A stretch of 64,000 nt of DNA from Pseudoselenomonas ruminantium (GTDB lineage: Bacteria; Bacillota; Negativicutes; Selenomonadales; Selenomonadaceae). Numbering within the stretch: the first letter of the stretch is position 1; each line of letters opens with the position of its first letter. The translations under genes were made by a program, and so were the position numbers. The notes beneath the pieces are model-generated. The model did not search any database, was not told where the DNA came from, and saw nothing but the letters and a program-made list of their open reading frames with translations. Location of the stretch: NCBI GenBank assembly GCA_902780915.1, contig CACZHK010000002.1:62001-126000 (forward strand), read 5' to 3'. Below, piece after piece: positions 1 through 64,000 of the stretch.

Positions 1-8
1 TTTTTCTT

Positions 9-236
9 TTGATAGCTATTGCTAACTTCAAAAGCGATGGTATTGCAGCACTATTAATATTTCTTATTTTAACAGTAGGTTCTTTTATGGCTGGAAGAGG
101 CTTTAATATAATGCATAATGAAAGCTATAAAAAAGGAGTGGAAGATAACAACTTCTGGAAACATGGTTTTAAATGTATGCGATGTGGAGAGAGATTCCTC
201 CTAAACATTAAACATAATGTGGAGGTACACAAATGA
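9..236 (+). CDS. small single-pass membrane protein, unknown function (5' end may be cut)
   Basis: A short frame that stays open to the left window edge, so the TTG at 9 may not be the true start. The product has one hydrophobic segment at about residues 12-30, then a short charged tail with a CMRCGE pair of cysteines near residue 57 that could bind metal. It ends in an ATGA overlap with the next gene, which implies translational coupling and a shared role. The stretch is clearly richer in A+T than most of the window. No family was recognised. Confidence 0.5.
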   Translation: MIAIANFKSDGIAALLIFLILTVGSFMAGRGFNIMHNESYKKGVEDNNFWKHGFKCMRCGERFLLNIKHNVEVHK

Positions 237-1324
237 ATGATTTTAGGCGTAAGCTATGCATAATGGTAGCAACTTCACTATTAGTAACAAACTTCATACC
301 GGAGAACCACGGAATAGCCACTGCCTCATCTATCACTTATCAAGATAGAACTGCTCGTGAACAACGCATGAAAGAAGCTGCACAACATAGAGAAAGTCAA
401 AAAACACAACGTGAGACAAATAATAATTCACAACGAAAAACAGAAGATCAAAAGGCTGACAATACAACAGTAGCTCCATCTAAACAAGAAGAAAACAAGA
501 CAGCATCTACTCCCACGCAACCTAGCAGAGAGAAAAATGTATACTTAAATAATACTTCTCCCACTAATAATCTTCGCATACCTTCCCCAATGACATTCCA
601 AGAAGCAGAAAGATACAGCAAGAGATACCCTAATGATATAACATATCACACTACTAAAATTAAAGACAGGTTTGGCAACAAAAATCGTGATAGAATATTT
701 GATTTTTTAAACGAAAAAGGATTATATCATTCAGGTAGCACAATAACAGGTGTAGGTGATACATCTGCAATAAGATTTTCTGTTGATTATGGTTTTGAAA
801 ATATCTCTTCAACTCCCGTTGCGAGTGTAGGATGGCTAATTGGTTCTACTGGAAACTGGGGATCATTTTGGCCTAAATTCATTAATTTTGTTTTTGATGA
901 AGGCGATACTATTACAATACCACTTGGAAATGTTAATCATGATGCAGAATTCAATTCAGGCCTTTTTGTTACCTCTGTTTTAAGTCAATTTCATGGTATA
1001 GTAATACTAACTCCACAAAATCTATATGCATTGTCAAATCATAGGCAATTACAATCAGCATATATAAGTGATGGCAGTGGAGCATTAGTCCATTTATTTT
1101 ATAGTGGTGAGAAAGATAAAAAAGAGAAATCTGATATGATGCGAGGTTTCCATCATGCATGTAAGATGCTTGATGTCGATTACGAAACCGTAACTAATTT
1201 GACAAGATTGCAGCAAAAAACAATCGAAGAGCAAGAACGTTTTGCTTTAGTTGAAAGCGTTAAAAAAGAAATAGAACGTGATAAATTAAAAGAAGAAATT
1301 CTTGCAGAGATGAATGCAAAATGA
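233..1324 (+). CDS. secreted protein of unknown function
   Basis: Starts at an ATG overlapping the stop of the upstream small membrane protein gene. Residues 1-32 look like a signal peptide, with a basic start followed by a hydrophobic run. Residues 35-115 are a low-complexity, Gln/Thr/Asn/Glu-rich linker. Residues 120-300 look globular and are rich in Gly, Ser and aromatic residues. The last 60 residues are a charged helix likely to form a coiled coil. No catalytic motif was recognised. The AT-rich composition, the pairing with a small membrane protein and the adjacent insertion sequence suggest acquired DNA. It could be an envelope protein or a secreted effector; the sequence does not decide. 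Confidence 0.65.
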   Translation: MNDFRRKLCIMVATSLLVTNFIPENHGIATASSITYQDRTAREQRMKEAAQHRESQKTQRETNNNSQRKTEDQKADNTTVAPSKQEENKTASTPTQPSREKNVYLNNTSPTNNLRIPSPMTFQEAERYSKRYPNDITYHTTKIKDRFGNKNRDRIFDFLNEKGLYHSGSTITGVGDTSAIRFSVDYGFENISSTPVASVGWLIGSTGNWGSFWPKFINFVFDEGDTITIPLGNVNHDAEFNSGLFVTSVLSQFHGIVILTPQNLYALSNHRQLQSAYISDGSGALVHLFYSGEKDKKEKSDMMRGFHHACKMLDVDYETVTNLTRLQQKTIEEQERFALVESVKKEIERDKLKEEILAEMNAK

Positions 1325-1435
1325 ATTTGTCATAGATCTCCCCTACTATACGGTTCAGCGATGAAACATACAAATCAGAATATAAGCTGATTACCTTGCA
1401 CGATATGTATAAATAAGCGAGGAGCATGTAAGAAA

Positions 1436-2815
1436 CTGTGAAAGTTTCTCTGTAAATCAACTTCTCTCTCGAAGTCATAAGGTCTTCTATGATACAATCT
1501 TAATCATAGGAGGCCTTTTATTATGGCAAAACAGAGAAAAGACGTTCACAAAGTACAGATGACTGAGGGAAAGCGGGCTATCATCCAGCAACTCTTCCAA
1601 GAGTATGACATCGAGAGTGCCAAGGATATTCAGGATGCACTCAAGGATCTTCTTGGCGGTACCATCAAGGAAATGATGGAGTTCGAGATGGATGAACATC
1701 TTGGCTATAGCAAATCTGAGCGTTCAGACAACGATAACGCTCGCAATGGCTACAAGTCCAAGACTTTGAACAGCAGCTATGGCAAGTTGCAGATCGATGT
1801 CCCCCAAGACCGACAGTCATCTTTTGCTCCTAAGGTAGTCAAGAAACGCCAGAAGGACATCTCAGAAATCGACAATAAAATCATATCCATGTACGCCAAA
1901 GGCATGACCACGCGGCAAATCTCTGAAACCATCAACGACATATACGGTTTTGAAGCCTCGGAAGGTTTCATATCAGATGTAACGGATAAGATGCTGCCAA
2001 GAATTGACGAATGGCAGCATCGCCCCCTGGCCAGCATCTATCCTGTGGTCTTCATCGACGCAATCCATTTCTAGGTGCGCCAGGATAACATTGTCAGCAA
2101 ACTGGCGGCCTACGTTGTGATGGGCATTAACGAAGATGGCATCAAGGAAGTGCTGGATATTGAAATCGGTGAAAACGAGAGCAGCAAATATTGGCTTACT
2201 GTCCTGAACAGTCTCAAGAATCGCGGGGTTCAGGATATATCCTTATCCTATGCTCCGACGGCCTCACAGGGCTCAAGGAGGCTGTGACCGCAGCATTTCC
2301 AAAGACAGAGCACCAGCGCTGTATCGTACACATGGTGCGCAACACTCTTAAATACGTAGCCAATAAGGACATGAAGGATTTTGCAAAAGACCTTCGTACG
2401 ATCTATACCGCACCTGATGAAAAGACTGCCGTTAAGAGGCTTGAAGAAGTGGATAAGAAATGGACGCCCCATTATCCTTCGGCTATGAAGCGGTGGCACG
2501 ACAATTGGGATGTAATAACGACAATCTTCAAATTTTCCACCAATGTTCGTACCGCCTTTTACACTACTAACGCCATTGAGAGTCTCAATTCTTCATATCG
2601 CAGGTTAAACCGGCAGAGAAGTGTTTTCCCTAGTTCCCAAGCTCTGCTCAAAGCTCTTTACCTGGCTACATTTGAAGCAACAAAGAAATGGACTATGCCC
2701 ATAAGAAATTGGGGCAAAGTACGGGGAGAACTGTCCATAATGTACCCTGATAGACTGCCAGCTTAATATCCATTAACCATCATAGAAGACCTTATTTACA
2801 GAGATTTCTTCACAG
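1436..2815 (+). mobile_element. decayed IS256-family insertion sequence
   Basis: Imperfect terminal inverted repeats flank the transposase pseudogene. The left end at 1436-1457 begins CTGTGAA and continues TCTCTGTAAAT. The right end at 2794-2815 is its inverse, with a four-base mismatch block. A second inverted pair, TAAGGTCTTCTATG at 1478-1491 against 2781-2794, lies just inside. I could not find a convincing target-site duplication, so the exact outer ends are uncertain by a few bases. Confidence 0.75.
1523..2766 (+). pseudogene. IS256-family transposase, broken by a stop and a frameshift
   Basis: The protein would be a full-length Mutator/IS256 transposase of about 413 residues, but it has two lesions. 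An in-frame TAG at 2072-2074 follows the motif FIDAIHF, where family members usually carry Lys (AAG). A two-base gain near 2236-2240, in a run of AT repeats, then shifts the frame just before CSDGLTG. The three catalytic acidic positions are all still visible: Asp in FIDAIHF, Asp in CSDGLTG and Glu in TTNAIESLNSS. They now lie in separate reading segments, so the copy is inactive unless supplied in trans. The start ATG at 1523 has AGGAGG upstream. Confidence 0.9.
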
Positions 2816-2829
2816 GCTCGGAATTTCTC

Positions 2830-3825
2830 TTATTGCTCTGACTCATCTTTTGGGATAGGAATGTAAACCATCTTCAACGGTATCATATTTTGGTACTTCT
2901 TATCGAGTAGATTATAATACTTGAGAACGAGGTCAACAAGCTCATTACCATTTATCCCTCTAATTATTGGAGTATGCTGCAGATACTCATTTGCTTTCTT
3001 TGTGTAGGTAGATAACGTTACAAACAAACCGTAATCACCCTCATGCATCGCTCCCTTCAATGACTGAAGGGTTGACTCGTTAATAGCACCATCCTGGCTC
3101 TTAACCTGTACAAGTATGCGAGGAGGAAGTTCATCCTTGTAAGCCTTTATATCAATTCCGCTATCGCCACCGTGAGGAGATACTGTTGTACGATACCCCA
3201 TTGCTTGCAAGAGGTTTGCTACAAATTCTTCTAAAGCGTAACCTTTTAGATGATGGCTTATTTCTTTTAAGATAAAATCCCTAGTGCTTTCAACTATCTC
3301 CTCTGCAGTTGCGCCGATAGTTTCATCCTCATCAAGTGAAGGCTTGATTTTAGAACCTTTTTCTAGCGCAGCAAGATACTCATCCCCATAATTCTTTACA
3401 GTGAAGAATGACATTGCGGAACCTATTTCATATAGAGCCCCTTGAGAGAATGAAGTTCTAGGTATATGTTTAAGCCATTTAACCTGACGAACCTGTGGAT
3501 AGTTAGGTTGGGACGGTTCATAGATATAGTCCCCTATTACCTCACCAATGTTAATCATGTGGTCTGACTTAGATGGGTAAACCACATAGTCTCCTATCTG
3601 TACCTCGTGGCAAAATCTGAATAACATACCAGAACTGACAGGAATAGAACCTTTCTTATCGTTTGGATAAGTCGAAGCATACTTAGCCTTGAAATCATTC
3701 TTAGTGGCAGGGATTTTTTTCAAATCTCCAATTTCGCACCAACCTATAGCTATTTTATTTTGCTTCAGAAATAATTCATCATCTTTGGTATGTATTCCCC
3801 ATATACGCTTTTCGTTATTATCCAT
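2830..3825 (-). CDS. Mrr-like restriction endonuclease
   Basis: About 331 residues. The C-terminal half carries the Mrr-type PD-(D/E)xK nuclease core: GGDSGIDIKAY followed by ILVQVKSQDG, giving the conserved Asp and the Gln-Val-Lys of this branch. The N-terminal half (WGIHTKDDELFLKQ onward) resembles the recognition module of small stand-alone Mrr-type proteins; this part is inference. Such enzymes usually cut modified foreign DNA. No methylase lies beside it, which suits a modification-dependent enzyme. I chose the ATG at 3825 (MDNNEKR); an upstream ATG at 3840 is also possible. It sits between an insertion-sequence remnant and a gene-fragment scar, as defence genes often do. Confidence 0.75.
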   Translation of the reverse strand: MDNNEKRIWGIHTKDDELFLKQNKIAIGWCEIGDLKKIPATKNDFKAKYASTYPNDKKGSIPVSSGMLFRFCHEVQIGDYVVYPSKSDHMINIGEVIGDYIYEPSQPNYPQVRQVKWLKHIPRTSFSQGALYEIGSAMSFFTVKNYGDEYLAALEKGSKIKPSLDEDETIGATAEEIVESTRDFILKEISHHLKGYALEEFVANLLQAMGYRTTVSPHGGDSGIDIKAYKDELPPRILVQVKSQDGAINESTLQSLKGAMHEGDYGLFVTLSTYTKKANEYLQHTPIIRGINGNELVDLVLKYYNLLDKKYQNMIPLKMVYIPIPKDESEQ

Positions 3826-3974
3826 TCTCCGGTACCTCATTCAATCAATATTATTCTCACCTATGAATTCAACGAAAGTTTATATTTTCCTGCTTGAGTA
3901 GCATAAGTAATAGACGACATGTGGCTCCCGTGCTATACTCTGTGAGGTATTTAACTATGGAAGGGGAAATTATC

Positions 3975-4091
3975 ATGGCAAACGATAACGTAATCGGCAA
4001 AGATTTGCTCGCAGGTCTGGTCTCAGAGAAGTCTGACCTGTCCAAGAAGGATGCCTAGGCATCTATCGAGGCTCTCATGGAGACCGTCATT
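3975..4091 (+). pseudogene. 5' fragment of an HU-type DNA-binding protein gene
   Basis: After AAGGGGAA, the ATG at 3975 opens a frame whose product matches the start of HU: GKDLLAGLVSEKSDLSKKDA. An in-frame TAG at 4056-4058 replaces the Glu that usually follows KKDA. The reading then continues as ASIEALMETVIK, still HU-like, until about 4091. There the sequence changes abruptly into a reversed piece of an alanine symporter gene. The beta-arm and the rest of HU are missing, so this is a dead fragment of roughly 40 codons. A promoter-like TATACT lies upstream at about 3937. Confidence 0.7.
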
Positions 4092-4279
4092 AAAATTCTC
4101 GAAGACCTTTTGTACTTTGTTGAAGCCCAGATACAGGAGGGGCAGGTTGCAGCAGACTATCAGGAGGTTGGCAAAATCGCTGAGATTCCAGATGGCGCTG
4201 AGATCGAAATCAGCAATGTTGGTAACCATGCCAAAAGCCAGTACAGTGAGATTTATCAGTCTGACTGCTGAGATGAAGG
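4092..4279 (-). pseudogene. fragment of a sodium:alanine symporter (AGCS) gene
   Basis: This 188-bp stretch aligns without gaps to 40198-40385, inside the intact AGCS symporter gene. By hand I counted 21 mismatches, about 89% identity. Read on the minus strand it encodes VTNIADFDLSAIWNLSDFAN, near the C-terminus of the transporter. It is joined on the left to the HU fragment and ends about ten bases before the helicase stop codon. It is a partial copy and not a gene in its own right; plus-strand frames across it are artefacts. Confidence 0.85.
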
Positions 4280-4288
4280 CTTTATTCT

Positions 4289-6469
4289 TTACTTCAATTT
4301 CTCCATTTTCACTTTAAAGGATATTTCCCTTGGTGTGTCTAGGCCCTCAAACTTGATGAGATATGCGCCCTTGTCCGTGTTGAGGCTGAGGATTTCTCCT
4401 TCCCCCATGATGCGGTGCCTGACTTTGTCCCCTGGGGCCAAAGCAGCTTGTTTCTCTGCGCTTTCCCGCTTTATCCATTTGCTCATATCGCGTATATAGC
4501 CCAGCGCATCTTCCCTGATATTATCTGCTATGGGCTTTGCGTACTCCAGCAGGTTGTTGTCCAGTTCCAGCAGGAAGCGGGAGGGGTATCTTACTGAGGC
4601 ATCGAAGTTTAGGCCGGAGGCGGCTGACAGGTAGAGGCGCTTCTGTGCCCTGGTCATAGCCACGAAAGCCAGGCGGCGTTCTTCTTCCATGGCCTGTTCT
4701 GTCTTCGTTTTCCGTGACGGGAAGATGCCTTCGTTAAGGCCGCAGAGGAACACATAGGGAAATTCCAATCCTTTGGCGGCATGGACGGTCATGAGCTTGA
4801 CCTTGTCCCCCTGCTCGGCGGTGTCGCTGTTGGTTAAGAGTGCCACCCTGGCCAGATAATGCTCCAGCATGGCTTCCTCCCCGCAGGAGGTTTCGTACTC
4901 ATAGATAGCCTGTTTGAGTTCTGCCAGATTGTCCAGTCGTTCTTGGCTGCCTTCCGTGCGCAGCATTTCTTCATAGCCGCTGGCATCCAGCAGCGCTGAG
5001 ATCACTTCCGAAATAGGCCTGCCACTGCACGTCGAGGAAAATTCCTCTATCAGATCCACAAAAGCATGAGCCTTGGTGCCTTTCAGCAGGGCATTATCAA
5101 GATTTGCCTTCAAGGCTTCATAAAGGCTGCACTTGTTCTGCTCGGCGTATTCCTGCAGGAAGGCCATGCGGCGCTGGCCCAGGTTGCGCTTGGGCACATT
5201 GGCGATTCGCTGGAAGGACAGGTCGTCACGATAGGCGATTATGCGGAGGTAGGACAAGGCGTCTTTGATTTCCTTGCGGTCAAAGAACTGAATGCCGCTG
5301 TAGATGGCATAGGGAAGTTCTTCCTTCAAAAAGACTTCTTCGAGAGGCCGCGTCAGGTAATGGGCGCGGTAGAGCACGGCTATCTCACGATAGGGCACCT
5401 CTTTTTCGTGGAGTTTCTCTATCTCCTGGGCTATCCACTTTGCCTCTTTCTCCGGTGAAGCGTGACTGGCACAAAGGACGCTGTCACCTGCGGGAAGGGT
5501 GGGGAGGAGGTTCTTCTCGATGCGATAGCGGTTATGGGCGATAAGGTCGTTGGCTACGGCAATTATCTCTGGCGTGGAACGGTAGTTCTCCATCATATAG
5601 ATGGTCTGGCAGGGCTTGAATTCCTGGTCGAAATTCTGCAAGTAACGGATATTGGCTCCGCGCCAGGTATAGATGGTTTGGTCAGGGTCACCCACCACAA
5701 AGAGGTTTTTATGGTAGCCGCAGAGTATCTTCATCAGCCGGTACTGGAGCTCGTCAATATCCTGGAACTCATCAATCATGATGTATTCCAGCCGCTGCTG
5801 CCATTTCAGCTTCAGCTCTTCCTTCTGCTCGAAGATATACAGGGTGAACTTGATGAGGTCATTGTAGTCCAGGCCGAAGCATTTCTTTTCTTGATAGAGA
5901 TAGCCATAGAAGATAATATCTGCCGGTTCTGTGGCTCTCTCATACTTCTCCTTGACAGCCTCCTGGGACATGGCAATCATGTCTTGATAGTATTCAGGCT
6001 CTTTGAAGATCTTCCTTATTTCAATCATATCCCGGGCCTTGGCAAAGGTCATATCCCGCAGGGATAAATTGCGTTCTTCGTAGATGAGTTTCAGCATGGC
6101 GTCGATGTCACTGTTGTCCAGCACCAGAAAGCTTTTGGGATACTGCACGGCATGGCTGTCCTCCTGCAACACTGACACGCAGAAGCCGTGGAAGGTATTG
6201 ATATACCCCGTATCGTTGTCCCCCGTGATCTGATGGATGCGCTTCCTCATTTCCATAGCTGACTTGTTGGTAAAGGTCACGCAGAGGATATTCCCGGGCA
6301 TGATGCCGATTTCGTTGACCAGGTAGGCAAAGCGATGACTGAGTGCCCGCGTCTTGCCGGAACCGGCCCCTGCCAATACCCGCACGAAGCCCTCAGTCGA
6401 AGTAACAGCTTCTAATTGTGCCTGGTTTAGTCCTAGCAAAAGTTCAAATTCATTTTCCACAATAGCCAT
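4289..6469 (-). CDS. pcrA: ATP-dependent DNA helicase, UvrD/PcrA type
   Basis: 726 residues, the usual size for PcrA. It is a superfamily 1A 3'-5' helicase acting in repair, replication restart and removal of recombination filaments. Motifs appear in order: Q-motif LNQAQLEAV near residue 14, Walker A AGAGSGKTRAL near 34, Walker B-type DEFQDI near 232, VVGDPDQTIYTWRGA near 258, the MTVHAAKGLEF motif near 555 and VAMTRAQKRL near 605. The C-terminal tail (GDKVRHRIMGEGEI...) is the small beta-fold typical of PcrA. The gene stands alone. Its stop codon abuts the HU/symporter scar, but the reading frame itself is intact. Confidence 0.93.
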   Translation of the reverse strand: MAIVENEFELLLGLNQAQLEAVTSTEGFVRVLAGAGSGKTRALSHRFAYLVNEIGIMPGNILCVTFTNKSAMEMRKRIHQITGDNDTGYINTFHGFCVSVLQEDSHAVQYPKSFLVLDNSDIDAMLKLIYEERNLSLRDMTFAKARDMIEIRKIFKEPEYYQDMIAMSQEAVKEKYERATEPADIIFYGYLYQEKKCFGLDYNDLIKFTLYIFEQKEELKLKWQQRLEYIMIDEFQDIDELQYRLMKILCGYHKNLFVVGDPDQTIYTWRGANIRYLQNFDQEFKPCQTIYMMENYRSTPEIIAVANDLIAHNRYRIEKNLLPTLPAGDSVLCASHASPEKEAKWIAQEIEKLHEKEVPYREIAVLYRAHYLTRPLEEVFLKEELPYAIYSGIQFFDRKEIKDALSYLRIIAYRDDLSFQRIANVPKRNLGQRRMAFLQEYAEQNKCSLYEALKANLDNALLKGTKAHAFVDLIEEFSSTCSGRPISEVISALLDASGYEEMLRTEGSQERLDNLAELKQAIYEYETSCGEEAMLEHYLARVALLTNSDTAEQGDKVKLMTVHAAKGLEFPYVFLCGLNEGIFPSRKTKTEQAMEEERRLAFVAMTRAQKRLYLSAASGLNFDASVRYPSRFLLELDNNLLEYAKPIADNIREDALGYIRDMSKWIKRESAEKQAALAPGDKVRHRIMGEGEILSLNTDKGAYLIKFEGLDTPREISFKVKMEKLK

Positions 6470-6663
6470 TAACCCATCTCCTTGCAGGAACTGTTTCCAA
6501 AAACAGGATGAACGTATCTAGCTGCTCCATCATAGCACTGCTATTTTGAATTTGGCTGAAATTAAATATTGAGGACGCAGATTGCTGCTGCAGTTTATAT
6601 GGGGACCGTCAATTTGGTGAGAAATTTTTTGGTGTGTCCAAAATAGGAGAAAGCGAAAATGCC

Positions 6664-6692
6664 TTGACAAGTAAATCGTAAAAATATAATAT
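6664..6692 (+). promoter_or_regulatory. sigma-70-type promoter of the ferredoxin pair
   Basis: TTGACA at 6664-6669 is followed, after 17 bases, by TAATAT at 6687-6692; an overlapping TATAAT lies at 6685-6690. It sits 60 bases upstream of the ferredoxin start in AT-rich DNA. It is the only good promoter seen between the helicase start and this operon. Confidence 0.6.
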
Positions 6693-6751
6693 ACAAATAT
6701 ATAAAGTGAGTCGCAGCGTGATTGCCTGCGGGAATTTGTAAGGAGTGGCAG

Positions 6752-6976
6752 ATGATGGAAAAGAAAGCCGCAAAGGGCGCAAAGCCGAAAAGATATGCGA
6801 TGGTGGACCGTGAGCACTGTGCAGCCTGCGGGGCTTGCGAGGCAGTGTGCCCGCGTGGAGCCGTCTCTGTGTGGCAGGGGAGTTTCTCGGTGGTGGATGG
6901 GGCACTATGCGTTGGCTGCGGGAGGTGCAGCGCCGAATGTCCGGCTTCTGCCATCAGCATGGAGGTGAGAGCATGA
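6752..6976 (+). CDS. 2[4Fe-4S] ferredoxin
   Basis: 74 residues with two classic clusters: CAACGACEAVCPRGA and CVGCGRCSAECPASA, each CxxCxxCxxxCP. It is expected to carry electrons in the cytoplasm. The start ATG at 6752 is placed seven bases after AAGGAG; an upstream in-frame GTG is less likely. The stop overlaps the ATG of the next gene (ATGA), which encodes a membrane iron-sulfur protein, so the two are probably made together and act as partners. The Lys-rich leader (MEKKAAKGAKPKR) is unusual for a small clostridial-type ferredoxin. Confidence 0.88.
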   Translation: MMEKKAAKGAKPKRYAMVDREHCAACGACEAVCPRGAVSVWQGSFSVVDGALCVGCGRCSAECPASAISMEVRA

Positions 6977-7545
6977 AACAGCATTGGTACAATTACCTGT
7001 GGATTTGGTCGGTCATATATTTTTCTCTGGGTTTTTTCAATATCCTCTTTGCCTGGCTGGGGGTGATCAGCTTTTTCCTGCCTTTGTTTTTTGCCATTGG
7101 CTTTGGCAATAAGCATTTCTGCAATCGCTACTGCGACAGGGGGCAGCTGTTGAGGATGCTGGGCAGCCAGAGAGGCTTTTCACGGAAGCGTGATATGCCG
7201 GCCTGGATGAAGAGCCGTGGCTTTCGTTATGGCTTCCTGATTTTCTTTCTGCTGATGTTTGCAAATGTGCTCTATGCAACTTATCTGGTGGCAGGAGGGG
7301 CCAGGGATGTGGCAGAATTTGTGACCCTGTTCTGGACCTTCAGCGTTCCCTGGGCATGGGCATCTTCCACGGCAGCAAGTCCCTGGGCGGTGCAGTTTGC
7401 CTATGGCTTTTACAGCCTGATGCTCACCTCGGCGCTGCTGGGCATCATAACGATGCTGTTTTATAAGCCTCGCTCCTGGTGCGTATACTGCCCCATGGGT
7501 ACCATGACCCAGCTGATCTGCAAGGCGAAGGCGGGGGCAGATTAA
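6973..7545 (+). CDS. membrane 4Fe-4S protein (NapH/MauN-like)
   Basis: 190 residues. Four or more hydrophobic segments are visible (about 8-45, 88-108, 140-165). Two cysteine sets, HFCNRYCDRG near residue 50 and SWCVYCPMGT near residue 172, match the CxxxC...CxxCP pattern of NapH-like membrane electron-transfer proteins, although the classic four-Cys ferredoxin motif is incomplete. It likely passes electrons between the membrane and the ferredoxin encoded just upstream, with which it shares an ATGA junction. The physiological partner is not evident from the neighbours. Confidence 0.7.
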   Translation: MKQHWYNYLWIWSVIYFSLGFFNILFAWLGVISFFLPLFFAIGFGNKHFCNRYCDRGQLLRMLGSQRGFSRKRDMPAWMKSRGFRYGFLIFFLLMFANVLYATYLVAGGARDVAEFVTLFWTFSVPWAWASSTAASPWAVQFAYGFYSLMLTSALLGIITMLFYKPRSWCVYCPMGTMTQLICKAKAGAD

Positions 7546-7635
7546 GAAAGCTTGCAGATGTTTTGCAGAAAGATGCCGTAGTATGTTAGCAGTGACGCGA
7601 TTTATATTGAAGTTTTCCCGTGAGGAGGAATGTAG

Positions 7636-8049
7636 ATGTGGATTGTATTAGCACTGCTTTCAGCCGTATTTGCGGCTCTTACTGCTATTTTGGCCAAGGT
7701 GGGGATTGAAGGTGTCAATTCGCATCTGGCAACAGCCATTCGCACAGTAGTGGTGCTGGTTATGGCCTGGGGAATGGTCTTCCTGCTCAATGTGCAGCAT
7801 GGCATCGGTGATATCAGCAGGAAATGCTGGATTTTCCTGATTCTGTCGGGGTTTGCTACAGGAGCTTCGTGGCTTTGCTACTTCAAGGCACTGCAGATGG
7901 GAGAGACTTCGGCAGTGGTGGCGGTAGATAAACTGAGCGTGGTTCTGACCCTGGTGCTGGCGATAGTTTTCCTCCATGAGGAATTTACGATGAAATCTGC
8001 TTTGGGAGCAGTCCTGATTACAGCAGGAACATGGATGATGATAAAATAG
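7636..8049 (+). CDS. EamA/DMT-family transporter, single-module
   Basis: 137 residues with about four or five membrane helices, equal to one EamA repeat and not the usual two. The ALTAILAKVGIEGVNSHLATAIRT start and the C-terminal SVVLTLVLAIVFLHEEFTMKSALGAVLITAGTWMM are typical of the family. Single-module members are thought to act as dimers, but substrates differ widely and cannot be told here. GAGGAGG precedes the ATG at 7636. It stands alone between the iron-sulfur pair and a short decayed stretch. Confidence 0.85.
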   Translation: MWIVLALLSAVFAALTAILAKVGIEGVNSHLATAIRTVVVLVMAWGMVFLLNVQHGIGDISRKCWIFLILSGFATGASWLCYFKALQMGETSAVVAVDKLSVVLTLVLAIVFLHEEFTMKSALGAVLITAGTWMMIK

Positions 8050-8074
8050 CCTATGCAGCAGGGCTGGAGAAGTT

Positions 8075-8220
8075 GTGCTCTACGTTTTCAACAAGGCTGA
8101 CCAGATGGATAATCCCCATGTCAGGGAACGCCTGCTCCATGATGGCTGGGGAAATCGTATATGTAGTTGGGGGATTTCATACTTTAGAGGAGTATGCGGT
8201 CAAAATCAAAAAAGAATGTT
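8075..8220 (+). pseudogene. possible gene remnant with a GTPase-like NKxD stretch
   Basis: Read from 8075, the DNA gives VLYVFNKADQMDNPHVRERL, in which NKAD resembles the G4 base-recognition motif of HflX-like GTPases. Nothing else of a GTPase is present and there is no good start codon. This is at most a short relic left between the EamA gene and the PH-domain gene; it may be chance. Confidence 0.2.
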
Positions 8221-8245
8221 GCTATGACAGAGGAGGCGTTTGCTG

Positions 8246-8626
8246 ATGAGCATTATCAGTGGTTTGATTGGCAATGCTGCTGAAACCAGCATTGAGGACG
8301 TAAAAAAAGATTATGGCAAGCTGTTGGGGTGCAATGAGGATGTCATCCAGGCCTATCAGTGGGTCAGAGATTTGCTGATTTTTACAGACTTCAGGCTGAT
8401 CATGGTGGATATTCAGGGAGCAACAGGCAAGAAAGTGGATTATCATTCGATTCCCTACAGGAGCATCCGTCATTTTGCCGTAGAGTCCACAGGACACTTC
8501 GATTTGGAGGCGGAACTCAAAATATGGGTATCCGGTCTCGGCGCAGAACCTTTGGTTTACACCTTCAGCAGGGATGCTGATGTATACAAGGTTCAGGCCC
8601 TGTTGGCTGAATGCGTGGGAAAGTAG
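8246..8626 (+). CDS. PH-domain-like protein (YvbH/bPH family)
   Basis: 126 residues. The central region (DLLIFTDFRLIMVDIQGATG, then YHSIPYRSIRHFAVES) is the hallmark of bacterial PH-like domains: a beta-rich fold with the Y-x-S-I-P-Y-R-S-I strand. The last helix (ADVYKVQALLAECV) completes it. The function of this family is not settled; it is probably cytoplasmic. AGGAGG at 8231-8236 fixes the start at ATG 8246 and not at the upstream CTG. Confidence 0.8.
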   Translation: MSIISGLIGNAAETSIEDVKKDYGKLLGCNEDVIQAYQWVRDLLIFTDFRLIMVDIQGATGKKVDYHSIPYRSIRHFAVESTGHFDLEAELKIWVSGLGAEPLVYTFSRDADVYKVQALLAECVGK

Positions 8627-8699
8627 GATGATTCCTTTTGCGGCCAGTCCTTCAGCTCGCCGCATTTGCTCTGCACCATGGAGCATTTTTTCCAAAAAT

Positions 8700-8736
8700 A
8701 ATCCCCCTGCAAGTTTTTAGGGCTGGCAGGGGGATT
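8700..8736 (-). terminator. rho-independent terminator of the LysR gene
   Basis: Perfect 11-bp inverted repeat AATCCCCCTGC / GCAGGGGGATT with a 15-base loop, followed on the minus strand by TATTTTTGG. It also lies downstream of the PH-domain gene on the plus strand, where the T-tract is weaker, so it may serve both. Confidence 0.8.
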
Positions 8737-8746
8737 CCTTTGCGTG

Positions 8747-9634
8747 TCACGGGGTGAATTTTTCCTGCAGGGCTGCAAGGAAAGCTTGGGAAGCTTTGGA
8801 AAAAACTTGATTTTTCTTCCAGGCAATGGAGGGTTCGGCGAAAATAGCAGGTTCCAGGGGGCGGGTGCAGAGGCTGGTGCCGGTGGTGTTGATGAGCCCG
8901 TCGAAGGACAAGGCATAGCCCATGCCCTCCTTGACCATCAGGGAAGCATTGTAGATCAGGGTGTAGGAACCTGTGATTTTCAGCTGGGCCAAGGGCTTTT
9001 TCAGCCAGCTGCACAGCTCATCGCCATGCGTGCTGGTTGAAAGGGTCTGCCGGGAGAGAAGCAGGGAGGCTTGCCACAGATCCTCTGCCCTGATGACCTC
9101 TTTTGGCGCCAGCTCATCATCTTCGCGCAGGAGCAGCACCCAGCGGTCGCGGACGGGCAGGGGCAGTTCCTGATATTTAGCCGGATCCAGCTTGCCGTAG
9201 ACAAAGGCAAAATCAATCAGTCCCCGTTCCAGCCGTGTCATGGTGGTAGCGCCATCGCCGCTGACAATATGAAAGCGCAGGCCAGGATATTTCTGCCGCA
9301 GTTTTTGTGCAACATGCATGACCAGGCCGAAGTGAATGGACTCTCCGGCACCAATGCGTATATCACCGCTGATTTCTTCATTGCACAATAGCTCTCCGGT
9401 GGTCTTGTCTACCAGGGACAGGATTTCCTCTGCCCGGCGGCGCAGCAGCTGCCCGTCTTCTGTAAGCAGGATGCGCCGTGGCTCACGGATCAGCAACTGC
9501 TTGCCAAACTCGTCTTCCAAATCTTTTAACTGGCGGGAAAGAGTGGGCTGGGACAGATGCAGTTTTTCCGCAGCCCGGGAAAAGCTTTCCTCCTGTGCTA
9601 CGGTGAGAAAGTATTTGAGAACCCGCAGCTCCAT
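8747..9634 (-). CDS. LysR-family transcriptional regulator
   Basis: 295 residues. The N-terminal winged helix-turn-helix is clear (LRVLKYFLTVAQEESFSRAA, then LHLSQPTLSRQLKDLEDEFG). The rest is the periplasmic-binding-protein-like effector domain, ending in a GYALSFDGLI stretch. The start at 9634 is preferred because AAGGAG lies eight bases upstream; the ATG at 9640 would leave only two or three. It is transcribed away from the FAD oxidoreductase region on the other strand, the usual layout when a LysR protein controls its divergent neighbour. The ligand is unknown. Confidence 0.92.
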   Translation of the reverse strand: MELRVLKYFLTVAQEESFSRAAEKLHLSQPTLSRQLKDLEDEFGKQLLIREPRRILLTEDGQLLRRRAEEILSLVDKTTGELLCNEEISGDIRIGAGESIHFGLVMHVAQKLRQKYPGLRFHIVSGDGATTMTRLERGLIDFAFVYGKLDPAKYQELPLPVRDRWVLLLREDDELAPKEVIRAEDLWQASLLLSRQTLSTSTHGDELCSWLKKPLAQLKITGSYTLIYNASLMVKEGMGYALSFDGLINTTGTSLCTRPLEPAIFAEPSIAWKKNQVFSKASQAFLAALQEKFTP

Positions 9635-9876
9635 GGTCATCAGCTCCTTGGCAGTTTTTTCTCTATCTTACTATGCGAATCTATTACTGTAAAGTATAGA
9701 TGTGCATTTGCTATAAGCTGATATGCACTTGAAGCCTGCACCAGGCCAGACGGGAATGGTAGAATATCCGAACTTAATTCAGGAAAGATTCATATGTTGC
9801 TCCCAAAGCAGGATAAATAAGCTGCCTAGCGAATTTATCACCCTAAAATACATTTTGACGAAAGGGGAGAGAGGTA

Positions 9877-10080
9877 TTGCGAAGCGAGAACAGTGAGGGA
9901 ATCCTTACTATTTTTCTTCAGGGAGACATTGATGCACAGAATGCTGCAGAAATCCAGCGTGAAATGGAGGACCTTCAGCGGTCTCTTTGGCGGGCTGGTG
10001 ATAGGTGTGACCGTGGTCTGGGCGGTGGGTGCTCTGACCATCCTGCTCTTTGGCCGCAGCAAGAGGAATATAGGAGCGCA
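9877..10080 (+). pseudogene. degenerate stretch: STAS-like start joined to a membrane-protein tail
   Basis: From the TTG at 9877, preceded by GGGGAGAGAGG, the frame reads MRSENSEGILTIFLQGDIDA, which resembles the first strands of a STAS (anti-sigma antagonist) domain. Within about 35 codons it loses sense. The next frame then reads GGLVIGVTVVWAVGALTILL, a clear transmembrane segment like the last helix of a transporter. A terminator follows. I read this as two gene ends fused by deletion. The family calls are tentative. Confidence 0.4.
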
Positions 10081-10083
10081 GGA

Positions 10084-10115
10084 AAAATGGCCTGTCAGGG
10101 GAGACAGGCCATTTT
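10084..10115 (+). terminator. rho-independent terminator
   Basis: Perfect 13-bp inverted repeat AAAATGGCCTGTC / GACAGGCCATTTT with a six-base loop, ending in TTTT. It closes the degenerate stretch before the FAD oxidoreductase gene. Confidence 0.8.
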
Positions 10116-10167
10116 CAGTAGCTCGAAAACCTATAGAAATGCCACAGGATAGAAAGGGATGGTACTG

Positions 10168-11704
10168 ATGGAACGAGCATTCTCGCTTCCGATATCCCGC
10201 CACAGTCTCATGAAATCCATGGGAGCAGCGGCAAACGGGACAGGGCTGGGGAGTGACAGGAGAAGGGCGATGGCTGCTGCCTCTCCTGCCTCTGCATCGG
10301 GTTTCAGCGGAGAGGGACTTCCCGTGCTGTATGACAGGGATGTATGTGTAGTTGGCGGCGGGGCTGCCGGAACAGCTGCGGCCATCAGTGCTGCCCGCAG
10401 GGGGGGCAAAGGTGGTGCTGGTGGAGCGAGGCATTCTGCTGGGAGGGCTGCAGACCCTGGGATGTGTCTATCCCTGCATGCCAACCTTTGTGCACGGCAG
10501 CGATACGCCGTATATAACTGAACTGAACAAGCGCATGGAAAGGCAGGGCATATCTCCCCTGCTGGGGGTGGATGCCGATGAATGGTTTTACGGTGATGGC
10601 AAGGGACTATATGCACCCGAAACTCTTTCCCTGGTCTATGAAGAAATGTGCGGGGAAGCAGGGGTTGATATTCTCTATGACGCTTCTCTGGCAGGTGCTG
10701 TCACAGAAAATGGCAGGCTCAAAGAGTGCGTGGTGCACACTGTGGAGGGGCTGGGAAAGGTTCGGGCCAAAACCTTCATAGATGCCACGGGGGATGCCGT
10801 TTTGTCCCGCTATGCCGGGGTTCCTGTGGAGAAAGGCTCTGAAAAGACAGGCAGGAATCAGCCCATGAGCCTGCGCTTTGAAATGACAGGGGTGGAAGTG
10901 GAGAAAGTTTTCCATTTCTTTGACGGTGTCTTGCAGGATGAGCGCATGTCGGTGCCCTTGAAGGAGAAATTTCAGGAAGATGCAGCCCGCGGATGTCCGC
11001 CCTATCTTGAATTTGCCAAAATCCCCAGGAATGAGCATTTCTTCCAGTCGGCTGTGGCAAGGGGGGAACTGACTGAGGATGATATCCTGTATATCCAGGG
11101 CTTCTCTGTTATCGGCAAGCCTCATACCATGTCCCTGAACTGCCCTGAGATGCCGCCCCTGGCCTACAGCTCTACAGATGCCATTTCCCGCAGCAAGGCT
11201 GTCAGCTTCGGAAGGCTGATGATGCACAGGCTGGCCGATTTCTTCATCAAGTGCATTCCCGGCTTTGAAAAAGCGTATATCAGCAGGGAGGCCAGCATGC
11301 TGGGGGTGCGTGAATCCTGGCGCATACACGGGAAATATTATCTGGAGGCAGACGACTACTTTGAGGCACGTCATTTCCCAGATGCGGTCTGCCGCACAGC
11401 CTACCCCATAGACATCCACGATGTGAAGCTGAATGTCAGCAAGAGGATTGCCAGGGATGCGTACTATGAGATTCCCTATCGTGCGCTGGTGACCAAGGAA
11501 ATGGAAAATCTGATTGTGGCAGGGCGCTGCATCAGCGGCAGCTTCGCCGCCCAGGCTTCCTTCCGCATCCAGCCAACCTGCATGAGCGTGGGTGAAGCGG
11601 CAGGCATCGCAGCTGCCTGGGGCCTCAGGAACAAGGTGGCGGCCCATGATATAAAGTGGGATGAAATTCCGGCTGACGAGCGCAGCTACGTAAGTGAAGG
11701 ATAG
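10168..11704 (+). pseudogene. FAD-dependent oxidoreductase, frameshifted in a G7 run
   Basis: The 5' frame carries the FAD-binding Rossmann motif (DRDVCVVGGGAAGTAAAISAA). The frame then breaks inside seven Gs at 10400-10406. With six Gs the protein would read through AARRGAKVVLVERG into the rest of a roughly 510-residue FAD_oxidored protein, which continues intact to 11704 and ends with GRCISGSFAAQASFRIQPT and SVGEAAGIAAAW. The start ATG at 10168 has AAAGGG nine bases upstream. Members of this family oxidise varied organic substrates; the substrate here is unknown. The break may be real inactivation, phase variation or a sequencing error in the homopolymer. Confidence 0.8.
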
Positions 11705-11734
11705 GGGCAAAAAATATCTTGCCCGGTGGTTCCT

Positions 11735-12328
11735 TCAGTCGTTTCCGCTGCAACAGAAGCGCCGTATTTCTCCCAGCCGCTTATAGAGGTTTTTGCCAGG
11801 GCAGTCAGTGTCGTTGAGGTCGCGGTGGCCGACAATAACGCCGTTTTTTGAGGGATCCAGCTCATATTTTTGGCAGAGCCACCAGCAAAGTTCCTTTACG
11901 GAAGCCATCTGTTCTTCTGTCGGTTTGCCTATGTTGAAATTTCCTGCCAGGCAGACACCGATGGAGGTTTGGTTATGCCCATAGGAATGCGCTCCCACCA
12001 TTCCCGGCTGCCGTCCCTGCTCAATGGTTCCATCTTTGCGGATAAGGTAGTGGTAGCCAATGCCTGCCCATTTGTTGGTCTCCTGGTGGAACTTGTGTAT
12101 GTCTGCAGCTGTGGAGTCCTTGTCGATATCTGGAAATCCCGTATGATGGATGACCAGATACTCCGTGGCTTTGCGTTTCTCGTATTCGGTGAATCTGAAG
12201 AAGCGCTTGTAAATCATGGGCTGCCTGCTAGGTGCCGCCTCCAGCAGCTGCTCTCCGTCACACAGCATGATGCCCAATAAACAGGAAGCGCTGTAGCGTA
12301 AAAAATCCCGTCTCTTCAATCTGCCCAC
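11735..12328 (-). CDS. exported N-acetylmuramoyl-L-alanine amidase (PGRP/amidase_2)
   Basis: 197 residues. The N-terminus RLKRRDFLRYSASCLLGIML has a twin-arginine motif and hydrophobic core, so export through Tat is likely. The catalytic domain shows the zinc ligands expected of the family: His in LVIHHTGF, His in IVGHRDLN and Cys in DTDCPGKNL. It should cleave the lactyl-amide bond between MurNAc and the stem peptide in the cell wall. GIGYHYLIRKDGTIEQGR is also typical. The gene stands alone, converging with the FAD oxidoreductase gene. Confidence 0.9.
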   Translation of the reverse strand: MGRLKRRDFLRYSASCLLGIMLCDGEQLLEAAPSRQPMIYKRFFRFTEYEKRKATEYLVIHHTGFPDIDKDSTAADIHKFHQETNKWAGIGYHYLIRKDGTIEQGRQPGMVGAHSYGHNQTSIGVCLAGNFNIGKPTEEQMASVKELCWWLCQKYELDPSKNGVIVGHRDLNDTDCPGKNLYKRLGEIRRFCCSGND

Positions 12329-12510
12329 TCTCCTCTCAGTATTGGGGTTTTACAATATCTTACGCTAGATTGATTCTTTTGGCAATGAGCTTATCACCAT
12401 TGACGATGCGGCAGCGAGGAGATACAAGCGAATTGACAGCAGAGTCTCATTGTAATACCATATCTTGCAATGAGACTTTGTTTTATTGGGAGAATGCTTG
12501 GGGAAGTGCC

Positions 12511-13236
12511 ATGAAAAAGGGTAAGCTGGAGGAAAACATCATCCCCTGGGGCGGGCAGATGGTGACGGTGCAGAAAAAATCCATCAAAAATGTATATCTC
12601 AAAGTGCTGCCCCCGGAAGGGCGGATCTTGCTGTCAGTGCCCCGGGGGTATAGCAGGCAGGAAATCGAGGAGGTGCTGGACAGCCGCAGGGAATGGCTGC
12701 TGTCCAGGCAGAAACTGATCAAAGGAAAGGTCATAAAGCCGTCTAAACGAGAGTATGTGACAGGGGAAAAAATCCAGGTCTGGGGCAGGGCTTGCGAACT
12801 GGTGGTAAGAGAAGTGCCGGGGAAAAAAGCCAGAGTTGTCTGCCAGGGGGATAAAGTGCTGTTGTTCATGCCAGGCTATGCCACCCAGGAACAGCGGCGG
12901 CAGGTCTTGCATGAATGGTACCGCTATCAGCTGGAAAAGGCTGTGGCGAGAGAAAAGGCGCAGCTGGAGTCCCTGGTAGGGAAAAAGGCTGCCGAGTGGC
13001 GCTTTCGCGATATGCACACCCGCTGGGGAACCTGCAATGTGCAGGCTCGCCGCATCTGGCTGTCCATTCATTTGGCCAAGCAGCCGCCGGAGGCCTTCAG
13101 ATACGTGGCCATACATGAGCTGACCCATCTGTGGGAGGCAAACCACGGCCCGGCCTTCAAGGCCAGGATGGACAGGTACTATCCGGCCTGGAGGGTTGTC
13201 AGAAAGAATATGAATGCCAGGGCTGATTTTGAGTGA
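12511..13236 (+). CDS. YgjP/DUF45-family zinc metallopeptidase
   Basis: 241 residues. The N-terminal half is the beta-rich DUF45 region (VYLKVLPPEGRILLSVPRGY). The motif RDMHTRWGTCN is followed by AIHELTHLWEANHGPAFKAR, giving the HExxH zinc site and downstream His of this family. YgjP proteins resemble the peptidase part of SprT; their substrates are unknown. The start ATG at 12511 follows GGGGAAG. An upstream in-frame GTG-led stretch looks non-coding and was not used. Confidence 0.88.
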   Translation: MKKGKLEENIIPWGGQMVTVQKKSIKNVYLKVLPPEGRILLSVPRGYSRQEIEEVLDSRREWLLSRQKLIKGKVIKPSKREYVTGEKIQVWGRACELVVREVPGKKARVVCQGDKVLLFMPGYATQEQRRQVLHEWYRYQLEKAVAREKAQLESLVGKKAAEWRFRDMHTRWGTCNVQARRIWLSIHLAKQPPEAFRYVAIHELTHLWEANHGPAFKARMDRYYPAWRVVRKNMNARADFE

Positions 13237-13273
13237 TAGAGCCCTCACCAATAGGGCTGTTTTGATAATTATA

Positions 13274-13334
13274 TTGACATTGTGTCACTATTGAAGCTAA
13301 AATAAGGATATCTGATACAAGTTACACGATGTCA
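13274..13334 (+). promoter_or_regulatory. TetR-gene promoter with paired operators (autoregulation)
   Basis: TTGACA at 13274-13279 overlaps the perfect palindrome TGACA-TTG-TGTCA at 13275-13287. A -10-like TAAAAT lies at 13298-13303. A second, one-mismatch copy, TTACA-CGA-TGTCA, is at 13322-13334, 47 bases centre to centre and just before the ribosome-binding site. The same pair occurs at 31682/31725 and 33287/33329. Confidence 0.75.
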
Positions 13335-13351
13335 TCCAAAGGAGGAAGCAG

Positions 13352-13984
13352 ATGCCCAAGATTTCGGAAGCGGAGTTGCAGGCGCGGAGGGAGAGCATTA
13401 TTGATGCTTGCGCCAAGCTGTATGAGACCATGAGCTTCAAGGATATCACTCTGAAGGAAGTGGGCAAGGTCACCACTTTCAATCGCACAGCCATCTATAA
13501 TTATTTCAACACCAAGGAAGAAATCTTCCTGGCGCTGCTGCAGCGGGAGTATGAGCTGTGGGTGGCGGATTTGGAGGGGCTGCTGGCAGAGCACGCCAGC
13601 ATGAGCCGCAGAGAGCTGGCCGCTGCCCTGTCCCAATCTCTGGAAAAGCGTCAGCGGCTCCTGAAGCTGCTGTCCATGAATCACTTCGACATGGAAGAAA
13701 ACAGCCGACAGGAGAATCTGGTGGAATTCAAAAGAGCTTATGGTGCTTCCATCAAGGCAGTGCGCCGTTGCCTGGACAAGTTTTGCCCGGAGATGACTGA
13801 GGAGGAAAAAGTCAGTTTCCTCTATGCCTATTTCCCTTTCATGTACGGGATCTATCCTTATGTGGTGGTGACTGACAAGCAGCGGCAGGCCATGGAGGAA
13901 GCAGAGGTGGGGTTCAAATATTATTCCATCTATGAGATAAGCTATAACTGCCTGTGCAAACTCCTGGAGGTAGAAAAGCAGTGA
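13352..13984 (+). CDS. TetR-family transcriptional regulator
   Basis: 210 residues. The N-terminal TetR helix-turn-helix is plain: ARRESIIDACAKLYETMSFK, then TTFNRTAIYNYFNTKEEIFL. The C-terminal ligand domain is all-helical, as usual. AGGAGG lies ahead of the ATG at 13352. Its promoter carries two TGACA-N3-TGTCA-type operators that recur upstream of a decayed FMN reductase gene and of the aldo/keto reductase gene, so it probably represses itself and those redox genes until an inducer binds. The inducer is not known; targets suggest a reactive carbonyl or quinone. Confidence 0.92.
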   Translation: MPKISEAELQARRESIIDACAKLYETMSFKDITLKEVGKVTTFNRTAIYNYFNTKEEIFLALLQREYELWVADLEGLLAEHASMSRRELAAALSQSLEKRQRLLKLLSMNHFDMEENSRQENLVEFKRAYGASIKAVRRCLDKFCPEMTEEEKVSFLYAYFPFMYGIYPYVVVTDKQRQAMEEAEVGFKYYSIYEISYNCLCKLLEVEKQ

Positions 13985-14255
13985 ACTGCTCCTGGAAAGG
14001 GCCAAGACCTGCCTGCAGATGTTGCTCCTGCCATGTCCCATGATTTTGCCCTGTTGCTGCCAGAATTGCAGGACAGTGTGGATTCCTTCAAAGAAATCCG
14101 TGATTTTGTCAGACGGCATCTGAATTGAGAGAGCTCATGGTTCAGCTTTGCAACGCAGGGGCCTCTTTTTGTGAGCTAGGGAAAAGGACTTTAGAGCACT
14201 GGCCGCGAAGTAGAAAAAAGGTATGTTGATGGCAGGTTGACAGGAGAGCGCGGCT

Positions 14256-16275
14256 ATGTGGCAGAAAAATTACACATACGAAGATATCCCTCAGGCAATA
14301 GAAGCCCTGCCGGAGTTGCGGCGGGAATTGGAGAGGCATCGGCCTCTAAGGATGCCCTGCTGCAGATTTTTGTGGCGGGCTACGGCTGGCAGGAGGCGGC
14401 TGAGCTTTTGGGCAGTCTGGACAGGGAATTGCCGGGGCTGAAGCGGATAGGCTGTTCCGAGTACATTTCCGGCGACCCAGGGCGCCCGCGCGGGGTCAAG
14501 CTGAACCTCCTGGGAACCAGGGAGGCAGAGATTTTGTTGGCAGAGCTGCCCTGCGCTCCGGGTGAGGAAGAAGCGGCAGCAAGGCAGCTAAGAGAAATAT
14601 TGGAACGGCAGAAGCATGTTCGGGGGCTGCAGCTCTTTGCCGTGAATCCTGCTTTGTCAGTCACCAGATTCATGGACAGTGTGGCTAAGGGCAGGGAGGA
14701 AGTCCCCATCTTTGGTGCCATGGCCAATACCATCGCCCAGTCCCTGCGGGGAGAGGCACGGGAAGGTGAGGTCTATGCCATAGGCAGGAAGCTGCTTTCC
14801 TCCGGCTTTGTAGTGGCCATCTACGCCGGGGAGAGACTGGACATCTACATGGACTACATCCTGGGCTGGCAGCCTGTGGGCCGGGAGTTTGCGGTGACTC
14901 TGGGGGAGAGGAAGCCCGTGGGGGAGGGCTGCGTGAAAGAGATTGACGGCAGACCCGCCCTGGAGGTGTACAAGAAATATTTTGGCGTGGAATGGGATGA
15001 ATATTTCGTTGCCAATGTCTGTGAATTCCCCCTGATGGTGCAGCGGCGGGGCAAGCCCATCTGCATGGTGCCCTGGCCAAAAGCGATGCAGGGGCGCTTT
15101 ATTTTTCTGCTCCTGTCTATGAGGGGGAGAAGCTGTGCTTTTCCTATGGCACCGAAGAGGAAGTGCTGGGCTCCACACTGGCGGGCAGCGAGCGCATGAA
15201 GGCCTTCGGGCCCGAAGCTGTCTACATGTCCCTTTGCGGCAATCGCCTGCAATTTCTTCAAGAGGAGGCTCATCTGGAGTGGGACTACTACCGCCGTTAT
15301 TTCCCGGAGCTGGTATACTGTCACGGCCATTTTGAGATTTCCCTGCAAAGGGGACAGGGCGGGGTGCTGAACAGCTCCTTCGTGGCAGTGGGGTTCCGGG
15401 AGGGCAAGGCAGGAGAGGACGCCCCTGCGGAGGTGCATAGCCAGCCCTACCATCATCAAGGCGATGGCATCATCCCCCTGTCCTACCGCATGAGCCACTT
15501 TTTGCACATGGTCACCCATGAGCTTTCGGAAATGGCGGTGGAGGCCGAGGCTGCCAACCGGGCCAAGTCTGCTTTCCTGTCCAGCATGTCCCATGAGATA
15601 CGTACCCCCATCAATGCAGTGCTGGGCATGGATGAGATGATCCTGCGCGGCACCGAGGAGGATGACACCTACGGCTATGCCAGGGATATCCAGACCGCGG
15701 GCCGCAGCCTGCTGGGACTGGTGAACGATATCCTGGACTTTTCCAAGATCGAGGCGGGCAAGCTCTCCATCATTCCCGTGGAATATTCCCCGGCAGCTGT
15801 CATGCGTGACCTGGTGAACCTGATCCAGAAGCGGGCAGAGGATAAGGGACTCAGCCTGAAGGTGGAAATGGACCAGGCCATGCCAAAAGTCCTCTACGGG
15901 GATGAGGTGCGCCTGAAGCAGGTCATCACCAACCTCCTGACCAATGGGGTGAAATATACGGAAACAGGCACCGTGACACTGCGGGCAGGCTTCAAGAAGG
16001 TGCAGGAGGGGCAGATTGCCCTGGAAGTGACTGTAGAGGATACGGGCATCGGCATCAAGGCCGAGGATTTGCAGAAGCTCTTTGCACCCTTTGAGCGCAT
16101 CGAGGAAAAGCGCAACCGCCATGTGGAGGGCACGGGGCTGGGCATGAACATTACCCGCCAGCTGCTGTCCTTGATGGGAAGCAGCCTTGAGGTGCGAAGC
16201 GTCTATGGGGAAGGCTCTGCCTTTTCCTTCAGCCTGCTGCAGGAGAGCATAATGGATAAAGGCGATAAGAAGTGA
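14256..16275 (+). pseudogene. FIST-domain histidine kinase, interrupted by two frameshifts
   Basis: Repaired, this would encode a protein of about 670 residues with FIST_N and FIST_C sensor domains, HisKA and HATPase_c, and no receiver. It starts at ATG 14256 (MWQKNYTYEDIPQ) after AGGAG. The first frameshift is near 14345, before KDALLQIFVAGYGW. The second is near 15055-15065, after FPLMVQRRGKP and before LHGALAKSDAG. The kinase half is intact from there. The phospho-acceptor His is at 15592-15594 in SSMSHEIRTPIN, the N-box is NLLTNGVKYTE, and G-boxes DTGIGI and GTGLGMN are present. FIST domains are thought to sense small ligands. Both lesions look like single-base losses, so sequencing error must be excluded. 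Confidence 0.75.
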
Positions 16276-16284
16276 AATACTGCC

Positions 16285-16315
16285 TTGACTTGGAGTCCGC
16301 TTCAAGTGGTAAAGT
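16285..16315 (+). promoter_or_regulatory. MerR-type promoter upstream of the DUF362 gene
   Basis: TTGACT at 16285-16290 and TAAAGT at 16310-16315 are separated by 19 bases, longer than the normal 17. An imperfect palindrome, CTTGGAGTCCGCTTCAAG at 16289-16306, fills the spacer. This is the layout of promoters activated by MerR-family regulators. Near copies occur at 32216-32246 and 35089-35119. Confidence 0.7.
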
Positions 16316-16365
16316 GAGAGCAGGATAGTGCGACAGCTTAAACAGCAGCTAAGGAGGTCAATGTC

Positions 16366-17505
16366 ATGAAGCGTAAGATGACGCGCAGGAAATTTGTGAA
16401 GCTGGCAGGGGCGGCGGTGGCTATGGCCGCTTTGCCTGGCTGCGCTACTTTTGCCGCTGATGCAGTGGAGAAAGACAAGGGGGCCAAAGAGCAGGCAGGG
16501 AAGGCGAAAGTGGCCGGCACCGGCGGGGAGCATTATATTCCCTACAGCGAAAGGCAGGGGGCAGAGTCCGTGGTGTACTTCACCCGCGATCTGTCGGCAG
16601 CGGGGCTGCTGAAGCTCTATGACAGGGTGAAGGACAGCTTGGGCGGCAAGGTAGCCATCAAGCTGCATACCGGCGAACCCCATGGCCCCAATATCATTCC
16701 CCGTCCCTGGGTGAAAGAAATGCTGAATGACCGCCTGCCGGAGGGCACCATCATCGAAACCAACACCTATTATGGCGGCGGGCGTGATACCACGGAAAAG
16801 CACAGGCAGACGCTGCAGACCAACGGCTGGACTGATTTCGCTGCTGTGGATATCATTGATGCAGACGGCACAGCCATGCTGCCTGTGCCCCATGGCAAGT
16901 GGTTCTCAGAAATGTCTGTGGGCAAGGATATGCTGAAATACGATTCCTTCCTGGCTTTGACCCACTTCAAGGGCCATGCCATGGGTGGCTTTGGCGGTTC
17001 CAACAAGAATATAGGCATTGGCTGCGCCGATGGCAAGATTGGCAAGAAGATGATTCACGCTGGCGATTCAGGCTCCAAGTGGGGTGTGAGCAATGAGGAA
17101 TTCATGGAGCGCATGACTGAATCCACCCAGGCCACAGTCAGCCATTTCAAGGATAAGATCGCCTTTATCAATGTGATGCGGAATATGAGCGTGGACTGTG
17201 ACTGCGCCGGAACCTCGGCCCAGCCTGTGGTCACGCCGGATATCGGCATGGTGGCTTCCCTGGACATACTGGCTGCTGACCAGGCTTGCGTAGACTGCGT
17301 CTATGCTCTGCCCGAAGAAAGCAAGCATGACCTGGTGGAGCGCATGGAATCCCGCCACAGCATGCGCCAGCTGACTTATATGAAGGAAATGGGCATGGGC
17401 AATGACCGCTATCAGTTGGTTGATATTGATAACGGTGACAAGATTATCACGGCAGCCGAGGCCGTGAAGGGTGTCAAAGGCACCTGGGTGCCGGATGGCA
17501 ACTGA
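16366..17505 (+). CDS. DUF362-domain protein with Tat signal and lipobox
   Basis: 379 residues. The start RKMTRRKFVKLAGAAVAMAA is a twin-arginine signal and ALPGC is a lipobox, so the protein is probably folded in the cytoplasm, exported by Tat and anchored to a membrane. The DUF362 domain follows (KVAIKLHTGEPHGPNIIP, FLALTHFKGHAMGGFGGS, NIGIGCADGKIGK). Many relatives carry iron-sulfur clusters, but the classic CxxC ferredoxin motifs are absent here. Function is unknown. The MerR-type promoter upstream puts it in the same predicted stress regulon as the cupin and flavodoxin genes. AAGGAGG precedes the start. Confidence 0.85.
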   Translation: MKRKMTRRKFVKLAGAAVAMAALPGCATFAADAVEKDKGAKEQAGKAKVAGTGGEHYIPYSERQGAESVVYFTRDLSAAGLLKLYDRVKDSLGGKVAIKLHTGEPHGPNIIPRPWVKEMLNDRLPEGTIIETNTYYGGGRDTTEKHRQTLQTNGWTDFAAVDIIDADGTAMLPVPHGKWFSEMSVGKDMLKYDSFLALTHFKGHAMGGFGGSNKNIGIGCADGKIGKKMIHAGDSGSKWGVSNEEFMERMTESTQATVSHFKDKIAFINVMRNMSVDCDCAGTSAQPVVTPDIGMVASLDILAADQACVDCVYALPEESKHDLVERMESRHSMRQLTYMKEMGMGNDRYQLVDIDNGDKIITAAEAVKGVKGTWVPDGN

Positions 17506-17519
17506 TTATCATACTGCAG

Positions 17520-17552
17520 AATTGACCGTTATGTTTGACGGTCAATTTTTTT
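17520..17552 (+). terminator. rho-independent terminator after the DUF362 gene
   Basis: AATTGACCGT / ACGGTCAATT inverted repeat followed by seven Ts. The stem is closely related to the terminator at 31638-31670. Confidence 0.85.
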
Positions 17553-17736
17553 GCACTGACAGGTTGTTTGGCGGCGAAGGAATGGATTTTAACATCTTTC
17601 GCCGTTTTCTGCAAACAACTTCTGGGTGCCTAATTTTTTGACGAATTATCTTAATGGGGAAATTTTTACCCATCACTCATGTTATAATGAAATCAAAGAT
17701 AGGGAAAGGCGTAGCAAAACTATGGGAGGGATGTAA

Positions 17737-18732
17737 ATGGATGTATACGTTAGGGACAACAAAAAGATGCTTAACATGCTGATACTGGAGATTCTGAAAA
17801 AATACACCGATGCCGACCACAGGCTGACTCAACAGGAAATCATCGACCTACTCAAGCTAAACTATGGCACGGAATGCGACAGACGTTCTATCCGCAACAA
17901 TATCCGCTCCCTCAAGGACATGGGCTACGAAATAGCCACGGAGCGGGGATGTTATCTGGCAGAGCGAGAATTTGACGATGCGGAACTGCGGATGCTTATT
18001 GACAGCGTCCTATTCTCCAAAAACTTGTCGGGAGCGCAAGCTAAAAGACTCATCAAGAAACTCAAAGGCTTCGGCAACCGTTATTTTCACGCTAAAGTCG
18101 CTCATGTTTGCAATTTGCCGGAACTATTCCACTCGGATAACAAACAGGTCATGCTGGCATTGGATGCGTTGAATGATGCCATTGAAGAAAAGAAGAAGGT
18201 CAGCTTCATTTACAATCGTTATGGCACAGACTTCAAACTACACCCAAGGCGGGAAGAACCATATATCGTTAATCCGTACCAACTGGTAGCTAACAACGGG
18301 CGTTATTATCTTATCGGAAATTACGACAAATACGATGACTTGTCCCATTATCGTATTGACCGTATCACCTCTGTTACAATTTTGTCCGAGCCAGTCAAGC
18401 CCCAAAAGGAAGTTCGTGAATTATCCCCGGAGTGGAGTCTTCCCAAGCATATGGCGGAGCATATTTATATGTACAGCGGGGACAGTGTGACGGTAAAATT
18501 TATCGCCGATACTGATTTGATGGATGAACTGATTGATTGGTTTGGAAGGGATTTTCGCATCAAAATGGAATCTGAAAATAAAATGCTCGTGACGCTTAAA
18601 TGTAATGAACGGGCTATGAAATATTGGGCATTGCAATATGGTGGGCATATTGAAATCAAGGAGCCTGAAAGTTTGCGTGAGACCGTCAAGACGATAGTTT
18701 TAGATATGGCAAAGAAATACGCCGAATGGTGA
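17737..18732 (+). CDS. WYL-domain transcriptional regulator
   Basis: 331 residues. An N-terminal winged helix (RLTQQEIIDLLKLNYGTECD, RRSIRNNIRSLKDMGYEI) is followed by a WYL domain (VSFIYNRYGTDFKLHPRREE, IVNPYQLVANNGRYYLIG, LSHYRIDRI) and a C-terminal WCX-like extension. WYL proteins sense nucleic acids or nucleotide-like ligands and often control DNA damage or phage-defence genes. It begins a low-GC run of same-strand genes that includes an ADP-ribosylglycohydrolase and a DUF1643 gene, and probably regulates them. GGGAGGG precedes the ATG. Confidence 0.9.
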   Translation: MDVYVRDNKKMLNMLILEILKKYTDADHRLTQQEIIDLLKLNYGTECDRRSIRNNIRSLKDMGYEIATERGCYLAEREFDDAELRMLIDSVLFSKNLSGAQAKRLIKKLKGFGNRYFHAKVAHVCNLPELFHSDNKQVMLALDALNDAIEEKKKVSFIYNRYGTDFKLHPRREEPYIVNPYQLVANNGRYYLIGNYDKYDDLSHYRIDRITSVTILSEPVKPQKEVRELSPEWSLPKHMAEHIYMYSGDSVTVKFIADTDLMDELIDWFGRDFRIKMESENKMLVTLKCNERAMKYWALQYGGHIEIKEPESLRETVKTIVLDMAKKYAEW

Positions 18733-18750
18733 GCGAGGGGAGCGAAAATT

Positions 18751-19266
18751 ATGTATGGAGCGATTTTGGGCGACATTATCGGTTCATCCTACGAATTCGA
18801 CCGGGGCACGAAAAACAAGTCATTTCCTTTGTTTGTCAAAAAATCTCGTTTCACCGATGACACGGTGATGACCGTAGCTGTGGCGGATGCTTTGCTCCGC
18901 GCAGGGAAAGAGGGCGGGGAGGACAAGGTTAACTCAGCAGTAGTTTCCTCCATGCAGTGTTGGGGTGGGAAATATCCCAAAGTAGGTTACGGCAGAAAAT
19001 TCCGTGAGTGGCTTAAGGAGAAGACCCCCATGCCTTACGGCAGTTTCGGCAACGGTTCGGCAATGAGAGTGTCTCCCGTAGGTTGGCTTTACGACTCTAT
19101 AGAGCGCACGAGAGAAGTTGCTCGATGGACGGCAGAGGTAACTCATAATCACCCTGAAGGTATTAAGGGCGCAGAGTCTATAGCAAGTGCCATTTATCTC
19201 GCACGAATGGGAGAATCCAAGGAGACCATCAAAATTGGAAGAAGAATGCTTAAAGCGTATCCCTGA
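18751..19266 (+). pseudogene. ADP-ribosylglycohydrolase, C-terminal part lost by deletion
   Basis: The first 155 residues match the DraG/ARH family that removes ADP-ribose from proteins or nucleic acids: MYGAILGDIIGSSYEFDRGT, metal-binding SRFTDDTVMT, FGNGSAMRVSPVGWLYDS and TAEVTHNHPEGIKGAESI. The frame ends at 19266, well short of the usual 260 or more residues. The family's C-terminal metal motif (GGDxDT) is absent. In the overlapping frame, however, LEEECLKRIPEEMKTVL matches the family's usual C-terminal end. A deletion of roughly 80 codons that also shifts the frame explains both. Activity is unlikely because metal ligands are missing. Confidence 0.75.
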
Positions 19267-20137
19267 GGAAATGAAAACTGTACTGCACCGTTTTGATCGC
19301 GTCAGGGGAAAGGCAATCCAAGGCGAACCCATTATCGAAGCTGCGATTCTTCGTTATCATAAGAATAGTTCCCCGGAAAATGAAATGGCGGTGCTGAATT
19401 CGATTTATATGTGCATGAAGGAAGATGGCTGTTTTCTGCTCCCGTCAAGCGAAGTACGGGTATTTGACGAATGTGTTGCAAACGGAGATTATGATGGCTC
19501 AATAAGTATTGAGGCTTATACCTCGGATCGCGAATTCTTCATGGGTTTAGACGAAGAGGACGGAAATGATACCACAGAGATAAAAATTTTTGATCTGCTA
19601 TCCTTTATTGCTAAGGCAACGGATGAGGATGCGGGCGTAGATATCAACTACGCAAAAAAATTCTACTTGGATCGGGACATGGCAAAGAGGATTCTGGCCG
19701 GAGAAAAGGAAGGCCTATTCAAACCTATTGAGCCAAGACTAAAGTATCATCCACTACAGGTTCAGCTGGCGGTCAAAGAGATCACGGAGGAATTGATAAG
19801 CGGCGTTAGATATTGCTTTATCTGCAGCCATGATTACGCTAATTACTGTGAGCTTTATCATAGGAATGGTGCAGTATATTCGGTCAATCTCGATGACTAT
19901 GGGTGTTACAAGAAGCTGTGCAAGGCTTTCCCGGCATTCCGTGAATTTCGGAAAAGCAAGAGTAGCAGGATGGGAGCATGGATATGGGGTTATGTTGGTG
20001 GGAGCTGTGTGCTGATGATTCATGAGGATGTGCTGTCTGCCTATCAGGAAAAGACGGGTAAGACCGAGTATTGGGATTGGAGTCCTGATGATGCGTATAA
20101 GACAATATGTGAGCTTATAGGGAGGGAAAATAAATGA
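19187..20137 (+). CDS. C-terminal part of ADP-ribosylglycohydrolase fused to SseB-like and unknown domains
   Basis: The open frame starts at GTG 19187. The first convincing homology is LEEECLKRIPEEMKTVLHRF, the end of an ADP-ribosylglycohydrolase domain. An SseB-like region follows (PIIEAAILRYHKNSSPENEM to DINYAKKFYLDRDMAKRILA). The last 140 residues (HPLQVQLAVKEITEELISGV to EYWDWSPDDAYKTICELIGR) are unrecognised. An independent start could be ATG 19271, where GAGGA sits very close. I think this and the preceding frame were once one gene of the ADP-ribosylglycohydrolase-SseB type. Its stop overlaps the DUF1643 start in an ATGA junction. Confidence 0.6.
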   Translation: MPFISHEWENPRRPSKLEEECLKRIPEEMKTVLHRFDRVRGKAIQGEPIIEAAILRYHKNSSPENEMAVLNSIYMCMKEDGCFLLPSSEVRVFDECVANGDYDGSISIEAYTSDREFFMGLDEEDGNDTTEIKIFDLLSFIAKATDEDAGVDINYAKKFYLDRDMAKRILAGEKEGLFKPIEPRLKYHPLQVQLAVKEITEELISGVRYCFICSHDYANYCELYHRNGAVYSVNLDDYGCYKKLCKAFPAFREFRKSKSSRMGAWIWGYVGGSCVLMIHEDVLSAYQEKTGKTEYWDWSPDDAYKTICELIGRENK

Positions 20138-20727
20138 CATTTTTACCCATGCAGATTAACGATGAGATATTGAATACCATAAGTGATTATCAAAATGACC
20201 GTGAGGGAATTCCTGCCGGATGGATTTATTTGGGCAACGATAGCGAACGGTATGTGCTTGGGCAGCCTAGAGAGCGCAACATTCTTGTCCTGGGCGTAAA
20301 TCCTAGCACGGCCAAGCCAGGAGACGATGACCCCACTATCAGAAATGTACGCAGGATTGCAGAGAATAAAGGCTTTGATGGTTGGATTATGATGAATCTT
20401 CATCCGCAGAGAACTCCCCATCCTGAAGAAATGGAGGAGAAAGCTGTTTGGAGTGAAAATAATTCGATGGTTATAAAGGCCGTGATGAGAAAGTTTCAGA
20501 TACACTCCGTATGGTGTGCATGGGGCAATATGATTGATATACCAGGCAAGAGATTTCTGTATGATGCGCTTGCTAATATTTATGATGTTCTTGGTGAATA
20601 CGTCAAATGGTACAGCTTCGGCAAATTAACCAAGCATGGCAATCCCCGCCATCCTCTTTATATGTCTCTCACTCATGAGTTTCAGGAGTTCGATGTGCGT
20701 GGATATTTATTACGGAAAGATATGTAA
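20134..20727 (+). CDS. DUF1643-domain protein
   Basis: 197 residues. The DUF1643 signature is clear: GQPRERNILVLGVNPSTAKP, DPTIRNVRRIAENKGFDGWI and MMNLHPQRTPHP, then VWCAWGN and the GKLTKHGNPRHPLY end. The family's role is not established. The start ATG overlaps the preceding stop and has GGGAGGG upstream. Its position behind a WYL regulator and an ADP-ribosylglycohydrolase fits a stress- or defence-related island, but this is inference. Confidence 0.85.
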   Translation: MTFLPMQINDEILNTISDYQNDREGIPAGWIYLGNDSERYVLGQPRERNILVLGVNPSTAKPGDDDPTIRNVRRIAENKGFDGWIMMNLHPQRTPHPEEMEEKAVWSENNSMVIKAVMRKFQIHSVWCAWGNMIDIPGKRFLYDALANIYDVLGEYVKWYSFGKLTKHGNPRHPLYMSLTHEFQEFDVRGYLLRKDM

Positions 20728-20748
20728 TGCGCGTAAAGGGAAAATATT

Positions 20749-21090
20749 ATGTCTGAGCAACTCATTCTAAAAGAATCTATGCTACACGAAGATTCTGTAA
20801 AAAACATTCGTGTCAATGAGGATTTTTTCTCCGATGGTCGAAGCTATGTATCAGAGCATTGGGCATGGGAAGGAACAACTAATGTGACTTACTATTTTGC
20901 CGCCGATGGTATCGAGGAGAATCAATCCGCTTTGGAGGAGTATTTGGTGTCCGTTGGCAAATTAATTGCCAAGGAAGATCACCAAATGGGGATAATGACT
21001 CTCGATGTGGAAGGTGTGAAGGTATACTCTGTGACGGTGACTGTTGGGCAGGAGGACACATTGTACTGCGAGGCAGAATGTAAACATTAA
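20749..21090 (+). CDS. hypothetical protein, 113 residues
   Basis: A small soluble protein with no signal peptide. Alternating hydrophobic stretches (TNVTYYFAADGIEENQSALE, GIMTLDVEGVKVYSVTVTV) suggest an alpha-beta sandwich. It was not recognised. AAAGGG lies ahead of the ATG and it follows the DUF1643 gene by 21 bases on the same strand, so it is likely part of the same transcript. Confidence 0.6.
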   Translation: MSEQLILKESMLHEDSVKNIRVNEDFFSDGRSYVSEHWAWEGTTNVTYYFAADGIEENQSALEEYLVSVGKLIAKEDHQMGIMTLDVEGVKVYSVTVTVGQEDTLYCEAECKH

Positions 21091-21104
21091 AGAGAGATGT
21101 TATC

Positions 21105-21335
21105 ATGGCAGTGTCTAGGAAAAACTGGAGAGAATACATCACTAAGGAACATCGAGAGTTTATGCTCAATGTTTTCGGCACGACTGAAATTGACGAGATT
21201 GACAGGCGCAACACTGAAATCATCGATTATTCCGATGAAAAAATCGAGCCATATCTTTGCGGGGATGATGCAGAGTTAAGAGAAATCGCCGACGATGTTG
21301 AGATGTTTGTCCATGCACGTTATGCTGTGAAATAG
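21105..21335 (+). CDS. hypothetical protein, 76 residues
   Basis: A short acidic, mostly helical protein (EIDEIDRRNTEIIDYSDEKI). It starts 14 bases after the preceding stop with AAGAGAG upstream and appears to end the WYL-led gene run. No family was recognised. Confidence 0.5.
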   Translation: MAVSRKNWREYITKEHREFMLNVFGTTEIDEIDRRNTEIIDYSDEKIEPYLCGDDAELREIADDVEMFVHARYAVK

Positions 21336-21888
21336 TATAAGCGGCTGTTACTGAGATGCCAGCCAAGAGAGGAGGCTGACAGAGTTCATCAAAACGCTAA
21401 GAGGGCGGAGGTCGATGCTGGCAGCGTTTTACAAGTGAGTTTTGAGCGTGTATTGTAAAAGGTGGACTGACGGGAGCGCAGCAGTGATGGGATTTTGAAC
21501 AGAGGAAAGGTTTGTGGTTGCAAGATGAAGCAGATTGCTGTTGTGAGCAGCATCCATAGAGTCTTGGCGTCTCTGCTGCCTCATCGGTTGCTGGCCAGGA
21601 TGTGCAAATGAAGCGATTGGACGGTAATTTTACTTTGAATGCAGAGAATCAACTTCTGAGAGGATCGGTACTGGCAAACAGAAATAAGATTTCTAGTGGA
21701 GGCATGCTGATTGACCCTTGAGCACAGTAAATGAAGGTGTATAATTATGATAGGGCGTTTTGAATATCCCGGGTGTAATAGTCGAGGTCGCTGGAGGGGC
21801 AACATAAAGGGCAGTTTCTGCAACCTCGAATGACTGAGGATGGTTTACGGTACATGTTGATTTAAGAAAATGTAAGGGGGCAATGAAA
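21336..21888. other. 553-bp gap without a recognisable gene
   Basis: Short frames occur on both strands but none has a good ribosome-binding site together with protein-like composition. No terminator, repeat or RNA motif stood out. The AAGGGGG near 21873 serves the exported protein gene that follows. Confidence 0.5.
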
Positions 21889-22416
21889 ATGAATAAGAGA
21901 TTTATGAGTCTATTATCAGTATTGGCCATTGGAACTGTATGGTTCAACACTGTTGAGGCAGCCGAGAAAACCATGGGGATGCCTAATCCTATGGCAGCCT
22001 ATGACAGTGTGGCAGCTGCAAAAACAGCAGCAGGATTCCAGCCTTTGTACCTTCCGTCCATAAGCGGGTATCATGTGAACCAGGTCTGGGTCATAGCAGG
22101 TGATGTAATAGATATAGAGTATGTGTCAGACAGCCAGCCTGTGGGCAAGTTCCGTCTTCGCACAGCCCGTTGCACTGAGCTGATGAATGATAATATCAGT
22201 GGTGTATATGGAGCAAAGTGGGAGAATAAAAAGCTTAATGGACTTTCTGTAGCTATAGCAGAGGTTCCTGATGAACAAAGCAAGTCTGTTGGTTATGCTG
22301 CTCATTGGAAATGCAATAATATGCTTTTTTCTGTAAGTGGTGAAAATCTGACCTATAGAGAGTTCTGGCGCTTGCTGGAGCAGGGCTTAGTGGAACTTAG
22401 CCAAAACTATTTCTAA
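21889..22416 (+). CDS. exported protein of unknown function
   Basis: 175 residues. Residues 1-25 (MNKRFMSLLSVLAIGTVWFN then TVEAAE) form a signal peptide with an AxA-like cleavage site. The mature part is a beta-rich domain (PLYLPSISGYHVNQVWVIAG, DVIDIEYVSDSQPVGKFRLR) that resembles DUF4367-like exported domains, though the match is loose. Two in-frame ATGs exist; that at 21889 is preferred because the one at 21883 would be only two bases from the GGGGG. A strong terminator follows directly. Confidence 0.7.
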   Translation: MNKRFMSLLSVLAIGTVWFNTVEAAEKTMGMPNPMAAYDSVAAAKTAAGFQPLYLPSISGYHVNQVWVIAGDVIDIEYVSDSQPVGKFRLRTARCTELMNDNISGVYGAKWENKKLNGLSVAIAEVPDEQSKSVGYAAHWKCNNMLFSVSGENLTYREFWRLLEQGLVELSQNYF

Positions 22417-22428
22417 GAGATACATCGT

Positions 22429-22475
22429 AGGTGCTGTGATGAAATGCTTTCACGTTTCATCACAGCACCTTTTTT
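22429..22475 (+). terminator. strong rho-independent terminator
   Basis: Perfect 16-bp inverted repeat, AGGTGCTGTGATGAAA at 22429-22444 and its inverse at 22455-22470, followed by six Ts. On the minus strand the flanking A-tract is short, so it mainly ends the upstream plus-strand gene. Confidence 0.9.
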
Positions 22476-22480
22476 GTATG

Positions 22481-23164
22481 CTATATAGTTTTCCAAACTA
22501 TGTCTCTGGCACCGGGCGGCATTTTTACCTGATTATTGTAAGCTATGCTCTGGGCTGTGGCTTCGGCTACTTCTTCGGGAGTAGAGGAAGGATTTTTGCG
22601 AATCTCGTAAACTTCGTGGGATGCTTGCTTTATGGCGTAGGAGTTGGGGGTGTGGAACTGCAGCTCAGTCTTTACCCCGGCAGGGCTTAAAAGCTGTACA
22701 TTGATGCCTTGATAGAATTTGCCTCCCCAGGCATTGTGGAATTTCACCACCTGATAGCCGCTATCTGTGAGCTTCTGCATGGCATCGGGTACTTGCCGGC
22801 TATAATCCTCATCCCTTATGATGAGGGTGTAGCGCAGTACATCGCTGATGCTGTCAGCAGCCTGTGCCAGATTCACATTGTCCTTTATCGCATCGGCTAA
22901 TATCTTTTGCATCAGTCTGTCTTCTGCCTTTATGCGATGGGGGAGGCCGGTTAGATAGGCACCATTTACCTCCAGTGCCCTGACATCTCTGGTAACGTCG
23001 GGTTCAGCGGCCTGGGCCTCGGCAATCAGGCTCTGGGCCAGAACCGTCATAGTCATGACAGCTACTGTCGTGAGCTTGGTCAGGGAGTGGCGGACGTATT
23101 GCAAGTATATGCTGTGTGCAACATTATCGGAGATGTTTTTGCGGATCTTTTTAATTTGGTTCAT
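22481..23164 (-). CDS. exported protein with a RelA/SpoT-like nucleotidyltransferase fold
   Basis: 227 residues from ATG 23164, which has GGAGGGAG upstream. Residues 28-52 are a hydrophobic signal segment ending AEAQAAEPD, an AxA-type cleavage site. The mature part shows, in order, the sketch of RSH synthetase motifs: RIKAEDRLMQKI (RxKxxxSxxxK-like), SISDVLRYTLI (IxDxxGxR-like), GGKFYQGINVQL (GYRSIH-like), KTELQFHT (ELQIRT-like) and SHEVYE. Cytoplasmic RSH enzymes make (p)ppGpp. An exported version is more likely a toxin or effector domain, or a catalytically altered relative. No immunity gene was recognised next to it. The family call rests on motif spacing only. Confidence 0.6.
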   Translation of the reverse strand: MNQIKKIRKNISDNVAHSIYLQYVRHSLTKLTTVAVMTMTVLAQSLIAEAQAAEPDVTRDVRALEVNGAYLTGLPHRIKAEDRLMQKILADAIKDNVNLAQAADSISDVLRYTLIIRDEDYSRQVPDAMQKLTDSGYQVVKFHNAWGGKFYQGINVQLLSPAGVKTELQFHTPNSYAIKQASHEVYEIRKNPSSTPEEVAEATAQSIAYNNQVKMPPGARDIVWKTI

Positions 23165-23581
23165 GTCTGCTCCCTCCAGTCTTGGTATGTCAAGTTCTGT
23201 GTACAAGGCAAAGTGTAGCATAAGTAAATGGAAAGAATATGGTTGACCATGAAAACCAAATGAAAGTTTAGAAGCAGGGATATCAAAGAGAAGTATAGAA
23301 TTATTCTGCTATGGTATAAATTTTCAGCGATAACCTGAGGGAGAGGCTGAAGCTCTTGTTCAGTCCCGGGAGTAGCTGATAAGCAAAAAGAATATCTACA
23401 AAGCGGCAGGAGAAGCATAGCTGCTTCTCGAAATATCCACAAGGGAAGCTGTGGCGTAGGCTGCATTATAGCATTATAAGTCAACAGTTCCTAAGGTGAT
23501 AAGGCTGACTTTAGTCAGGCACGAGAAGACGGCTTAAGCCGGTGAGGTGTTTAGTACTTGATATCCCTTTTTTGACGGGAG
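23165..23581. other. 417-bp divergent intergenic region
   Basis: Lies between the exported RSH-like gene (minus) and the hybrid kinase gene (plus). A short palindrome, CGGCTTAAGCCG, is at 23530-23541, close to the kinase start. No clear sigma-70 pair, riboswitch or open reading frame could be supported. Confidence 0.4.
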
Positions 23582-26500
23582 ATGAGTTCGTTGAAATCTT
23601 CGGGAAGTAAAGGATTCATGAAAGAGATTGTCATCGGTGCCGTAATTGTGGCCACTATACTTTTGCTTGGAACCTTCGTTGCGGGCAAGAATGCCAGCGA
23701 GGATACGGAGTCCGCCGTTCACGCGGTGAGCTTGATGTACCTTGACGAACTGGCGGCGAGGCGTGCCCAGGTTGTTTCCTCCACGCTGTCGAACTATGCC
23801 GCCAGTATGGATGCCGCTGTCGGGTTGCTCACGCCCCAAGACCTCGCTAGCATAACGAATCTGCAAGCGTATCAGGCGCGTATGAAGCAGCTTTATGGTC
23901 TGGAAAAATTTGCCTTCGTAGACAGCGACGGCCTGATCTACACTTCCCGTGGGACGAGGACGGACGTGCAGTTTTACCGCTTCGACTACAACACCATTGG
24001 GGGATCTGAAGTTTCATTGAAGGATGTGGACGGCGCCAAAAAAGTCGTCATAGCCATGCCGGTGGACAGATTGGCACTGGAAGGGAAAACACTGGTCGCC
24101 TGCTTCATGGAAATCGACATGAACCGGATGCTGAATAGCCTTTCCCTTCAGACAGACAACAAGAACACCACGTTCTGCAATATATACACCCGCAGGGGGG
24201 AAGCGCTGACCAACATGGTCCTCGGCGGGCTTGCCAATGAGACGAATCTTCTGGAGGCATTGGCGAACGCAGAATTCGGCCGTGGGAAAAACTTCGAGTC
24301 GGTGGCGGCGGATTTCGCTGAGGGCAGGCCTGGAGTGGCCATGTTTACTTACAACAATATTCGCGAGACCATTTGCTACGTGCCGATCAAGGATACGGAC
24401 TGGATGATTACCTATCTGGTGCGGGACAGTGTCATCAACGAGCAGATCAGTTCGATTGCCGACGGGATTGCCAGGCGGAGCCTTGCACAGTCCGCGCTTA
24501 CGGCAATTGTGCTGATCGTGGTATTTGTTTTGCTGTACCTGCAGATGCGGAATGCCGCCAAGGTGATGCTGGAAAAAGAGATATCCGAGGCCGAAAATCG
24601 CGGCAAACAGCAGGAGCTGGAAGAACAGCTGGCGATGCAAGAGGAGCTTTTGGCACAGGAACACGAAAAGGCACAGCAGGAAAGCGTGATCAACTCCTTG
24701 GCAGCCAATTACGGCAGCGTCTACTATGTGGATCTCGACAGTGGTGTAGCAGTGTGCTATCGAGCAGATGAGATGATCGAGAATGCGCCGGAGGTCGGTG
24801 ATGAGTTCCTCTTTCATCAGAGATTCACAGCCTACGCCGAGCAGTATGTGAAACATGAATACCGGCACGAGTTCCTCAAGTGCATCGATGCGGATGAGAT
24901 CCGCCGCCGCATTGCGGCGGAACCGGTGTTCACTTTTCGCTTTCTGTCTGACCGCAACGGAGAGGACCGCTATGGCCAGCTCCGCATTTCTGCCGCGAAT
25001 ACTAATGTGTCCGATGAGAAAGATAAGACCATCCACGCCATCTGCGTAGGTTTTGCTGACATAGATGCGGAGATGCGGGACACGCTGCAAAAGAAAATTG
25101 AGCTGGAAAATGCTCTGCAGGCAGCGGAGGAATCAGGCAAAGCGGCAGAATCGGCCAACCGGGCGAAAACAGCGTTTCTCTCAATGATGAGCCATGAGAT
25201 AAGGACGCCTATAAATGCTATCATCGGCATGAATGAGATGATCCTGCGGGAGAGCAGCGAAGAGAACACGCTGACGTACGCTGAAAACGTCCACGCCGCA
25301 TCCTTGAGCCTGCTTTCCATCATAAACGACATCCTCGATTTCTCGAAAATCGAGGCGGGCAAGATTGACATATTCCCCACGGAGTATGCGCTGCCCTCAT
25401 TGGTGAACGACCTTGTCAATCTTGTGCGTCTGCGGGCGGAGGAGCACGGGCTGGCCCTGTATGTCAAGGTCAATCCTGATACGCCCCATACACTGCTGGG
25501 TGATGAGATTCGCGTCAAGCAGATTATCACCAACCTCTTGACCAACGCGGTGAAATATACTGAAAAGGGCTCCGTGTCCTTTTCGGTCAGCTTCCATCAA
25601 ACGGGACAGAGCGAGATTGCCCTCGACGTGTCTGTCACAGATACGGGACGCGGCATTCGGGAAGAAGAACTGGACAAGATTTTCGTCGCTTTTGATCGTC
25701 TCGACGGGGAAAAGACCCGGAAAATAGAGGGCACAGGCCTGGGACTGAACATTACGCAGCAGCTCTTGACTCTTATGGGAAGCCGCCTTGAGGTGCGGAG
25801 CGTGTTCGGCGAGGGATCCACCTTCTCATTCTCGCTCAGGCAGAAGGTTGTGAATTGGGAAGGCGTCGGCGATATTACCGAAGCTATGAAACGCGTAGAG
25901 GGGAGGCGCGTCCAAAGAAACACGGGCTTTACCGCCCCAACCGCACGAATACTCGTGGTAGACGATGCGCCAATGAATATAGCGGTTATTTCCGGTCTCC
26001 TGCGTCGCACAAAGATTTTTGTGGATACGGCCTCCAGCGGGGAGGAGGGGGTCGAGAAATTCGGCTCGAATCAATACGATCTTGTTTTCCTGGATCATCG
26101 GATGCCGGGGATGGACGGCATGGAAACCTTGGACGAGTTGAAACGCCTGTATCCTGGCAAGGTCAAGGACACGCCGATTATCTCTTTGACGGCAAATGCG
26201 GTTTTCGGCGCCAAGGAAGAATACCTGGCTGCTGGTTTTTCGGACTATCTTTCCAAGCCGGTCATGCCGGATGCATTGGATGCGACACTTTTGAAGCATT
26301 TGCCTGCGGATAAGCTCGTATTCACATCGACGGAGGAGAAGGAGACGGAGGAGACACCGCTTCCTGACTGGCTCAGTGATATTCCGCTGATTTCCACGCG
26401 CCGTGGCGTGGAGTTCTGCGGAGGCAATCAGGAATATCTGGATGCGCTCAAAATTTTTGCCGCTTCCATTGAGGAGCGCGCCGACGAACTGGAAAAGCTT

Positions 26501-27127
26501 TACAAGATCCGCGACTATAAGGGCTATACGGTCAAGGTCCATGCCCTGAAGAGCATGGCCAAGTCCATAGGCGCGTCGGAACTTTCCGAGCTGGCGGCAG
26601 AAATGGAGGAAGCGGGCAAGAATCGCGATATCGCCGCACTTACCGCAGGCGCAGAGGTGCTGCTCTCCCTTTATCGCAGCCTGGCCGAGCCTCTGAAGCG
26701 GCTCTCGGAGGAGCAGCCGAAGAAAACAGGTGGCACGGACGCAGAAAAGAAACTCGTCACCGACCGGCGCCGCAGGCTGCTTCTGGTGGATGATGACGAT
26801 GACTTTCTCGCCCTGACAACCCACTGGCTTAAAAAGGATTATGTGGTGACGGCGGTCAATTCCGGCAAGAAAGCGCTGAAATATCTGGAAAAGGAGCGTC
26901 CCGACCTTGTGCTGCTGGATTACGAAATGCCGGAAATGGATGGCTCTGTCGTGCTGGAAAAAATCCGTGGGATGTCGAACTGCAAGGATTTGCCGGTGGT
27001 TTTCCTGACCGGGACGGAAGACAGGGAAAACGTCAAGAAGGCAGAACAGCTCCACCCGGAAGGGTTCCTCATCAAGACGCTTGGCAAGAAAGGCTTGTTG
27101 ATGGGGATTGCGACATTCTTTGATTGA
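23582..27127 (+). CDS. hybrid sensor histidine kinase (sensor-HK-REC-HPt-REC)
   Basis: 1181 residues in the inner membrane. TM1 (about 14-31) and TM2 (about 300-320) bracket a 270-residue extracytoplasmic domain of Cache type. A coiled coil (330-370) and a PAS-like region (375-510) follow. HisKA has its phospho-acceptor at His538 (SMMSHEIRTPINA). HATPase_c is at about 640-760 (NLLTNAVKYTE, DTGRGI, GTGLGLN). Receiver 1 has Asp838 (VFLDHRMPGMD). An HPt domain has His987 (KVHALKSMAKS). Receiver 2 has Asp1113 (VLLDYEMPEMD). All phosphorelay residues are present. It forms a unit with the two following genes. The start is uncertain; ATG 23582 sits very close to GGGAG, and TTG 23591 or ATG 23618 are alternatives. 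Confidence 0.9.
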   Translation: MSSLKSSGSKGFMKEIVIGAVIVATILLLGTFVAGKNASEDTESAVHAVSLMYLDELAARRAQVVSSTLSNYAASMDAAVGLLTPQDLASITNLQAYQARMKQLYGLEKFAFVDSDGLIYTSRGTRTDVQFYRFDYNTIGGSEVSLKDVDGAKKVVIAMPVDRLALEGKTLVACFMEIDMNRMLNSLSLQTDNKNTTFCNIYTRRGEALTNMVLGGLANETNLLEALANAEFGRGKNFESVAADFAEGRPGVAMFTYNNIRETICYVPIKDTDWMITYLVRDSVINEQISSIADGIARRSLAQSALTAIVLIVVFVLLYLQMRNAAKVMLEKEISEAENRGKQQELEEQLAMQEELLAQEHEKAQQESVINSLAANYGSVYYVDLDSGVAVCYRADEMIENAPEVGDEFLFHQRFTAYAEQYVKHEYRHEFLKCIDADEIRRRIAAEPVFTFRFLSDRNGEDRYGQLRISAANTNVSDEKDKTIHAICVGFADIDAEMRDTLQKKIELENALQAAEESGKAAESANRAKTAFLSMMSHEIRTPINAIIGMNEMILRESSEENTLTYAENVHAASLSLLSIINDILDFSKIEAGKIDIFPTEYALPSLVNDLVNLVRLRAEEHGLALYVKVNPDTPHTLLGDEIRVKQIITNLLTNAVKYTEKGSVSFSVSFHQTGQSEIALDVSVTDTGRGIREEELDKIFVAFDRLDGEKTRKIEGTGLGLNITQQLLTLMGSRLEVRSVFGEGSTFSFSLRQKVVNWEGVGDITEAMKRVEGRRVQRNTGFTAPTARILVVDDAPMNIAVISGLLRRTKIFVDTASSGEEGVEKFGSNQYDLVFLDHRMPGMDGMETLDELKRLYPGKVKDTPIISLTANAVFGAKEEYLAAGFSDYLSKPVMPDALDATLLKHLPADKLVFTSTEEKETEETPLPDWLSDIPLISTRRGVEFCGGNQEYLDALKIFAASIEERADELEKLYKIRDYKGYTVKVHALKSMAKSIGASELSELAAEMEEAGKNRDIAALTAGAEVLLSLYRSLAEPLKRLSEEQPKKTGGTDAEKKLVTDRRRRLLLVDDDDDFLALTTHWLKKDYVVTAVNSGKKALKYLEKERPDLVLLDYEMPEMDGSVVLEKIRGMSNCKDLPVVFLTGTEDRENVKKAEQLHPEGFLIKTLGKKGLLMGIATFFD

Positions 27128-27183
27128 CCAGTTTTCGTCATATAATTTTAGACAATCTATTTCGGAAGGAAGGCTGTGCCTCT

Positions 27184-28005
27184 ATGGATACGAAATCGCA
27201 GTCCCGTGTGCTGATCGTGGATGATATGCGTGTTAACCGCATGATACTTTCTTCGCTCCTGGTCTCGAACGGAGTGGCTGCAGACCTGGCGGAGAGCGGG
27301 AAAGAATGCCTTGAGCTTTGCCGTAAAAACAATTATGATCTGATCCTGCTTGACCATCGGATGCCGGGAATTGACGGGGTGGACACTTTTGTGCAGCTCA
27401 AAGAGATTTTCAAGGAGCAGGGGCGCGATGTGCCGGTAGTCTGTCATACTGTAGATGCCTCAAAGGATAATATCAACCTTTACAAGGCGGCGGGGTTTGC
27501 TGACGTGCTGATCAAGCCAATCAAGCCTCAGCGTATCTCGGAAGTGCTGCTGCAGTATCTCCCCAAGGTCAGGGCGCAAGAAGAGCAAAGACGCGAAGAT
27601 GAGAATACCCGCTTGAAAGGGGAGGTTGAAAAACTCCCGGAGTGGCTCTCTGGGGTGCCGGAATTGGATATTTCCCTTGGCATGGAGTATTGCGAGACAA
27701 CAGATGATTATATGGAAGTGCTGTCTGTTTTCGCAGCGTCTGCCAACGACAAGGCAGATGAAATTGAGCAGCTGCTCAAGGACGAGGACTACAAGCATTT
27801 CACGCTCAAAGTCCACTCGTTGAAAACTGTGACTAAGCTTGTCGGCGCACTCAACCTTTCGGCCCTTGCTGTCGAACTTGAGGCTGCAGGAAAGAACGGC
27901 GATATTGAAACCATAAAGGAGAAAACACCGAAGTTTCTTGAGTCATATCGGGCGCTTGCCGAGCATCTTGCATTGCTTGCTGATGATGAGGAGGACGACA
28001 CATGA
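27184..28005 (+). CDS. receiver-HPt phosphotransfer protein
   Basis: 273 residues. The receiver domain has the acidic pair in VLIVDDMRVNRM and the phospho-acceptor Asp57 in LILLDHRMPGIDG. The C-terminal HPt domain has His211 (FTLKVHSLKTVTKLVGA). No DNA-binding or enzymatic output is present, so it probably relays phosphate between the hybrid kinase upstream and the protein encoded next. The start ATG 27184 follows GGAAGGAAGG; an in-frame TTG at 27124 overlapping the kinase stop is less likely. It ends in an ATGA overlap with the next gene. Confidence 0.85.
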   Translation: MDTKSQSRVLIVDDMRVNRMILSSLLVSNGVAADLAESGKECLELCRKNNYDLILLDHRMPGIDGVDTFVQLKEIFKEQGRDVPVVCHTVDASKDNINLYKAAGFADVLIKPIKPQRISEVLLQYLPKVRAQEEQRREDENTRLKGEVEKLPEWLSGVPELDISLGMEYCETTDDYMEVLSVFAASANDKADEIEQLLKDEDYKHFTLKVHSLKTVTKLVGALNLSALAVELEAAGKNGDIETIKEKTPKFLESYRALAEHLALLADDEEDDT

Positions 28006-28793
28006 TCAGTGAAGGACGAAGTATCGTTTATATCGGGCCGGAGAAGCATGTTGTGACACAGGCAGTTGAAAATCGTCTGCCGGAGGTAGGCCTCAAAGTC
28101 ATCTCGCTGCCTCCGGACATAGACGAAATCAACAGGCATCGTGACAGTGCTGATATTTTTCTTTGCTACGCTGACTGCAGCAGCCCGAAAACGGAAGCCG
28201 TCATGCACTATCTGTCCGATCTCTGCAGTGACGAGCATCGGTCCATGTGCTTGATCGTCGATAATGCAGCCCATGAGCAGGTCATGAAGATGAAAAGTGC
28301 GCAGCGGGCGACGCACATCTATACGCGCCCCCTCAACATGACTGACATAGTCGATGACCTGACGGAGCTTTCAAAAACATACGAAGAATTCCGCAGGACG
28401 AAGACGCTTTTGGTTGTGGATGACGACGAAGATTTCTTTATGATAATGAAGCATTGGCTGAAAAAGGACTATAACATCGTCGGTGTACATTCCGGAATCG
28501 ATGCCGTCAGGTATCTTAAGAATAACACGCCGCCTGATTTGATTTTGCTGGACTACGAAATGCCCGATCTCGATGGCTACGATGTAATGAGATTGCTTCA
28601 CGGGACACCGCAGACCTCGGAAATTCCGATTATTTTTCTTACGGGTGTCGATGATCGTGCCAGCGTCATGCGCGTAGTTAATCTGAAGCCGGACGGATAT
28701 CTGCTGAAATCCATGCGGAAGTCGGAACTTCTTGATGCTCTGAACCGCTTTTTTGTCATGAAAATCTTGCATTGCAGTATGCCGCAAAAATGA
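28002..28793 (+). CDS. response regulator with degenerate N-terminal and active C-terminal receivers
   Basis: 263 residues. Residues 1-125 resemble a receiver that has lost its acidic pocket and retains only the overall fold and an IYTRPLNMTDI end. Residues 130-255 form a normal receiver (TLLVVDDDEDFFMIMKHWLK) with Asp184 in LILLDYEMPDLDGYDVM and a Thr in IIFLTGVDD. No output domain follows. This C-terminal receiver closely resembles receiver 2 of the hybrid kinase, which suggests duplication. It is translationally coupled to the receiver-HPt gene. Its target is presumably a protein partner outside this operon. Confidence 0.82.
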   Translation: MISEGRSIVYIGPEKHVVTQAVENRLPEVGLKVISLPPDIDEINRHRDSADIFLCYADCSSPKTEAVMHYLSDLCSDEHRSMCLIVDNAAHEQVMKMKSAQRATHIYTRPLNMTDIVDDLTELSKTYEEFRRTKTLLVVDDDEDFFMIMKHWLKKDYNIVGVHSGIDAVRYLKNNTPPDLILLDYEMPDLDGYDVMRLLHGTPQTSEIPIIFLTGVDDRASVMRVVNLKPDGYLLKSMRKSELLDALNRFFVMKILHCSMPQK

Positions 28794-28798
28794 ATGTC

Positions 28799-28823
28799 AG
28801 GCTTCCTTCGGGGAGCCTGTTTG
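28799..28823 (+). terminator. terminator of the phosphorelay operon
   Basis: AGGCTTCC-TTCG-GGGAGCCT hairpin with a stable TTCG loop, followed by GTTTGT. The T-tract is short, so efficiency may be moderate. Confidence 0.65.
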
Positions 28824-28887
28824 TACGTCAGGCGGTTCTGGCAGCATTTTCGGATGAGTTTGGTCTGTCAGATGATATGCCCAGCGT

Positions 28888-29455
28888 ATGGGGGCCGCGT
28901 TTGGTTCACTAGAAAGAAAGGTGAATCGCCGGGCCCTGCCGGTGCCTGAGCTGATGAGCGCTGAACTGGAGGCGGACAGCCATCCGGCCAACATCCTGGA
29001 AGAAAAGCTGAGGCAGCTGGTGGGCGAGATCATCGGCCGTGATGACGTGCCTGCAGGCCTTCCTTTGGAACTCTTAGGGGTGATCAGCATTGGTTTCATC
29101 CGTCTTTCGGCTCTTATCTACAAGCAGTATGGCATCAGCATTCCCGCCAAGAAGTTCAAGGGCATCAGTCTGCTGGGGGTAGAAAATGAGATCCTGCGGG
29201 AATGGATGGCCCCCAAAAAGTCCGCAAGGGTCTCGGCGGTTCCTGGGAGCGAGGCCTGGACTTCTTATCCCCTAAGCGCGACGCAAATGGGCGTGTACAT
29301 GGAGTGCATGAAGAACCCGGAAAGCGTCGTCAGTGGAATAGGGGGGGCAGTTTTCCGAAGCTGGCAAGGGCTGAAAGTGCTGTGAGGGGATTGAGTTCCA
29401 TGGCGGAGCAAGGGAAAATCAAGTTCTCAGGAAGAGAGTGCATCAAGAATTTCTG
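28888..29455 (+). pseudogene. remnant of a non-ribosomal peptide synthetase
   Basis: The frame reads VNRRALPVPE, the A10 motif that ends an adenylation domain. A carrier domain follows (LEEKLRQLVGEIIGRDDVPA, ELLGVISIGFIRLSALIYK) in which the usual LGGDSI has become LGVISI. Next comes the opening of a condensation domain (SYPLSATQMGVYMECMKNPE). The frame then breaks near a G7 run at 29341-29347 and continues weakly in the next frame (SFPKLARAESAVRG). Nothing of the rest of the synthetase is present, and no biosynthetic genes lie nearby. It is a deletion remnant of a once larger gene. Confidence 0.75.
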
Positions 29456-29638
29456 AGGCGGTTATGAATTTTGAAGCAGAACGGATTCATGGTATAGGCA
29501 GGAAAATCCAAGTTGCAAGCGAATATCAGAAAGTGGTGTACTGGAGTTGGCTTTTCGGTATGACCGTGAAAAGAGTGTCTGCCAGATGGTTGTTTGCCCC
29601 CAAACAATCCGTGACAGAAGCAAGAATGTGAGGTTTAT

Positions 29639-30400
29639 ATGAAAGCGATGTATTTGGACTGCTTTGCAGGAATCAGCGGCAATATGATGCTGGGAGCCTT
29701 CCTGCAGGCAGGTGTCCCGATAGAATATTTGCAGGCAGAACTGGACAAAGTGCCTCTTCCTGATGCTTACGAGTTACGGGTGAGCCAGGTAAGCAAAAAC
29801 GGTATTTCTGCCCTCTATGTGGAAGTATGTATGGAAGAACATCACCACGAAGAAAATCATGGAGGACATCACCATCATCACCGTGCCTGGGCAGACCTCC
29901 GCAAAATGATTGATGAATCATCCCTGTCGGAAGCCGTGAAAAAGCAGAGCACGGCTATTTTTGAGAACTTGGCTGTTGCCGAGGGGAAAATCCACAATCG
30001 TCCCACGGATGAGGTAACCTTCCATGAAGTCGGGGCAGTGGATTCCATCGTGGATATTGTGGGAACTGCCATTTGCCTTGATTATCTTTCCATCGAAAAA
30101 GTCATGGTCTCCCGTATCAATACGGGAAGCGGTTTTGTAAATTGCGCCCACGGCCTCATACCAATTCCCGCACCTGCAACGGCGGAGCTTTTGCGTGGAT
30201 TCTCTACTTATCATCAGGGCGCGGAAAAGGAACTCACGACACCCACAGGCGCAGCTCTTGTGCATACTTTGGCAACTTATGAGGAAAATATGCCCAAGGA
30301 TTTCCTCGTGGAACGTATTGCTTACGGCGCAGGATCTTGGGATTTAATTATTCCCAATGTGCTAAGAGTATATTTGGGCGAAATCTCTCCTGGCATCTGA
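29639..30400 (+). CDS. larC: LarC1-type nickel-pincer cofactor protein (N-terminal part of LarC)
   Basis: 253 residues. MYLDCFAGISGNMMLGAFLQ and the HVEG-type region (DEVTFHEVGAVDSIVDIVGT, INTGSGFVNCAHGLIPIPAP, TTPTGAALVHTL) are typical of LarC. A His-rich metal-binding segment (EEHHHEENHGGHHHHHR) lies near residues 65-82. LarC inserts nickel into the pincer cofactor of lactate racemase-like enzymes. Full LarC has about 400 residues; here the frame ends after NVLRVYLGEISPGI, near the point where LarC1 and LarC2 are split by a frameshift in some species. I found no LarC2-like sequence downstream and no larA, larB or larE nearby. Confidence 0.8.
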   Translation: MKAMYLDCFAGISGNMMLGAFLQAGVPIEYLQAELDKVPLPDAYELRVSQVSKNGISALYVEVCMEEHHHEENHGGHHHHHRAWADLRKMIDESSLSEAVKKQSTAIFENLAVAEGKIHNRPTDEVTFHEVGAVDSIVDIVGTAICLDYLSIEKVMVSRINTGSGFVNCAHGLIPIPAPATAELLRGFSTYHQGAEKELTTPTGAALVHTLATYEENMPKDFLVERIAYGAGSWDLIIPNVLRVYLGEISPGI

Positions 30401-30570
30401 CCACGTCTCGAACAATTGCTTCTGTGTCGTCAGGGCAGCAGGAAAGCAGCAGGAAAAAATCGATAAGCAAGAAAAGGAAGTGATCACCGCTGAATATAAT
30501 ACGGGAAGAATTAAAAAAAGAAGCAGTTTCTCATCTGATCCCAAAAAAACTGATAAAAATCACGACAAAC

Positions 30571-30894
30571 GTGGTTTCCCCTGCATGGCTGGAAAGGTTC
30601 TCGTCATTTTCTGACGGGACATACGCCCTGTCAGGAAAGAAAGTGTACCACGAACGGGGCTTTCAGGTTTCCTTCCACGAAATCGGACAGGAATATACGG
30701 AGAGCGAATATCAGGCTCTGACGGAATACTTGCAGGACATCACCGGTGCATCGCCAGAAATCGGGGTATTCCATGGTGGTGTTCCGCACGTATCTTTCTG
30801 CGTCCAGACGGAAGAGATGGCACAGATGATATGCCGTATGTTCGGGCAAGTAGCATACTGGGACTGGACATCCCGGAAAGCCCGGCGCGTATAA
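30571..30894 (+). CDS. hypothetical protein, possibly a gene fragment
   Basis: The frame is open from a stop at 30481. A start codon with a proper ribosome-binding site is not obvious; GTG 30571 is the first usable one. The product (YALSGKKVYHERGFQVSFHE, then FHGGVPHVSFCVQTEEMAQM) looks like a folded alpha-beta domain but was not recognised. It may be the 3' end of a gene whose front was lost, since upstream codons also look protein-like (REELKKEAVSHLIPKK). Confidence 0.4.
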   Translation: MVSPAWLERFSSFSDGTYALSGKKVYHERGFQVSFHEIGQEYTESEYQALTEYLQDITGASPEIGVFHGGVPHVSFCVQTEEMAQMICRMFGQVAYWDWTSRKARRV

Positions 30895-30974
30895 TTAAAC
30901 GAGGAAAATTTTGGTAAAATGCTACCAAAGGGTAATTTTTAGGAAAATGTTGTGTATTTTAGGGAGTGATTGCG

Positions 30975-31592
30975 ATGAAAGTCATGATGGTCAATGGTTC
31001 TCCTCATCCCCAGGGCAATACGGCAATGGCCTTGCAGGAGATGAAGCAGGTCTTTGAGGGAAATGGTGTAGAGGTCGAAATGGTTCAGGTGGGCAATAGG
31101 GCTGTTCGTGGCTGCATAGGCTGCCGGGCCTGCGCTCAGAAGGGGAAATGTGTCTTTGATGATATCGTCAATGAAACCGCGCCCCTGTTTGCCGAGTGTG
31201 ATGGCCTGGTGGTGGGCAGCCCGGTCTACTATGCTTCGGCCAATGCTACCTTGGTGGCTTACTTGACCCGCCTGTTCTTCAGCACCAGCTTTGACAAGAC
31301 CATGAAGGTGGGGGCAAGTGTAGTGGTGGCCCGCCGTGGTGGCTTGTCGGCAACTTTTGATGAACTCAATAAGTTCTTCACCATCTCGGGCATGCCCATT
31401 GCAGCCAGCCAGTACTGGAACAGCGTCCATGGGGGTGCGCCGGGCGAGGCTGCACAGGATGCCGAGGGCCTGCAGACCATGCGGACGCTGGCGCGCAATA
31501 TGACCTTCCTGATGAAGAGCATCCAGCTGGGCAAGGAGCAGTTTGGCCTGCCGGAAAAAGAGCCGCGGCAAGCCACCAACTTTATTCGCTGA
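30975..31592 (+). CDS. NADPH-dependent FMN reductase / iron-sulfur flavoprotein
   Basis: 205 residues with a flavodoxin-like fold: VMMVNGSPHPQGNTAMALQE binds the FMN phosphate, and GLVVGSPVYYASANATLVAY lines the flavin. The compact Cys cluster RGCIGCRACAQKGKC matches the site that holds an iron-sulfur cluster in iron-sulfur flavoproteins. It likely reduces flavin or quinone-like compounds in the cytoplasm. ATG 30975 lies eight bases after AGGGAG, so the in-frame GTG at 30966 was rejected. It is a single-gene unit closed by a terminator, and is not under the TetR or MerR-type promoters nearby. Confidence 0.87.
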   Translation: MKVMMVNGSPHPQGNTAMALQEMKQVFEGNGVEVEMVQVGNRAVRGCIGCRACAQKGKCVFDDIVNETAPLFAECDGLVVGSPVYYASANATLVAYLTRLFFSTSFDKTMKVGASVVVARRGGLSATFDELNKFFTISGMPIAASQYWNSVHGGAPGEAAQDAEGLQTMRTLARNMTFLMKSIQLGKEQFGLPEKEPRQATNFIR

Positions 31593-31637
31593 TTGGTGGC
31601 GAGGTTTCTGCTGCTGCCTTGTGCAACAGAAGCGAGA

Positions 31638-31670
31638 AAAAATGACCGTTATGTTGACGGTCATTTTTTT
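31638..31670 (+). terminator. rho-independent terminator after the FMN reductase gene
   Basis: AAAATGACCGT / ACGGTCATTTT inverted repeat ending in seven Ts. The stem resembles the one at 17520-17552. Confidence 0.85.
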
Positions 31671-31680
31671 ACGAATAATA

Positions 31681-31737
31681 TTGACATTGTGTCATTATAA
31701 ACATATAATAGTAAGCAAGAAAGATTACATGGTGTCA
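31681..31737 (+). promoter_or_regulatory. consensus promoter with paired TetR-type operators
   Basis: TTGACA 31681-31686, 17-base spacer, TATAAT 31704-31709. Operator 1, TGACA-TTG-TGTCA, at 31682-31694 covers the -35 box. Operator 2, TTACA-TGG-TGTCA, at 31725-31737 lies downstream of the start of transcription. Both match the pair in front of the TetR gene. The gene it drives is now broken. Confidence 0.8.
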
Positions 31738-31759
31738 TTTATTTACAGGAGTGGTGTGT

Positions 31760-32123
31760 GTGAATAGACGAGAGTTTTTGAAAGTCACCACTGCGGGCGC
31801 TATAACCTTGTTTTTGTCAGGTTGCGGTCTGTCAGCCTTGACCGAGGGTGAGGCCAAGAAAAATGTGGTGCCGGAAAATCATTGTGGACAGATTCTATTC
31901 CCGCACGGGGAAATTGCATGGCAAGAAATCCATCATGATGGCTACGGCTTACAACAGTGCTGACTGGACGATGGAGGCACTGGTCAATCACTATGAAACG
32001 CTGGTACGCTACATGGAGTGGCAGGATGTGGGCCAGGTGATGGCTACCGGCTGCGGGGCACGTTCCTTGGTGGAGAAATCTTCCTTTGCCGATATGGCGT
32101 ATAAAATTGGGGCTGCGTTATAA
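31760..32123 (+). pseudogene. Tat-signal FMN reductase, collapsed by internal deletion
   Basis: From GTG 31760, preceded by AGGA, the frame starts NRREFLKVTTAGAITLFLSG then CGLSAL, which is a Tat motif plus lipobox. About 35 codons later it loses sense. The overlapping frame reads KLHGKKSIMMATAYNSADWT and EWQDVGQVMATGCGARSL, typical of the C-terminal third of flavodoxin-fold NAD(P)H oxidoreductases. The central FMN-binding part is missing and the two ends are out of frame. The gene keeps a perfect TetR-type promoter, so it was once part of that regulon. Confidence 0.75.
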
Positions 32124-32127
32124 ACCT

Positions 32128-32202
32128 GGCAGGGGATTGGTGGTTGATGAAACATATCCCTGCGACAGAAACGGGCAATCAGCGGACGAAATATCTGCGC
32201 TC
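32128..32202 (+). pseudogene. remnant of a DUF4405-type membrane protein gene
   Basis: This stretch resembles 34926-35000, inside the intact DUF4405 gene: both contain TTGATGAAACATATC-like and GCGACAGA...CAATCAGC blocks. It is followed, after a deletion, by the same AAAATTTTGCTTGACTTGAA sequence that follows the intact gene at 35079. It is the middle of a second, decayed copy of the same gene order. Confidence 0.6.
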
Positions 32203-32215
32203 TCGAAAATTTTGC

Positions 32216-32246
32216 TTGACTTGAAGTGAACTTTAAGTGCTAGAGT
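32216..32246 (+). promoter_or_regulatory. MerR-type promoter of the decarboxylase-cupin gene
   Basis: TTGACT 32216-32221 and TAGAGT 32241-32246, spacer 19 bases, with palindrome CTTGAAGTGAACTTTAAG at 32220-32237. It is nearly identical to 35089-35119. The long spacer with central dyad is characteristic of MerR-family activation. Confidence 0.8.
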
Positions 32247-32286
32247 GGCAGTCAGAGGGGGAAAGGAGCAGGAAAAGGAGACCTGG

Positions 32287-33174
32287 ATGAAGGAAAAAAT
32301 CATTGCGGCAGGACTGGCAGCCGCAACTTTTATGACAGTGAATTTATTTACCGTGGAGGCAGTAGCAATGGGAGATATGAATAAACGTGCAGCAGTGAAG
32401 GTAACACAGACGGCAGGACGGCAGCAGCTCGGTGAGTTTGCCCCGGATTTTGCCCGTTATAATGACGATATCCTCTTTGGCGAGGTCTGGTCGAAGAACG
32501 ATGTTTTGTCCTTGCATGACCGCAGCATTGTGACGGTATAGGCGCTTGTAGCCAGCGGGATGGTGGACAGCTCCCTGAAATATCATTTGCAGTCGGCCAA
32601 GAAGAATGGCGTCGCCAAAGCAGAGATGGCTGAAGTCATTACCCAGCTGGGATTCTATGCCGGCTGGCCCAAGGCCTGGGCGGCCTTCAATCTGGCGAAA
32701 GAGGTTTATAACGAGCCGGCAGCTGAGAATGCGAAAACGAATGGAAATGCTGGTATGGATCTGGCAGCCATCCAGGAAACCAGCATGTTCCCAGTGGGCG
32801 GTGAAAATGTCAACTATGCCCAGTATTTTGACGGCAAGAGCTATCTCAATATGATTTCCACCGAGCAGGTGGTCATCGGCAATGTGACCTTTGAGCCGGG
32901 CTGCCGCAACCATTGGCATATCCATCATGCTGACAAGGGCGGCGGGCAGATGCTTCTGGTCACCGCCGGACGTGGCTGGTATCAGGAGTGGGGCAAGCCG
33001 GCGCAGGAGCTGAAGGCCGGCGATGTGGTGCATATTCCTGCCAATGTGAAGCATTGGCATGGCGCGGCCAAGGATTCCGCCTTCCAGCATCTGGCCATAG
33101 AAGTTCCGGGAGAGAATGCCTCTAGCGAATGGTGCGAACCGGTAGAGGAAAAAGAGTACAATAAGTTGCCGTAA
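32287..33174 (+). pseudogene. exported carboxymuconolactone decarboxylase-cupin fusion with an in-frame TAG
   Basis: ATG 32287 follows AAAAGGAG. A signal peptide (KEKIIAAGLAAATFMTVNLF, ending VEAVA) leads into a carboxymuconolactone decarboxylase domain (WSKNDVLSLHDRSIVTV). There a TAG at 32539-32541 stops the frame. The same frame then continues without shift (ALVASGMVDSSLKYHLQSAK) and into a cupin with metal-ligand histidines (FEPGCRNHWHIHHADKGGGQ, VVHIPANVKHWHG). Relatives of this fusion are uninterrupted at this point. An internal start at ATG 32560 could yield a shortened, non-exported protein. It sits behind a MerR-type promoter. Readthrough, a point mutation or a read error are all possible. 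Confidence 0.75.
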
Positions 33175-33285
33175 GAGGCAAAAGGGAGAGCTTGCTTGGG
33201 CAGGCTCTTTTTGCTTGCCAAGGGCTGTTCTCGTTTTGAGGTGTGCTCCAAGTGATGAAAATTGAAGCTGGCTTCATAAATAATA

Positions 33286-33341
33286 TTGACATAGTGTCAT
33301 TATGAATATATAATGATAACAAGAAAAGTTACGTGGTGTCA
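33286..33341 (+). promoter_or_regulatory. consensus promoter with paired TetR-type operators (aldo/keto reductase)
   Basis: TTGACA 33286-33291, 17-base spacer, TATAAT 33309-33314: a perfect sigma-70 promoter. Operator 1, TGACA-TAG-TGTCA, at 33287-33299; operator 2, TTACG-TGG-TGTCA, at 33329-33341. A perfect promoter fully covered by operators fits tight repression. Confidence 0.8.
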
Positions 33342-33369
33342 CTAAAGTGGATTTAGGAGGCGTGTGGCA

Positions 33370-34413
33370 ATGAAATATACAAGACTTGGCAAGAGTGATT
33401 TGGAAGTATCCCGCATCTGCCTGGGTTGCATGGGCTTTGGCAATGCGGCTACGGGACAGCATAGCTGGACGGTGGACGAAGCTGCCACCAGGGAGATTGT
33501 CAGGCATGCTTTGGCGCAGGGCATAAATTTTTTTGATACCGCCATTGCCTACCAGAACGGCACCAGTGAGGAGTACCTGGGCAGGGCTTTGAAAGATTTT
33601 GCTGCCAGAGACAAGGTGTATGTGGCGACCAAATTCCTGCCCCGCAGCCAGCAGGAAATCGAGGCGGGGGTCAGCGGCCAGGAGCATATCGCCAAACAGC
33701 TGGATCTGAGCCTGCAGCATCTGGGCATGGACTATGTGGACCTGTATATCTACCATATGTGGGACTACCAGACCCCTCTTTACGATATTCTTGAGGGCCT
33801 GAACCGGCAGGTGAAGGCCGGCAAAGTCCGTTATATCGGCATTGCCAACTGCTATGCCTATCAGCTGGCCAAGGCCAATGCCCTGGCAGATAAGGAGGGC
33901 TTTGCTCCCTTTGTGTCGGTGCAGAACCATTACAACCTGCTGTTCCGCGAGGAGGAGCGGGAAATGGCCAAGCTCTGCCAGGAGGACGGGATTGCCATGA
34001 CCCCCTATAGCGCCCTGGCCAGCGGGCGGCTTTCCAGAAGACCCGGGGAAACTTCCAAACGTCTGGCAGAGGACAGCTATGCCAAACTGAAATACGATGG
34101 CATGGCTGAGGCCGATGAAAAGATCATCCTGCGGGTGGCAGAACTGGCAGATAAATACGGAGTTTCCATGACGGAAATTTCCCTGGCCTGGCTCCTGACC
34201 AAGGTGACGGCGCCGGTGGCAGGAGCTACCAAGCTGCACCACATCGATGGCGCAGTCAAGGCGGCAGACCTTGAACTGACGGAGGCAGATCTTGCTTATC
34301 TGGAAGAACTCTATATCCCGCACAAGCTGGTGGGGGTAATGGCACAGAATACCAGTGGCGGCAATAAGAAGGAGCAGGTCTGGATGAAAAATGCGCCCAA
34401 GGGGATGCAGTAA
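33370..34413 (+). CDS. aldo/keto reductase
   Basis: 347 residues, TIM-barrel NAD(P)H oxidoreductase. The catalytic tetrad is visible: Asp and Tyr in INFFDTAIAYQNGTSEEYLG, Lys in YVATKF and His in DLYIYHMWDY. SRICLGCMGFG and the C-terminal APVAGATKLHHIDGAVKAAD (nucleotide-binding loop) are family features. It should reduce aldehydes or ketones in the cytoplasm. ATG 33370 lies nine bases after AGGAGG. The promoter carries two operators of the predicted TetR regulon, so induction by a reactive carbonyl is plausible. The next gene starts directly after its stop codon. Confidence 0.93.
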   Translation: MKYTRLGKSDLEVSRICLGCMGFGNAATGQHSWTVDEAATREIVRHALAQGINFFDTAIAYQNGTSEEYLGRALKDFAARDKVYVATKFLPRSQQEIEAGVSGQEHIAKQLDLSLQHLGMDYVDLYIYHMWDYQTPLYDILEGLNRQVKAGKVRYIGIANCYAYQLAKANALADKEGFAPFVSVQNHYNLLFREEEREMAKLCQEDGIAMTPYSALASGRLSRRPGETSKRLAEDSYAKLKYDGMAEADEKIILRVAELADKYGVSMTEISLAWLLTKVTAPVAGATKLHHIDGAVKAADLELTEADLAYLEELYIPHKLVGVMAQNTSGGNKKEQVWMKNAPKGMQ

Positions 34414-35079
34414 ATGAAGCGCTTAGGGGTGACGACCTGCTTGCCACTGCTGTTTGTGGCGGTGATGTGCTTCCAGTACCTTCCCAAGCTGCTGCATGAA
34501 ATCCTGGGCGTGGCCTGGCTGCTGCTTATTCTGCTGCATTTGTATCAGAATCGCAGCTGGCTGAGAAACTTGCATCAGGGCAGCTGGGGCTTTAGTCGGC
34601 TTTTGGGCACAGTCATCAATGCCTTGCTTATAGCAGGTGTGCTGGCGGTGGTTATGTCCGGCCTGGGGATTTCCAACTACCTGCTCAAAGAGGTGATGCC
34701 ACTGGCTATCCAGCGCAGCATTGCCCTGCATCAATATCATGTTTCACTGCCCTACGTCCTGCTGATTTTGTGCGGCTTGCACTGGGGCCTGCACTGGCAG
34801 GGGTGGCAAAAGCAGTGGCAGAAGAAGATAAACCTGTCGTTGTCGCCACTGGCTGGGCGGCTCTTGTCTTGGGGGGCTGTGGCTGTGGTGCTGGTCATGG
34901 GCGTGTGGGGTTCCTTTATGAACCGGGTGGGGGATCGGTTGCTGATGAAACATATCTTTGCGACAGAGGCGACCAATCAGCCAGGGGAAGTCTATGCGCT
35001 CTTGCTGGCTGGCATGCTGGGCCTTTATGTGCTGGCAGGCATCGTCATAGGCAAGGCCGCCAGATACAGGCGGCCTTAA
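34414..35079 (+). CDS. DUF4405 / cytochrome b561-like membrane protein
   Basis: 221 residues with about five membrane helices: residues 5-21, 26-42, 65-90, 110-132, 150-170 and 195-215. Histidines in helices (LLHEILGVAWLLLILLHLYQ, SIALHQYHVSLPYVLLIL, GLHWGLHW) could bind heme or pair as in b-type cytochromes. DUF4405 proteins are often encoded next to reductases and may couple them to membrane electrons. Its ATG abuts the stop of the aldo/keto reductase gene, so both are co-expressed. The substrate link is inference. Confidence 0.8.
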   Translation: MKRLGVTTCLPLLFVAVMCFQYLPKLLHEILGVAWLLLILLHLYQNRSWLRNLHQGSWGFSRLLGTVINALLIAGVLAVVMSGLGISNYLLKEVMPLAIQRSIALHQYHVSLPYVLLILCGLHWGLHWQGWQKQWQKKINLSLSPLAGRLLSWGAVAVVLVMGVWGSFMNRVGDRLLMKHIFATEATNQPGEVYALLLAGMLGLYVLAGIVIGKAARYRRP

Positions 35080-35085
35080 AAATTT
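35053..35085 (+). terminator. terminator overlapping the end of the DUF4405 gene
   Basis: AAGGCCGCC / GGCGGCCTT inverted repeat at 35053-35077, followed by AAAAATTTT. Its downstream half includes the stop codon and it runs into the next promoter. Confidence 0.6.
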
Positions 35086-35088
35086 TGC

Positions 35089-35119
35089 TTGACTTGAAGT
35101 GAACTTCAAGTGCTAGAGT
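35089..35119 (+). promoter_or_regulatory. MerR-type promoter of the flavodoxin gene
   Basis: TTGACT 35089-35094 and TAGAGT 35114-35119 with a 19-base spacer. The perfect palindrome-like CTTGAAGTGAACTTCAAG occupies 35093-35110. It is the best copy of the three in the window. No merR gene is present here, so the regulator is encoded elsewhere. Confidence 0.82.
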
Positions 35120-35148
35120 GACATTCAGAAAGCGAAAGGAGCAGGAAA

Positions 35149-35772
35149 ATGAAAAAAATATGGCTGATTGGTTTAAGCATGCTGATGATGTTTGGTCTTT
35201 TGGGCTGCGGTTCCGATACGGGCAAGGCAGAGCAGAAGGCGTCTGCCCCTGCACCGCAGAAAGTGGCAGAGACGGCGGCCCCTGCCGCCAAGGGCAAAAT
35301 CCTGGTGGCTTATTTTTCGGCCACGGGCAATACGAAGCAGCTGGCAGAAGGTGCCGCCAAGGCTTTGGGCGCGGATCTCTATGAAGTCCGTCCTGCCAAG
35401 CCTTACACCAGCGAGGATTTGAACTACAATGACGAGAGCACACGGGCAACCGTAGAGCAGAAGAACGATCAGGCCCGCCCGGAGCTGGCTGACAAAAATG
35501 CGCCGGTGGCCAATTATGATACCATCGTGCTGGCCTATCCCATCTGGTGGGGCCAGGCACCGCGCCTCATGGACACCTTTGTGGAAAGCTATGATTTCAC
35601 GGGGAAGAATATGACGGCCATCTGCACCTCTGGCGGCAGCGATATCGGCTCCAGTGCTGACTATCTGCAGAAGCTCACCAAGGGCCAGGCCAATTGGAAA
35701 CCGGGCAAGCTGCTCAGCCCGCGTGCCGGTGAGCAGGAAATCAAGAGCTGGTTTGCCGGCTTGGGATTCTGA
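35149..35772 (+). CDS. flavodoxin-family lipoprotein
   Basis: 207 residues. A lipoprotein signal (MKKIWLIGLSMLMMFGLLGC) is followed by an Ala/Pro-rich linker, then a flavodoxin domain: ILVAYFSATGNTKQLAEGAA binds FMN phosphate, and VLAYPIWWGQAPRLMDTFVE lies by the flavin. This subgroup is often annotated as flavodoxin in aldehyde- or quinone-stress loci. A membrane-anchored, extracytoplasmic flavodoxin implies electron supply across the membrane. It is driven by the best MerR-type promoter in the window and has AAAGGAG upstream. Confidence 0.88.
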   Translation: MKKIWLIGLSMLMMFGLLGCGSDTGKAEQKASAPAPQKVAETAAPAAKGKILVAYFSATGNTKQLAEGAAKALGADLYEVRPAKPYTSEDLNYNDESTRATVEQKNDQARPELADKNAPVANYDTIVLAYPIWWGQAPRLMDTFVESYDFTGKNMTAICTSGGSDIGSSADYLQKLTKGQANWKPGKLLSPRAGEQEIKSWFAGLGF

Positions 35773-35846
35773 GCAAGCGGCAGGCCGGGAAGTCCGGGAT
35801 GAAGAAGATTTTTGCGGCAGGATAGTCTTACTGGCAGGGGGAACTT

Positions 35847-37136
35847 ATGAAGCAGAATATGAACAGGCGAACTTTTATCATGGGCGGCCTGGGGGCTTTG
35901 ACCATGCTGGCAGGCGGCATGTATTTCGCCAAGGGGTCCCTGTACCGTAAAGCGACCAACAGAGTGCGCCGCCTTACCGGGGAGGTGGATGAGCAGTTTT
36001 TGCGGCAGCTGGTCACGGCAGACCCTGCCCATAGCCGGACCATCATGTGGCAGGCCGAGAATGTCCTGGAAAATCCCGTCATCGAATACCGCCGCAAGGG
36101 GCAGGAAAATCTCAAAGGGGTTTCTGCCCTGGAGGATTTTTTCACCGATGACGGGGTGAAGAATAACCAGTATAGGGCAGAACTGAAGGATCTTGAGGCA
36201 GATACAGACTATGAATACCGTGTGGCAGGAAGTGGGGCGGCAGGTGAGTGGCACTCCCTTCGCACGGCGGGAGAAGGGGATTTCGAGTGCCTGATTTTCC
36301 CCGACTCCCAGTCCAGTGATTACAGCGATTGGGAAGAGCTGGCACAAGGTGCCGCCCGGCGCCATCCTGAAGCCGCCTTCTTCATCAACATGGGGGATAT
36401 CGTGGACAATGGCGAGGACCATACCCAGTGGCAAGCCTGGTTCCACGGGGTGAAGGGCCTCATTGACCGCATGCCCTTTGTCCCCCTGATGGGCAATCAT
36501 GAAACCTACGACCAGAATTGGCAGGTGCGTCTGCCGGAGGCCTATCTGAAATACTTTGTGGTGCCTGAGAATGGCAGCCGGGATTTTTCCCGCTACTACT
36601 ATTCCTTTGACTATGGCGAGGTGCATTTCATAGTGCTCAACAGCCAGTGGGATGAGACGGAAGCGTTCAAGCCGGGGCTGCTGGCAGAGCAGCTGGAGTG
36701 GCTGCGGGAAGATGCCGGCCGCAGCAGCAAGAGGTGGAAGATTGCGCTGATCCATAAGGATGTGCTGCAATACCGCATCCACAACCGTCCCGAGAGGCAG
36801 GAGGGCATCTCCGAGGTGGGGGAGGCCTTCATGCCCCTTTTTGACGAACTGGGCATAGACCTGGTCTTTACCGCCCACTTGCACACCTACCGCAACCGGG
36901 GGCATATCAAGAGCTTTCAGCGGGACCCCCAGGGTCCTCTCTACATCCTTACGGGGGTGGCAGGCAATGTCCGCTATCCCGGCCTTTGGATTGACCATGA
37001 GCTGGATGAGGTAGTGGCTCCTCAGCCGGAAACGGACAACTATCTCACCATGCAGGTGACAAATAAGGAGATAACAGTCAAATGCTTCCTGCCGGATGGG
37101 CGGGAAATTGATAAGGTGGCGCTGACCAAAGCCTGA
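35847..37136 (+). CDS. Tat-exported metallophosphoesterase
   Basis: 429 residues. MKQNMNRRTFIMGGLGALTM is a Tat signal. A fibronectin III-like N-terminal part (about 45-140, with TDYEYRVAGSGAAGEWHSLR) resembles the purple acid phosphatase N-terminal domain. The calcineurin-like catalytic domain follows: INMGDIVDNG, PLMGNHETYD, HFIVLNSQWD and LVFTAHLHTYRNRG provide the metal ligands. It probably hydrolyses phosphate esters outside the cytoplasm. It starts 74 bases after the flavodoxin stop and may be cotranscribed with it. AGGGGG precedes the start. Confidence 0.9.
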   Translation: MKQNMNRRTFIMGGLGALTMLAGGMYFAKGSLYRKATNRVRRLTGEVDEQFLRQLVTADPAHSRTIMWQAENVLENPVIEYRRKGQENLKGVSALEDFFTDDGVKNNQYRAELKDLEADTDYEYRVAGSGAAGEWHSLRTAGEGDFECLIFPDSQSSDYSDWEELAQGAARRHPEAAFFINMGDIVDNGEDHTQWQAWFHGVKGLIDRMPFVPLMGNHETYDQNWQVRLPEAYLKYFVVPENGSRDFSRYYYSFDYGEVHFIVLNSQWDETEAFKPGLLAEQLEWLREDAGRSSKRWKIALIHKDVLQYRIHNRPERQEGISEVGEAFMPLFDELGIDLVFTAHLHTYRNRGHIKSFQRDPQGPLYILTGVAGNVRYPGLWIDHELDEVVAPQPETDNYLTMQVTNKEITVKCFLPDGREIDKVALTKA

Positions 37137-37158
37137 TTTTCTGGTCAGGCATGATGGT

Positions 37159-37205
37159 AAAAAAATATCCCCCGCCGGCTTTTGGCCAGAGGGGGATATT
37201 TTTTA
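37159..37205. terminator. bidirectional rho-independent terminator
   Basis: AAAAAATATCCCCC / GGGGGATATTTTTT flank a short G/C-rich loop region. T-tracts on both strands end the metallophosphoesterase gene (plus) and the DUF721 gene (minus), which converge here. Confidence 0.9.
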
Positions 37206-37218
37206 GGCAAAATTCTTC

Positions 37219-38232
37219 TCATTGGTCAGCCCCAGGCGCTGATGCCAAGGGCTTCTCTTGGGCAGCCTTGCCCTCCTTGCCGCGCTTGATGACGCTGTAT
37301 CTTTTGGGGGCAACGTAATCTTTGGGGCGGTGGAGGTCGAAGCGCAGGGCGTACATGGCTCTGTCCATCGCGTCTTCCGTAAGCTGATCCGGTGGCAGCA
37401 CTCTGTAGAGCATGACGAGTTGCATGGCCTTGAGGCTGGTCTTGTCATTCACGTCCACCTCGGCAGCCAGTTTTTGAACAAGCAGTGCCCTCTGCTCCGA
37501 GACGAGCTTCGGGGTGGCTCCGGGCACGTACTCTGCCACTTCCGGCGGCCTGGCCCAGGGCATGTCCGTAAGCACCTGCCGGATAGCTGCCCGCATATCC
37601 GCTGCCCGCCTGGAACGGCAGGCAGGGCAGAGATGGGGCTTCGCACCAGGCTCGGCAAGGGTGCCGCAATCGCTGCAGGGAACCCAGCCATGCTGGCTTT
37701 TGACTTTGCGGAGCTGAAGATTCTTCCTGTAAATCTGCCCCAGCAGCTTGCCCAGATCCCCATCATCGGAAGCGGAAACCAACTCCTTGGCACTGGCTTC
37801 TTCTTCCGAGGTGAGCAATGTGCGCTCCCGTTCTTTGCTAAAGTCGGGCATCCTGCTCTCCTCCTGGCGAAGCCGGGCACGCAAGGTCAGCAAATCACCT
37901 GCCTCGGGTTTTTCCCAACGATGCGTGAGCCTGATCTCCCGGATGATTTCACACCCGGCAAAGTGGTTGATCTTATCCACAATCTGTGGCATGAGCAGGC
38001 GCATCTCGTTGTTCCAGGCAGGGCTGGAGCTGTAGTAGAGGAGGGTTTTCTTGCGAATGCCCATCAGCTCAACGTGCTTGGCAATGGCATCGCCGGCAAT
38101 ATCCCGCCAATAAGTCAGCACCCAGCGCTTGCGGTACTCCAGCTCAAACTCAGTACCCTTGGACTTTACCCAGCGGGGGATGATTTTATCGGTTTTTTCA
38201 AGCCAGGGGGTTCTTCTTGTATCCTTAGCCAT
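37219..38232 (-). CDS. DUF721 (DciA-like) protein with a zinc-ribbon segment
   Basis: 337 residues. The N-terminal third fits DUF721/DciA (YWRDIAGDAIAKHVELMGIR, KTLLYYSSSPAWNNEMRLLM), a family with replicative-helicase loaders among its members. The middle holds a four-Cys zinc-ribbon (WVPCSDCGTL then LCPACRSRR), and the rest is helical and charged. DciA proteins are usually shorter, about 90-170 residues, so the long C-terminal half is unusual. Its role as a DciA loader is inferred, since the gene is not next to dnaA or recF. Confidence 0.7.
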   Translation of the reverse strand: MAKDTRRTPWLEKTDKIIPRWVKSKGTEFELEYRKRWVLTYWRDIAGDAIAKHVELMGIRKKTLLYYSSSPAWNNEMRLLMPQIVDKINHFAGCEIIREIRLTHRWEKPEAGDLLTLRARLRQEESRMPDFSKERERTLLTSEEEASAKELVSASDDGDLGKLLGQIYRKNLQLRKVKSQHGWVPCSDCGTLAEPGAKPHLCPACRSRRAADMRAAIRQVLTDMPWARPPEVAEYVPGATPKLVSEQRALLVQKLAAEVDVNDKTSLKAMQLVMLYRVLPPDQLTEDAMDRAMYALRFDLHRPKDYVAPKRYSVIKRGKEGKAAQEKPLASAPGADQ

Positions 38233-38519
38233 TTCTTTTCTCCATGCAAGATAATTTACTCATACTCCATTGTATCACGGAATAAAATCCGTTGCCAGCG
38301 ATGCAGTTCTCATAAGCTTCACTGCAGATAGATTTCAAAAGCAAATATGATTCTAATAATCTGTTAGAAATATATATACGAAGTGAATTTGCTTTCATAT
38401 GAAACATGTTATCTTTTCCCCATGAGCGATATATACATGGCAAGGGGGAAGGGAAAAATCCATCTGGTGGAGAATAATATCCTAAAGGTTACTTGCGTTT
38501 TAGAGAAAGGAGCCTGGCC

Positions 38520-40022
38520 ATGAAACTGCGCAGCATCTTAGAACGTGGAGATATGATCAAGTGCGCCCTGTGCAAAGATGCTCCCTGCGACAGGGCTTGC
38601 CCCAGGGGACTGGAACCTGCCCGCAAGCTGCGCTCGGTGTGGTTTGCCAATGAGGAAACGGCAGCCTTGAGCCTTTCCGGGCAGGATGCCTGCCGTGACT
38701 GCCCGGCTCCCTGCGAAACGGCCTGCCTGCGGTCGGGGCAGGTGCCTGTCAAGAGCATCATTTCCCGTCTGTCAGCGGAAGTCTGGCCCCTGCTGGATAC
38801 AGGCCTGCCCACCGATGAGACTGCCCTGCAGACGGATCTCTGCGGCGTGCCCTTGGAGAACCCTTTCCTCTTGTCCTCCTCGGTGGTGGCCAGCAACTTC
38901 GAGATGTGCGCCCGGGCCTTTGAGGCCGGTTGGGCAGGGGCTGCCTTCAAGACCATCTCCACCCTGGACATCCACGAGGCTTCCCCGCGCTTTTCTTCCA
39001 TCAAAGGGGATAGCGGCAGCATCATAGGCTTCAAGAACATCGAGCAGCTCTCGGATCACAGCGTGCCGGAGAATATGGAGACTTTCCGCCGATTGAAGAA
39101 GGGCTATCCCACGAAATTTATTCTGGCTTCCATCATGGGGCAAAACGAAGGGGAATGGGAGGAACTGGCCCGCACCTGCGAGGAAAACGGTGCCGACGGC
39201 ATCGAACTGAACTTTTCCTGCCCCAATATGATGGAAAAGGGGCTGGGGTCGGACATCGGCCAGGTGCCGGAACTGGTGGAGCGTTTCACTGCGGCCGCCC
39301 GCCGTGGCACCAAACTGCCCCTGCTGGCCAAGCTGACCCCCAATGTGGCCGCCATGAGCCCTGCAGCCGAGGCAGCCCAAAGGGCAGGGGCAGACGGCAT
39401 TGCCGCCATCAATACCATCAAGAGCATCATGCAGCTGAATCCCCATACCTACGTTTCCAGTCCTGCCGTGCGGGGACAGTCTGCTGTAGGGGGCTACAGC
39501 GGCAATGCAGTGAAGCCCATCGCCCTGCGCTTCCTGGCAGAATTGGGGCAGAATCCCAAGCTCTCTGGGATGCACCTCAGTGGCATGGGAGGCGTGGAGA
39601 CCTGGCGGGATGCCCTGGAATTCCTGCTGCTGGGGGCAGGTTCCATCCAGGTGACCACTGCCGTCATGCAGTATGGCTACCGCATCATTGATGATCTGAA
39701 AGCGGGGCTGAACTACTACCTCCGTGACAAGGGCATTCGGCAGGTGAAGGAAATAGTGGGGCAGGCCCTTGACAGTGTCAGTCCTACCACCGACAGTCTG
39801 GAACGGGATACGGTGGTTTTTCCAAAATTTGACCGGCAGAAGTGCATGGGCTGCGGCCGCTGCGAGATCTCCTGCGCAGACGGGGGGCATCAGGCCATCA
39901 AGCTGAACGAAAAGCGCCAGCCTGTCCTGAATGGCAGGAATTGCGTGGGCTGCCATCTCTGCGTGCTGGTCTGCCCCAACGATGCCATCAAGGGTACGGG
40001 CAAGAGAATCAGGAAGCCGTAG
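38520..40022 (+). CDS. preA: PreA-like dihydropyrimidine dehydrogenase with extra N-terminal Cys-rich domain
   Basis: 500 residues from ATG 38520, seven bases after AAGGAG. Residues 15-85 form a Cys-rich region (CALCKDAPCDRACPRG, CRDCPAPCETACLRSGQVPV) like the Fe-S domain at the front of glutamate-synthase beta/PreT proteins. Residues 100-430 are an FMN TIM barrel of the dihydroorotate/dihydropyrimidine dehydrogenase family (VENPFLLSSS-like opening, IELNFSCPNMMEKGLGSDIG, LSGMGGVETWRDALEF). Two 4Fe-4S clusters close it (CMGCGRCEISCADGGH, CVGCHLCVLVCPNDA). PreA normally lacks the first domain and works with PreT, which is not seen here. Substrate assignment to pyrimidines is likely but not proven. 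Confidence 0.82.
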   Translation: MKLRSILERGDMIKCALCKDAPCDRACPRGLEPARKLRSVWFANEETAALSLSGQDACRDCPAPCETACLRSGQVPVKSIISRLSAEVWPLLDTGLPTDETALQTDLCGVPLENPFLLSSSVVASNFEMCARAFEAGWAGAAFKTISTLDIHEASPRFSSIKGDSGSIIGFKNIEQLSDHSVPENMETFRRLKKGYPTKFILASIMGQNEGEWEELARTCEENGADGIELNFSCPNMMEKGLGSDIGQVPELVERFTAAARRGTKLPLLAKLTPNVAAMSPAAEAAQRAGADGIAAINTIKSIMQLNPHTYVSSPAVRGQSAVGGYSGNAVKPIALRFLAELGQNPKLSGMHLSGMGGVETWRDALEFLLLGAGSIQVTTAVMQYGYRIIDDLKAGLNYYLRDKGIRQVKEIVGQALDSVSPTTDSLERDTVVFPKFDRQKCMGCGRCEISCADGGHQAIKLNEKRQPVLNGRNCVGCHLCVLVCPNDAIKGTGKRIRKP

Positions 40023-40075
40023 TCTGAAGTCTTTTCTCTTAAAGACTGCTAAAGCCAATTTGAGGCCATAAGCAA

Positions 40076-40109
40076 GGCCCCCGGTGTCATGTGACCGGGG
40101 GCCGTTTTA
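40076..40109 (+). terminator. rho-independent terminator after the preA-like gene
   Basis: Perfect GGCCCCCGGT / ACCGGGGGCC inverted repeat with an eight-base loop, then GTTTT. It lies between two convergent genes. Confidence 0.85.
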
Positions 40110-40125
40110 ATGTTTGCTATTTCAT

Positions 40126-41646
40126 TCAGTTTATTTCATCCCAGACTGGCAGAGGATCGCCGAAAGTTTCCGAGTCGAATTTCTCCTCCTGGCTTTCAAA
40201 ATTCTCGAAGGCCTTTTGCACCTTGTTGAAGCCAAGATACAGGAGGGGCAGGTTGCAGCAGACCATCACGATGTTGGCAAAGTCGCTGAGGTTCCAGAGG
40301 GCGCTGAGATCGAAGCCTGCAATGTTGGTAACCATGCCAAAGGCCAGCACCGCGAGATTCACCAGCCTGACCGCTGAGATGAAGGTTCTGCTGACGGAAA
40401 TCTGTCTGGCACATATCTCCGAGAAGGACAGGAAGCCCAGCAGGCAGGTGAAGGCGAAGATGCCGAAGCAGATGCTTATGACCAGCGTAGCCAGACCGTA
40501 GCCTGCTCCATCTCCCAGCATCTGCGCGCAGGAGGCCAGGAATTTTTCCAGGCGCCCCAGCTCGAACCAGGCGGCGGAGCCGTCTTTCAGCCAGGCCTGT
40601 CCCATGATGAGGACGAAACCTGTCAGAGTGCAGATGACCATGGTGTCGAGGAAGACGCCGATGGCCTGAATGATGCCCTGCTCGCAGGGGTGCTTGGCGT
40701 GGGAGACGGCAGCGGGCATGGAGAGGGTGCCCTGTCCGGCTTCGTTGCTCATGAGGCCCCGCTTGATGCCCTGGGAAAGGGCGATGCCCAGGGCACCGCC
40801 GAAGATGGGCTCGGGGTGGAAAGCCTCTGTCACCACCACATAGAAGAACCAGGGCAGGAGCTCGAGGTTCATGGCGACCATGACCAGCACCGCCAAGACA
40901 TAAATCACAGCCATGATGGGCACCAGCACATCGGTGATGCGGGTAATGCGCCTGAGACCGCCGAAGATGGAGAAAGCAGTCAGCCCCATCAGCAGCAGGA
41001 AGAAGCCCCACACCAGGGCACCATCGGCTGCCGGTTCCGTTCCGGTCACATCCCGGGTGATGGCCACCATGGCGGAGATGGTATTGAACCCCTGGGCTGG
41101 AATGCAGAGCAGGGCGTAGATGATGTAGAGCAGGCTCAGGCTGCCGCCTACGATGGCAGCGCCTCCCAGCAACTTCCTGCCGTAGCAGGGCAGGCCGCCT
41201 ACATATTCATCGCCTTGTTTTTCCTTGTAAATCTGGGAGAGGGTAGACTCCACAAAAGCTGTGGCCATGCCAAAGAAGGCAGACAGCCACATCCAGAACA
41301 GGGCACCTGGCCCGCCGGTGGAAACAGCACCCGTCACCCCCAGGATGTTGCCGGGACCGACCCGCATGGCCGTGGACAGCAGGAAAGAAGCCAGAGGGCT
41401 GATGCCCTGCTCTTCCTTGCGGTGGCTGTTTATCAAGACCTTCAGGCCATACTTGAAATACTTGACCTGCACAAAGCGCAGGTTCAAAGTGAAATAAATG
41501 CCTGTGCCTACCAGCAGGATGATCACCAGGGGCAGTTCCCCGATGATCGGGAGGCTGGCATACCACTCCAGATTGGTGGGAAAACCCCACACCAGGTCGG
41601 CCAGCTCCTGGAACACGGCACAGATACTGCCTATAAGTTCATACAT
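40126..41646 (-). CDS. sodium:alanine symporter, AGCS family
   Basis: 506 residues, about ten to eleven membrane helices. AGCS signatures are clear: PLVIILLVGTGIYFTLNLRF, the GPGNILGVTGAVSTGGPGAL loop that lines the substrate and sodium site, and GALGIALSQGIKRGLMSNEA GQGT. It imports alanine or glycine with sodium. ATG 41646 is chosen over the longer frame because GGAAGGGG lies just upstream. A second, partial copy of its 3' region sits at 4092-4279. The gene stands alone, divergent from the methylmalonyl-CoA mutase operon. Confidence 0.93.
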   Translation of the reverse strand: MYELIGSICAVFQELADLVWGFPTNLEWYASLPIIGELPLVIILLVGTGIYFTLNLRFVQVKYFKYGLKVLINSHRKEEQGISPLASFLLSTAMRVGPGNILGVTGAVSTGGPGALFWMWLSAFFGMATAFVESTLSQIYKEKQGDEYVGGLPCYGRKLLGGAAIVGGSLSLLYIIYALLCIPAQGFNTISAMVAITRDVTGTEPAADGALVWGFFLLLMGLTAFSIFGGLRRITRITDVLVPIMAVIYVLAVLVMVAMNLELLPWFFYVVVTEAFHPEPIFGGALGIALSQGIKRGLMSNEAGQGTLSMPAAVSHAKHPCEQGIIQAIGVFLDTMVICTLTGFVLIMGQAWLKDGSAAWFELGRLEKFLASCAQMLGDGAGYGLATLVISICFGIFAFTCLLGFLSFSEICARQISVSRTFISAVRLVNLAVLAFGMVTNIAGFDLSALWNLSDFANIVMVCCNLPLLYLGFNKVQKAFENFESQEEKFDSETFGDPLPVWDEIN

Positions 41647-41894
41647 TGCAAATCCCCTTCCAATTCTATGAATAACTATGCAGTTTCCCAAGCCTTTGGA
41701 AAAATCCCTATTTATTCTAGCATAACAAGAGCGGCGTGCATATATGAAAAAATTGCTTCCATATGTTAAATTGTGCCTAAAAATAGACTATGTAAAGTCT
41801 ACGGATATTCTTTTAAGAGATATAACGGGGCAACTGCAGATTGTATGCGAAAGAGGGGGGCTGACTTTTGCAAAAGAACAAAGAAGCCTGAAAC

Positions 41895-41923
41895 TTGACA
41901 AAAATTATAAATTCTACTAATAT
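41895..41923 (+). promoter_or_regulatory. promoter of the cobalamin riboswitch-mutase transcript
   Basis: TTGACA 41895-41900 and TAATAT 41918-41923 with a 17-base spacer, in AT-rich DNA. Transcription would start at about 41930, a few bases before the riboswitch. Confidence 0.75.
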
Positions 41924-41934
41924 TTACATAGCAA

Positions 41935-42141
41935 CTGAATATGATTGGGAACAGGTGTACTACGGTACTTAATAGGGAATCCGGTGAAGTCCGGAGCGGT
42001 CCCGCCACTGTAGGGTGGAGTCCTGCGCAATTTGTGTCACTGGGGTGGATATGCTCACCTTGGGAAGGCGCGCAGGATGATGAAGCCGAGCCAGGAGAAC
42101 TGCCTGTTCTGTCATCACCGTGGCGTGAGTCAGCTCACGCC
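41935..42141 (+). promoter_or_regulatory. cobalamin (B12) riboswitch
   Basis: Contains the conserved cobalamin aptamer core: AATCCGGTGAAGTCCGG...GCGGTCCCGCCACTGTA around 41979-42012 and the B12 box GAAGCCGAGCCAGGAGAACT beginning at 42082. A short hairpin, GGCGTGAG-TCAG-CTCACGCC (42122-42141), follows the aptamer. With the terminator at 42203-42243 it forms an expression platform upstream of a B12-dependent enzyme operon, a less usual placement, because such switches mostly repress B12 synthesis or uptake genes. Confidence 0.93.
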
Positions 42142-42202
42142 GTACCTGCGAGCGATGGGGAGGGGATTGGGCTTAGGGCTTTTGTTTGCTGTGGCCATTT
42201 TT

Positions 42203-42243
42203 AGGCAATCCGTCTGCGCGCTTGCAGGTGGGTTGCCTTTTCT
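42203..42243 (+). terminator. terminator-like hairpin in the mutase leader
   Basis: AGGCAATCC pairs with GGGTTGCCT, separated by 21 bases, and is followed by TTTCTG. It lies between the cobalamin aptamer and the mutA ribosome-binding site, so it is the likely regulated terminator. Confidence 0.7.
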
Positions 42244-42273
42244 GTTTCTACCAATCTCAAAGGAGGCTGCAGT

Positions 42274-44466
42274 ATGAGCAATGAGCTGGAAAAAAGCAGC
42301 GAGCTTGACCTTCAGGCTATCCTGAAGAAGGCCGAGCAACAGACGGATTTTCCCGATGTGCCCCTGGACGAGTTCACTCCTCCCACCTATGAGGAATGGA
42401 AGGAAGCCTGCATCACTCTCCTGAAGGGAGCGCCCTTCGACAAGAAGATGTATACCAAGACCTATGAGGGCATCACCTTCGACCCCATGTATTTCCGCAA
42501 GAATACGGAGGATATCCTGCCCAAGGGGGAATTCCCCGGCATGGGGGATTACCTCAGGGGGGCGCAGCCCAGCGGCTATGTGGGCAAGCCCTGGGGCATT
42601 GCCCAGAGCTGTGACGAAACCCTGCCCAAGGAGAACAATGAGCTGCTGCGCCATGAGCAGGAGAAGGGCTCCACGGTCTACAATATCCGCCTGGACAGGG
42701 CAACCCTTGATGCCAAAGATGTGAGAACGGCAGAGACTCCCGGCGATGAGGGGGTATCCCTCACCACCCTTGAGGATGTGCATACCTTGCTTGAGGGGCT
42801 GAAGCTGGATAAGTTCCCTCTCTACATTTATGCCGGGGCTTCTGCCCTGCCCCTGCTTTCCCTGGTGGCAGGTGCTCTGAAATCCTCCGGGCAGGACCTG
42901 AAGCAGCTCAAGGGCTTCGTGGGGGCAAATCCCCTGGGAGCTTTGGCAGAGGAAGGCGGGCTGCCTGCGCCTCTGGAAAAGTACTATGATGAAATGGCAG
43001 AGGCTGCCAAATGGGCCAAAGAAAATGCCCCCGACCTCAAAACAGTCTTCGTGCGCAGCGATGTGTTCAGCCGGGGCGGCTGCAATGATGTGCAGGAGTC
43101 GGCCTACACTTTGGCTACGGCAGTGTCGTACTTGCGTGCCTTGCTGGACAGGGGACTTGATATTGAGGAAGCGGCGCAGCAGATTGTCTTCGGCTTTTCC
43201 ATGGGGGCTAATTTCTTCCTGCAGATTGCCAAGCTCCGTGCCCTGCGTCCCCTCTGGGCGCAGATCGTGGAGGCCTTCGGCGGCAGCCAGGAAGCGCGGC
43301 GCATGCATATCCACGGACGGCCTGCCCTGTTCTTCAAGACCGTCTATGACCCCTATGTGAACATGCTCAGGAATACCACGGAAATCTTCTCCGGGGTAGT
43401 GGGGGGCATTGACTCCTTCGAGAGCAGCCCCTTTGATGAGCCTATCCGCAAGGGTGATGAGTTCTCACGCCGCATTGCCCGCAATGTGCAGATCATCCTG
43501 CAGGAGGAGTTTGGCCTTTTGCAGCCCATAGATCCTGCCGGCGGTTCCTGGGCAGTGGAGACTCTGACCAAGCAGATGAAGGAAAAGATCTGGGAGGAGT
43601 TCCAGAAAATCGAGGGCAAGGGCGGCATGCTGGCAGCTCTCAAGGAAGGCTATCCCCAGGAGGAGATTGCCAAGGTGCTGGCTGCCCGCTTCAAGGCGGC
43701 AGAGACCCGCAAGGATCGCATCGTGGGCAACAATATGTATCCCAATATGACCGAGACTTTGCTTGACCCCCGTCCCGAGGATATTGGGGAGATAAAGAGG
43801 CTTCGTCAGGAGGAAGTTGAGAGCTACCTGGCTGATCTTGATGAGCAGTTCAAGGAGGAGAAGCTGGCAGAGCTTTCCTCTGCCAAGGAAGGGCTGGTCA
43901 AGGCTGCCGTTGAGGCTGCCCGGGCTGGTGCCACCATCGAGGAACTGGCAGAGGCTCTGCACGGGGAGGCCAAATGGGAGGAACAGGTCACCGCCATCGC
44001 TCCCCATCGCTGGAGCGAGCGCTTTGAGGCCCTCAGGAAGACCACGGAGGACTACAAGGCAGAGCATGGGGAAAATGTGAAGATTTTCCTGGCCAATATG
44101 GGCCCCATCCCCCAGCATAAGGCCAGGGCGGACTTTTCCACGGGTTTCCTGCAGGTAGGCGCCTTCGAGGTGCTGGGCAACAATGGCTTCAAGACCGTAG
44201 AGGAAGCTGCCGAGGCTGCCAAGGCCTCCGGGGCTGATGCCGTGGTCATCTGCTCCACGGATGCCACTTATCCCGAAATCGTGCCGGCCCTGGCGCCCAA
44301 ACTCCATGAGGTGCTGCCCCAGGCTACGGTATTCCTGGCAGGAGCGGCTCCCCAGGATATGCTGGAAACCTACAATCAGGCGGGCATTGATGAGTATATC
44401 CATGTCCGTGCCAACTGCTACCAGATCCTGCAGCTCCTGCAGAAGAAGAAAGGGATGATTGCATAA
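42274..44466 (+). CDS. mutA: methylmalonyl-CoA mutase, small (beta) subunit
   Basis: 730 residues, the non-catalytic partner of MutB in the B12-dependent interconversion of succinyl-CoA and methylmalonyl-CoA, a key step of propionate formation. The N-terminal TIM-barrel part (YGGKPWG-like [20 protein letters not shown]) and the C-terminal flavodoxin-like domain ([20 protein letters not shown]) are both present. The B12-ligating DxHxxG is absent, as expected for this subunit. AAGGAGG precedes the ATG. The gene lies behind the cobalamin riboswitch and shares a TAATG overlap with mutB. Confidence 0.95.
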
Positions 44467-46664
44467 TGGCTTACAACAATCCTGATTTCACTCAGATAAG
44501 CCTTAAAAGTGCTCCCCAGGGGGCGGCAGGGGACTGGAAGAAGCTCTTTGAGGCCCAGGCCGGGGCAGAGTTTGAGACCCTCACCCGCCGCACCATGGAG
44601 CACGTGCCTGTAAAGCCCCTCTATGGCCATGACGAGTATGATCATATGAACCATCTGGACTTTGCCAGCGGCATTCCTCCCTGCCTGCGGGGGCCGTACT
44701 CCACCATGTACGTCTTCCGTCCCTGGACGGTGCGTCAGTACGCGGGCTTTTCTACGGCAGAGGAATCAAATGCTTTCTACCGCAGGAATCTGGCAGCAGG
44801 CCAGAAGGGTCTTTCCATCGCCTTTGACCTGCCTACCCATCGCGGCTACGATGCGGATAATCCCCGTGTGGTAGGCGATGTGGGCAAGGCCGGCGTGTCC
44901 GTGTGCTCCATGCTGGATATGAACATCCTGTTCTCCGGCATACCCTTGGACCAGATGTCCGTGTCCATGACCATGAACGGGGCAGTGCTGCCCATCCTGG
45001 CTTTCTTCATCCAGTCCGGCGTAGAGCAGGGGGTGGACAAGAAAATCATGGCCGGCACCATCCAGAACGATATCCTGAAGGAATTCATGGTGCGCAACAC
45101 CTACATCTACCCGCCTGAAATGTCCATGCGCATCATTGGCGATATCTTCGAGTACACCACCAAGTACATGCCGAAATTCAACAGCATCTCCATTTCCGGC
45201 TACCATATGCAGGAGGCAGGGGCACCGGCAGATATCGAGCTGGGCTACACTTTGGCAGATGGCCTGGAGTACATCCGCACAGGCATCAAGGCAGGCCTGC
45301 CCGTGGATGCCTTCGCCAAGCGCCTGTCCTTCTTCTGGGCCATCGGCAAGAACTACTTCATGGAAGTGGCCAAGATGCGGGCTGCCCGTGTGCTTTGGGC
45401 CAAGATTGTCAAGTCCTTCGGGGCAGAGGACCCCAAGTCCATGGCTCTCCGCACCCACAGCCAGACTTCCGGCTGGTCCCTCACGGCCCAGGATCCCTTC
45501 AACAATATTTCCCGCACCGCCATGGAGGCCATGGGGGCGGCTTTGGGCCATACCCAGTCCCTGCACACCAATGCGCTGGATGAGGCCATCGCCCTGCCTA
45601 CGGATTTCTCCGCCCGCATTGCCCGCAATACCCAGCTCTACATCCAGGACGAGACCAGCGTCTGCAAGATCATCGATCCCTGGGGCGGCTCCTACTATGT
45701 GGAGGCCCTCACCAACGAGATCATCCGTCGGGCCTGGGCGCATATCCAGGAAGTGGAGGCGCTGGGCGGCATGGCCAAGGCCATTTCTACCGGCCTGCCC
45801 AAGATGCGCATCGAGGAAGCGGCAGCCCGCCGTCAGGCCCAGATCGACTCCGGCAACGAGACTATCGTGGGCCTCAACAAGTATCGTCTGGAAAAGGAAG
45901 ACCCCCTGGAAATCCTGGCCATCGACAACACCGCTGTGCGCAATGCCCAGGTGGAGCGCCTGGAGAAATTGCGTCGTGAGCGCAATGAGGACGATGTGCG
46001 CCGGGCTCTGGAGGCCATCACCAAGGCCGCAGACAGCCGGGACAACGGCAACCTCCTGGAGTGCGCCGTGGAGGCAGCCCGGGTCAGGGCATCTCTGGGC
46101 GAGATTTCCGATGCGGTGGAGAAGGTCTCTGGACGCTACCAGGCTGTGATTCATACCATTTCCGGGGTCTATTCTTCTGAGTTCACGGATAAGACGGAGC
46201 TGGACAAGGCCCGCAGCATGGCAGATGAGTTTGAGAAGCTCACAGGCCGCCGTCCCCGCATTTTCGTGGCCAAGATGGGCCAGGACGGCCATGACCGCGG
46301 CCAGAAGGTCATCGCTTCTTCCTTTGCGGACATGGGCTGGGATGTAGATGTGGGGCCGCTGTTCCAGACTCCTGCCGAGACCGCCCAGGATGCCGTGGAC
46401 AACGATGTGCACATGGTAGGCTTCAGCTCCCTGGCTGCAGGGCACAATACCCTTCTGCCCCAATTGGTGGAGGAGCTGAAGAAGCTGGGTCGCGAGGATA
46501 TCATGGTGGCCATTGGCGGCGTCATTCCCGTACAGGATTATGATAATCTCTACGAGCATGGGGCTGTGGCGATTTTCGCCCCGGGCACCAATATCCCGGA
46601 GGCAGGGATCAAGCTGCTGACCCTGCTGATGGATCGTGTCAAAGAAGAACTGGCAGATGAGTGA
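44466..46664 (+). CDS. mutB: methylmalonyl-CoA mutase, large (alpha) subunit
   Basis: 732 residues, full length. The barrel domain carries the family stretches [40 protein letters not shown] and AHTALDEA-type [20 protein letters not shown]. The C-terminal B12 domain has the cobalt-coordinating DGHDRG ([20 protein letters not shown]) and the GG of MVAIGGVIP. It catalyses the radical carbon-skeleton rearrangement with adenosylcobalamin. It overlaps mutA by one base and is followed at once by the MeaB chaperone gene, the standard propionate-pathway grouping. Confidence 0.97.
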
Positions 46665-46666
46665 CC

Positions 46667-47857
46667 ATGGAACAGAAATATACTACCAGCAAGCCCAGCT
46701 GGGTGCCTGAGGAGACGAATGACAAATTCGCCTGCTCTGTCATGAGCGGCATTGAGGGCATCAAGGACACTACCGTGGGCAATATCAACCCGGCTCTGGC
46801 CAGTGGGAAGCTGAAGCCCAGGCGGAAGATGATTCTGTCTGAGGATGACTATGTGGAAGGGGTGGCAAAGGGGGACCGCATGACCCTATCCCGGGCCATC
46901 ACCCTTATCGAGAGCAACAGCCCCCGCCACTTCGCCAAGGCCCAGCGGGTGCTGCAGCGGCTCCTGCCCAGGACGGGCAAGGCCCTGCGCATAGGCATCA
47001 CCGGCGTGCCGGGGGCGGGCAAGAGCACCATGATAGAAGCCTTCGGCAATATGCTCTGCGATGAGGGGCACAAAGTGGCAGTGCTGACGGTTGACCCCAC
47101 CAGCTCCGTCACCAAGGGCTCCATACTGGGAGACAAGACCCGGATGGGGACCCTGTCAAGACGGCCTGAGGCCTTTATCCGTCCTTCTCCCGCAGGGGGG
47201 ACCCTGGGAGGCGTGGCCCGCAAGAGCCGGGAGACCATGCTCATGTGCGAGGCGGCGGGCTACGATGTGATCATCATCGAGACTGTAGGCGTAGGCCAGT
47301 CGGAAACCACCGTGCGCTCCATGGTGGATTTCTTCCTGCTGGTGGTGCTCACAGGAGCAGGGGACGAGCTGCAGGGCATCAAGAAGGGCATCATGGAGCT
47401 GGCAGATGCCATCGTCATCAACAAAGCCGACGGTGACAATCTGGTGAAGGCCAAGGTGTCCAGGGGACAATACGAGCGCATGATCGAGTATATCCGCCCT
47501 GCCACCCCGGGCTGGCCCACCCATGCCTACCTGTGCTCCGCCTTGGAAAAGACGGGGCTGAAAGAACTGTGGGAGGTCATAGGCGCCTTTCAGAAGATGA
47601 CCAAGGAAAGCGGCATCTGGCAGAAGCGCCGTGACGGGCAGCTGCTGGACTGGATGCACAGCATGATTGACGAGCACCTGCACAACCTTTTCTTTGAGGA
47701 TGCAGTGGTGACAGGACGCATGCCCGAGATCCGGGAGGCGGTGCTGCAGGGGGTGGTCTCCCCCACCCAGGCGGTGGCAGAGCTCATCAACCTCTTTGAT
47801 GTGAAGCGGGCCGCCATGCGGCAGGTGGATCTTTTTCACCCGGAAAAGGAGAAGTAG
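46667..47857 (+). CDS. meaB: MeaB/ArgK-type G3E GTPase, methylmalonyl-CoA mutase chaperone
   Basis: 396 residues. Walker A GITGVPGAGKSTMIEAFG, the DPTSSVTKGSILGDKTRMGT switch, IIETVGVGQSE and the NKADGDN base motif identify a MeaB-type G3E GTPase. It protects and reloads the mutase with cofactor, using GTP. About 75 residues precede the GTPase core, longer than in many homologues. ATG 46667 is used; an in-frame GTG at 46661 overlaps the mutB stop. Translation is tightly coupled to mutB. Confidence 0.92.
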   Translation: MEQKYTTSKPSWVPEETNDKFACSVMSGIEGIKDTTVGNINPALASGKLKPRRKMILSEDDYVEGVAKGDRMTLSRAITLIESNSPRHFAKAQRVLQRLLPRTGKALRIGITGVPGAGKSTMIEAFGNMLCDEGHKVAVLTVDPTSSVTKGSILGDKTRMGTLSRRPEAFIRPSPAGGTLGGVARKSRETMLMCEAAGYDVIIIETVGVGQSETTVRSMVDFFLLVVLTGAGDELQGIKKGIMELADAIVINKADGDNLVKAKVSRGQYERMIEYIRPATPGWPTHAYLCSALEKTGLKELWEVIGAFQKMTKESGIWQKRRDGQLLDWMHSMIDEHLHNLFFEDAVVTGRMPEIREAVLQGVVSPTQAVAELINLFDVKRAAMRQVDLFHPEKEK

Positions 47858-47858
47858 C

Positions 47859-48422
47859 ATGTATACCAAGAAAATCTATTTTTCCGGGGGAGACTTCCAC
47901 GAGCTGCAGGAGGTGTTCAGAAGCCTGCCGGGAGTGATGGATACTTGCACAGGCTATATCAACGGGGAGGGGGAGACGGACTTTGAGTCCGTTTCTTCCG
48001 GCAGCACCCGCGCCTATATGGGGGTGGAGGTAACCTTCAACCCCAAGAAAACAGATCTGTCCCAGCTGATGGATGTGCTTTTTGCCGTGGTGAATCCCTA
48101 TGTGCCTGATGGTCAGGGCAAAGCCAGGGGGGAGCAGTACAGGGCAGGGGTGTTCTACACTTCCGGCGAAGACGAACCCCAGGTGCAGCTGCATCTGAAT
48201 TTCATCGCCAATCGCGGCAAACCCTCGGCGGTGGCCGAAGGAGGGCTCACCCTCAACGACCCCAACAGCAATCCCAAGCTGGCTCGCCACTGCCATGTAC
48301 TGGCGGAACCCTTGCGGAGTTTTCACGAAGCAGAGGCGGAGCACCAGCACTATCTGGAGTGCCATCTGGAAGAGGAAACTTTCATTGACTTTGCCAAGTT
48401 CCGTGACTGCCTGGGTTTCTGA
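47859..48422 (+). CDS. MsrA-like protein lacking the catalytic cysteine
   Basis: 187 residues. The overall pattern is MsrA: a GG-[x]-F start (YFSGGDFHELQEVFRSLPGV), TGYINGEG, MGVEVTFNPKKTDLSQLMDV, AGVFYTS and a C-terminal EHQHYLE. In true MsrA the start reads GGCFWG; here the nucleophilic Cys and the Trp are Asp and His (GGDFHE), so methionine sulfoxide reduction by the usual route should not be possible. Other Cys residues exist (DTCTGY, RHCHVL) but not at that place. The ATG at 47859 follows the meaB stop by one base, so it belongs to the mutase operon. Its role may be regulatory or binding. Confidence 0.75.
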   Translation: MYTKKIYFSGGDFHELQEVFRSLPGVMDTCTGYINGEGETDFESVSSGSTRAYMGVEVTFNPKKTDLSQLMDVLFAVVNPYVPDGQGKARGEQYRAGVFYTSGEDEPQVQLHLNFIANRGKPSAVAEGGLTLNDPNSNPKLARHCHVLAEPLRSFHEAEAEHQHYLECHLEEETFIDFAKFRDCLGF

Positions 48423-48430
48423 CATATAAA

Positions 48431-48462
48431 CGAAAAAGGCTCCCGTTCGGGAGCCTTTTTCG
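48431..48462 (+). terminator. terminator of the mutase operon
   Basis: CGAAAAAGGCTCCC-GTTC-GGGAGCCTTTTTCG is a near-perfect hairpin with T- and A-tracts on both sides, so it can also end the convergent chemotaxis receptor gene. Confidence 0.9.
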
Positions 48463-48485
48463 TGGTGCGGGTTATGCCAGGAAAC

Positions 48486-49766
48486 TCATCTCAGCTTGAA
48501 GCCTGCCACTGTCTGCTGCAGCTTGGTGGCCATGTCGGCCAGCTGGCGGCTGGCGGTGGAGACTTCCTCGATGGCGGCACCCTGCTCTTCCGTGGCGGCG
48601 GAGACGGTTTCAGTCTCCATGGCCAGGCGGCTGGAGGTGGAGTCGATGTTGATGACGGCTTCCACAATCTTGTCGCTGCCATCGTTGGCTTCGATGATGG
48701 CATTGTTGGTCTGGGCTACTTTTTCCTTCAGGGAGTTCACGTGACTGGCAATGGCACGGAAGGCGTTGCCTGCTTCGCTGACGGACTGGGCGCTCTTTTC
48801 TGTGATGTCCCGGCCTGCGTGCATGGCCTCCACGGCTTTGTCTGTCTGGTCTTGGATTTCCTTGATGAGCAGGCCGATTTTCTCAGCAGCTGCAGCGGAC
48901 TGCTCGGCCAGCTTGCGCACCTCGTCAGCCACCACGGCAAAGCCACGGCCATGCTCTCCGGCCCTGGCAGCTTCGATGGCGGCGTTCAAGGCCAGCAGGT
49001 TGGTCTGCTCGGCTATGGCGGAAATGGTGTCCACTATCTGCCCTATTTCCTGTGACTGAGTCCCCAGGGACTGGATGATATTGGCGGAGTCATTGACCGA
49101 ACTTTCCAGGCTTGCCATGTTGCTGACTGCGATTTCGATGGTTTTCACGCCTTCTGTAGCGGTGTCGTTGGTCAATTCCGAAGCCTTGGCCACGTTGTCA
49201 GAGTTGTCGGAGATAACCACTAGCAGCTGCTGCATATTGGCTATGGCAAAGCCTGCATTCTCCATGGCCTCTTTCTGCTCCCTGACGCGTTCCATGGCGG
49301 AGCTGGCGGCGGTGGCGATCTGGTTGGCTGCAGCGGCTGACTGCTCGGATGTGGCGTGGAGTTCTTCTGAAGAGGAAACCACAGAAAGAGCACTTTCTGA
49401 AGTGTTCTTGAGTGCGGCGGAGAGCTTGTCCATCATATTGTTGAAGGCGGCGTCCATCTGCCCCAGCTCATCGTCCGAGGTGATGGGGAGTTTCGGCATA
49501 GCCAGGTTGCCCTTGGCGATTTCCGTGGCGGTGTGGCTGATGGCGGTGATATGGGCGGCTATCCTGTTGGCCAGGGTGAAGGCTATGAAGGCCACTGGTG
49601 CCAGCAGCAGGAGGCTCAGACCAGCCGTGGTGAGTACCTGCTGATGGGCGGCTTCATTGGTCTCTGAGATAGTGTTCAGGGTGATGATGATGGAAATGAT
49701 CAGCGGCACGGCACTGATGCCCACGAGCAACAGGGTGAGTTTTGTCTTGATTGATCTGAGTTCCAT
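48486..49766 (-). CDS. methyl-accepting chemotaxis protein with a minimal sensor region
   Basis: 426 residues. TM1 (about 10-31) and TM2 (about 48-66) are separated by only about 16 residues, so there is no folded periplasmic sensor domain. A HAMP domain (68-120) and the long signalling coiled coil follow. The coil has the conserved hairpin tip [20 protein letters not shown] and [15 protein letters not shown]. It will bind CheA/CheW in the receptor array. It probably senses through the membrane or a partner protein. ATG 49766 has AAAGGAG upstream; the longer open frame to 50000 was rejected. Confidence 0.88.
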
Positions 49767-49990
49767 GGGGCACGCTCCTTTACTGTAGTGCAGAAGTCTG
49801 TATGACGGGTGATCGCCTTCTGAAGCCTGAATAGAAATATACCTATTTTTTCGTCTACGAGGGAGGATTTTCCTGCTGTGTGCGATAAAAAAAACACGCA
49901 TCTTGTCACTTGCTTTTATTTTCCCCTTCACTATGGTATGATTAGCAAAGATAGTTGTTGATAGTGAGAGAGGGAGGAACCATTTTGAAT

Positions 49991-51535
49991 ATGCCTGCAA
50001 AAGAAATGATTCTGGTGCTGGATTTTGGTGGACAGTACAATCAGCTGATTGCCCGCCGGGTGCGTGAGGAGCATGTGTACTGCGAGGTGCATCCCCATAC
50101 TCTGAGCCTGGAGAAGATCAGAGAGATGGCGCCGAAGGGCATCATCCTTACCGGCGGCCCCAACAGCGTTTACAAGGCTGAGTCTGCTACCTGCAGCAAG
50201 GAACTCTTTGCCATGGGCATTCCCGTGCTGGGCATCTGCTACGGCTCCCAGCTCATGTCCCACCTGCTGGGAGGCAGGGTGGAGACGGCTCCCACCAGCG
50301 AATACGGCAAGACTGAGGTGCAAGTGGACAAGTTTGCATCCAAGCTGTTCAAAGAAGTGGCTGGGAAGACTATCTGCTGGATGAGCCATACGGACTATAT
50401 CGCTGCTGCTCCTGCAGGCTTCGAGGTCACGGCCCACACTCCTGTGTGCCCCGTGGCGGCCATGGAGAATGAAGCAGAGAAGCTCTACGCCGTCCAGTTC
50501 CATCCCGAGGTCATGCACACGGTGCAGGGCAAGACCATGCTGAAGAACTTCGTGTACGAGGTCTGCGGCTGCTCCGGCTCCTGGCAGATGGGCTCCTTCG
50601 TGCAGGAGACCATCGCCGAGCTGAAGGAGAAAATCGGCTCCGGCCGCGCTCTCTGCGCCCTGTCCGGTGGCGTGGATTCTTCTGTAGCAGCAGTGCTCAT
50701 GTCCAAGGCCATCGGCAAGCAGCTCACCTGCGTTTTCGTTGACCACGGCCTGCTCAGAAAGGATGAAGGGGATCAGGTAGAGTCCGTCTTTGGTCCCAAT
50801 GGTCCCTATGATGTGAACTTCATCCGGGTCAATGCCAAGGATCGTTTCTATGCAAGGCTCAAGGGTGTCACAGAGCCTGAGGAGAAGCGCAAGATCATCG
50901 GCGAGGAATTCATCCGGGTCTTCGAGGAAGAAGCCAAGAAAATCGGGGCTGTGGACTTCCTGGTGCAGGGCACCATTTACCCTGATGTCATCGAAAGCGG
51001 CCTGGGCAACTCCGCCACCATCAAGTCCCACCACAATGTAGGCGGCCTGCCGGACTTCGTGGACTTCAAGGAAATCGTGGAGCCTTTGCGCCTGCTCTTC
51101 AAGGACGAGGTGCGCACCGCAGGCCGTGAGCTGGGCATCCCCGAGTATCTGGTGAGCCGCCAGCCCTTCCCGGGGCCGGGGCTGGGCATCCGCATCATCG
51201 GCGATGTCACTGAGGAAAAGGTGAAGATTGTCCAGGAGGCAGATGCCATCTACCGTGAAGAGGTGGACAAGGCCGGCGTCAAGGGCCTGGGCCAGTATTT
51301 CGCTGCCCTCACCAACATGCGCTCCGTAGGTGTCATGGGTGATGGCCGTACCTACGACTACGCCATTGCCCTGCGGGCGGTGATGACCAGCGACTTCATG
51401 ACAGCCGAAAGCGCCCAGATTCCTTGGGAAGTCCTCCAGAAGGTCACCAGCCGCATTGTCAACGAGGTCAAGGGGGTCAACCGCGTGCTCTACGACTGCA
51501 CCGGCAAGCCGCCTGCTACCATCGAGTTCGAATGA
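49991..51535 (+). CDS. guaA: GMP synthase (glutamine-hydrolysing)
   Basis: 514 residues, full length. The class I amidotransferase half has the nucleophile motif GICYGSQLM and the catalytic His/Glu in QFHPEV. The synthetase half has the PP-loop [15 protein letters not shown] and ends KPPATIEFE, the canonical C-terminus. It converts XMP to GMP in the cytoplasm. GGGAGG lies at 49970-49976. The TTG at 49985 has better spacing, while ATG 49991 gives the usual start; both are possible. It is a single-gene unit with its own terminator. Confidence 0.96.
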
Positions 51536-51549
51536 CAGCATAGCTTTGA

Positions 51550-51583
51550 AGCTCCGGCTTGCTTTGGCAGGCCGGGGCTTTTT
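51550..51583 (+). terminator. terminator of guaA
   Basis: AGCTCCGGC / GCCGGGGCT inverted repeat (one G-T pair) with a 12-base loop, then five Ts. Confidence 0.85.
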
Positions 51584-51639
51584 CTTGCTAGATATTGCTT
51601 GCGGTATGTTTATGATTTATTTCATACAGTTTTCAGTTT

Positions 51640-51780
51640 CCTCCTTTTCATACCATATAAATTGTAGTATACTCATGGAGTTAATTTATTGTGCGCTCTT
51701 CAGGGCACAGTATATATCCGTTATGGACAGACACGCTGGCAAGTTCGGGCATGTCTGCTTTTTAATTTTTAGGTATTATC
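51640..51780 (+). promoter_or_regulatory. structured leader upstream of the hyf operon
   Basis: Between guaA and hyfB lie a small hairpin (TGTGC...GCACA at about 51690-51709) and a second one, CAGACA...TGTCTG at about 51728-51756, directly followed by CTTTTTAATTTTT. The second looks like a terminator placed just before the operon, so transcription attenuation is possible. No known riboswitch class was recognised. Confidence 0.45.
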
Positions 51781-51793
51781 TTAGGGGGTAGGC

Positions 51794-53803
51794 ATGGAAC
51801 TTATCTTTATTGCCCTGGGGCTGTATGCTCTGGGGACATGCTCTTTGCTTTTGCCTGCGAGAGGGGAGCTTCTGGCCCATAGGGCGGGGACTTTTCTGGC
51901 GGCGGGGGCGAGTTTTCTGGTGTTTTTGGCGGCGGTGGATTATCTGCTGGGCTGGGGGCGGTTCTCCCTGCCCCAGGCAGGGCTGATTCCCTTCGCTTCC
52001 CTGGGGCAGTTCAGTCTGGCGGCTGACCTCTGGAGCGGGTTCTTTTTGGCTCTGACAGGTCTTTCCGGCACGGCGGTGAGCATTTACGCCCTGGGCTATG
52101 CTGCCCATTACCAGGGGCAGCGGCTGAGCCTTTTGACTGGCCTTTGGAATCTCTTTATCCTCTCCATGGTGCTGGTGCTCATCGCCGGGGACGGCTTTAC
52201 CTTTTTGGTGGCCTGGGAAGTGATGGCTCTAGCTTCATTCATGCTAGTGTACCATGAGAATGAGAAGAAGGCCACCGTGCAGGCGGCCTACCAGTACATG
52301 GTCATGACCCATCTGGGCACGGCGGCTATCATGGCTTCCTTCTATCTGCTGGGCAGCGCTTCCGAGAGCCTTGTCTTTGCCGACTTGGCCAAGAATGGCC
52401 TGACGGAAAACCTGCGCCATGTGGCTTTTGCTTTTGCTTTCATCGGCTTTGCCCTGAAGTCAGGCCTCATGCCCCTGCATGTGTGGCTGCCTAACGCCCA
52501 TCCGGCGGCTCCCAGCCATGTGTCCGCCCTTATGAGTGGTGTCATGCTGAAGGTGGCTGTTTACGGCTTTGGCCGCTTTGTCTTCCAGTTCCTGGGGGCG
52601 GAGGTCTTTGCCTATGGCCTTGTTGTCATGCTGGTGGGGCTTGTTTCTGCTTTCCTGGGGGTGCTCTACGCCACCATGGAAAAGGATATCAAGCGGATAC
52701 TGGCTTATTCTTCTGTGGAGAACATGGGCATCATCTTCACCGCCTTCGGGGCGGGCATGCTGCTCTTTTCTCTGGGGCAGACCATGCTTTCCCTGGTGGC
52801 CTTCGGGGCGGTGCTGGTGCATTCCTTTAGCCACAGCATCATGAAAAGCTTGATGTTTATGAGCGCCGGGGCGGTCATGCATGCCACGGGCACCAAGAAT
52901 ATCGAGCAGCTGGGGGCGCTCCTGAAGAAGATGCCCTGGACGGGAGCCTTTACGCTGGTGGGCTGCATGGCCCTTTCCTCTTTGCCCTTTACCAGCGGCA
53001 TTTTAGGGGAGTGGCTGACCCTCCAGTCCCTCATGTCCCTGGCAGACAGTGCGGGCACTCAGGGGCTGCGGCTGCTTGTACTGGTAGGCTTTATCTTGAT
53101 GGGGCTTACCGGGGCTTTGGCTCTGGGATGCTTTGTGCGCTATTTTGGCGTGGCTTTCCTGGGCCGCCGCAGAAGCGGCGCAGTGCTGAATGCCCATGAG
53201 GCCACCTGCTCCATGAAAATCGGCATGGGCCTTGAGGCTGCTTTCATTGTTTTCCTGGGACTTTTCCCGGGGGAACTGGTTTCTGCTGCCATGCATGCGC
53301 TGGGAACTGACTTCGGCAGCCTGCGGGGCAGTGTCTGGGGTGTTTTCTGGCTGCGGAGCATGACGGATGTGGCAGTCTACAGCCCGGCGCTGCTGCTTGT
53401 CCTGGCGGTGGTGCTGCTGGCTGTCCTGGCTTTGCCCCTCATGGGGTCGAAGGTCTTTGCGCAGCGGGACATCACCTGGAACTGCGGCACTCTGCCCACC
53501 CGCCGTCAGCAGTATACGGCCACGGGGCTTTCCAAGCCCCTGCGCCGGGCCTTCACCTCTATCCTGCGTCCCCGCAGGGAGAGGATTTTCCTCACCAAGG
53601 AACACGCTTATTTCGGCAGGAGGCTGGAATACCGCCTGAGCCTGCCGGAGCATTTCGAGCGGCTGCTCTATCAGCCGGCCGAGCACCTGCTGGTGCGCCT
53701 GGCTGATGGCCTGCGGGTGGTGCAGCAGGGCAGCGTGCGCCTTTATATCGGTTATACTATGCTGGCCATGGTGCTGGTACTCATCTGGGGGTGGGCTAAG
53801 TGA
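51794..53803 (+). CDS. hyfB: hydrogenase-4-type membrane subunit B (proton-pump related)
   Basis: 669 residues with about 14-16 membrane helices, the same length as HyfB/HycC. Core antiporter-like motifs are present: WEVMALASFMLVYHE, the Lys/His-bearing FALKSGLMPLHVWLPNAHPA and AYSSVENMGIIF. The C-terminal extension after residue 500 (TWNCGTLPTRRQQYTATGLS) is typical of HyfB. It forms a proton- or sodium-translocating part of the membrane arm. It is the first gene of hyfBCEFGI, and its stop overlaps the hyfC start. GGGGG precedes the ATG. Confidence 0.9.
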   Translation: MELIFIALGLYALGTCSLLLPARGELLAHRAGTFLAAGASFLVFLAAVDYLLGWGRFSLPQAGLIPFASLGQFSLAADLWSGFFLALTGLSGTAVSIYALGYAAHYQGQRLSLLTGLWNLFILSMVLVLIAGDGFTFLVAWEVMALASFMLVYHENEKKATVQAAYQYMVMTHLGTAAIMASFYLLGSASESLVFADLAKNGLTENLRHVAFAFAFIGFALKSGLMPLHVWLPNAHPAAPSHVSALMSGVMLKVAVYGFGRFVFQFLGAEVFAYGLVVMLVGLVSAFLGVLYATMEKDIKRILAYSSVENMGIIFTAFGAGMLLFSLGQTMLSLVAFGAVLVHSFSHSIMKSLMFMSAGAVMHATGTKNIEQLGALLKKMPWTGAFTLVGCMALSSLPFTSGILGEWLTLQSLMSLADSAGTQGLRLLVLVGFILMGLTGALALGCFVRYFGVAFLGRRRSGAVLNAHEATCSMKIGMGLEAAFIVFLGLFPGELVSAAMHALGTDFGSLRGSVWGVFWLRSMTDVAVYSPALLLVLAVVLLAVLALPLMGSKVFAQRDITWNCGTLPTRRQQYTATGLSKPLRRAFTSILRPRRERIFLTKEHAYFGRRLEYRLSLPEHFERLLYQPAEHLLVRLADGLRVVQQGSVRLYIGYTMLAMVLVLIWGWAK

Positions 53804-54690
53804 TGAATGAAATAGGATTCCTGCTGGGAGTGAAATTATTGCAGATCCTGCCCCTGCTTTTGCTGGCGCCGCTGGTGGCCGGTATCATCAACAAGGTGAA
53901 GGCTATACTGCAGAAGCGGCAGGGGGCCAGCATCTTCCAGGAGTATTTTGACCTATATAAATGGTGGCGGCGTGAGACGATACTCACTCCCTATACCAGC
54001 TATATCTTTATCCTGGCTCCTGTGCTTTACCTCCTGACCAGCCTGATGGGGGCGGCTATGGTGGGATACCTTGACGGCAGCTTTGCCATGGGGGATGCCT
54101 TCATCTTCGTCTGCATCCTGGCCCTGGGACGCTTCTTCATGACCCTGGGCTCCATGGACTCTGCCACGGCCTTTGGGGGCATGGGCAGTTCCCGTGAGAT
54201 TTACATTTCCGTGCTGGTGGAGCCGGCAGTGATGCTGGCGGTGCTCTTGAACGCTTCCCGCTACGGCTCTACCACTCTTTCCCGCATGGCTATCGACTAT
54301 GGGGATATCTACTTCACCCTGCCTACGGTGCTGGCCTGTGTGGCTTTCTTCCTGATCATGCTGGCTGAGAACTGCCGCCTGCCGGTGGATAACCCGGACA
54401 CTCATCTGGAGCTGACCATGATTCACGAGTGCATGACGCTGGAGTATTCCGGGCGTCTCCTCAGCTACATCCATCTGGGCAGCATGGTTCGCCTGGTGGT
54501 GTTCCTGGTGCTGTGGGGGAATCTCTACCTGCCGCTGGCGATACCTCTGGCAGTGAAGGTGCTCTTAGGGGCCTTGCTTATCGGCCTGATTGAGACCCTG
54601 GTGAACAAGATGCGCCTGTTCAAGGTGCGGATTTATCTGTCTGCCGCCGTGGTGCTCTTGATGGTGGCCTTTATGGCGGAAGCGTGGTAA
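53803..54690 (+). CDS. hyfC: hydrogenase-4-type membrane subunit C (NuoH-like)
   Basis: 295 residues, eight or so helices. NuoH-type features include KAILQKRQGASIFQEYFDLY (the cytoplasmic loop by the quinone/hydrogenase junction) and AENCRLPVDNPDTHLELTMI, with its acidic residues. It docks the hydrogenase subunits on the membrane arm. The ATG at 53803 overlaps the hyfB TGA, hence translational coupling. Confidence 0.9.
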   Translation: MNEIGFLLGVKLLQILPLLLLAPLVAGIINKVKAILQKRQGASIFQEYFDLYKWWRRETILTPYTSYIFILAPVLYLLTSLMGAAMVGYLDGSFAMGDAFIFVCILALGRFFMTLGSMDSATAFGGMGSSREIYISVLVEPAVMLAVLLNASRYGSTTLSRMAIDYGDIYFTLPTVLACVAFFLIMLAENCRLPVDNPDTHLELTMIHECMTLEYSGRLLSYIHLGSMVRLVVFLVLWGNLYLPLAIPLAVKVLLGALLIGLIETLVNKMRLFKVRIYLSAAVVLLMVAFMAEAW

Positions 54691-54703
54691 GGAGGAAGGA
54701 GAA

Positions 54704-55330
54704 ATGATGAACGAGTTAGTTATTTTCCTGATCCTTGCGGTGCTGCTGCAGACGAGGATCATGGATCTGCGGCGCTCGGTGTACTGCCTGGCTTTCCAGT
54801 CCGGCCTTTTGGCCTGTGCCTGTCTGATCGTGGGGCTGGTGCATGGAGGCGTGCATCTGGTGCCGGCGCTGTTGACCCTGCTGATCAAAGTTGTCTTTAT
54901 TCCCGGGGCTATCTTGAGATTGATTGGCAAGCTTACGGATGAAAGGGAAATAGTTTCTGATATCAATGTAAATTATTCCACTTTGGCAGCTGCTTTCTTT
55001 TTAGTGGTAGGTTATGTGCTGATAGATGGAATAGGGGCGGCTCCTGCCAGCCGTGATGTCATTGCTGCTTCCATCTTCATGATTCTCACGGGACTTTCCC
55101 TGATGGTCATGAGGAAGCGGGCTATCATGCAGATGTGCGGCCTTATCACCATGGAAAACGGCATTTACCTGCTGGGCCTGTTCGTCACCGAGGGGCTGCC
55201 CTTGATCGTGGAACTGGGCGTGTTCCTGGATGTGCTGATTGCCGTGGTGGTGCTGGTGATACTTACGAGCCGCATGAGCCTGTCCTTCATGACTACGGAC
55301 ACCACTGTGATGAAGAAATTGAAAGGCTAA
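54704..55330 (+). CDS. hyfE: hydrogenase-4-type membrane subunit E (NuoK-like region)
   Basis: 208 residues, about six helices. The first half is unique to HyfE. The second half resembles NuoK, with MVMRKRAIMQMCGLITMENG and LLGLFVTEGLPLIVELGVFL carrying the conserved Glu residues. It belongs to the membrane arm. AAGGAGGAAGG lies upstream of the ATG. Confidence 0.87.
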   Translation: MMNELVIFLILAVLLQTRIMDLRRSVYCLAFQSGLLACACLIVGLVHGGVHLVPALLTLLIKVVFIPGAILRLIGKLTDEREIVSDINVNYSTLAAAFFLVVGYVLIDGIGAAPASRDVIAASIFMILTGLSLMVMRKRAIMQMCGLITMENGIYLLGLFVTEGLPLIVELGVFLDVLIAVVVLVILTSRMSLSFMTTDTTVMKKLKG

Positions 55331-55342
55331 AGGAAAGGGGAT

Positions 55343-56854
55343 ATGATGGAATCTATGTTTTCGATACAGGAGCTTCTGGATTTCGTGCTCCTTCTGCCCC
55401 TGGCTTTCAGCCTGCTGGCAGCTTCCGGTTTTTTCAAGGGGGGCATCCTGCACTGGGCTGACCGCCTGACGGCCACATTGGTGGCTCTGGCAGTGTGGCA
55501 GGTTGTGGTGCTGTTCCCTGTGGACAGCGCTATCCATGATGGCTTTATTTATCTGGATGCCCTGAGCCTTTGGATGCTCCTGATACTGTCCCTGCTTTAT
55601 GTGGCCTTTTCCTGGACCAGCAAGGCCTATCTGGAGCGTGATACCAATATCCGCTATGGGTATCTGCGCCGCTTTTCCCATCTGGAGGGGCGCTTCTACG
55701 CCCTTTCCCACCTGTTCGTGTGGACTATGATGCTGGTGGTGCTGGTGGACAACATGGGGCTCATGTGGGTAGCCATCGAAGCCACCACCCTGATTTCCGC
55801 CCTGCTGGTGGCTTTCAAGTTCACCCGCACCTCTTTGGAGGCGGCCTGGAAATACGTCATGGTCTGCACCGTGGGCATCTGCCTGGCGCTTTTGGGCACC
55901 ATCCTCCTTTACGATGCCCAGCTGCAGGCCCTTGGCTCCGAGCTGGCTTTGGACTTTGCCCATCTGGCCGAGCATGGCAAAGACTTGCCTGAGGGCCTTG
56001 CCAAGATTGCCTTCGCCTTCCTCTTTGTGGGCTATGGCACGAAGATTGGCCTGGCGCCCATGCATGCCTGGTTGCCGGATGCCCATTCCGAGGCACCGGC
56101 TCTCACCAGCGGCCTGCTCTCCGGGGCACTTTGCATCTGCGCCCTCTATGTGTTGCTGCGGGCTGTGATCATCCTGCTGCCCGCCGTGGGGGTGGACTTC
56201 ATGCAGAGCCTGTTCCTGTTCTTCGGCCTGTTCACCATTGCCCTGGCGGTGCCCTTCGTGGTGGTGCAGAGAGATATCAAGCGCATGCTGGCCTATTCCT
56301 CCATGGAGAACTTCGGCCTCATGGCTGCGGGCTTCGGCCTGTTCCTGCCCTTGGCTGCCAAGGCAGCCCTGCTGCATATGCTGAATCATGCCCTTATCAA
56401 GTACGCCCTTTTCTATCTGGCAGGTACTATCATGGAAACCTATGCTACGAAGAATATGATGCGCATCCACGGCATGATTTCCCAGGCGCCACGCACGGCC
56501 TTCTTCTTCCTGCTGGCTATCGTTGGTATCTTGGGCATGCCGCCCATGGGCATTTTCTTCAGCAAGTTCTACCTGCTGCAGGGCTTCTTTATGGGAGGCT
56601 CACCGGCGCTGGGAGTGCTGGCCCTGGCCCTGCTGGCGGGCATGCTCATCGGTATTCTCTACCATGCCCTGCGCATGGTGGGAGGAAAGCCCCACCGCAA
56701 GGCGGCAGGGGAGCTTTTGGGCCGTCTGGACACGGCGGTGGTGGCCCTGCTGCTGACTGTCAGCGGTGTATGCGGCGCCCTGCTGCCGGAGCTGGGAAAA
56801 TTTGACCAGCTCCTCAGCGAGGCGGCCAGGATTGTCATGAAAGGAGTGGCATGA
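55343..56854 (+). CDS. hyfF: hydrogenase-4-type membrane subunit F (NuoL/M/N-like)
   Basis: 503 residues, about 14 helices. Antiporter-like motifs: LMWVAIEATTLISALLVAFK, GTKIGLAPMHAWLPDAHSEA and AYSSMENFGLMAAGF. It is the second large ion-channel subunit beside HyfB. No hyfD counterpart lies in the operon, so the pump has one antiporter-like subunit fewer than E. coli Hyd-4. It ends in an ATGA overlap with hyfG. Confidence 0.9.
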   Translation: MMESMFSIQELLDFVLLLPLAFSLLAASGFFKGGILHWADRLTATLVALAVWQVVVLFPVDSAIHDGFIYLDALSLWMLLILSLLYVAFSWTSKAYLERDTNIRYGYLRRFSHLEGRFYALSHLFVWTMMLVVLVDNMGLMWVAIEATTLISALLVAFKFTRTSLEAAWKYVMVCTVGICLALLGTILLYDAQLQALGSELALDFAHLAEHGKDLPEGLAKIAFAFLFVGYGTKIGLAPMHAWLPDAHSEAPALTSGLLSGALCICALYVLLRAVIILLPAVGVDFMQSLFLFFGLFTIALAVPFVVVQRDIKRMLAYSSMENFGLMAAGFGLFLPLAAKAALLHMLNHALIKYALFYLAGTIMETYATKNMMRIHGMISQAPRTAFFFLLAIVGILGMPPMGIFFSKFYLLQGFFMGGSPALGVLALALLAGMLIGILYHALRMVGGKPHRKAAGELLGRLDTAVVALLLTVSGVCGALLPELGKFDQLLSEAARIVMKGVA

Positions 56855-58356
56855 TGGAACTTCATATCAAGGAAATCTCTGTCGGTGAGCTCCTTTCAGA
56901 GGCCAAGGCCTATAGCGAGGGGGGCAGACACCCGCTGACGGCCATGTTCGGCAGGGATGAAAGAAGTGCCGGGGGCGGTTTTGCCGTCTATGCGGTATTT
57001 GAATTCCCCGAGAGCAGGGAGCTGCGCGGCCTGAAGGCTGCGGTGGGGGAGAGCATGAGCTTTCCCAGCCTCAGCCACCTTATCCCCGCTGCTTCCTGGT
57101 TTGAGCGGGAGATACAGGATATGTTCGGCCTGAAGGCGGAAAATCACCCTGACCCGCGCCCCCTGGTACTGCACGAGAATTTTCCCCAGGGCGTTCATCC
57201 CCTGCGGAAGGATGCGCCCAAGGAAATAGAGTTTATCGAGGGTAAGCACACCCATATGCACACGGTAAGCGGCGAGGGTACCTTCCAGGTGCCGGTAGGT
57301 CCCATCCATGCAGGCATCATCGAGCCGGGGCACTTCCGCTTCAGCCAGGCGGGAGAGAGTATGCTGCAGCTGGATGCCAAGCTGTTCTACACCCACCGGG
57401 GCTTGGAAAAGACCATGGAGGGCAAGACTGCCCTGGAAGTCTTGCCCATAGTTGAGCGTATCTGCGGTGCCTGCACGGCAGCCAATACCTGGAGTTACTG
57501 CCAGGCGGTGGAGACGGCTGCGGGTACGGCTGTGCCCCGCCGGGCAGAAATCCTTCGCACCTTGGTGCTGGAAATTGAGCGCATTACCAATCATGTAGGT
57601 GATCTGGGCAATATCCCCGCCGGGGTGGGCTTCTCCTTTGCGGTGAGCATCGGCACCCGGGCCAAGGAAATGATGATGCGCCTGCAGGACAGCCTGACGG
57701 GGAACCGCTTCCTCAGGGGCTTCTTCGTCCCCGGCGGCACAGCCAGGGATTTCACTGCCGAGGATTGTGCCCGGGCAGCCGAGGTGCTGCGGGAAGTGGA
57801 GAAGAATGTCCTGGACCTCGCGCGCATCTTCGCCCAGCAGGATGGCTTCCAGGACCGTGTCCGCACCACGGGCATCGTGAGGAACAAGACCGCCAGAGAT
57901 CTGGCCATGGTTGGCGTAGGCGCCAGGGCCAGCGGCTATGCCCATGACAGCCGGGCAGATTTTGGCTATGGCGTATATCCAGAGCTGGCGCTGAAGGTGG
58001 TTACGGAAAACAGCGGCGATGTGGCGGCCAGGATCCTGGTGCGCATCGGTGAGCTGAAGGAATCCTTCCGCCTGGCCTTTGCTCTGATGGAAATGCTGGG
58101 CAGGGAGCAGGGGGGGCATCGCACAGAGCTTGGCACTCCCCAAGGGGAGGCCGCAGGCCTCAGCGAATCCGCCCGGGGCAGCAGCTTCTGCTATGTGGCC
58201 TTTGATAACGAGGGGCGCCTTGACCGCATCTTCGTGCGCAGCGCCTCCTATGCCAACTGGCCGGCGCTGCCCATTGCCGTGCAGGGGGATATCATTCCGG
58301 ATTTCCCTTTGATTAACAAGAGCTTCGAGCTTTGCTACGCTTGTCTGGACAGGTAG
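56851..58356 (+). CDS. hyfG: hydrogenase-4-type large subunit (NuoC-NuoD fusion)
   Basis: 501 residues. Residues 1-130 are NuoC-like (WFEREIQDMFGLKAENHPDP). The rest is the NiFe large-subunit/NuoD-like domain. The N-terminal metal motif is RICGACTAAN (Cys205, Cys208). The C-terminal pair CYAC (Cys495, Cys498) is followed at once by the end LDR. All four NiFe-ligating cysteines therefore seem present, although the usual His after CxxC is Asn212 and DPCxxC has become ELCYAC. The immediate stop leaves no long C-terminal peptide to cleave. It is probably the active-site subunit, but hydrogenase activity needs proof. Confidence 0.88.
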   Translation: MMELHIKEISVGELLSEAKAYSEGGRHPLTAMFGRDERSAGGGFAVYAVFEFPESRELRGLKAAVGESMSFPSLSHLIPAASWFEREIQDMFGLKAENHPDPRPLVLHENFPQGVHPLRKDAPKEIEFIEGKHTHMHTVSGEGTFQVPVGPIHAGIIEPGHFRFSQAGESMLQLDAKLFYTHRGLEKTMEGKTALEVLPIVERICGACTAANTWSYCQAVETAAGTAVPRRAEILRTLVLEIERITNHVGDLGNIPAGVGFSFAVSIGTRAKEMMMRLQDSLTGNRFLRGFFVPGGTARDFTAEDCARAAEVLREVEKNVLDLARIFAQQDGFQDRVRTTGIVRNKTARDLAMVGVGARASGYAHDSRADFGYGVYPELALKVVTENSGDVAARILVRIGELKESFRLAFALMEMLGREQGGHRTELGTPQGEAAGLSESARGSSFCYVAFDNEGRLDRIFVRSASYANWPALPIAVQGDIIPDFPLINKSFELCYACLDR

Positions 58357-58365
58357 GAGGAAAAT

Positions 58366-58899
58366 ATGCTGAAATTATTAGAACGCCTTCTGAAGGACAA
58401 GGTGGCTACGGAGGCCATCACCTTCAAGGAGGGGGAGGCCATGCCCTACCTGCCGGACGGCACGGTGGTGACGGCGGATATCATCAAAAGCCGCCTGGGC
58501 CGCTCCCTGCATGTGCGCCATCTGGACGCAGGCTCCTGCAACGCCTGTGACTTCGAGATGGGAGCGCTGTCCAATCCCTATTACGACCTGCACCGCTATG
58601 GCATCCACTTCGATGCCAGTCCCCGCCATGCAGATCTCTTGATGGTCACCGGCGTGGTCACCAGGAATCTGGCTGAGGCCCTGAAGCGCTCCTATGAAGC
58701 CATGCCGGAGCCAAGACTGGTCATGGCCTGCGGCGACTGCGCCATAAACGGAGGCGTCTACGGCGAAAGCTACGCCATCGTAGGCCCGGCAGAGAAGGTA
58801 GTTCCCGTGGATATCTACGTCCCCGGCTGCCCACCCAGGCCCAATGTGATGATGGCAGGCCTCATTGCGGCAGCGGATATGCTGGCAGAGAGACTGTAA
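58366..58899 (+). CDS. hyfI: hydrogenase-4-type small subunit (NuoB-like)
   Basis: 177 residues. It carries the ligands of the proximal 4Fe-4S cluster: LDAGSCNACDFEM, MACGDCAINGG and VPGCPPRPNV. It passes electrons to the NiFe centre of HyfG. It is shorter than E. coli HyfI/HycG (about 250 residues). Its N-terminus has no polyferredoxin part, and no hyfA/hyfH (HycB/HycF-like) gene accompanies the operon, so the electron donor is unknown. TAGGAGG precedes the ATG. Confidence 0.88.
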   Translation: MLKLLERLLKDKVATEAITFKEGEAMPYLPDGTVVTADIIKSRLGRSLHVRHLDAGSCNACDFEMGALSNPYYDLHRYGIHFDASPRHADLLMVTGVVTRNLAEALKRSYEAMPEPRLVMACGDCAINGGVYGESYAIVGPAEKVVPVDIYVPGCPPRPNVMMAGLIAAADMLAERL

Positions 58900-58907
58900 A
58901 ATAGAAA

Positions 58908-58930
58908 AGCCCGGCCTTTTGAGCCGGGCT
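58908..58930 (-). terminator. terminator between hyfI and the small peptide gene
   Basis: AGCCCGGC / GCCGGGCT hairpin. On the minus strand it is followed by TTTTCTATTTT, so it best fits the end of the small hydrophobic peptide transcript. On the plus strand it can still act as the end of the hyf operon. Confidence 0.75.
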
Positions 58931-58964
58931 GCCTGTGGGTTCGTTACTCCCTCAGGCGGGGATA

Positions 58965-59063
58965 CTAGTCGCGGGAATTTTGTCGCTCGTCAAGCCACTT
59001 GCAAATGTAGTGTGCTACAATGCTTGCAGCTATCGAGAGCAGTAGGTTAAGTAGGATTAACAC
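58965..59063 (-). CDS. 32-residue hydrophobic peptide, probable type I toxin
   Basis: GTG at 59063 lies eight bases after AAAGGAGG on the minus strand; the frame ends in TAG at 58965. The product opens with MLILLNLLLSIAASIVAHYI, a single transmembrane helix, then a charged tail with KWLDERQ. This hydrophobic-helix, Trp-Leu-Asp, charged-tail layout resembles Fst/Ldr-like membrane toxins. Its mRNA start region (codons 3-7) contains a 14-nt block complementary to the divergent short RNA described below. Too short for usual gene calling. Toxic activity is inferred from layout. Confidence 0.65.
   Translation of the reverse strand: MLILLNLLLSIAASIVAHYICKWLDERQNSRD
59044..59057 (+). repeat. direct repeat, copy 1 (peptide-gene start region)
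   Basis: AGGTTAAGTAGGAT, identical over 14 bases to 59161-59174 and flanked by different bases on both sides. This copy lies inside the peptide gene just after its start codon, where it appears as the complement in the mRNA. Confidence 0.9.
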
Positions 59064-59104
59064 GAACTCCACCTCCTTTCGGCGGCGGTCCCGCAACGGA
59101 ATAT

Positions 59105-59133
59105 ATTCTAGCAGAATGTTGCCTTTCTGACAA
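59105..59133 (-). promoter_or_regulatory. promoter of the small hydrophobic peptide gene
   Basis: On the minus strand TTGTCA (59133-59128) and TAGAAT (59110-59105) with a 17-base spacer. It overlaps the opposite-strand promoter at 59119-59147, so the two promoters may compete. Confidence 0.65.
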
Positions 59134-59147
59134 ATAAATGCTATAAT
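59119..59147 (+). promoter_or_regulatory. promoter of the short antisense-type RNA
   Basis: TTGCCT 59119-59124, 17-base spacer, consensus TATAAT 59142-59147. The strong -10 suggests that this RNA is made at a higher rate than the toxin mRNA, as needed for an antitoxin. Confidence 0.7.
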
Positions 59148-59153
59148 TCAAAT

Positions 59154-59222
59154 ATGCAAGAGGTTAAGTAGGATATTGCATGGACAAGGCCTCCCGGAGT
59201 CGTTAACCGGGGGGTCGTTTTC
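59154..59222 (+). ncRNA. short RNA, probable trans-pairing antitoxin of the hydrophobic peptide gene
   Basis: Starts about seven bases after TATAAT and ends with the hairpin CCTCCCGG / CCGGGGGG (59190-59214) followed by TCGTTTTC, giving about 69 nt. It has no ribosome-binding site or convincing open frame. Bases 59161-59174, AGGTTAAGTAGGAT, are the exact complement of bases in codons 3-7 of the peptide mRNA. Pairing there would block translation initiation. The two RNAs come from different DNA segments, so it acts in trans although encoded side by side. Confidence 0.65.
59161..59174 (+). repeat. direct repeat, copy 2 (short RNA)
   Basis: The second exact copy of AGGTTAAGTAGGAT, placed near the 5' end of the short RNA, where it would be single-stranded and free to pair. 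Confidence 0.9.
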
Positions 59223-59264
59223 GTGTGTGCGGCTGATATAAGCCTGAAAACACATAGAAATATG

Positions 59265-59304
59265 AAAAGGGGCTGTTGCGTAACACTACGTGCAACAGCC
59301 CCTT
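59265..59304 (-). terminator. terminator of deoD
   Basis: GGGGCTGTTGC (59269-59279) pairs with GCAACAGCCCC (59292-59302). On the minus strand it is followed by TTTTCAT. Confidence 0.85.
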
Positions 59305-59330
59305 GCTTGATCTATGGTTGTTTTTACTCT

Positions 59331-60041
59331 TTAATCCTGAATAGCCGTTTCCAGCGCGATCTTCATCATATCGGTGAAGGTGGTCTGGCGTTCCTCGGCG
59401 CTGCAGGCCTCGCCGGTGAGCAGATGGTCGCTGACGGTGAAGATAGCCAGGGCCTGGACGTGGAACTGGGCGGCGATGGTGTAGAGGGCGGCGGACTCCA
59501 TCTCCACGGCCAGGATGCCGTACTTGCGGAGGCGCTCGCTGTCCACATCCTCATCGTAGAAGCGGTCAGCGGAGAAGATATTGCCTACCTTGGTGGGCAT
59601 GTTCAGTTTCTCAGCATTTTCCACAGCCTTGCGGAGCAGGTCGAAGTCTGCGATAGGAGCATAGTTGATGGCAGAGCCGAAGATGCTCTTCATCATGCCG
59701 GAATCCGTGGTGGCTGCCTGGGCAATGAGCACGTCGCGGAGTTTTACATCCTTGTGCATGCCGCCGCAGGTGCCCACGCGGATGAGCTTGTTGCAGCCGA
59801 ACTCCTTGATGAGCTCATGGACATAGATAGAGATGGAAGGCATGCCCATGCCGGTGCCCTGAACGGAAACAGGAACCCCCTTGTAGGTGCCGGTGTAGCC
59901 CAATATGCCGCGCACATGGGTGTATTCTTTGGCACCCTCTAGGAAATTCTCGGCAATGAATTTGGCCCGCAGGGGGTCACCCGGCAGGAGGATGCGCTCA
60001 GCAATCTGGCCTTTTTCGGCGCCAATATGTGGTGTACTCAT
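59331..60041 (-). CDS. deoD: purine nucleoside phosphorylase, DeoD type
   Basis: 236 residues, the usual size of hexameric Deo[31 protein letters not shown] is the phosphate-binding start. [33 protein letters not shown] and the catalytic Asp/Arg in [10 protein letters not shown] complete the active site. It cleaves purine (deoxy)nucleosides with phosphate for salvage. ATG 60041 follows AGAGAGG. It stands alone and ends in its own terminator. Confidence 0.96.
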
Positions 60042-60214
60042 GATGAAGCCTCTCTTTCTGCATGTCTGCATATGGAAAATTTCTTCAAACTGACATTTAT
60101 ATTATAGGCAAAAAATGGTAAAATAGAAAGGGCAAATGTCCGATTTTTGAAGTATTTTACTTGCTGATATATTTAGAAAATTTATCACAGGAAGGGCTAA
60201 AGGGGATTGAGTCT

Positions 60215-61453
60215 ATGGATATGAAACAGCAGACACGCAATTCTGTGCTGACGGCAATGGTCTGTGTGGCCTTGTCTTCAGGCACGGCCTGGGCGGCTGT
60301 GCCAGAGGTGCAGGTGCCTGCCGTCCAGCAGAACGCAGGAGAGAGCGCCACCAGTCTGGCGGAAGCTTCCGTGGCAGATGTGGTGGCCAAGGAGAAGGCG
60401 AAGCAGAAAGCAGCGAAAGATTTTTCTTATGCGGAAACAAGCAAGGCAGAAGCACAGGCACCGAAGCAGCAGGCGAGTGTCCCGGCGGAAGATCCTTCCG
60501 TCATGTCTGCCAAACTGCACAGCATGCCTCTCTACTGGTCTGCCTTGAAGCCCAGGGAGGAGCAGGTCAAGAAGGCTCAACCCATCATCATCACGGCAGA
60601 TGATATAGAGGCCAAGCGCAAGGAGGAAAAGAGGGCGGCAGCCGTTCAGTCTGCCAAACCTGCCAGCAGCGCACCTGTCCAGGCACAGCAGCCTGCAAAG
60701 CCTGCCAATAGTGCGCCCGCCCAGGCAATGCAGCCTGCAAAGCCTGCCAATAGTGTGCCCGCCCAGGCAATGCAGCCCGCAAGGCCCGTCAATAGTGCGC
60801 CCGCCCAGGCAATGCAGCCTGCAAGGCCCGCCAATAGTGCGCCCGTCCAGGCACAGCAGCCTGCAATGCCTCCGGCCCAGCCCGTGGCTCCGGCAGTGAA
60901 GCCGCAGGCTGCTGTCCAGCCCGTAAAGCCTCAGCCGGTGCCGGAGTATAAGCCGCAGCCGGTGGCGCCGCCTGCTCCCAGGCAGGAATCTGCTCCTGTG
61001 GCTCAGCCACCCCGTCAGATGGTGAAGATTCACCCGGAGGGGCTTTATGCCTCTCGCCGGCAGAGGCCGCAGGCGGAAGCTCCTGCTGTCCAACCGCCTG
61101 CGCACCAGGATGAGAGAGTGGCCAGGCCTTTGCCGCCTGCCCAGCCGGTGCAGCAGCCGTTGCCCAAGCAGGTTCAAGTGGAGCGCCCTCCCGAGTACGA
61201 GGGAATTTCCGATGAGGTGGTGCGTCATATCATGGCGGGCGAGTACGCCATGCGCTATCAGCTCTCCCAGGATGCATCGGAGCCGGGAGTCTATCGTCTC
61301 ACCAAGATTCTCAATCAGAATACCGGCCTCACCCATCTGCAGAAAATCGAGTATCTCATGGGCTTCGGCCGCGCCATCAACCGCAGCAATCTGTCTGAGT
61401 ATCGGAAGAAGGCTTTGATAGATGCTGTGCTGCAGGCTTACGATGGGAAATGA
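60215..61453 (+). CDS. exported Pro/Ala-rich repeat protein of unknown function
   Basis: 412 residues. The N-terminus (KQQTRNSVLTAMVCVALSSG, then TAWAAV) is a signal peptide with AWA cleavage. A long Ala/Pro/Gln/Lys-rich region spans residues 30-300 and includes five exact-length 14-residue repeats (PANSAPAQAMQPAK type). The last 85 residues form a small folded helical domain (EGISDEVVRHIMAGEYAMRY, HLQKIEYLMGFGRAINRSNL) that was not recognised. The Pro-rich stretch probably spans or binds the envelope, as in periplasm-crossing proteins. ATG 60215 follows AAAGGGG; the in-frame upstream part was not used. Confidence 0.75.
   Translation: MDMKQQTRNSVLTAMVCVALSSGTAWAAVPEVQVPAVQQNAGESATSLAEASVADVVAKEKAKQKAAKDFSYAETSKAEAQAPKQQASVPAEDPSVMSAKLHSMPLYWSALKPREEQVKKAQPIIITADDIEAKRKEEKRAAAVQSAKPASSAPVQAQQPAKPANSAPAQAMQPAKPANSVPAQAMQPARPVNSAPAQAMQPARPANSAPVQAQQPAMPPAQPVAPAVKPQAAVQPVKPQPVPEYKPQPVAPPAPRQESAPVAQPPRQMVKIHPEGLYASRRQRPQAEAPAVQPPAHQDERVARPLPPAQPVQQPLPKQVQVERPPEYEGISDEVVRHIMAGEYAMRYQLSQDASEPGVYRLTKILNQNTGLTHLQKIEYLMGFGRAINRSNLSEYRKKALIDAVLQAYDGK
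60659..60868 (+). repeat. five tandem 42-bp repeats inside the Pro/Ala-rich gene
   Basis: Units start at 60659, 60701, 60743, 60785 and 60827, each of 42 bases (14 codons), so any gain or loss of units keeps the frame. The copies differ at only a few positions, mostly swaps between AAG and AGG or CCT and CCC. This allows copy-number change between strains. Confidence 0.92.
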
Positions 61454-61481
61454 GGAACTGCATATAGGCTTGCATAGAATG

Positions 61482-61509
61482 AAAAGGCCCGCCGATTGGC
61501 GGGCCTTTT
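61482..61509 (+). terminator. rho-independent terminator
   Basis: AAGGCCCGCC / GGCGGGCCTT perfect stem with a four-base loop, with A- and T-tracts on both sides. It ends the repeat-protein gene and can serve the convergent permease gene. Confidence 0.9.
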
Positions 61510-61584
61510 GGGTCTGAAATTTTAGCAAGCACAAGCCATTTCTTGTGCAGTGTGCAATGCCAAATACCTTTTTGTAAGGTATCT

Positions 61585-62868
61585 TTATTCGGTCACAGGC
61601 TCCATCTCCAAGGGCTGTCCCTCTACGCACTGATCGTCCTTGCGCAGGATGAAGAAGGCGTAGAGGCTGGCCACGCAGACGATGCCGGAAATCACCAGGA
61701 AGGTCTGCTGGTAGCCAATCTGGTCATGGAGGGCACCGAGGGGGGCGGAGAAGATGATCTGTCCCACCTGGGCGGCGATTTGGAAGCCTACCATGTAGAG
61801 AGTGGCGGAGATGCGGGTGTCAAAATGCAGGGTGAAGTAGCGGAAGATAGCCAAGATGAAGAGGGCGGTCTCGGGAGCGTGGAGCAGCTTGATGATGCCA
61901 ACGCCCAGAGGGCTGGAGGCCAGGCCGCAGCCGCCGATGCGCACTACCATGATGGCGCAGCTCAGGAGGATGGCCTTGCGCACGCCAATCTTTCTCATGA
62001 AGACAGGCACCAGGCCCATCATGAGGAATTCCAGGAACACTTCGATGGAGTTCAGCACGCCATAGGCCTGCTGGCCCTGCTCGGGAGTATCGAAGAAGCG
62101 GGTGAAGAACTCGGGGAACATCTGCTGGTCAAAGACCGTGTAGAAGGTCCAGCTCATGATCACAAAACCGATGATTTTCCACACGTCACCGATCTTGAAC
62201 ACGCCCAGGATATCCTTCATGGAAGGAGTCTTGCTGTCTTTCTGGCTTTCTTCCTTGTCCTCGTAGCGGGCAAGGTTCGCTTCGTCCTTTTCGGGCTTCA
62301 TGAAGAGCAGGAGGGCCAGCAGCACGGCAGAGACGGCAGAGCCGGTCCAGAAAACCAGGTAGGGGCTGATGGTGAAGAGGAAACCTGCGGCCAAGGCGGA
62401 GATGGCATAGCCGAAGGAACCCCAGGCCCTGGCCTGTCCGAATTCAAAGTGGAAGCGGCGGCTCATGCGCTCAGTCACGGCCTCAAAGACAGGGCAGGCA
62501 GCCAGATAGGAGACAGCCAGGTAGATGGCGCCCACCACGGCGCCTACATAGAAGTTGGCTTCCAGCATGGGCACATAGACCCAGGTGAAGAAGGGAGCCA
62601 GGAACACCTGGCAGGTGATCAGGGCAATGAGGAGAGTCCTCTTCATGCCCAGCTTGTCCTGGATAGAGCCGTAGACGAACATCAGCATGAGGGCTGCGGC
62701 AGAGCCAAAGGAGAAGATGGTGCCCACCTGGGCACCGGAAAAGCCCTGCTTGGTGGTGAGCCAGATCTGGAAGAAGGACCACCAGATGCCCCAGCCTGCG
62801 AAGAACATCAGCATCTGCAAGGAACCCATGCGGTAGAACGGGTTGCCAAAGGCTTGCAATAATTTCAT
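61585..62868 (-). CDS. MFS sucrose/oligosaccharide:H+ symporter (LacY/CscB type)
   Basis: 427 residues, 12 predicted helices. The start NPFYRMGSLQMLMFFAGWGI then WWSFFQIWL and the GSIQDKLGMKRT loop mark the oligosaccharide:H+ symporter branch. FEFGQARAWGSFGYAISALA contains the Arg/Gly loop typical of LacY and CscB. It likely brings sucrose or a related sugar into the cell, because a GH32 glycosidase gene lies directly upstream on the same strand, 31 bases away. ATG 62868 follows GGGGG; the TTG at 62874 was not used. Confidence 0.85.
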   Translation of the reverse strand: MKLLQAFGNPFYRMGSLQMLMFFAGWGIWWSFFQIWLTTKQGFSGAQVGTIFSFGSAAALMLMFVYGSIQDKLGMKRTLLIALITCQVFLAPFFTWVYVPMLEANFYVGAVVGAIYLAVSYLAACPVFEAVTERMSRRFHFEFGQARAWGSFGYAISALAAGFLFTISPYLVFWTGSAVSAVLLALLLFMKPEKDEANLARYEDKEESQKDSKTPSMKDILGVFKIGDVWKIIGFVIMSWTFYTVFDQQMFPEFFTRFFDTPEQGQQAYGVLNSIEVFLEFLMMGLVPVFMRKIGVRKAILLSCAIMVVRIGGCGLASSPLGVGIIKLLHAPETALFILAIFRYFTLHFDTRISATLYMVGFQIAAQVGQIIFSAPLGALHDQIGYQQTFLVISGIVCVASLYAFFILRKDDQCVEGQPLEMEPVTE

Positions 62869-62899
62869 GATCAAATCCCCCTAATTCATGAATGCAAAA

Positions 62900-64000
62900 T
62901 CAATATTGATTGGTTTCCTTTTCCAAAGCGTAGACGCGGGCTGTCTCCGCTGCCTTTTCCCTGAGGGAAAGTTCCAGCGGTTCCTGCCAGTAGATGCGCT
63001 CGGTGAAGGTGAGTTCGCCTTCATTGACAAAGATTTCTGCGGAGCTCTTGTCCACGAAAATATGCAGCTTCAGATTCTCGAAGGGCAGGAGCCGGGCAGC
63101 TCTGGAGCCATCTTTGGTGGTGCGCTGCACGATGATGCGCCCACCCTTGGCATCCAGGGATATTTCCAGCTGCTGGGTGCCGCCCGTGATTCGCAGCAGG
63201 CTGCCGCTGAAGTCTCCTGCCTCCCGGAACTCCAGTTCCAGCTCGGAGGTGGCTGGGATGGGCAGGCGGCTGCCTGGGGCCAGGCTTCCTTCCAGCAGGG
63301 TCCTGGTGCGCATGGAGGCTGTTTCCCTGGCGGGCTGCTGATAGAGCCTGCCTTTTTCCACTCTTAATTCCCTGGGGAGGGTCAGGGCTCCTGCCCAGCC
63401 ATCTTCTTTTTCCTGCATGGGGGAGTCCCAGGCGTTCATCCAGGCGGTCATGAGCCTCCTGCCATCCGGGGCCAGCATGGTCTGGGTGGCGTAGAAGTCA
63501 TGCCCACGGTCGATTTCCGTGAAATTCTTCCGCACCAGATGCTCATGCTCGTCCCGGCTGCCCAAGAGGTAGCCCGTCTGGTTGAGATTGCGGAAACGGT
63601 CTCCCTGGGGTTCCAGTCCCTGGGGGGACATGAGCAGGATATCCCTGCCGTCCAGGCGGAAGAAGTCCGGGCATTCCCACATATAGCCCTCATCCTCGAG
63701 GGTAGCGGCCTTGTCCAGCACCGAAACGGGCTGCCACTGCTTCAAGTCCGTTGATTCATAGAGCAGGGCCCGGCCCAGCTCATCGCTGCCCTGGCTGCCC
63801 AGCACCATGTAGAAGGTGTCGCCTTCCTGCCAGACCTTGGGGTCGCGGAAGTGCTTGGTGTTGCCCTCCGGGGCACGGAGCACGGGGTTGCCTTCATATT
63901 TGTGGAAGGTGATGCCATCCTCAGACCAGGCGATATTCTGATCCTGGTAGAATTCTTCGCTGTCCTTGGGGTTCGTGACATGGTGGCCGGTGTAGATGAG
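62900..64000 (-). CDS. GH32 glycosidase (sucrose hydrolase/invertase type), 5' end beyond the window
   Basis: The frame is open to the right edge, giving at least 366 residues. The visible part starts LIYTGHHVTNPKDSEEFYQD, just after the N-terminal nucleophile motif (NDPNG) expected outside the window. The transition-state stabiliser KHFRDPKVW and the acid/base ECPDFF are both present. The C-terminal beta-sandwich (LHIFVDKSSAEIFVNEGEL) is typical. It cleaves sucrose, sucrose phosphate or short fructans. No signal peptide can be judged. With the downstream symporter it forms a sucrose utilisation unit. Confidence 0.9.
   Translation of the reverse strand, partial: LIYTGHHVTNPKDSEEFYQDQNIAWSEDGITFHKYEGNPVLRAPEGNTKHFRDPKVWQEGDTFYMVLGSQGSDELGRALLYESTDLKQWQPVSVLDKAATLEDEGYMWECPDFFRLDGRDILLMSPQGLEPQGDRFRNLNQTGYLLGSRDEHEHLVRKNFTEIDRGHDFYATQTMLAPDGRRLMTAWMNAWDSPMQEKEDGWAGALTLPRELRVEKGRLYQQPARETASMRTRTLLEGSLAPGSRLPIPATSELELEFREAGDFSGSLLRITGGTQQLEISLDAKGGRIIVQRTTKDGSRAARLLPFENLKLHIFVDKSSAEIFVNEGELTFTERIYWQEPLELSLREKAAETARVYALEKETNQY

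Follow-up and report, generated by a model that had tools for sequence, protein, structure and literature searches.

A probable Fst/par-like type I toxin-antitoxin module with divergent genes in a Selenomonadaceae genome

RESULTS

Organization of the locus between hyfI and deoD

The DNA analyzed, hereafter the window, is a 64-kb stretch (64,000 nucleotides) of a Selenomonadaceae genome (G000). Between hyfI and deoD, beside a hydrogenase operon, the window contains a gene for a short hydrophobic peptide on the minus strand and, on the plus strand, the putative gene of a small untranslated RNA, which we call the antitoxin RNA. The features of the locus are as follows:

58908..58930, minus strand: terminator of the peptide mRNA, from the sequence
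58932..58956, minus strand: hairpin in the 3' UTR of the peptide mRNA, with a 9-nt loop, AGUAACGAA, from folding; the loop matches the antitoxin terminator loop
58946-58941, minus strand: UAACGA in the AGUAACGAA loop of the peptide-mRNA hairpin, complementary to UCGUUA
58965..59063, minus strand: peptide gene of 32 codons, from GTG at 59063 to TAG (ORF MLILLNLLLSIAASIVAHYICKWLDERQNSRD), with paralogs in its own genome and relatives in Bacillota
59044..59057, plus strand: repeat copy 1, AGGTTAAGTAGGAT, the target site in codons 3-7 of the peptide mRNA, exact match
59069..59088, minus strand: predicted 5' hairpin CCGCC...GGUGG burying the Shine-Dalgarno, from folding
59072..59078, minus strand: Shine-Dalgarno AAGGAGG of the peptide gene, from the sequence
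59105..59133, minus strand: peptide-gene promoter TTGTCA-17-TAGAAT, sigma-70-like, with TG before the -10
59119..59147, plus strand: antitoxin-RNA promoter TTGCCT-17-TATAAT, sigma-70-like, with TG before the -10
59154..59223, plus strand: predicted antitoxin RNA of ~70 nt, its start and end derived from promoter and terminator
59161..59174, plus strand: repeat copy 2, AGGTTAAGTAGGAT, in the 16-nt loop of the 5' hairpin of the antitoxin RNA, exact match and folding
59188..59222, plus strand: antitoxin terminator hairpin of 10 bp, with a 9-nt loop, AGUCGUUAA, and a U run, from folding
59200..59205, plus strand: putative contact sequence UCGUUA, located in the loop of the antitoxin terminator and complementary to UAACGA

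The peptide, MLILLNLLLSIAASIVAHYICKWLDERQNSRD, consists of a single hydrophobic helix followed by KWLDERQNSRD. The Shine-Dalgarno of its gene is strong; across 136 loci, folding gave a predicted pairing of the Shine-Dalgarno of 0.81 vs 0.66 with shuffled leaders. The antitoxin RNA is predicted to fold into a 5' hairpin, presenting the repeat in its 16-nt loop, followed by the 10-bp terminator. Read on the plus strand, the terminator at 58908..58930 may serve the hyf transcript as well. The interval that separates the antitoxin RNA from the end of deoD contains a palindromic hairpin (GGGGCTGTTGCGTAACACTACGTGCAACAGCCCC, 59269-59302), present in one copy in the genome, which is probably the deoD terminator.

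The 1.2 kb around the locus contains just two sigma-70-like promoters, both with a 17-bp spacer and placed back to back (59105-59147). About 1.0 such promoters are expected by chance in 1.2 kb, and the promoter pair alone is weak evidence. The antitoxin RNA and the peptide mRNA share no DNA, with ~55 bp between their predicted starts; thus, all the pairing between them depends on the repeats.

The two repeat copies are identical, and no other place in the 64 kb matches AGGTTAAGTAGGAT within two mismatches. Shuffled sequences contained on average 0.16 matches, and none of the 100 shuffles contained two. By itself, the 14-bp repeat duplex has a computed energy of about -22 kcal/mol. A previous sequence-only reading of the window had described the 32-codon gene, the overlapping promoters with 17-bp spacers, a ~69-nt terminator-ended RNA, and an exact 14-nt repeat (59044-59057 and 59161-59174) that makes this RNA complementary to codons 3-7 of the peptide mRNA. 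The gene, the promoters, and their coordinates were found as described, the RNA is present by prediction (~70 nt, 59154-59223), the repeat is unique in the 64 kb and above chance, and its position places the complementarity on codons 3-7.

Spread of the peptide family

The genome that contains the window carries about 10 paralogs of the peptide (10 by profile). A 29-sequence profile matched 98/151 sampled Selenomonadaceae genomes and 57/200 genomes sampled from the class, other families included. A wider Bacillota set was obtained with an exact degenerate HYICKWLD pattern, and is biased toward that motif; it comprises at least 117 stretches, from Lachnospiraceae, Oscillospiraceae, Veillonella, Anaerococcus, Peptoniphilus, Enterococcus, Streptococcus, and others. 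Family members also occur in 453 Enterococcus plasmid records, many of them conjugative; almost all the listed rows have no annotated gene, although the plasmid gene table is incomplete, and one record that annotates the member calls it a hypothetical protein.

Some members were observed in particular contexts. The plasmid example AP026574.1 156713-156832 (L284) encodes an Fst-like relative, MKYLFDFVFAIKPFAEVTAHYICKWLD...; the plasmid member is often found in 2-3 places per record, and in one record AbrB/RelE-type genes adjoin it. Family members with 52-58% identity to a Roseburia-type query were also seen in three small phages from a rodent host (PQ006100.1, PQ006183.1, and PQ006166.1; bajarodino viruses of 7-8.6 kb); in one case, the annotated gene at this place is that of a DNA-binding protein. 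In the window genome, the paralog L002 (G000:C79:15593-15649) has no start region or ribosome-binding site and begins mid-helix; it is probably a decayed toxin gene.

A locus-specific repeat in two layouts

The start regions of 138 different genes of Selenomonadaceae, each having a ribosome-binding site, were compared with 850 bp of their own flanks or with the flanks of other loci, using a score threshold of at least 13 and gapped scoring, which takes in loci with small bulges (L003 and L005). The sequence-only reading had proposed to search related genomes for the peptide together with its linked repeat: at this threshold, 92% of the 138 genes carry a start-region repeat in their own flanks, vs 6% in swapped flanks. 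The repeat sequence is specific to the locus, and one copy always falls within the gene, at its start region.

The position of the other copy is bimodal. It lies ~100-160 nt upstream in 41/138 genes (divergent RNA, main distance ~120 nt) and ~140-220 nt downstream in 74/138 (convergent RNA, main distance ~170 nt); 12/138 have it elsewhere, several of these being tandem arrays matching a neighbour unit, and 11/138 have no detectable repeat. Tandem arrays of 2-3 modules, spaced by ~340-400 bp, were seen at L123 (G108:C148), L114 (G150:C3), L127 (G094:C28), and L120 (G147:C16), where the best repeat match falls in the neighbouring unit. In the divergent loci, promoter-like sites precede the peptide gene in 85% of cases (14% in shuffled sequences) and the antitoxin copy in 88% (12% shuffled), and a stable 3' hairpin follows the antitoxin copy; in the convergent loci, the promoter-like site before the antitoxin copy is present in 69% vs 5%.

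In the wider Bacillota set, 82/100 loci were convergent, judged by repeat position among the matches listed. Eight scored as divergent: seven are Selenomonadaceae-type records (Selenomonas, Quinella, and Selenomonadales/Veillonellaceae rumen genomes) and one was spurious on inspection. Candidate divergent loci outside Selenomonadaceae (L164, L223, L244, and L271) were judged to be due to chance, having no antitoxin-like promoter and terminator or no proper gene. Among the loci surveyed, the divergent geometry was found only in Selenomonadaceae. As a positive control, the same script scored 28/30 curated Fst loci as convergent and 0/30 as divergent. L206, a chromosomal-contig copy related to the Enterococcus plasmid member, also scores as convergent.

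Both layouts coexist in 11 of the 62 sampled genomes, including the window genome. On the toxin tree, obtained from 30-residue sequences, the layout changes 16 times, vs 33 with shuffled labels; this says only that the layout is inherited, and that it switched more than once or that the tree is poorly resolved. The sequence-only reading had presented the locus as a probable new pair: the toxin-antitoxin logic is upheld by the comparative sequence evidence, whereas the locus does not stand alone as a new pair, being a divergent member of a large family in which the convergent, par-like form is the commoner.

A putative second contact site in two hairpin loops

A second matching site, absent from the previous reading, is TCGTTA at 58941-58946 and 59200-59205, in the loops of two hairpins. 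In the window, the mRNA-side contact loop belongs to a separate hairpin ahead of the terminator. Complementary loops are conserved across divergent loci: among the 28 in which both loops were automatically readable, 61% show a loop complementarity of at least 6 nt, vs 4% when the loops are swapped between loci. The loop sequences vary by locus (e.g., TAGCTA, TGAACA, TAGTGA, and TGACTA), and the partner loop varies in step. For some divergent loci the test gave no contact, partly because the fold chose another hairpin.

Relation to known type I systems

The resemblance of the peptide to Fst, suggested by the sequence-only reading, is supported by the profile-profile comparison: the family profile matched the curated Fst alignment with 96.5% probability and a score of 40.6, whereas none of 200 column-shuffled versions scored above 16.1. 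The alignments and the profile match show the hydrophobic helix, the conserved tryptophan, and the charged C-terminus of Fst/par. Common descent of the family and Fst would be the simpler reading of these sequences, with convergence of short helices as the alternative. The Fst motif is P/D/S/TxxxG, and its P and G are essential in Fst-pAD1 (PMC7472228). The window peptide has SxxxS in the helix in its place; in the family, the first site is S or T in 111/123 members, the second is G in 56, S in 34, and N in 21, and a few relatives have P.

Single family members match the NF033608, NF047374, Ldr, and Fst models weakly. The window peptide is below the curated cut-offs of NF033608 and PF13955 (Fst), and nothing in its genome is above that of NF033608. 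Its NF047374 score is 15.5 bits (cut-off 60 bits), and 16/29 family members match this profile weakly, the best at 9e-8. The Ldr model PF13940 gave weak matches in 4/29 and 6/45 relatives and none for the window peptide. The Rfam search returned no RNA family at gathering score, the PDB sequence search nothing useful, and PADLOC one weak, unrelated match.

According to Weaver, par loci are convergent, with a common bidirectional terminator and direct repeats over the start site; the first contact occurs via the terminator loops, and the Shine-Dalgarno is buried (PMC7472228). Compared with par/Fst (par-pAD1 of the Enterococcus faecalis plasmid pAD1; NF033608), the window locus has the same kind of 30-35-residue single-helix peptide with a conserved W and a charged tail, and its motif residues stand at identical distances from the W (13 and 9 residues ahead of it). 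It also has a direct-repeat pair covering the start, a Shine-Dalgarno placed, in the predicted fold, within a 5' hairpin, and complementary terminator-type loops that may form a second contact. However, its genes are divergent instead of convergent, with two terminators in place of the shared bidirectional one, the contact loops lie in separate hairpins, and the P/G of PxxxG is S/S. A canonical Fst assignment was rejected on the basis of the scores under the cut-offs and the divergent layout: judging from its sequence, the locus is a divergent variant that would work like par, not a canonical member.

The E. coli loci zorO-orzO, shoB-ohsC, and tisAB-istR are divergent type I loci with 18-21 nt of complementarity, whose RNAs do not overlap in the DNA (PMC3919570). 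The window locus is like them in its divergent genes, short complementarity, and RNAs without DNA overlap. It differs from zorO-orzO in having a second loop-loop site and a convergent sister form in the family. The sequence-only reading had equated the two logics, which holds for layout and short complementarity but not for the pairing site: the target of OrzO is the 5' leader of zorO (PMC3919570), whereas here the site lies in codons 3-7, within the beginning of the coding sequence. The type I toxins of Clostridioides difficile (NF047374) are likewise small and hydrophobic, and are present in multiple copies, each controlled by an antisense RNA; however, the genes of these pairs converge and overlap, and most of the toxins are longer (PMC6563280), whereas the window locus is divergent and its peptide is far under the NF047374 cut-off. 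Ldr-Rdl of enterobacteria (PF13940) has the same superfamily signature, W plus charged tail, but the RNA control of Ldr is hok/sok-like (PMC7472228).

The same RNA logic could instead regulate a small membrane protein that is not toxic (e.g., a membrane or stress modulator), with no toxin-antitoxin function. This is rather unlikely in view of the profile similarity to Fst toxins; moreover, the presence of relatives on hundreds of plasmids of enterococci, many of which are conjugative, and the multi-copy and tandem occurrence fit addiction modules. This alternative draws on the fact that the toxin role of the peptide is itself proposed from sequence, and that the function of chromosomal Fst/Ldr loci is largely obscure (PMC7472228).

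Covariation and mismatches between the repeat copies

A sister species of the same genus (G001) carries the 240-bp module with 89% identity, at a different chromosomal site between other genes. Insertion-sequence flanks were considered for this copy and rejected, as the flanking frames resemble by eye tatC and a radical-SAM enzyme, not transposases. In place of the two AGGTTAAGTAGGAT copies of the window, G001 has AGGTTAAGGAAGAT on the mRNA side and AGGTTGAGGAAGAT on the RNA side: two bases are altered identically on both sides, whereas at a third altered position a G-U pair results. The covariation for which the sequence-only reading had proposed to look in a related genome is therefore present, as two coupled changes plus one G-U. 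The stem of the antitoxin terminator is altered with compensation as well, from CCTCCCGG/CCGGGGGG to CCTCTCGG/CCGAGAGG.

G001 also contains a solitary copy of the antitoxin RNA (L050, G001:C7:109955-110051), with a promoter, a repeat-like 5' part, CAAAGGATATTAGGATATTG, and the same GGAGTCGTTAACC terminator loop. There is no toxin beside it, and no toxin with its repeat was found in G001 within 3 mismatches. L050 would be an orphan antitoxin or a remnant, and possibly acts as an anti-addiction RNA.

The mismatches between the two copies were scored symmetrically, all alike. The ratio of G-U-compatible to incompatible transitions was 48:16 at divergent loci (p=4e-5), 73:14 at convergent loci (p=4e-11), and 29:7 in the Fst controls, the p-values being optimistic since related loci share ancestry. 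A protein-binding DNA repeat gives no cause for such an asymmetry, which thus argues against a DNA operator. A count of coupled changes (151 vs 21 expected) has the same tendency but is inflated, because the segments were chosen for similarity, and was given no weight. The repeats lie close to two overlapping promoters and could have been read as such, i.e., as regulator sites controlling both divergent promoters. This reading was rejected on the mismatch bias toward changes that an RNA duplex tolerates as G-U pairs; moreover, the repeat sequence changes by locus with one copy always inside the gene at the start region, convergent loci obey the same rule ~170 nt downstream, and a second, unrelated loop site exists, so that we regard an operator as extremely unlikely. 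A chance repeat beside a spurious short frame, conceivable given how short the repeat (14 nt) and the gene (32 codons) are, can be practically discounted in view of the absence of shuffles with two matches, the ~10 paralogs in the genome, the matches in 98/151 family genomes, and the coupled changes in the sister species.

Taken together, the cognate repeats, the coupled changes, the G-U-biased mismatches, and the second loop-loop site strongly support a type I antisense logic acting through the linked repeat.

DISCUSSION

Very probably, the locus encodes an Fst/par-like type I toxin-antitoxin module whose genes have been rearranged into a divergent geometry. From the features described above, we infer the following course of control. 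Transcription of the minus strand would yield a short mRNA that encodes the 32-residue membrane peptide with its single helix and keeps its Shine-Dalgarno in a 5' hairpin; the plus strand would yield a ~70-nt untranslated RNA, which would not overlap the mRNA and would carry two sites matching it. The first contact would likely be a kiss of 6 bp between the 9-nt loop of the antitoxin terminator and the 9-nt loop before the mRNA terminator; then, codons 3-7 of the mRNA would likely be bound by the 14-nt stretch in the 5' loop of the RNA. With the start region paired in this way, 30S loading would be blocked, and RNase III would have access to the duplex. Were the RNA lost, or its promoter quiet, the peptide would be made and would act on the cell's own membrane.

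On balance, we favour a broader picture in which a very large and mostly unannotated Fst-like branch (xSxxAGxxxHYICKWLD) spans Negativicutes, Clostridia, and enterococcal/streptococcal replicons, and in which the Selenomonadaceae lineage saw the antitoxin gene relocate across the toxin gene to its opposite flank, turning a cis overlapping pair into a non-overlapping one joined by two short co-evolving sites. An in silico search reportedly found Fst-like sequences in just a couple of Clostridia (PMC6563280), and a review names convergent promoters and a bidirectional terminator common to both genes as conserved traits of par/Fst loci (PMC7472228). Divergence per se is not new, as E. coli zor-orz, sho-ohs, and tis-istR show (PMC3919570). 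We found no report in the open-licence literature of divergence within the Fst-like family with both contact sites kept; some members may have been noticed earlier.

The related family occurs in many Negativicutes and Clostridia genomes and in over 450 plasmid records of Enterococcus, for the most part with no gene annotated. In one lineage, the two-site RNA logic is retained with the genes back to back. This makes it testable whether fast antisense control needs overlap, how specificity is kept among ~10 paralogous pairs in one cell, and how non-overlapping sRNA regulators originate. If true, the presence of both layouts in one genome would provide a natural series on antisense RNAs that escape overlap yet stay specific.
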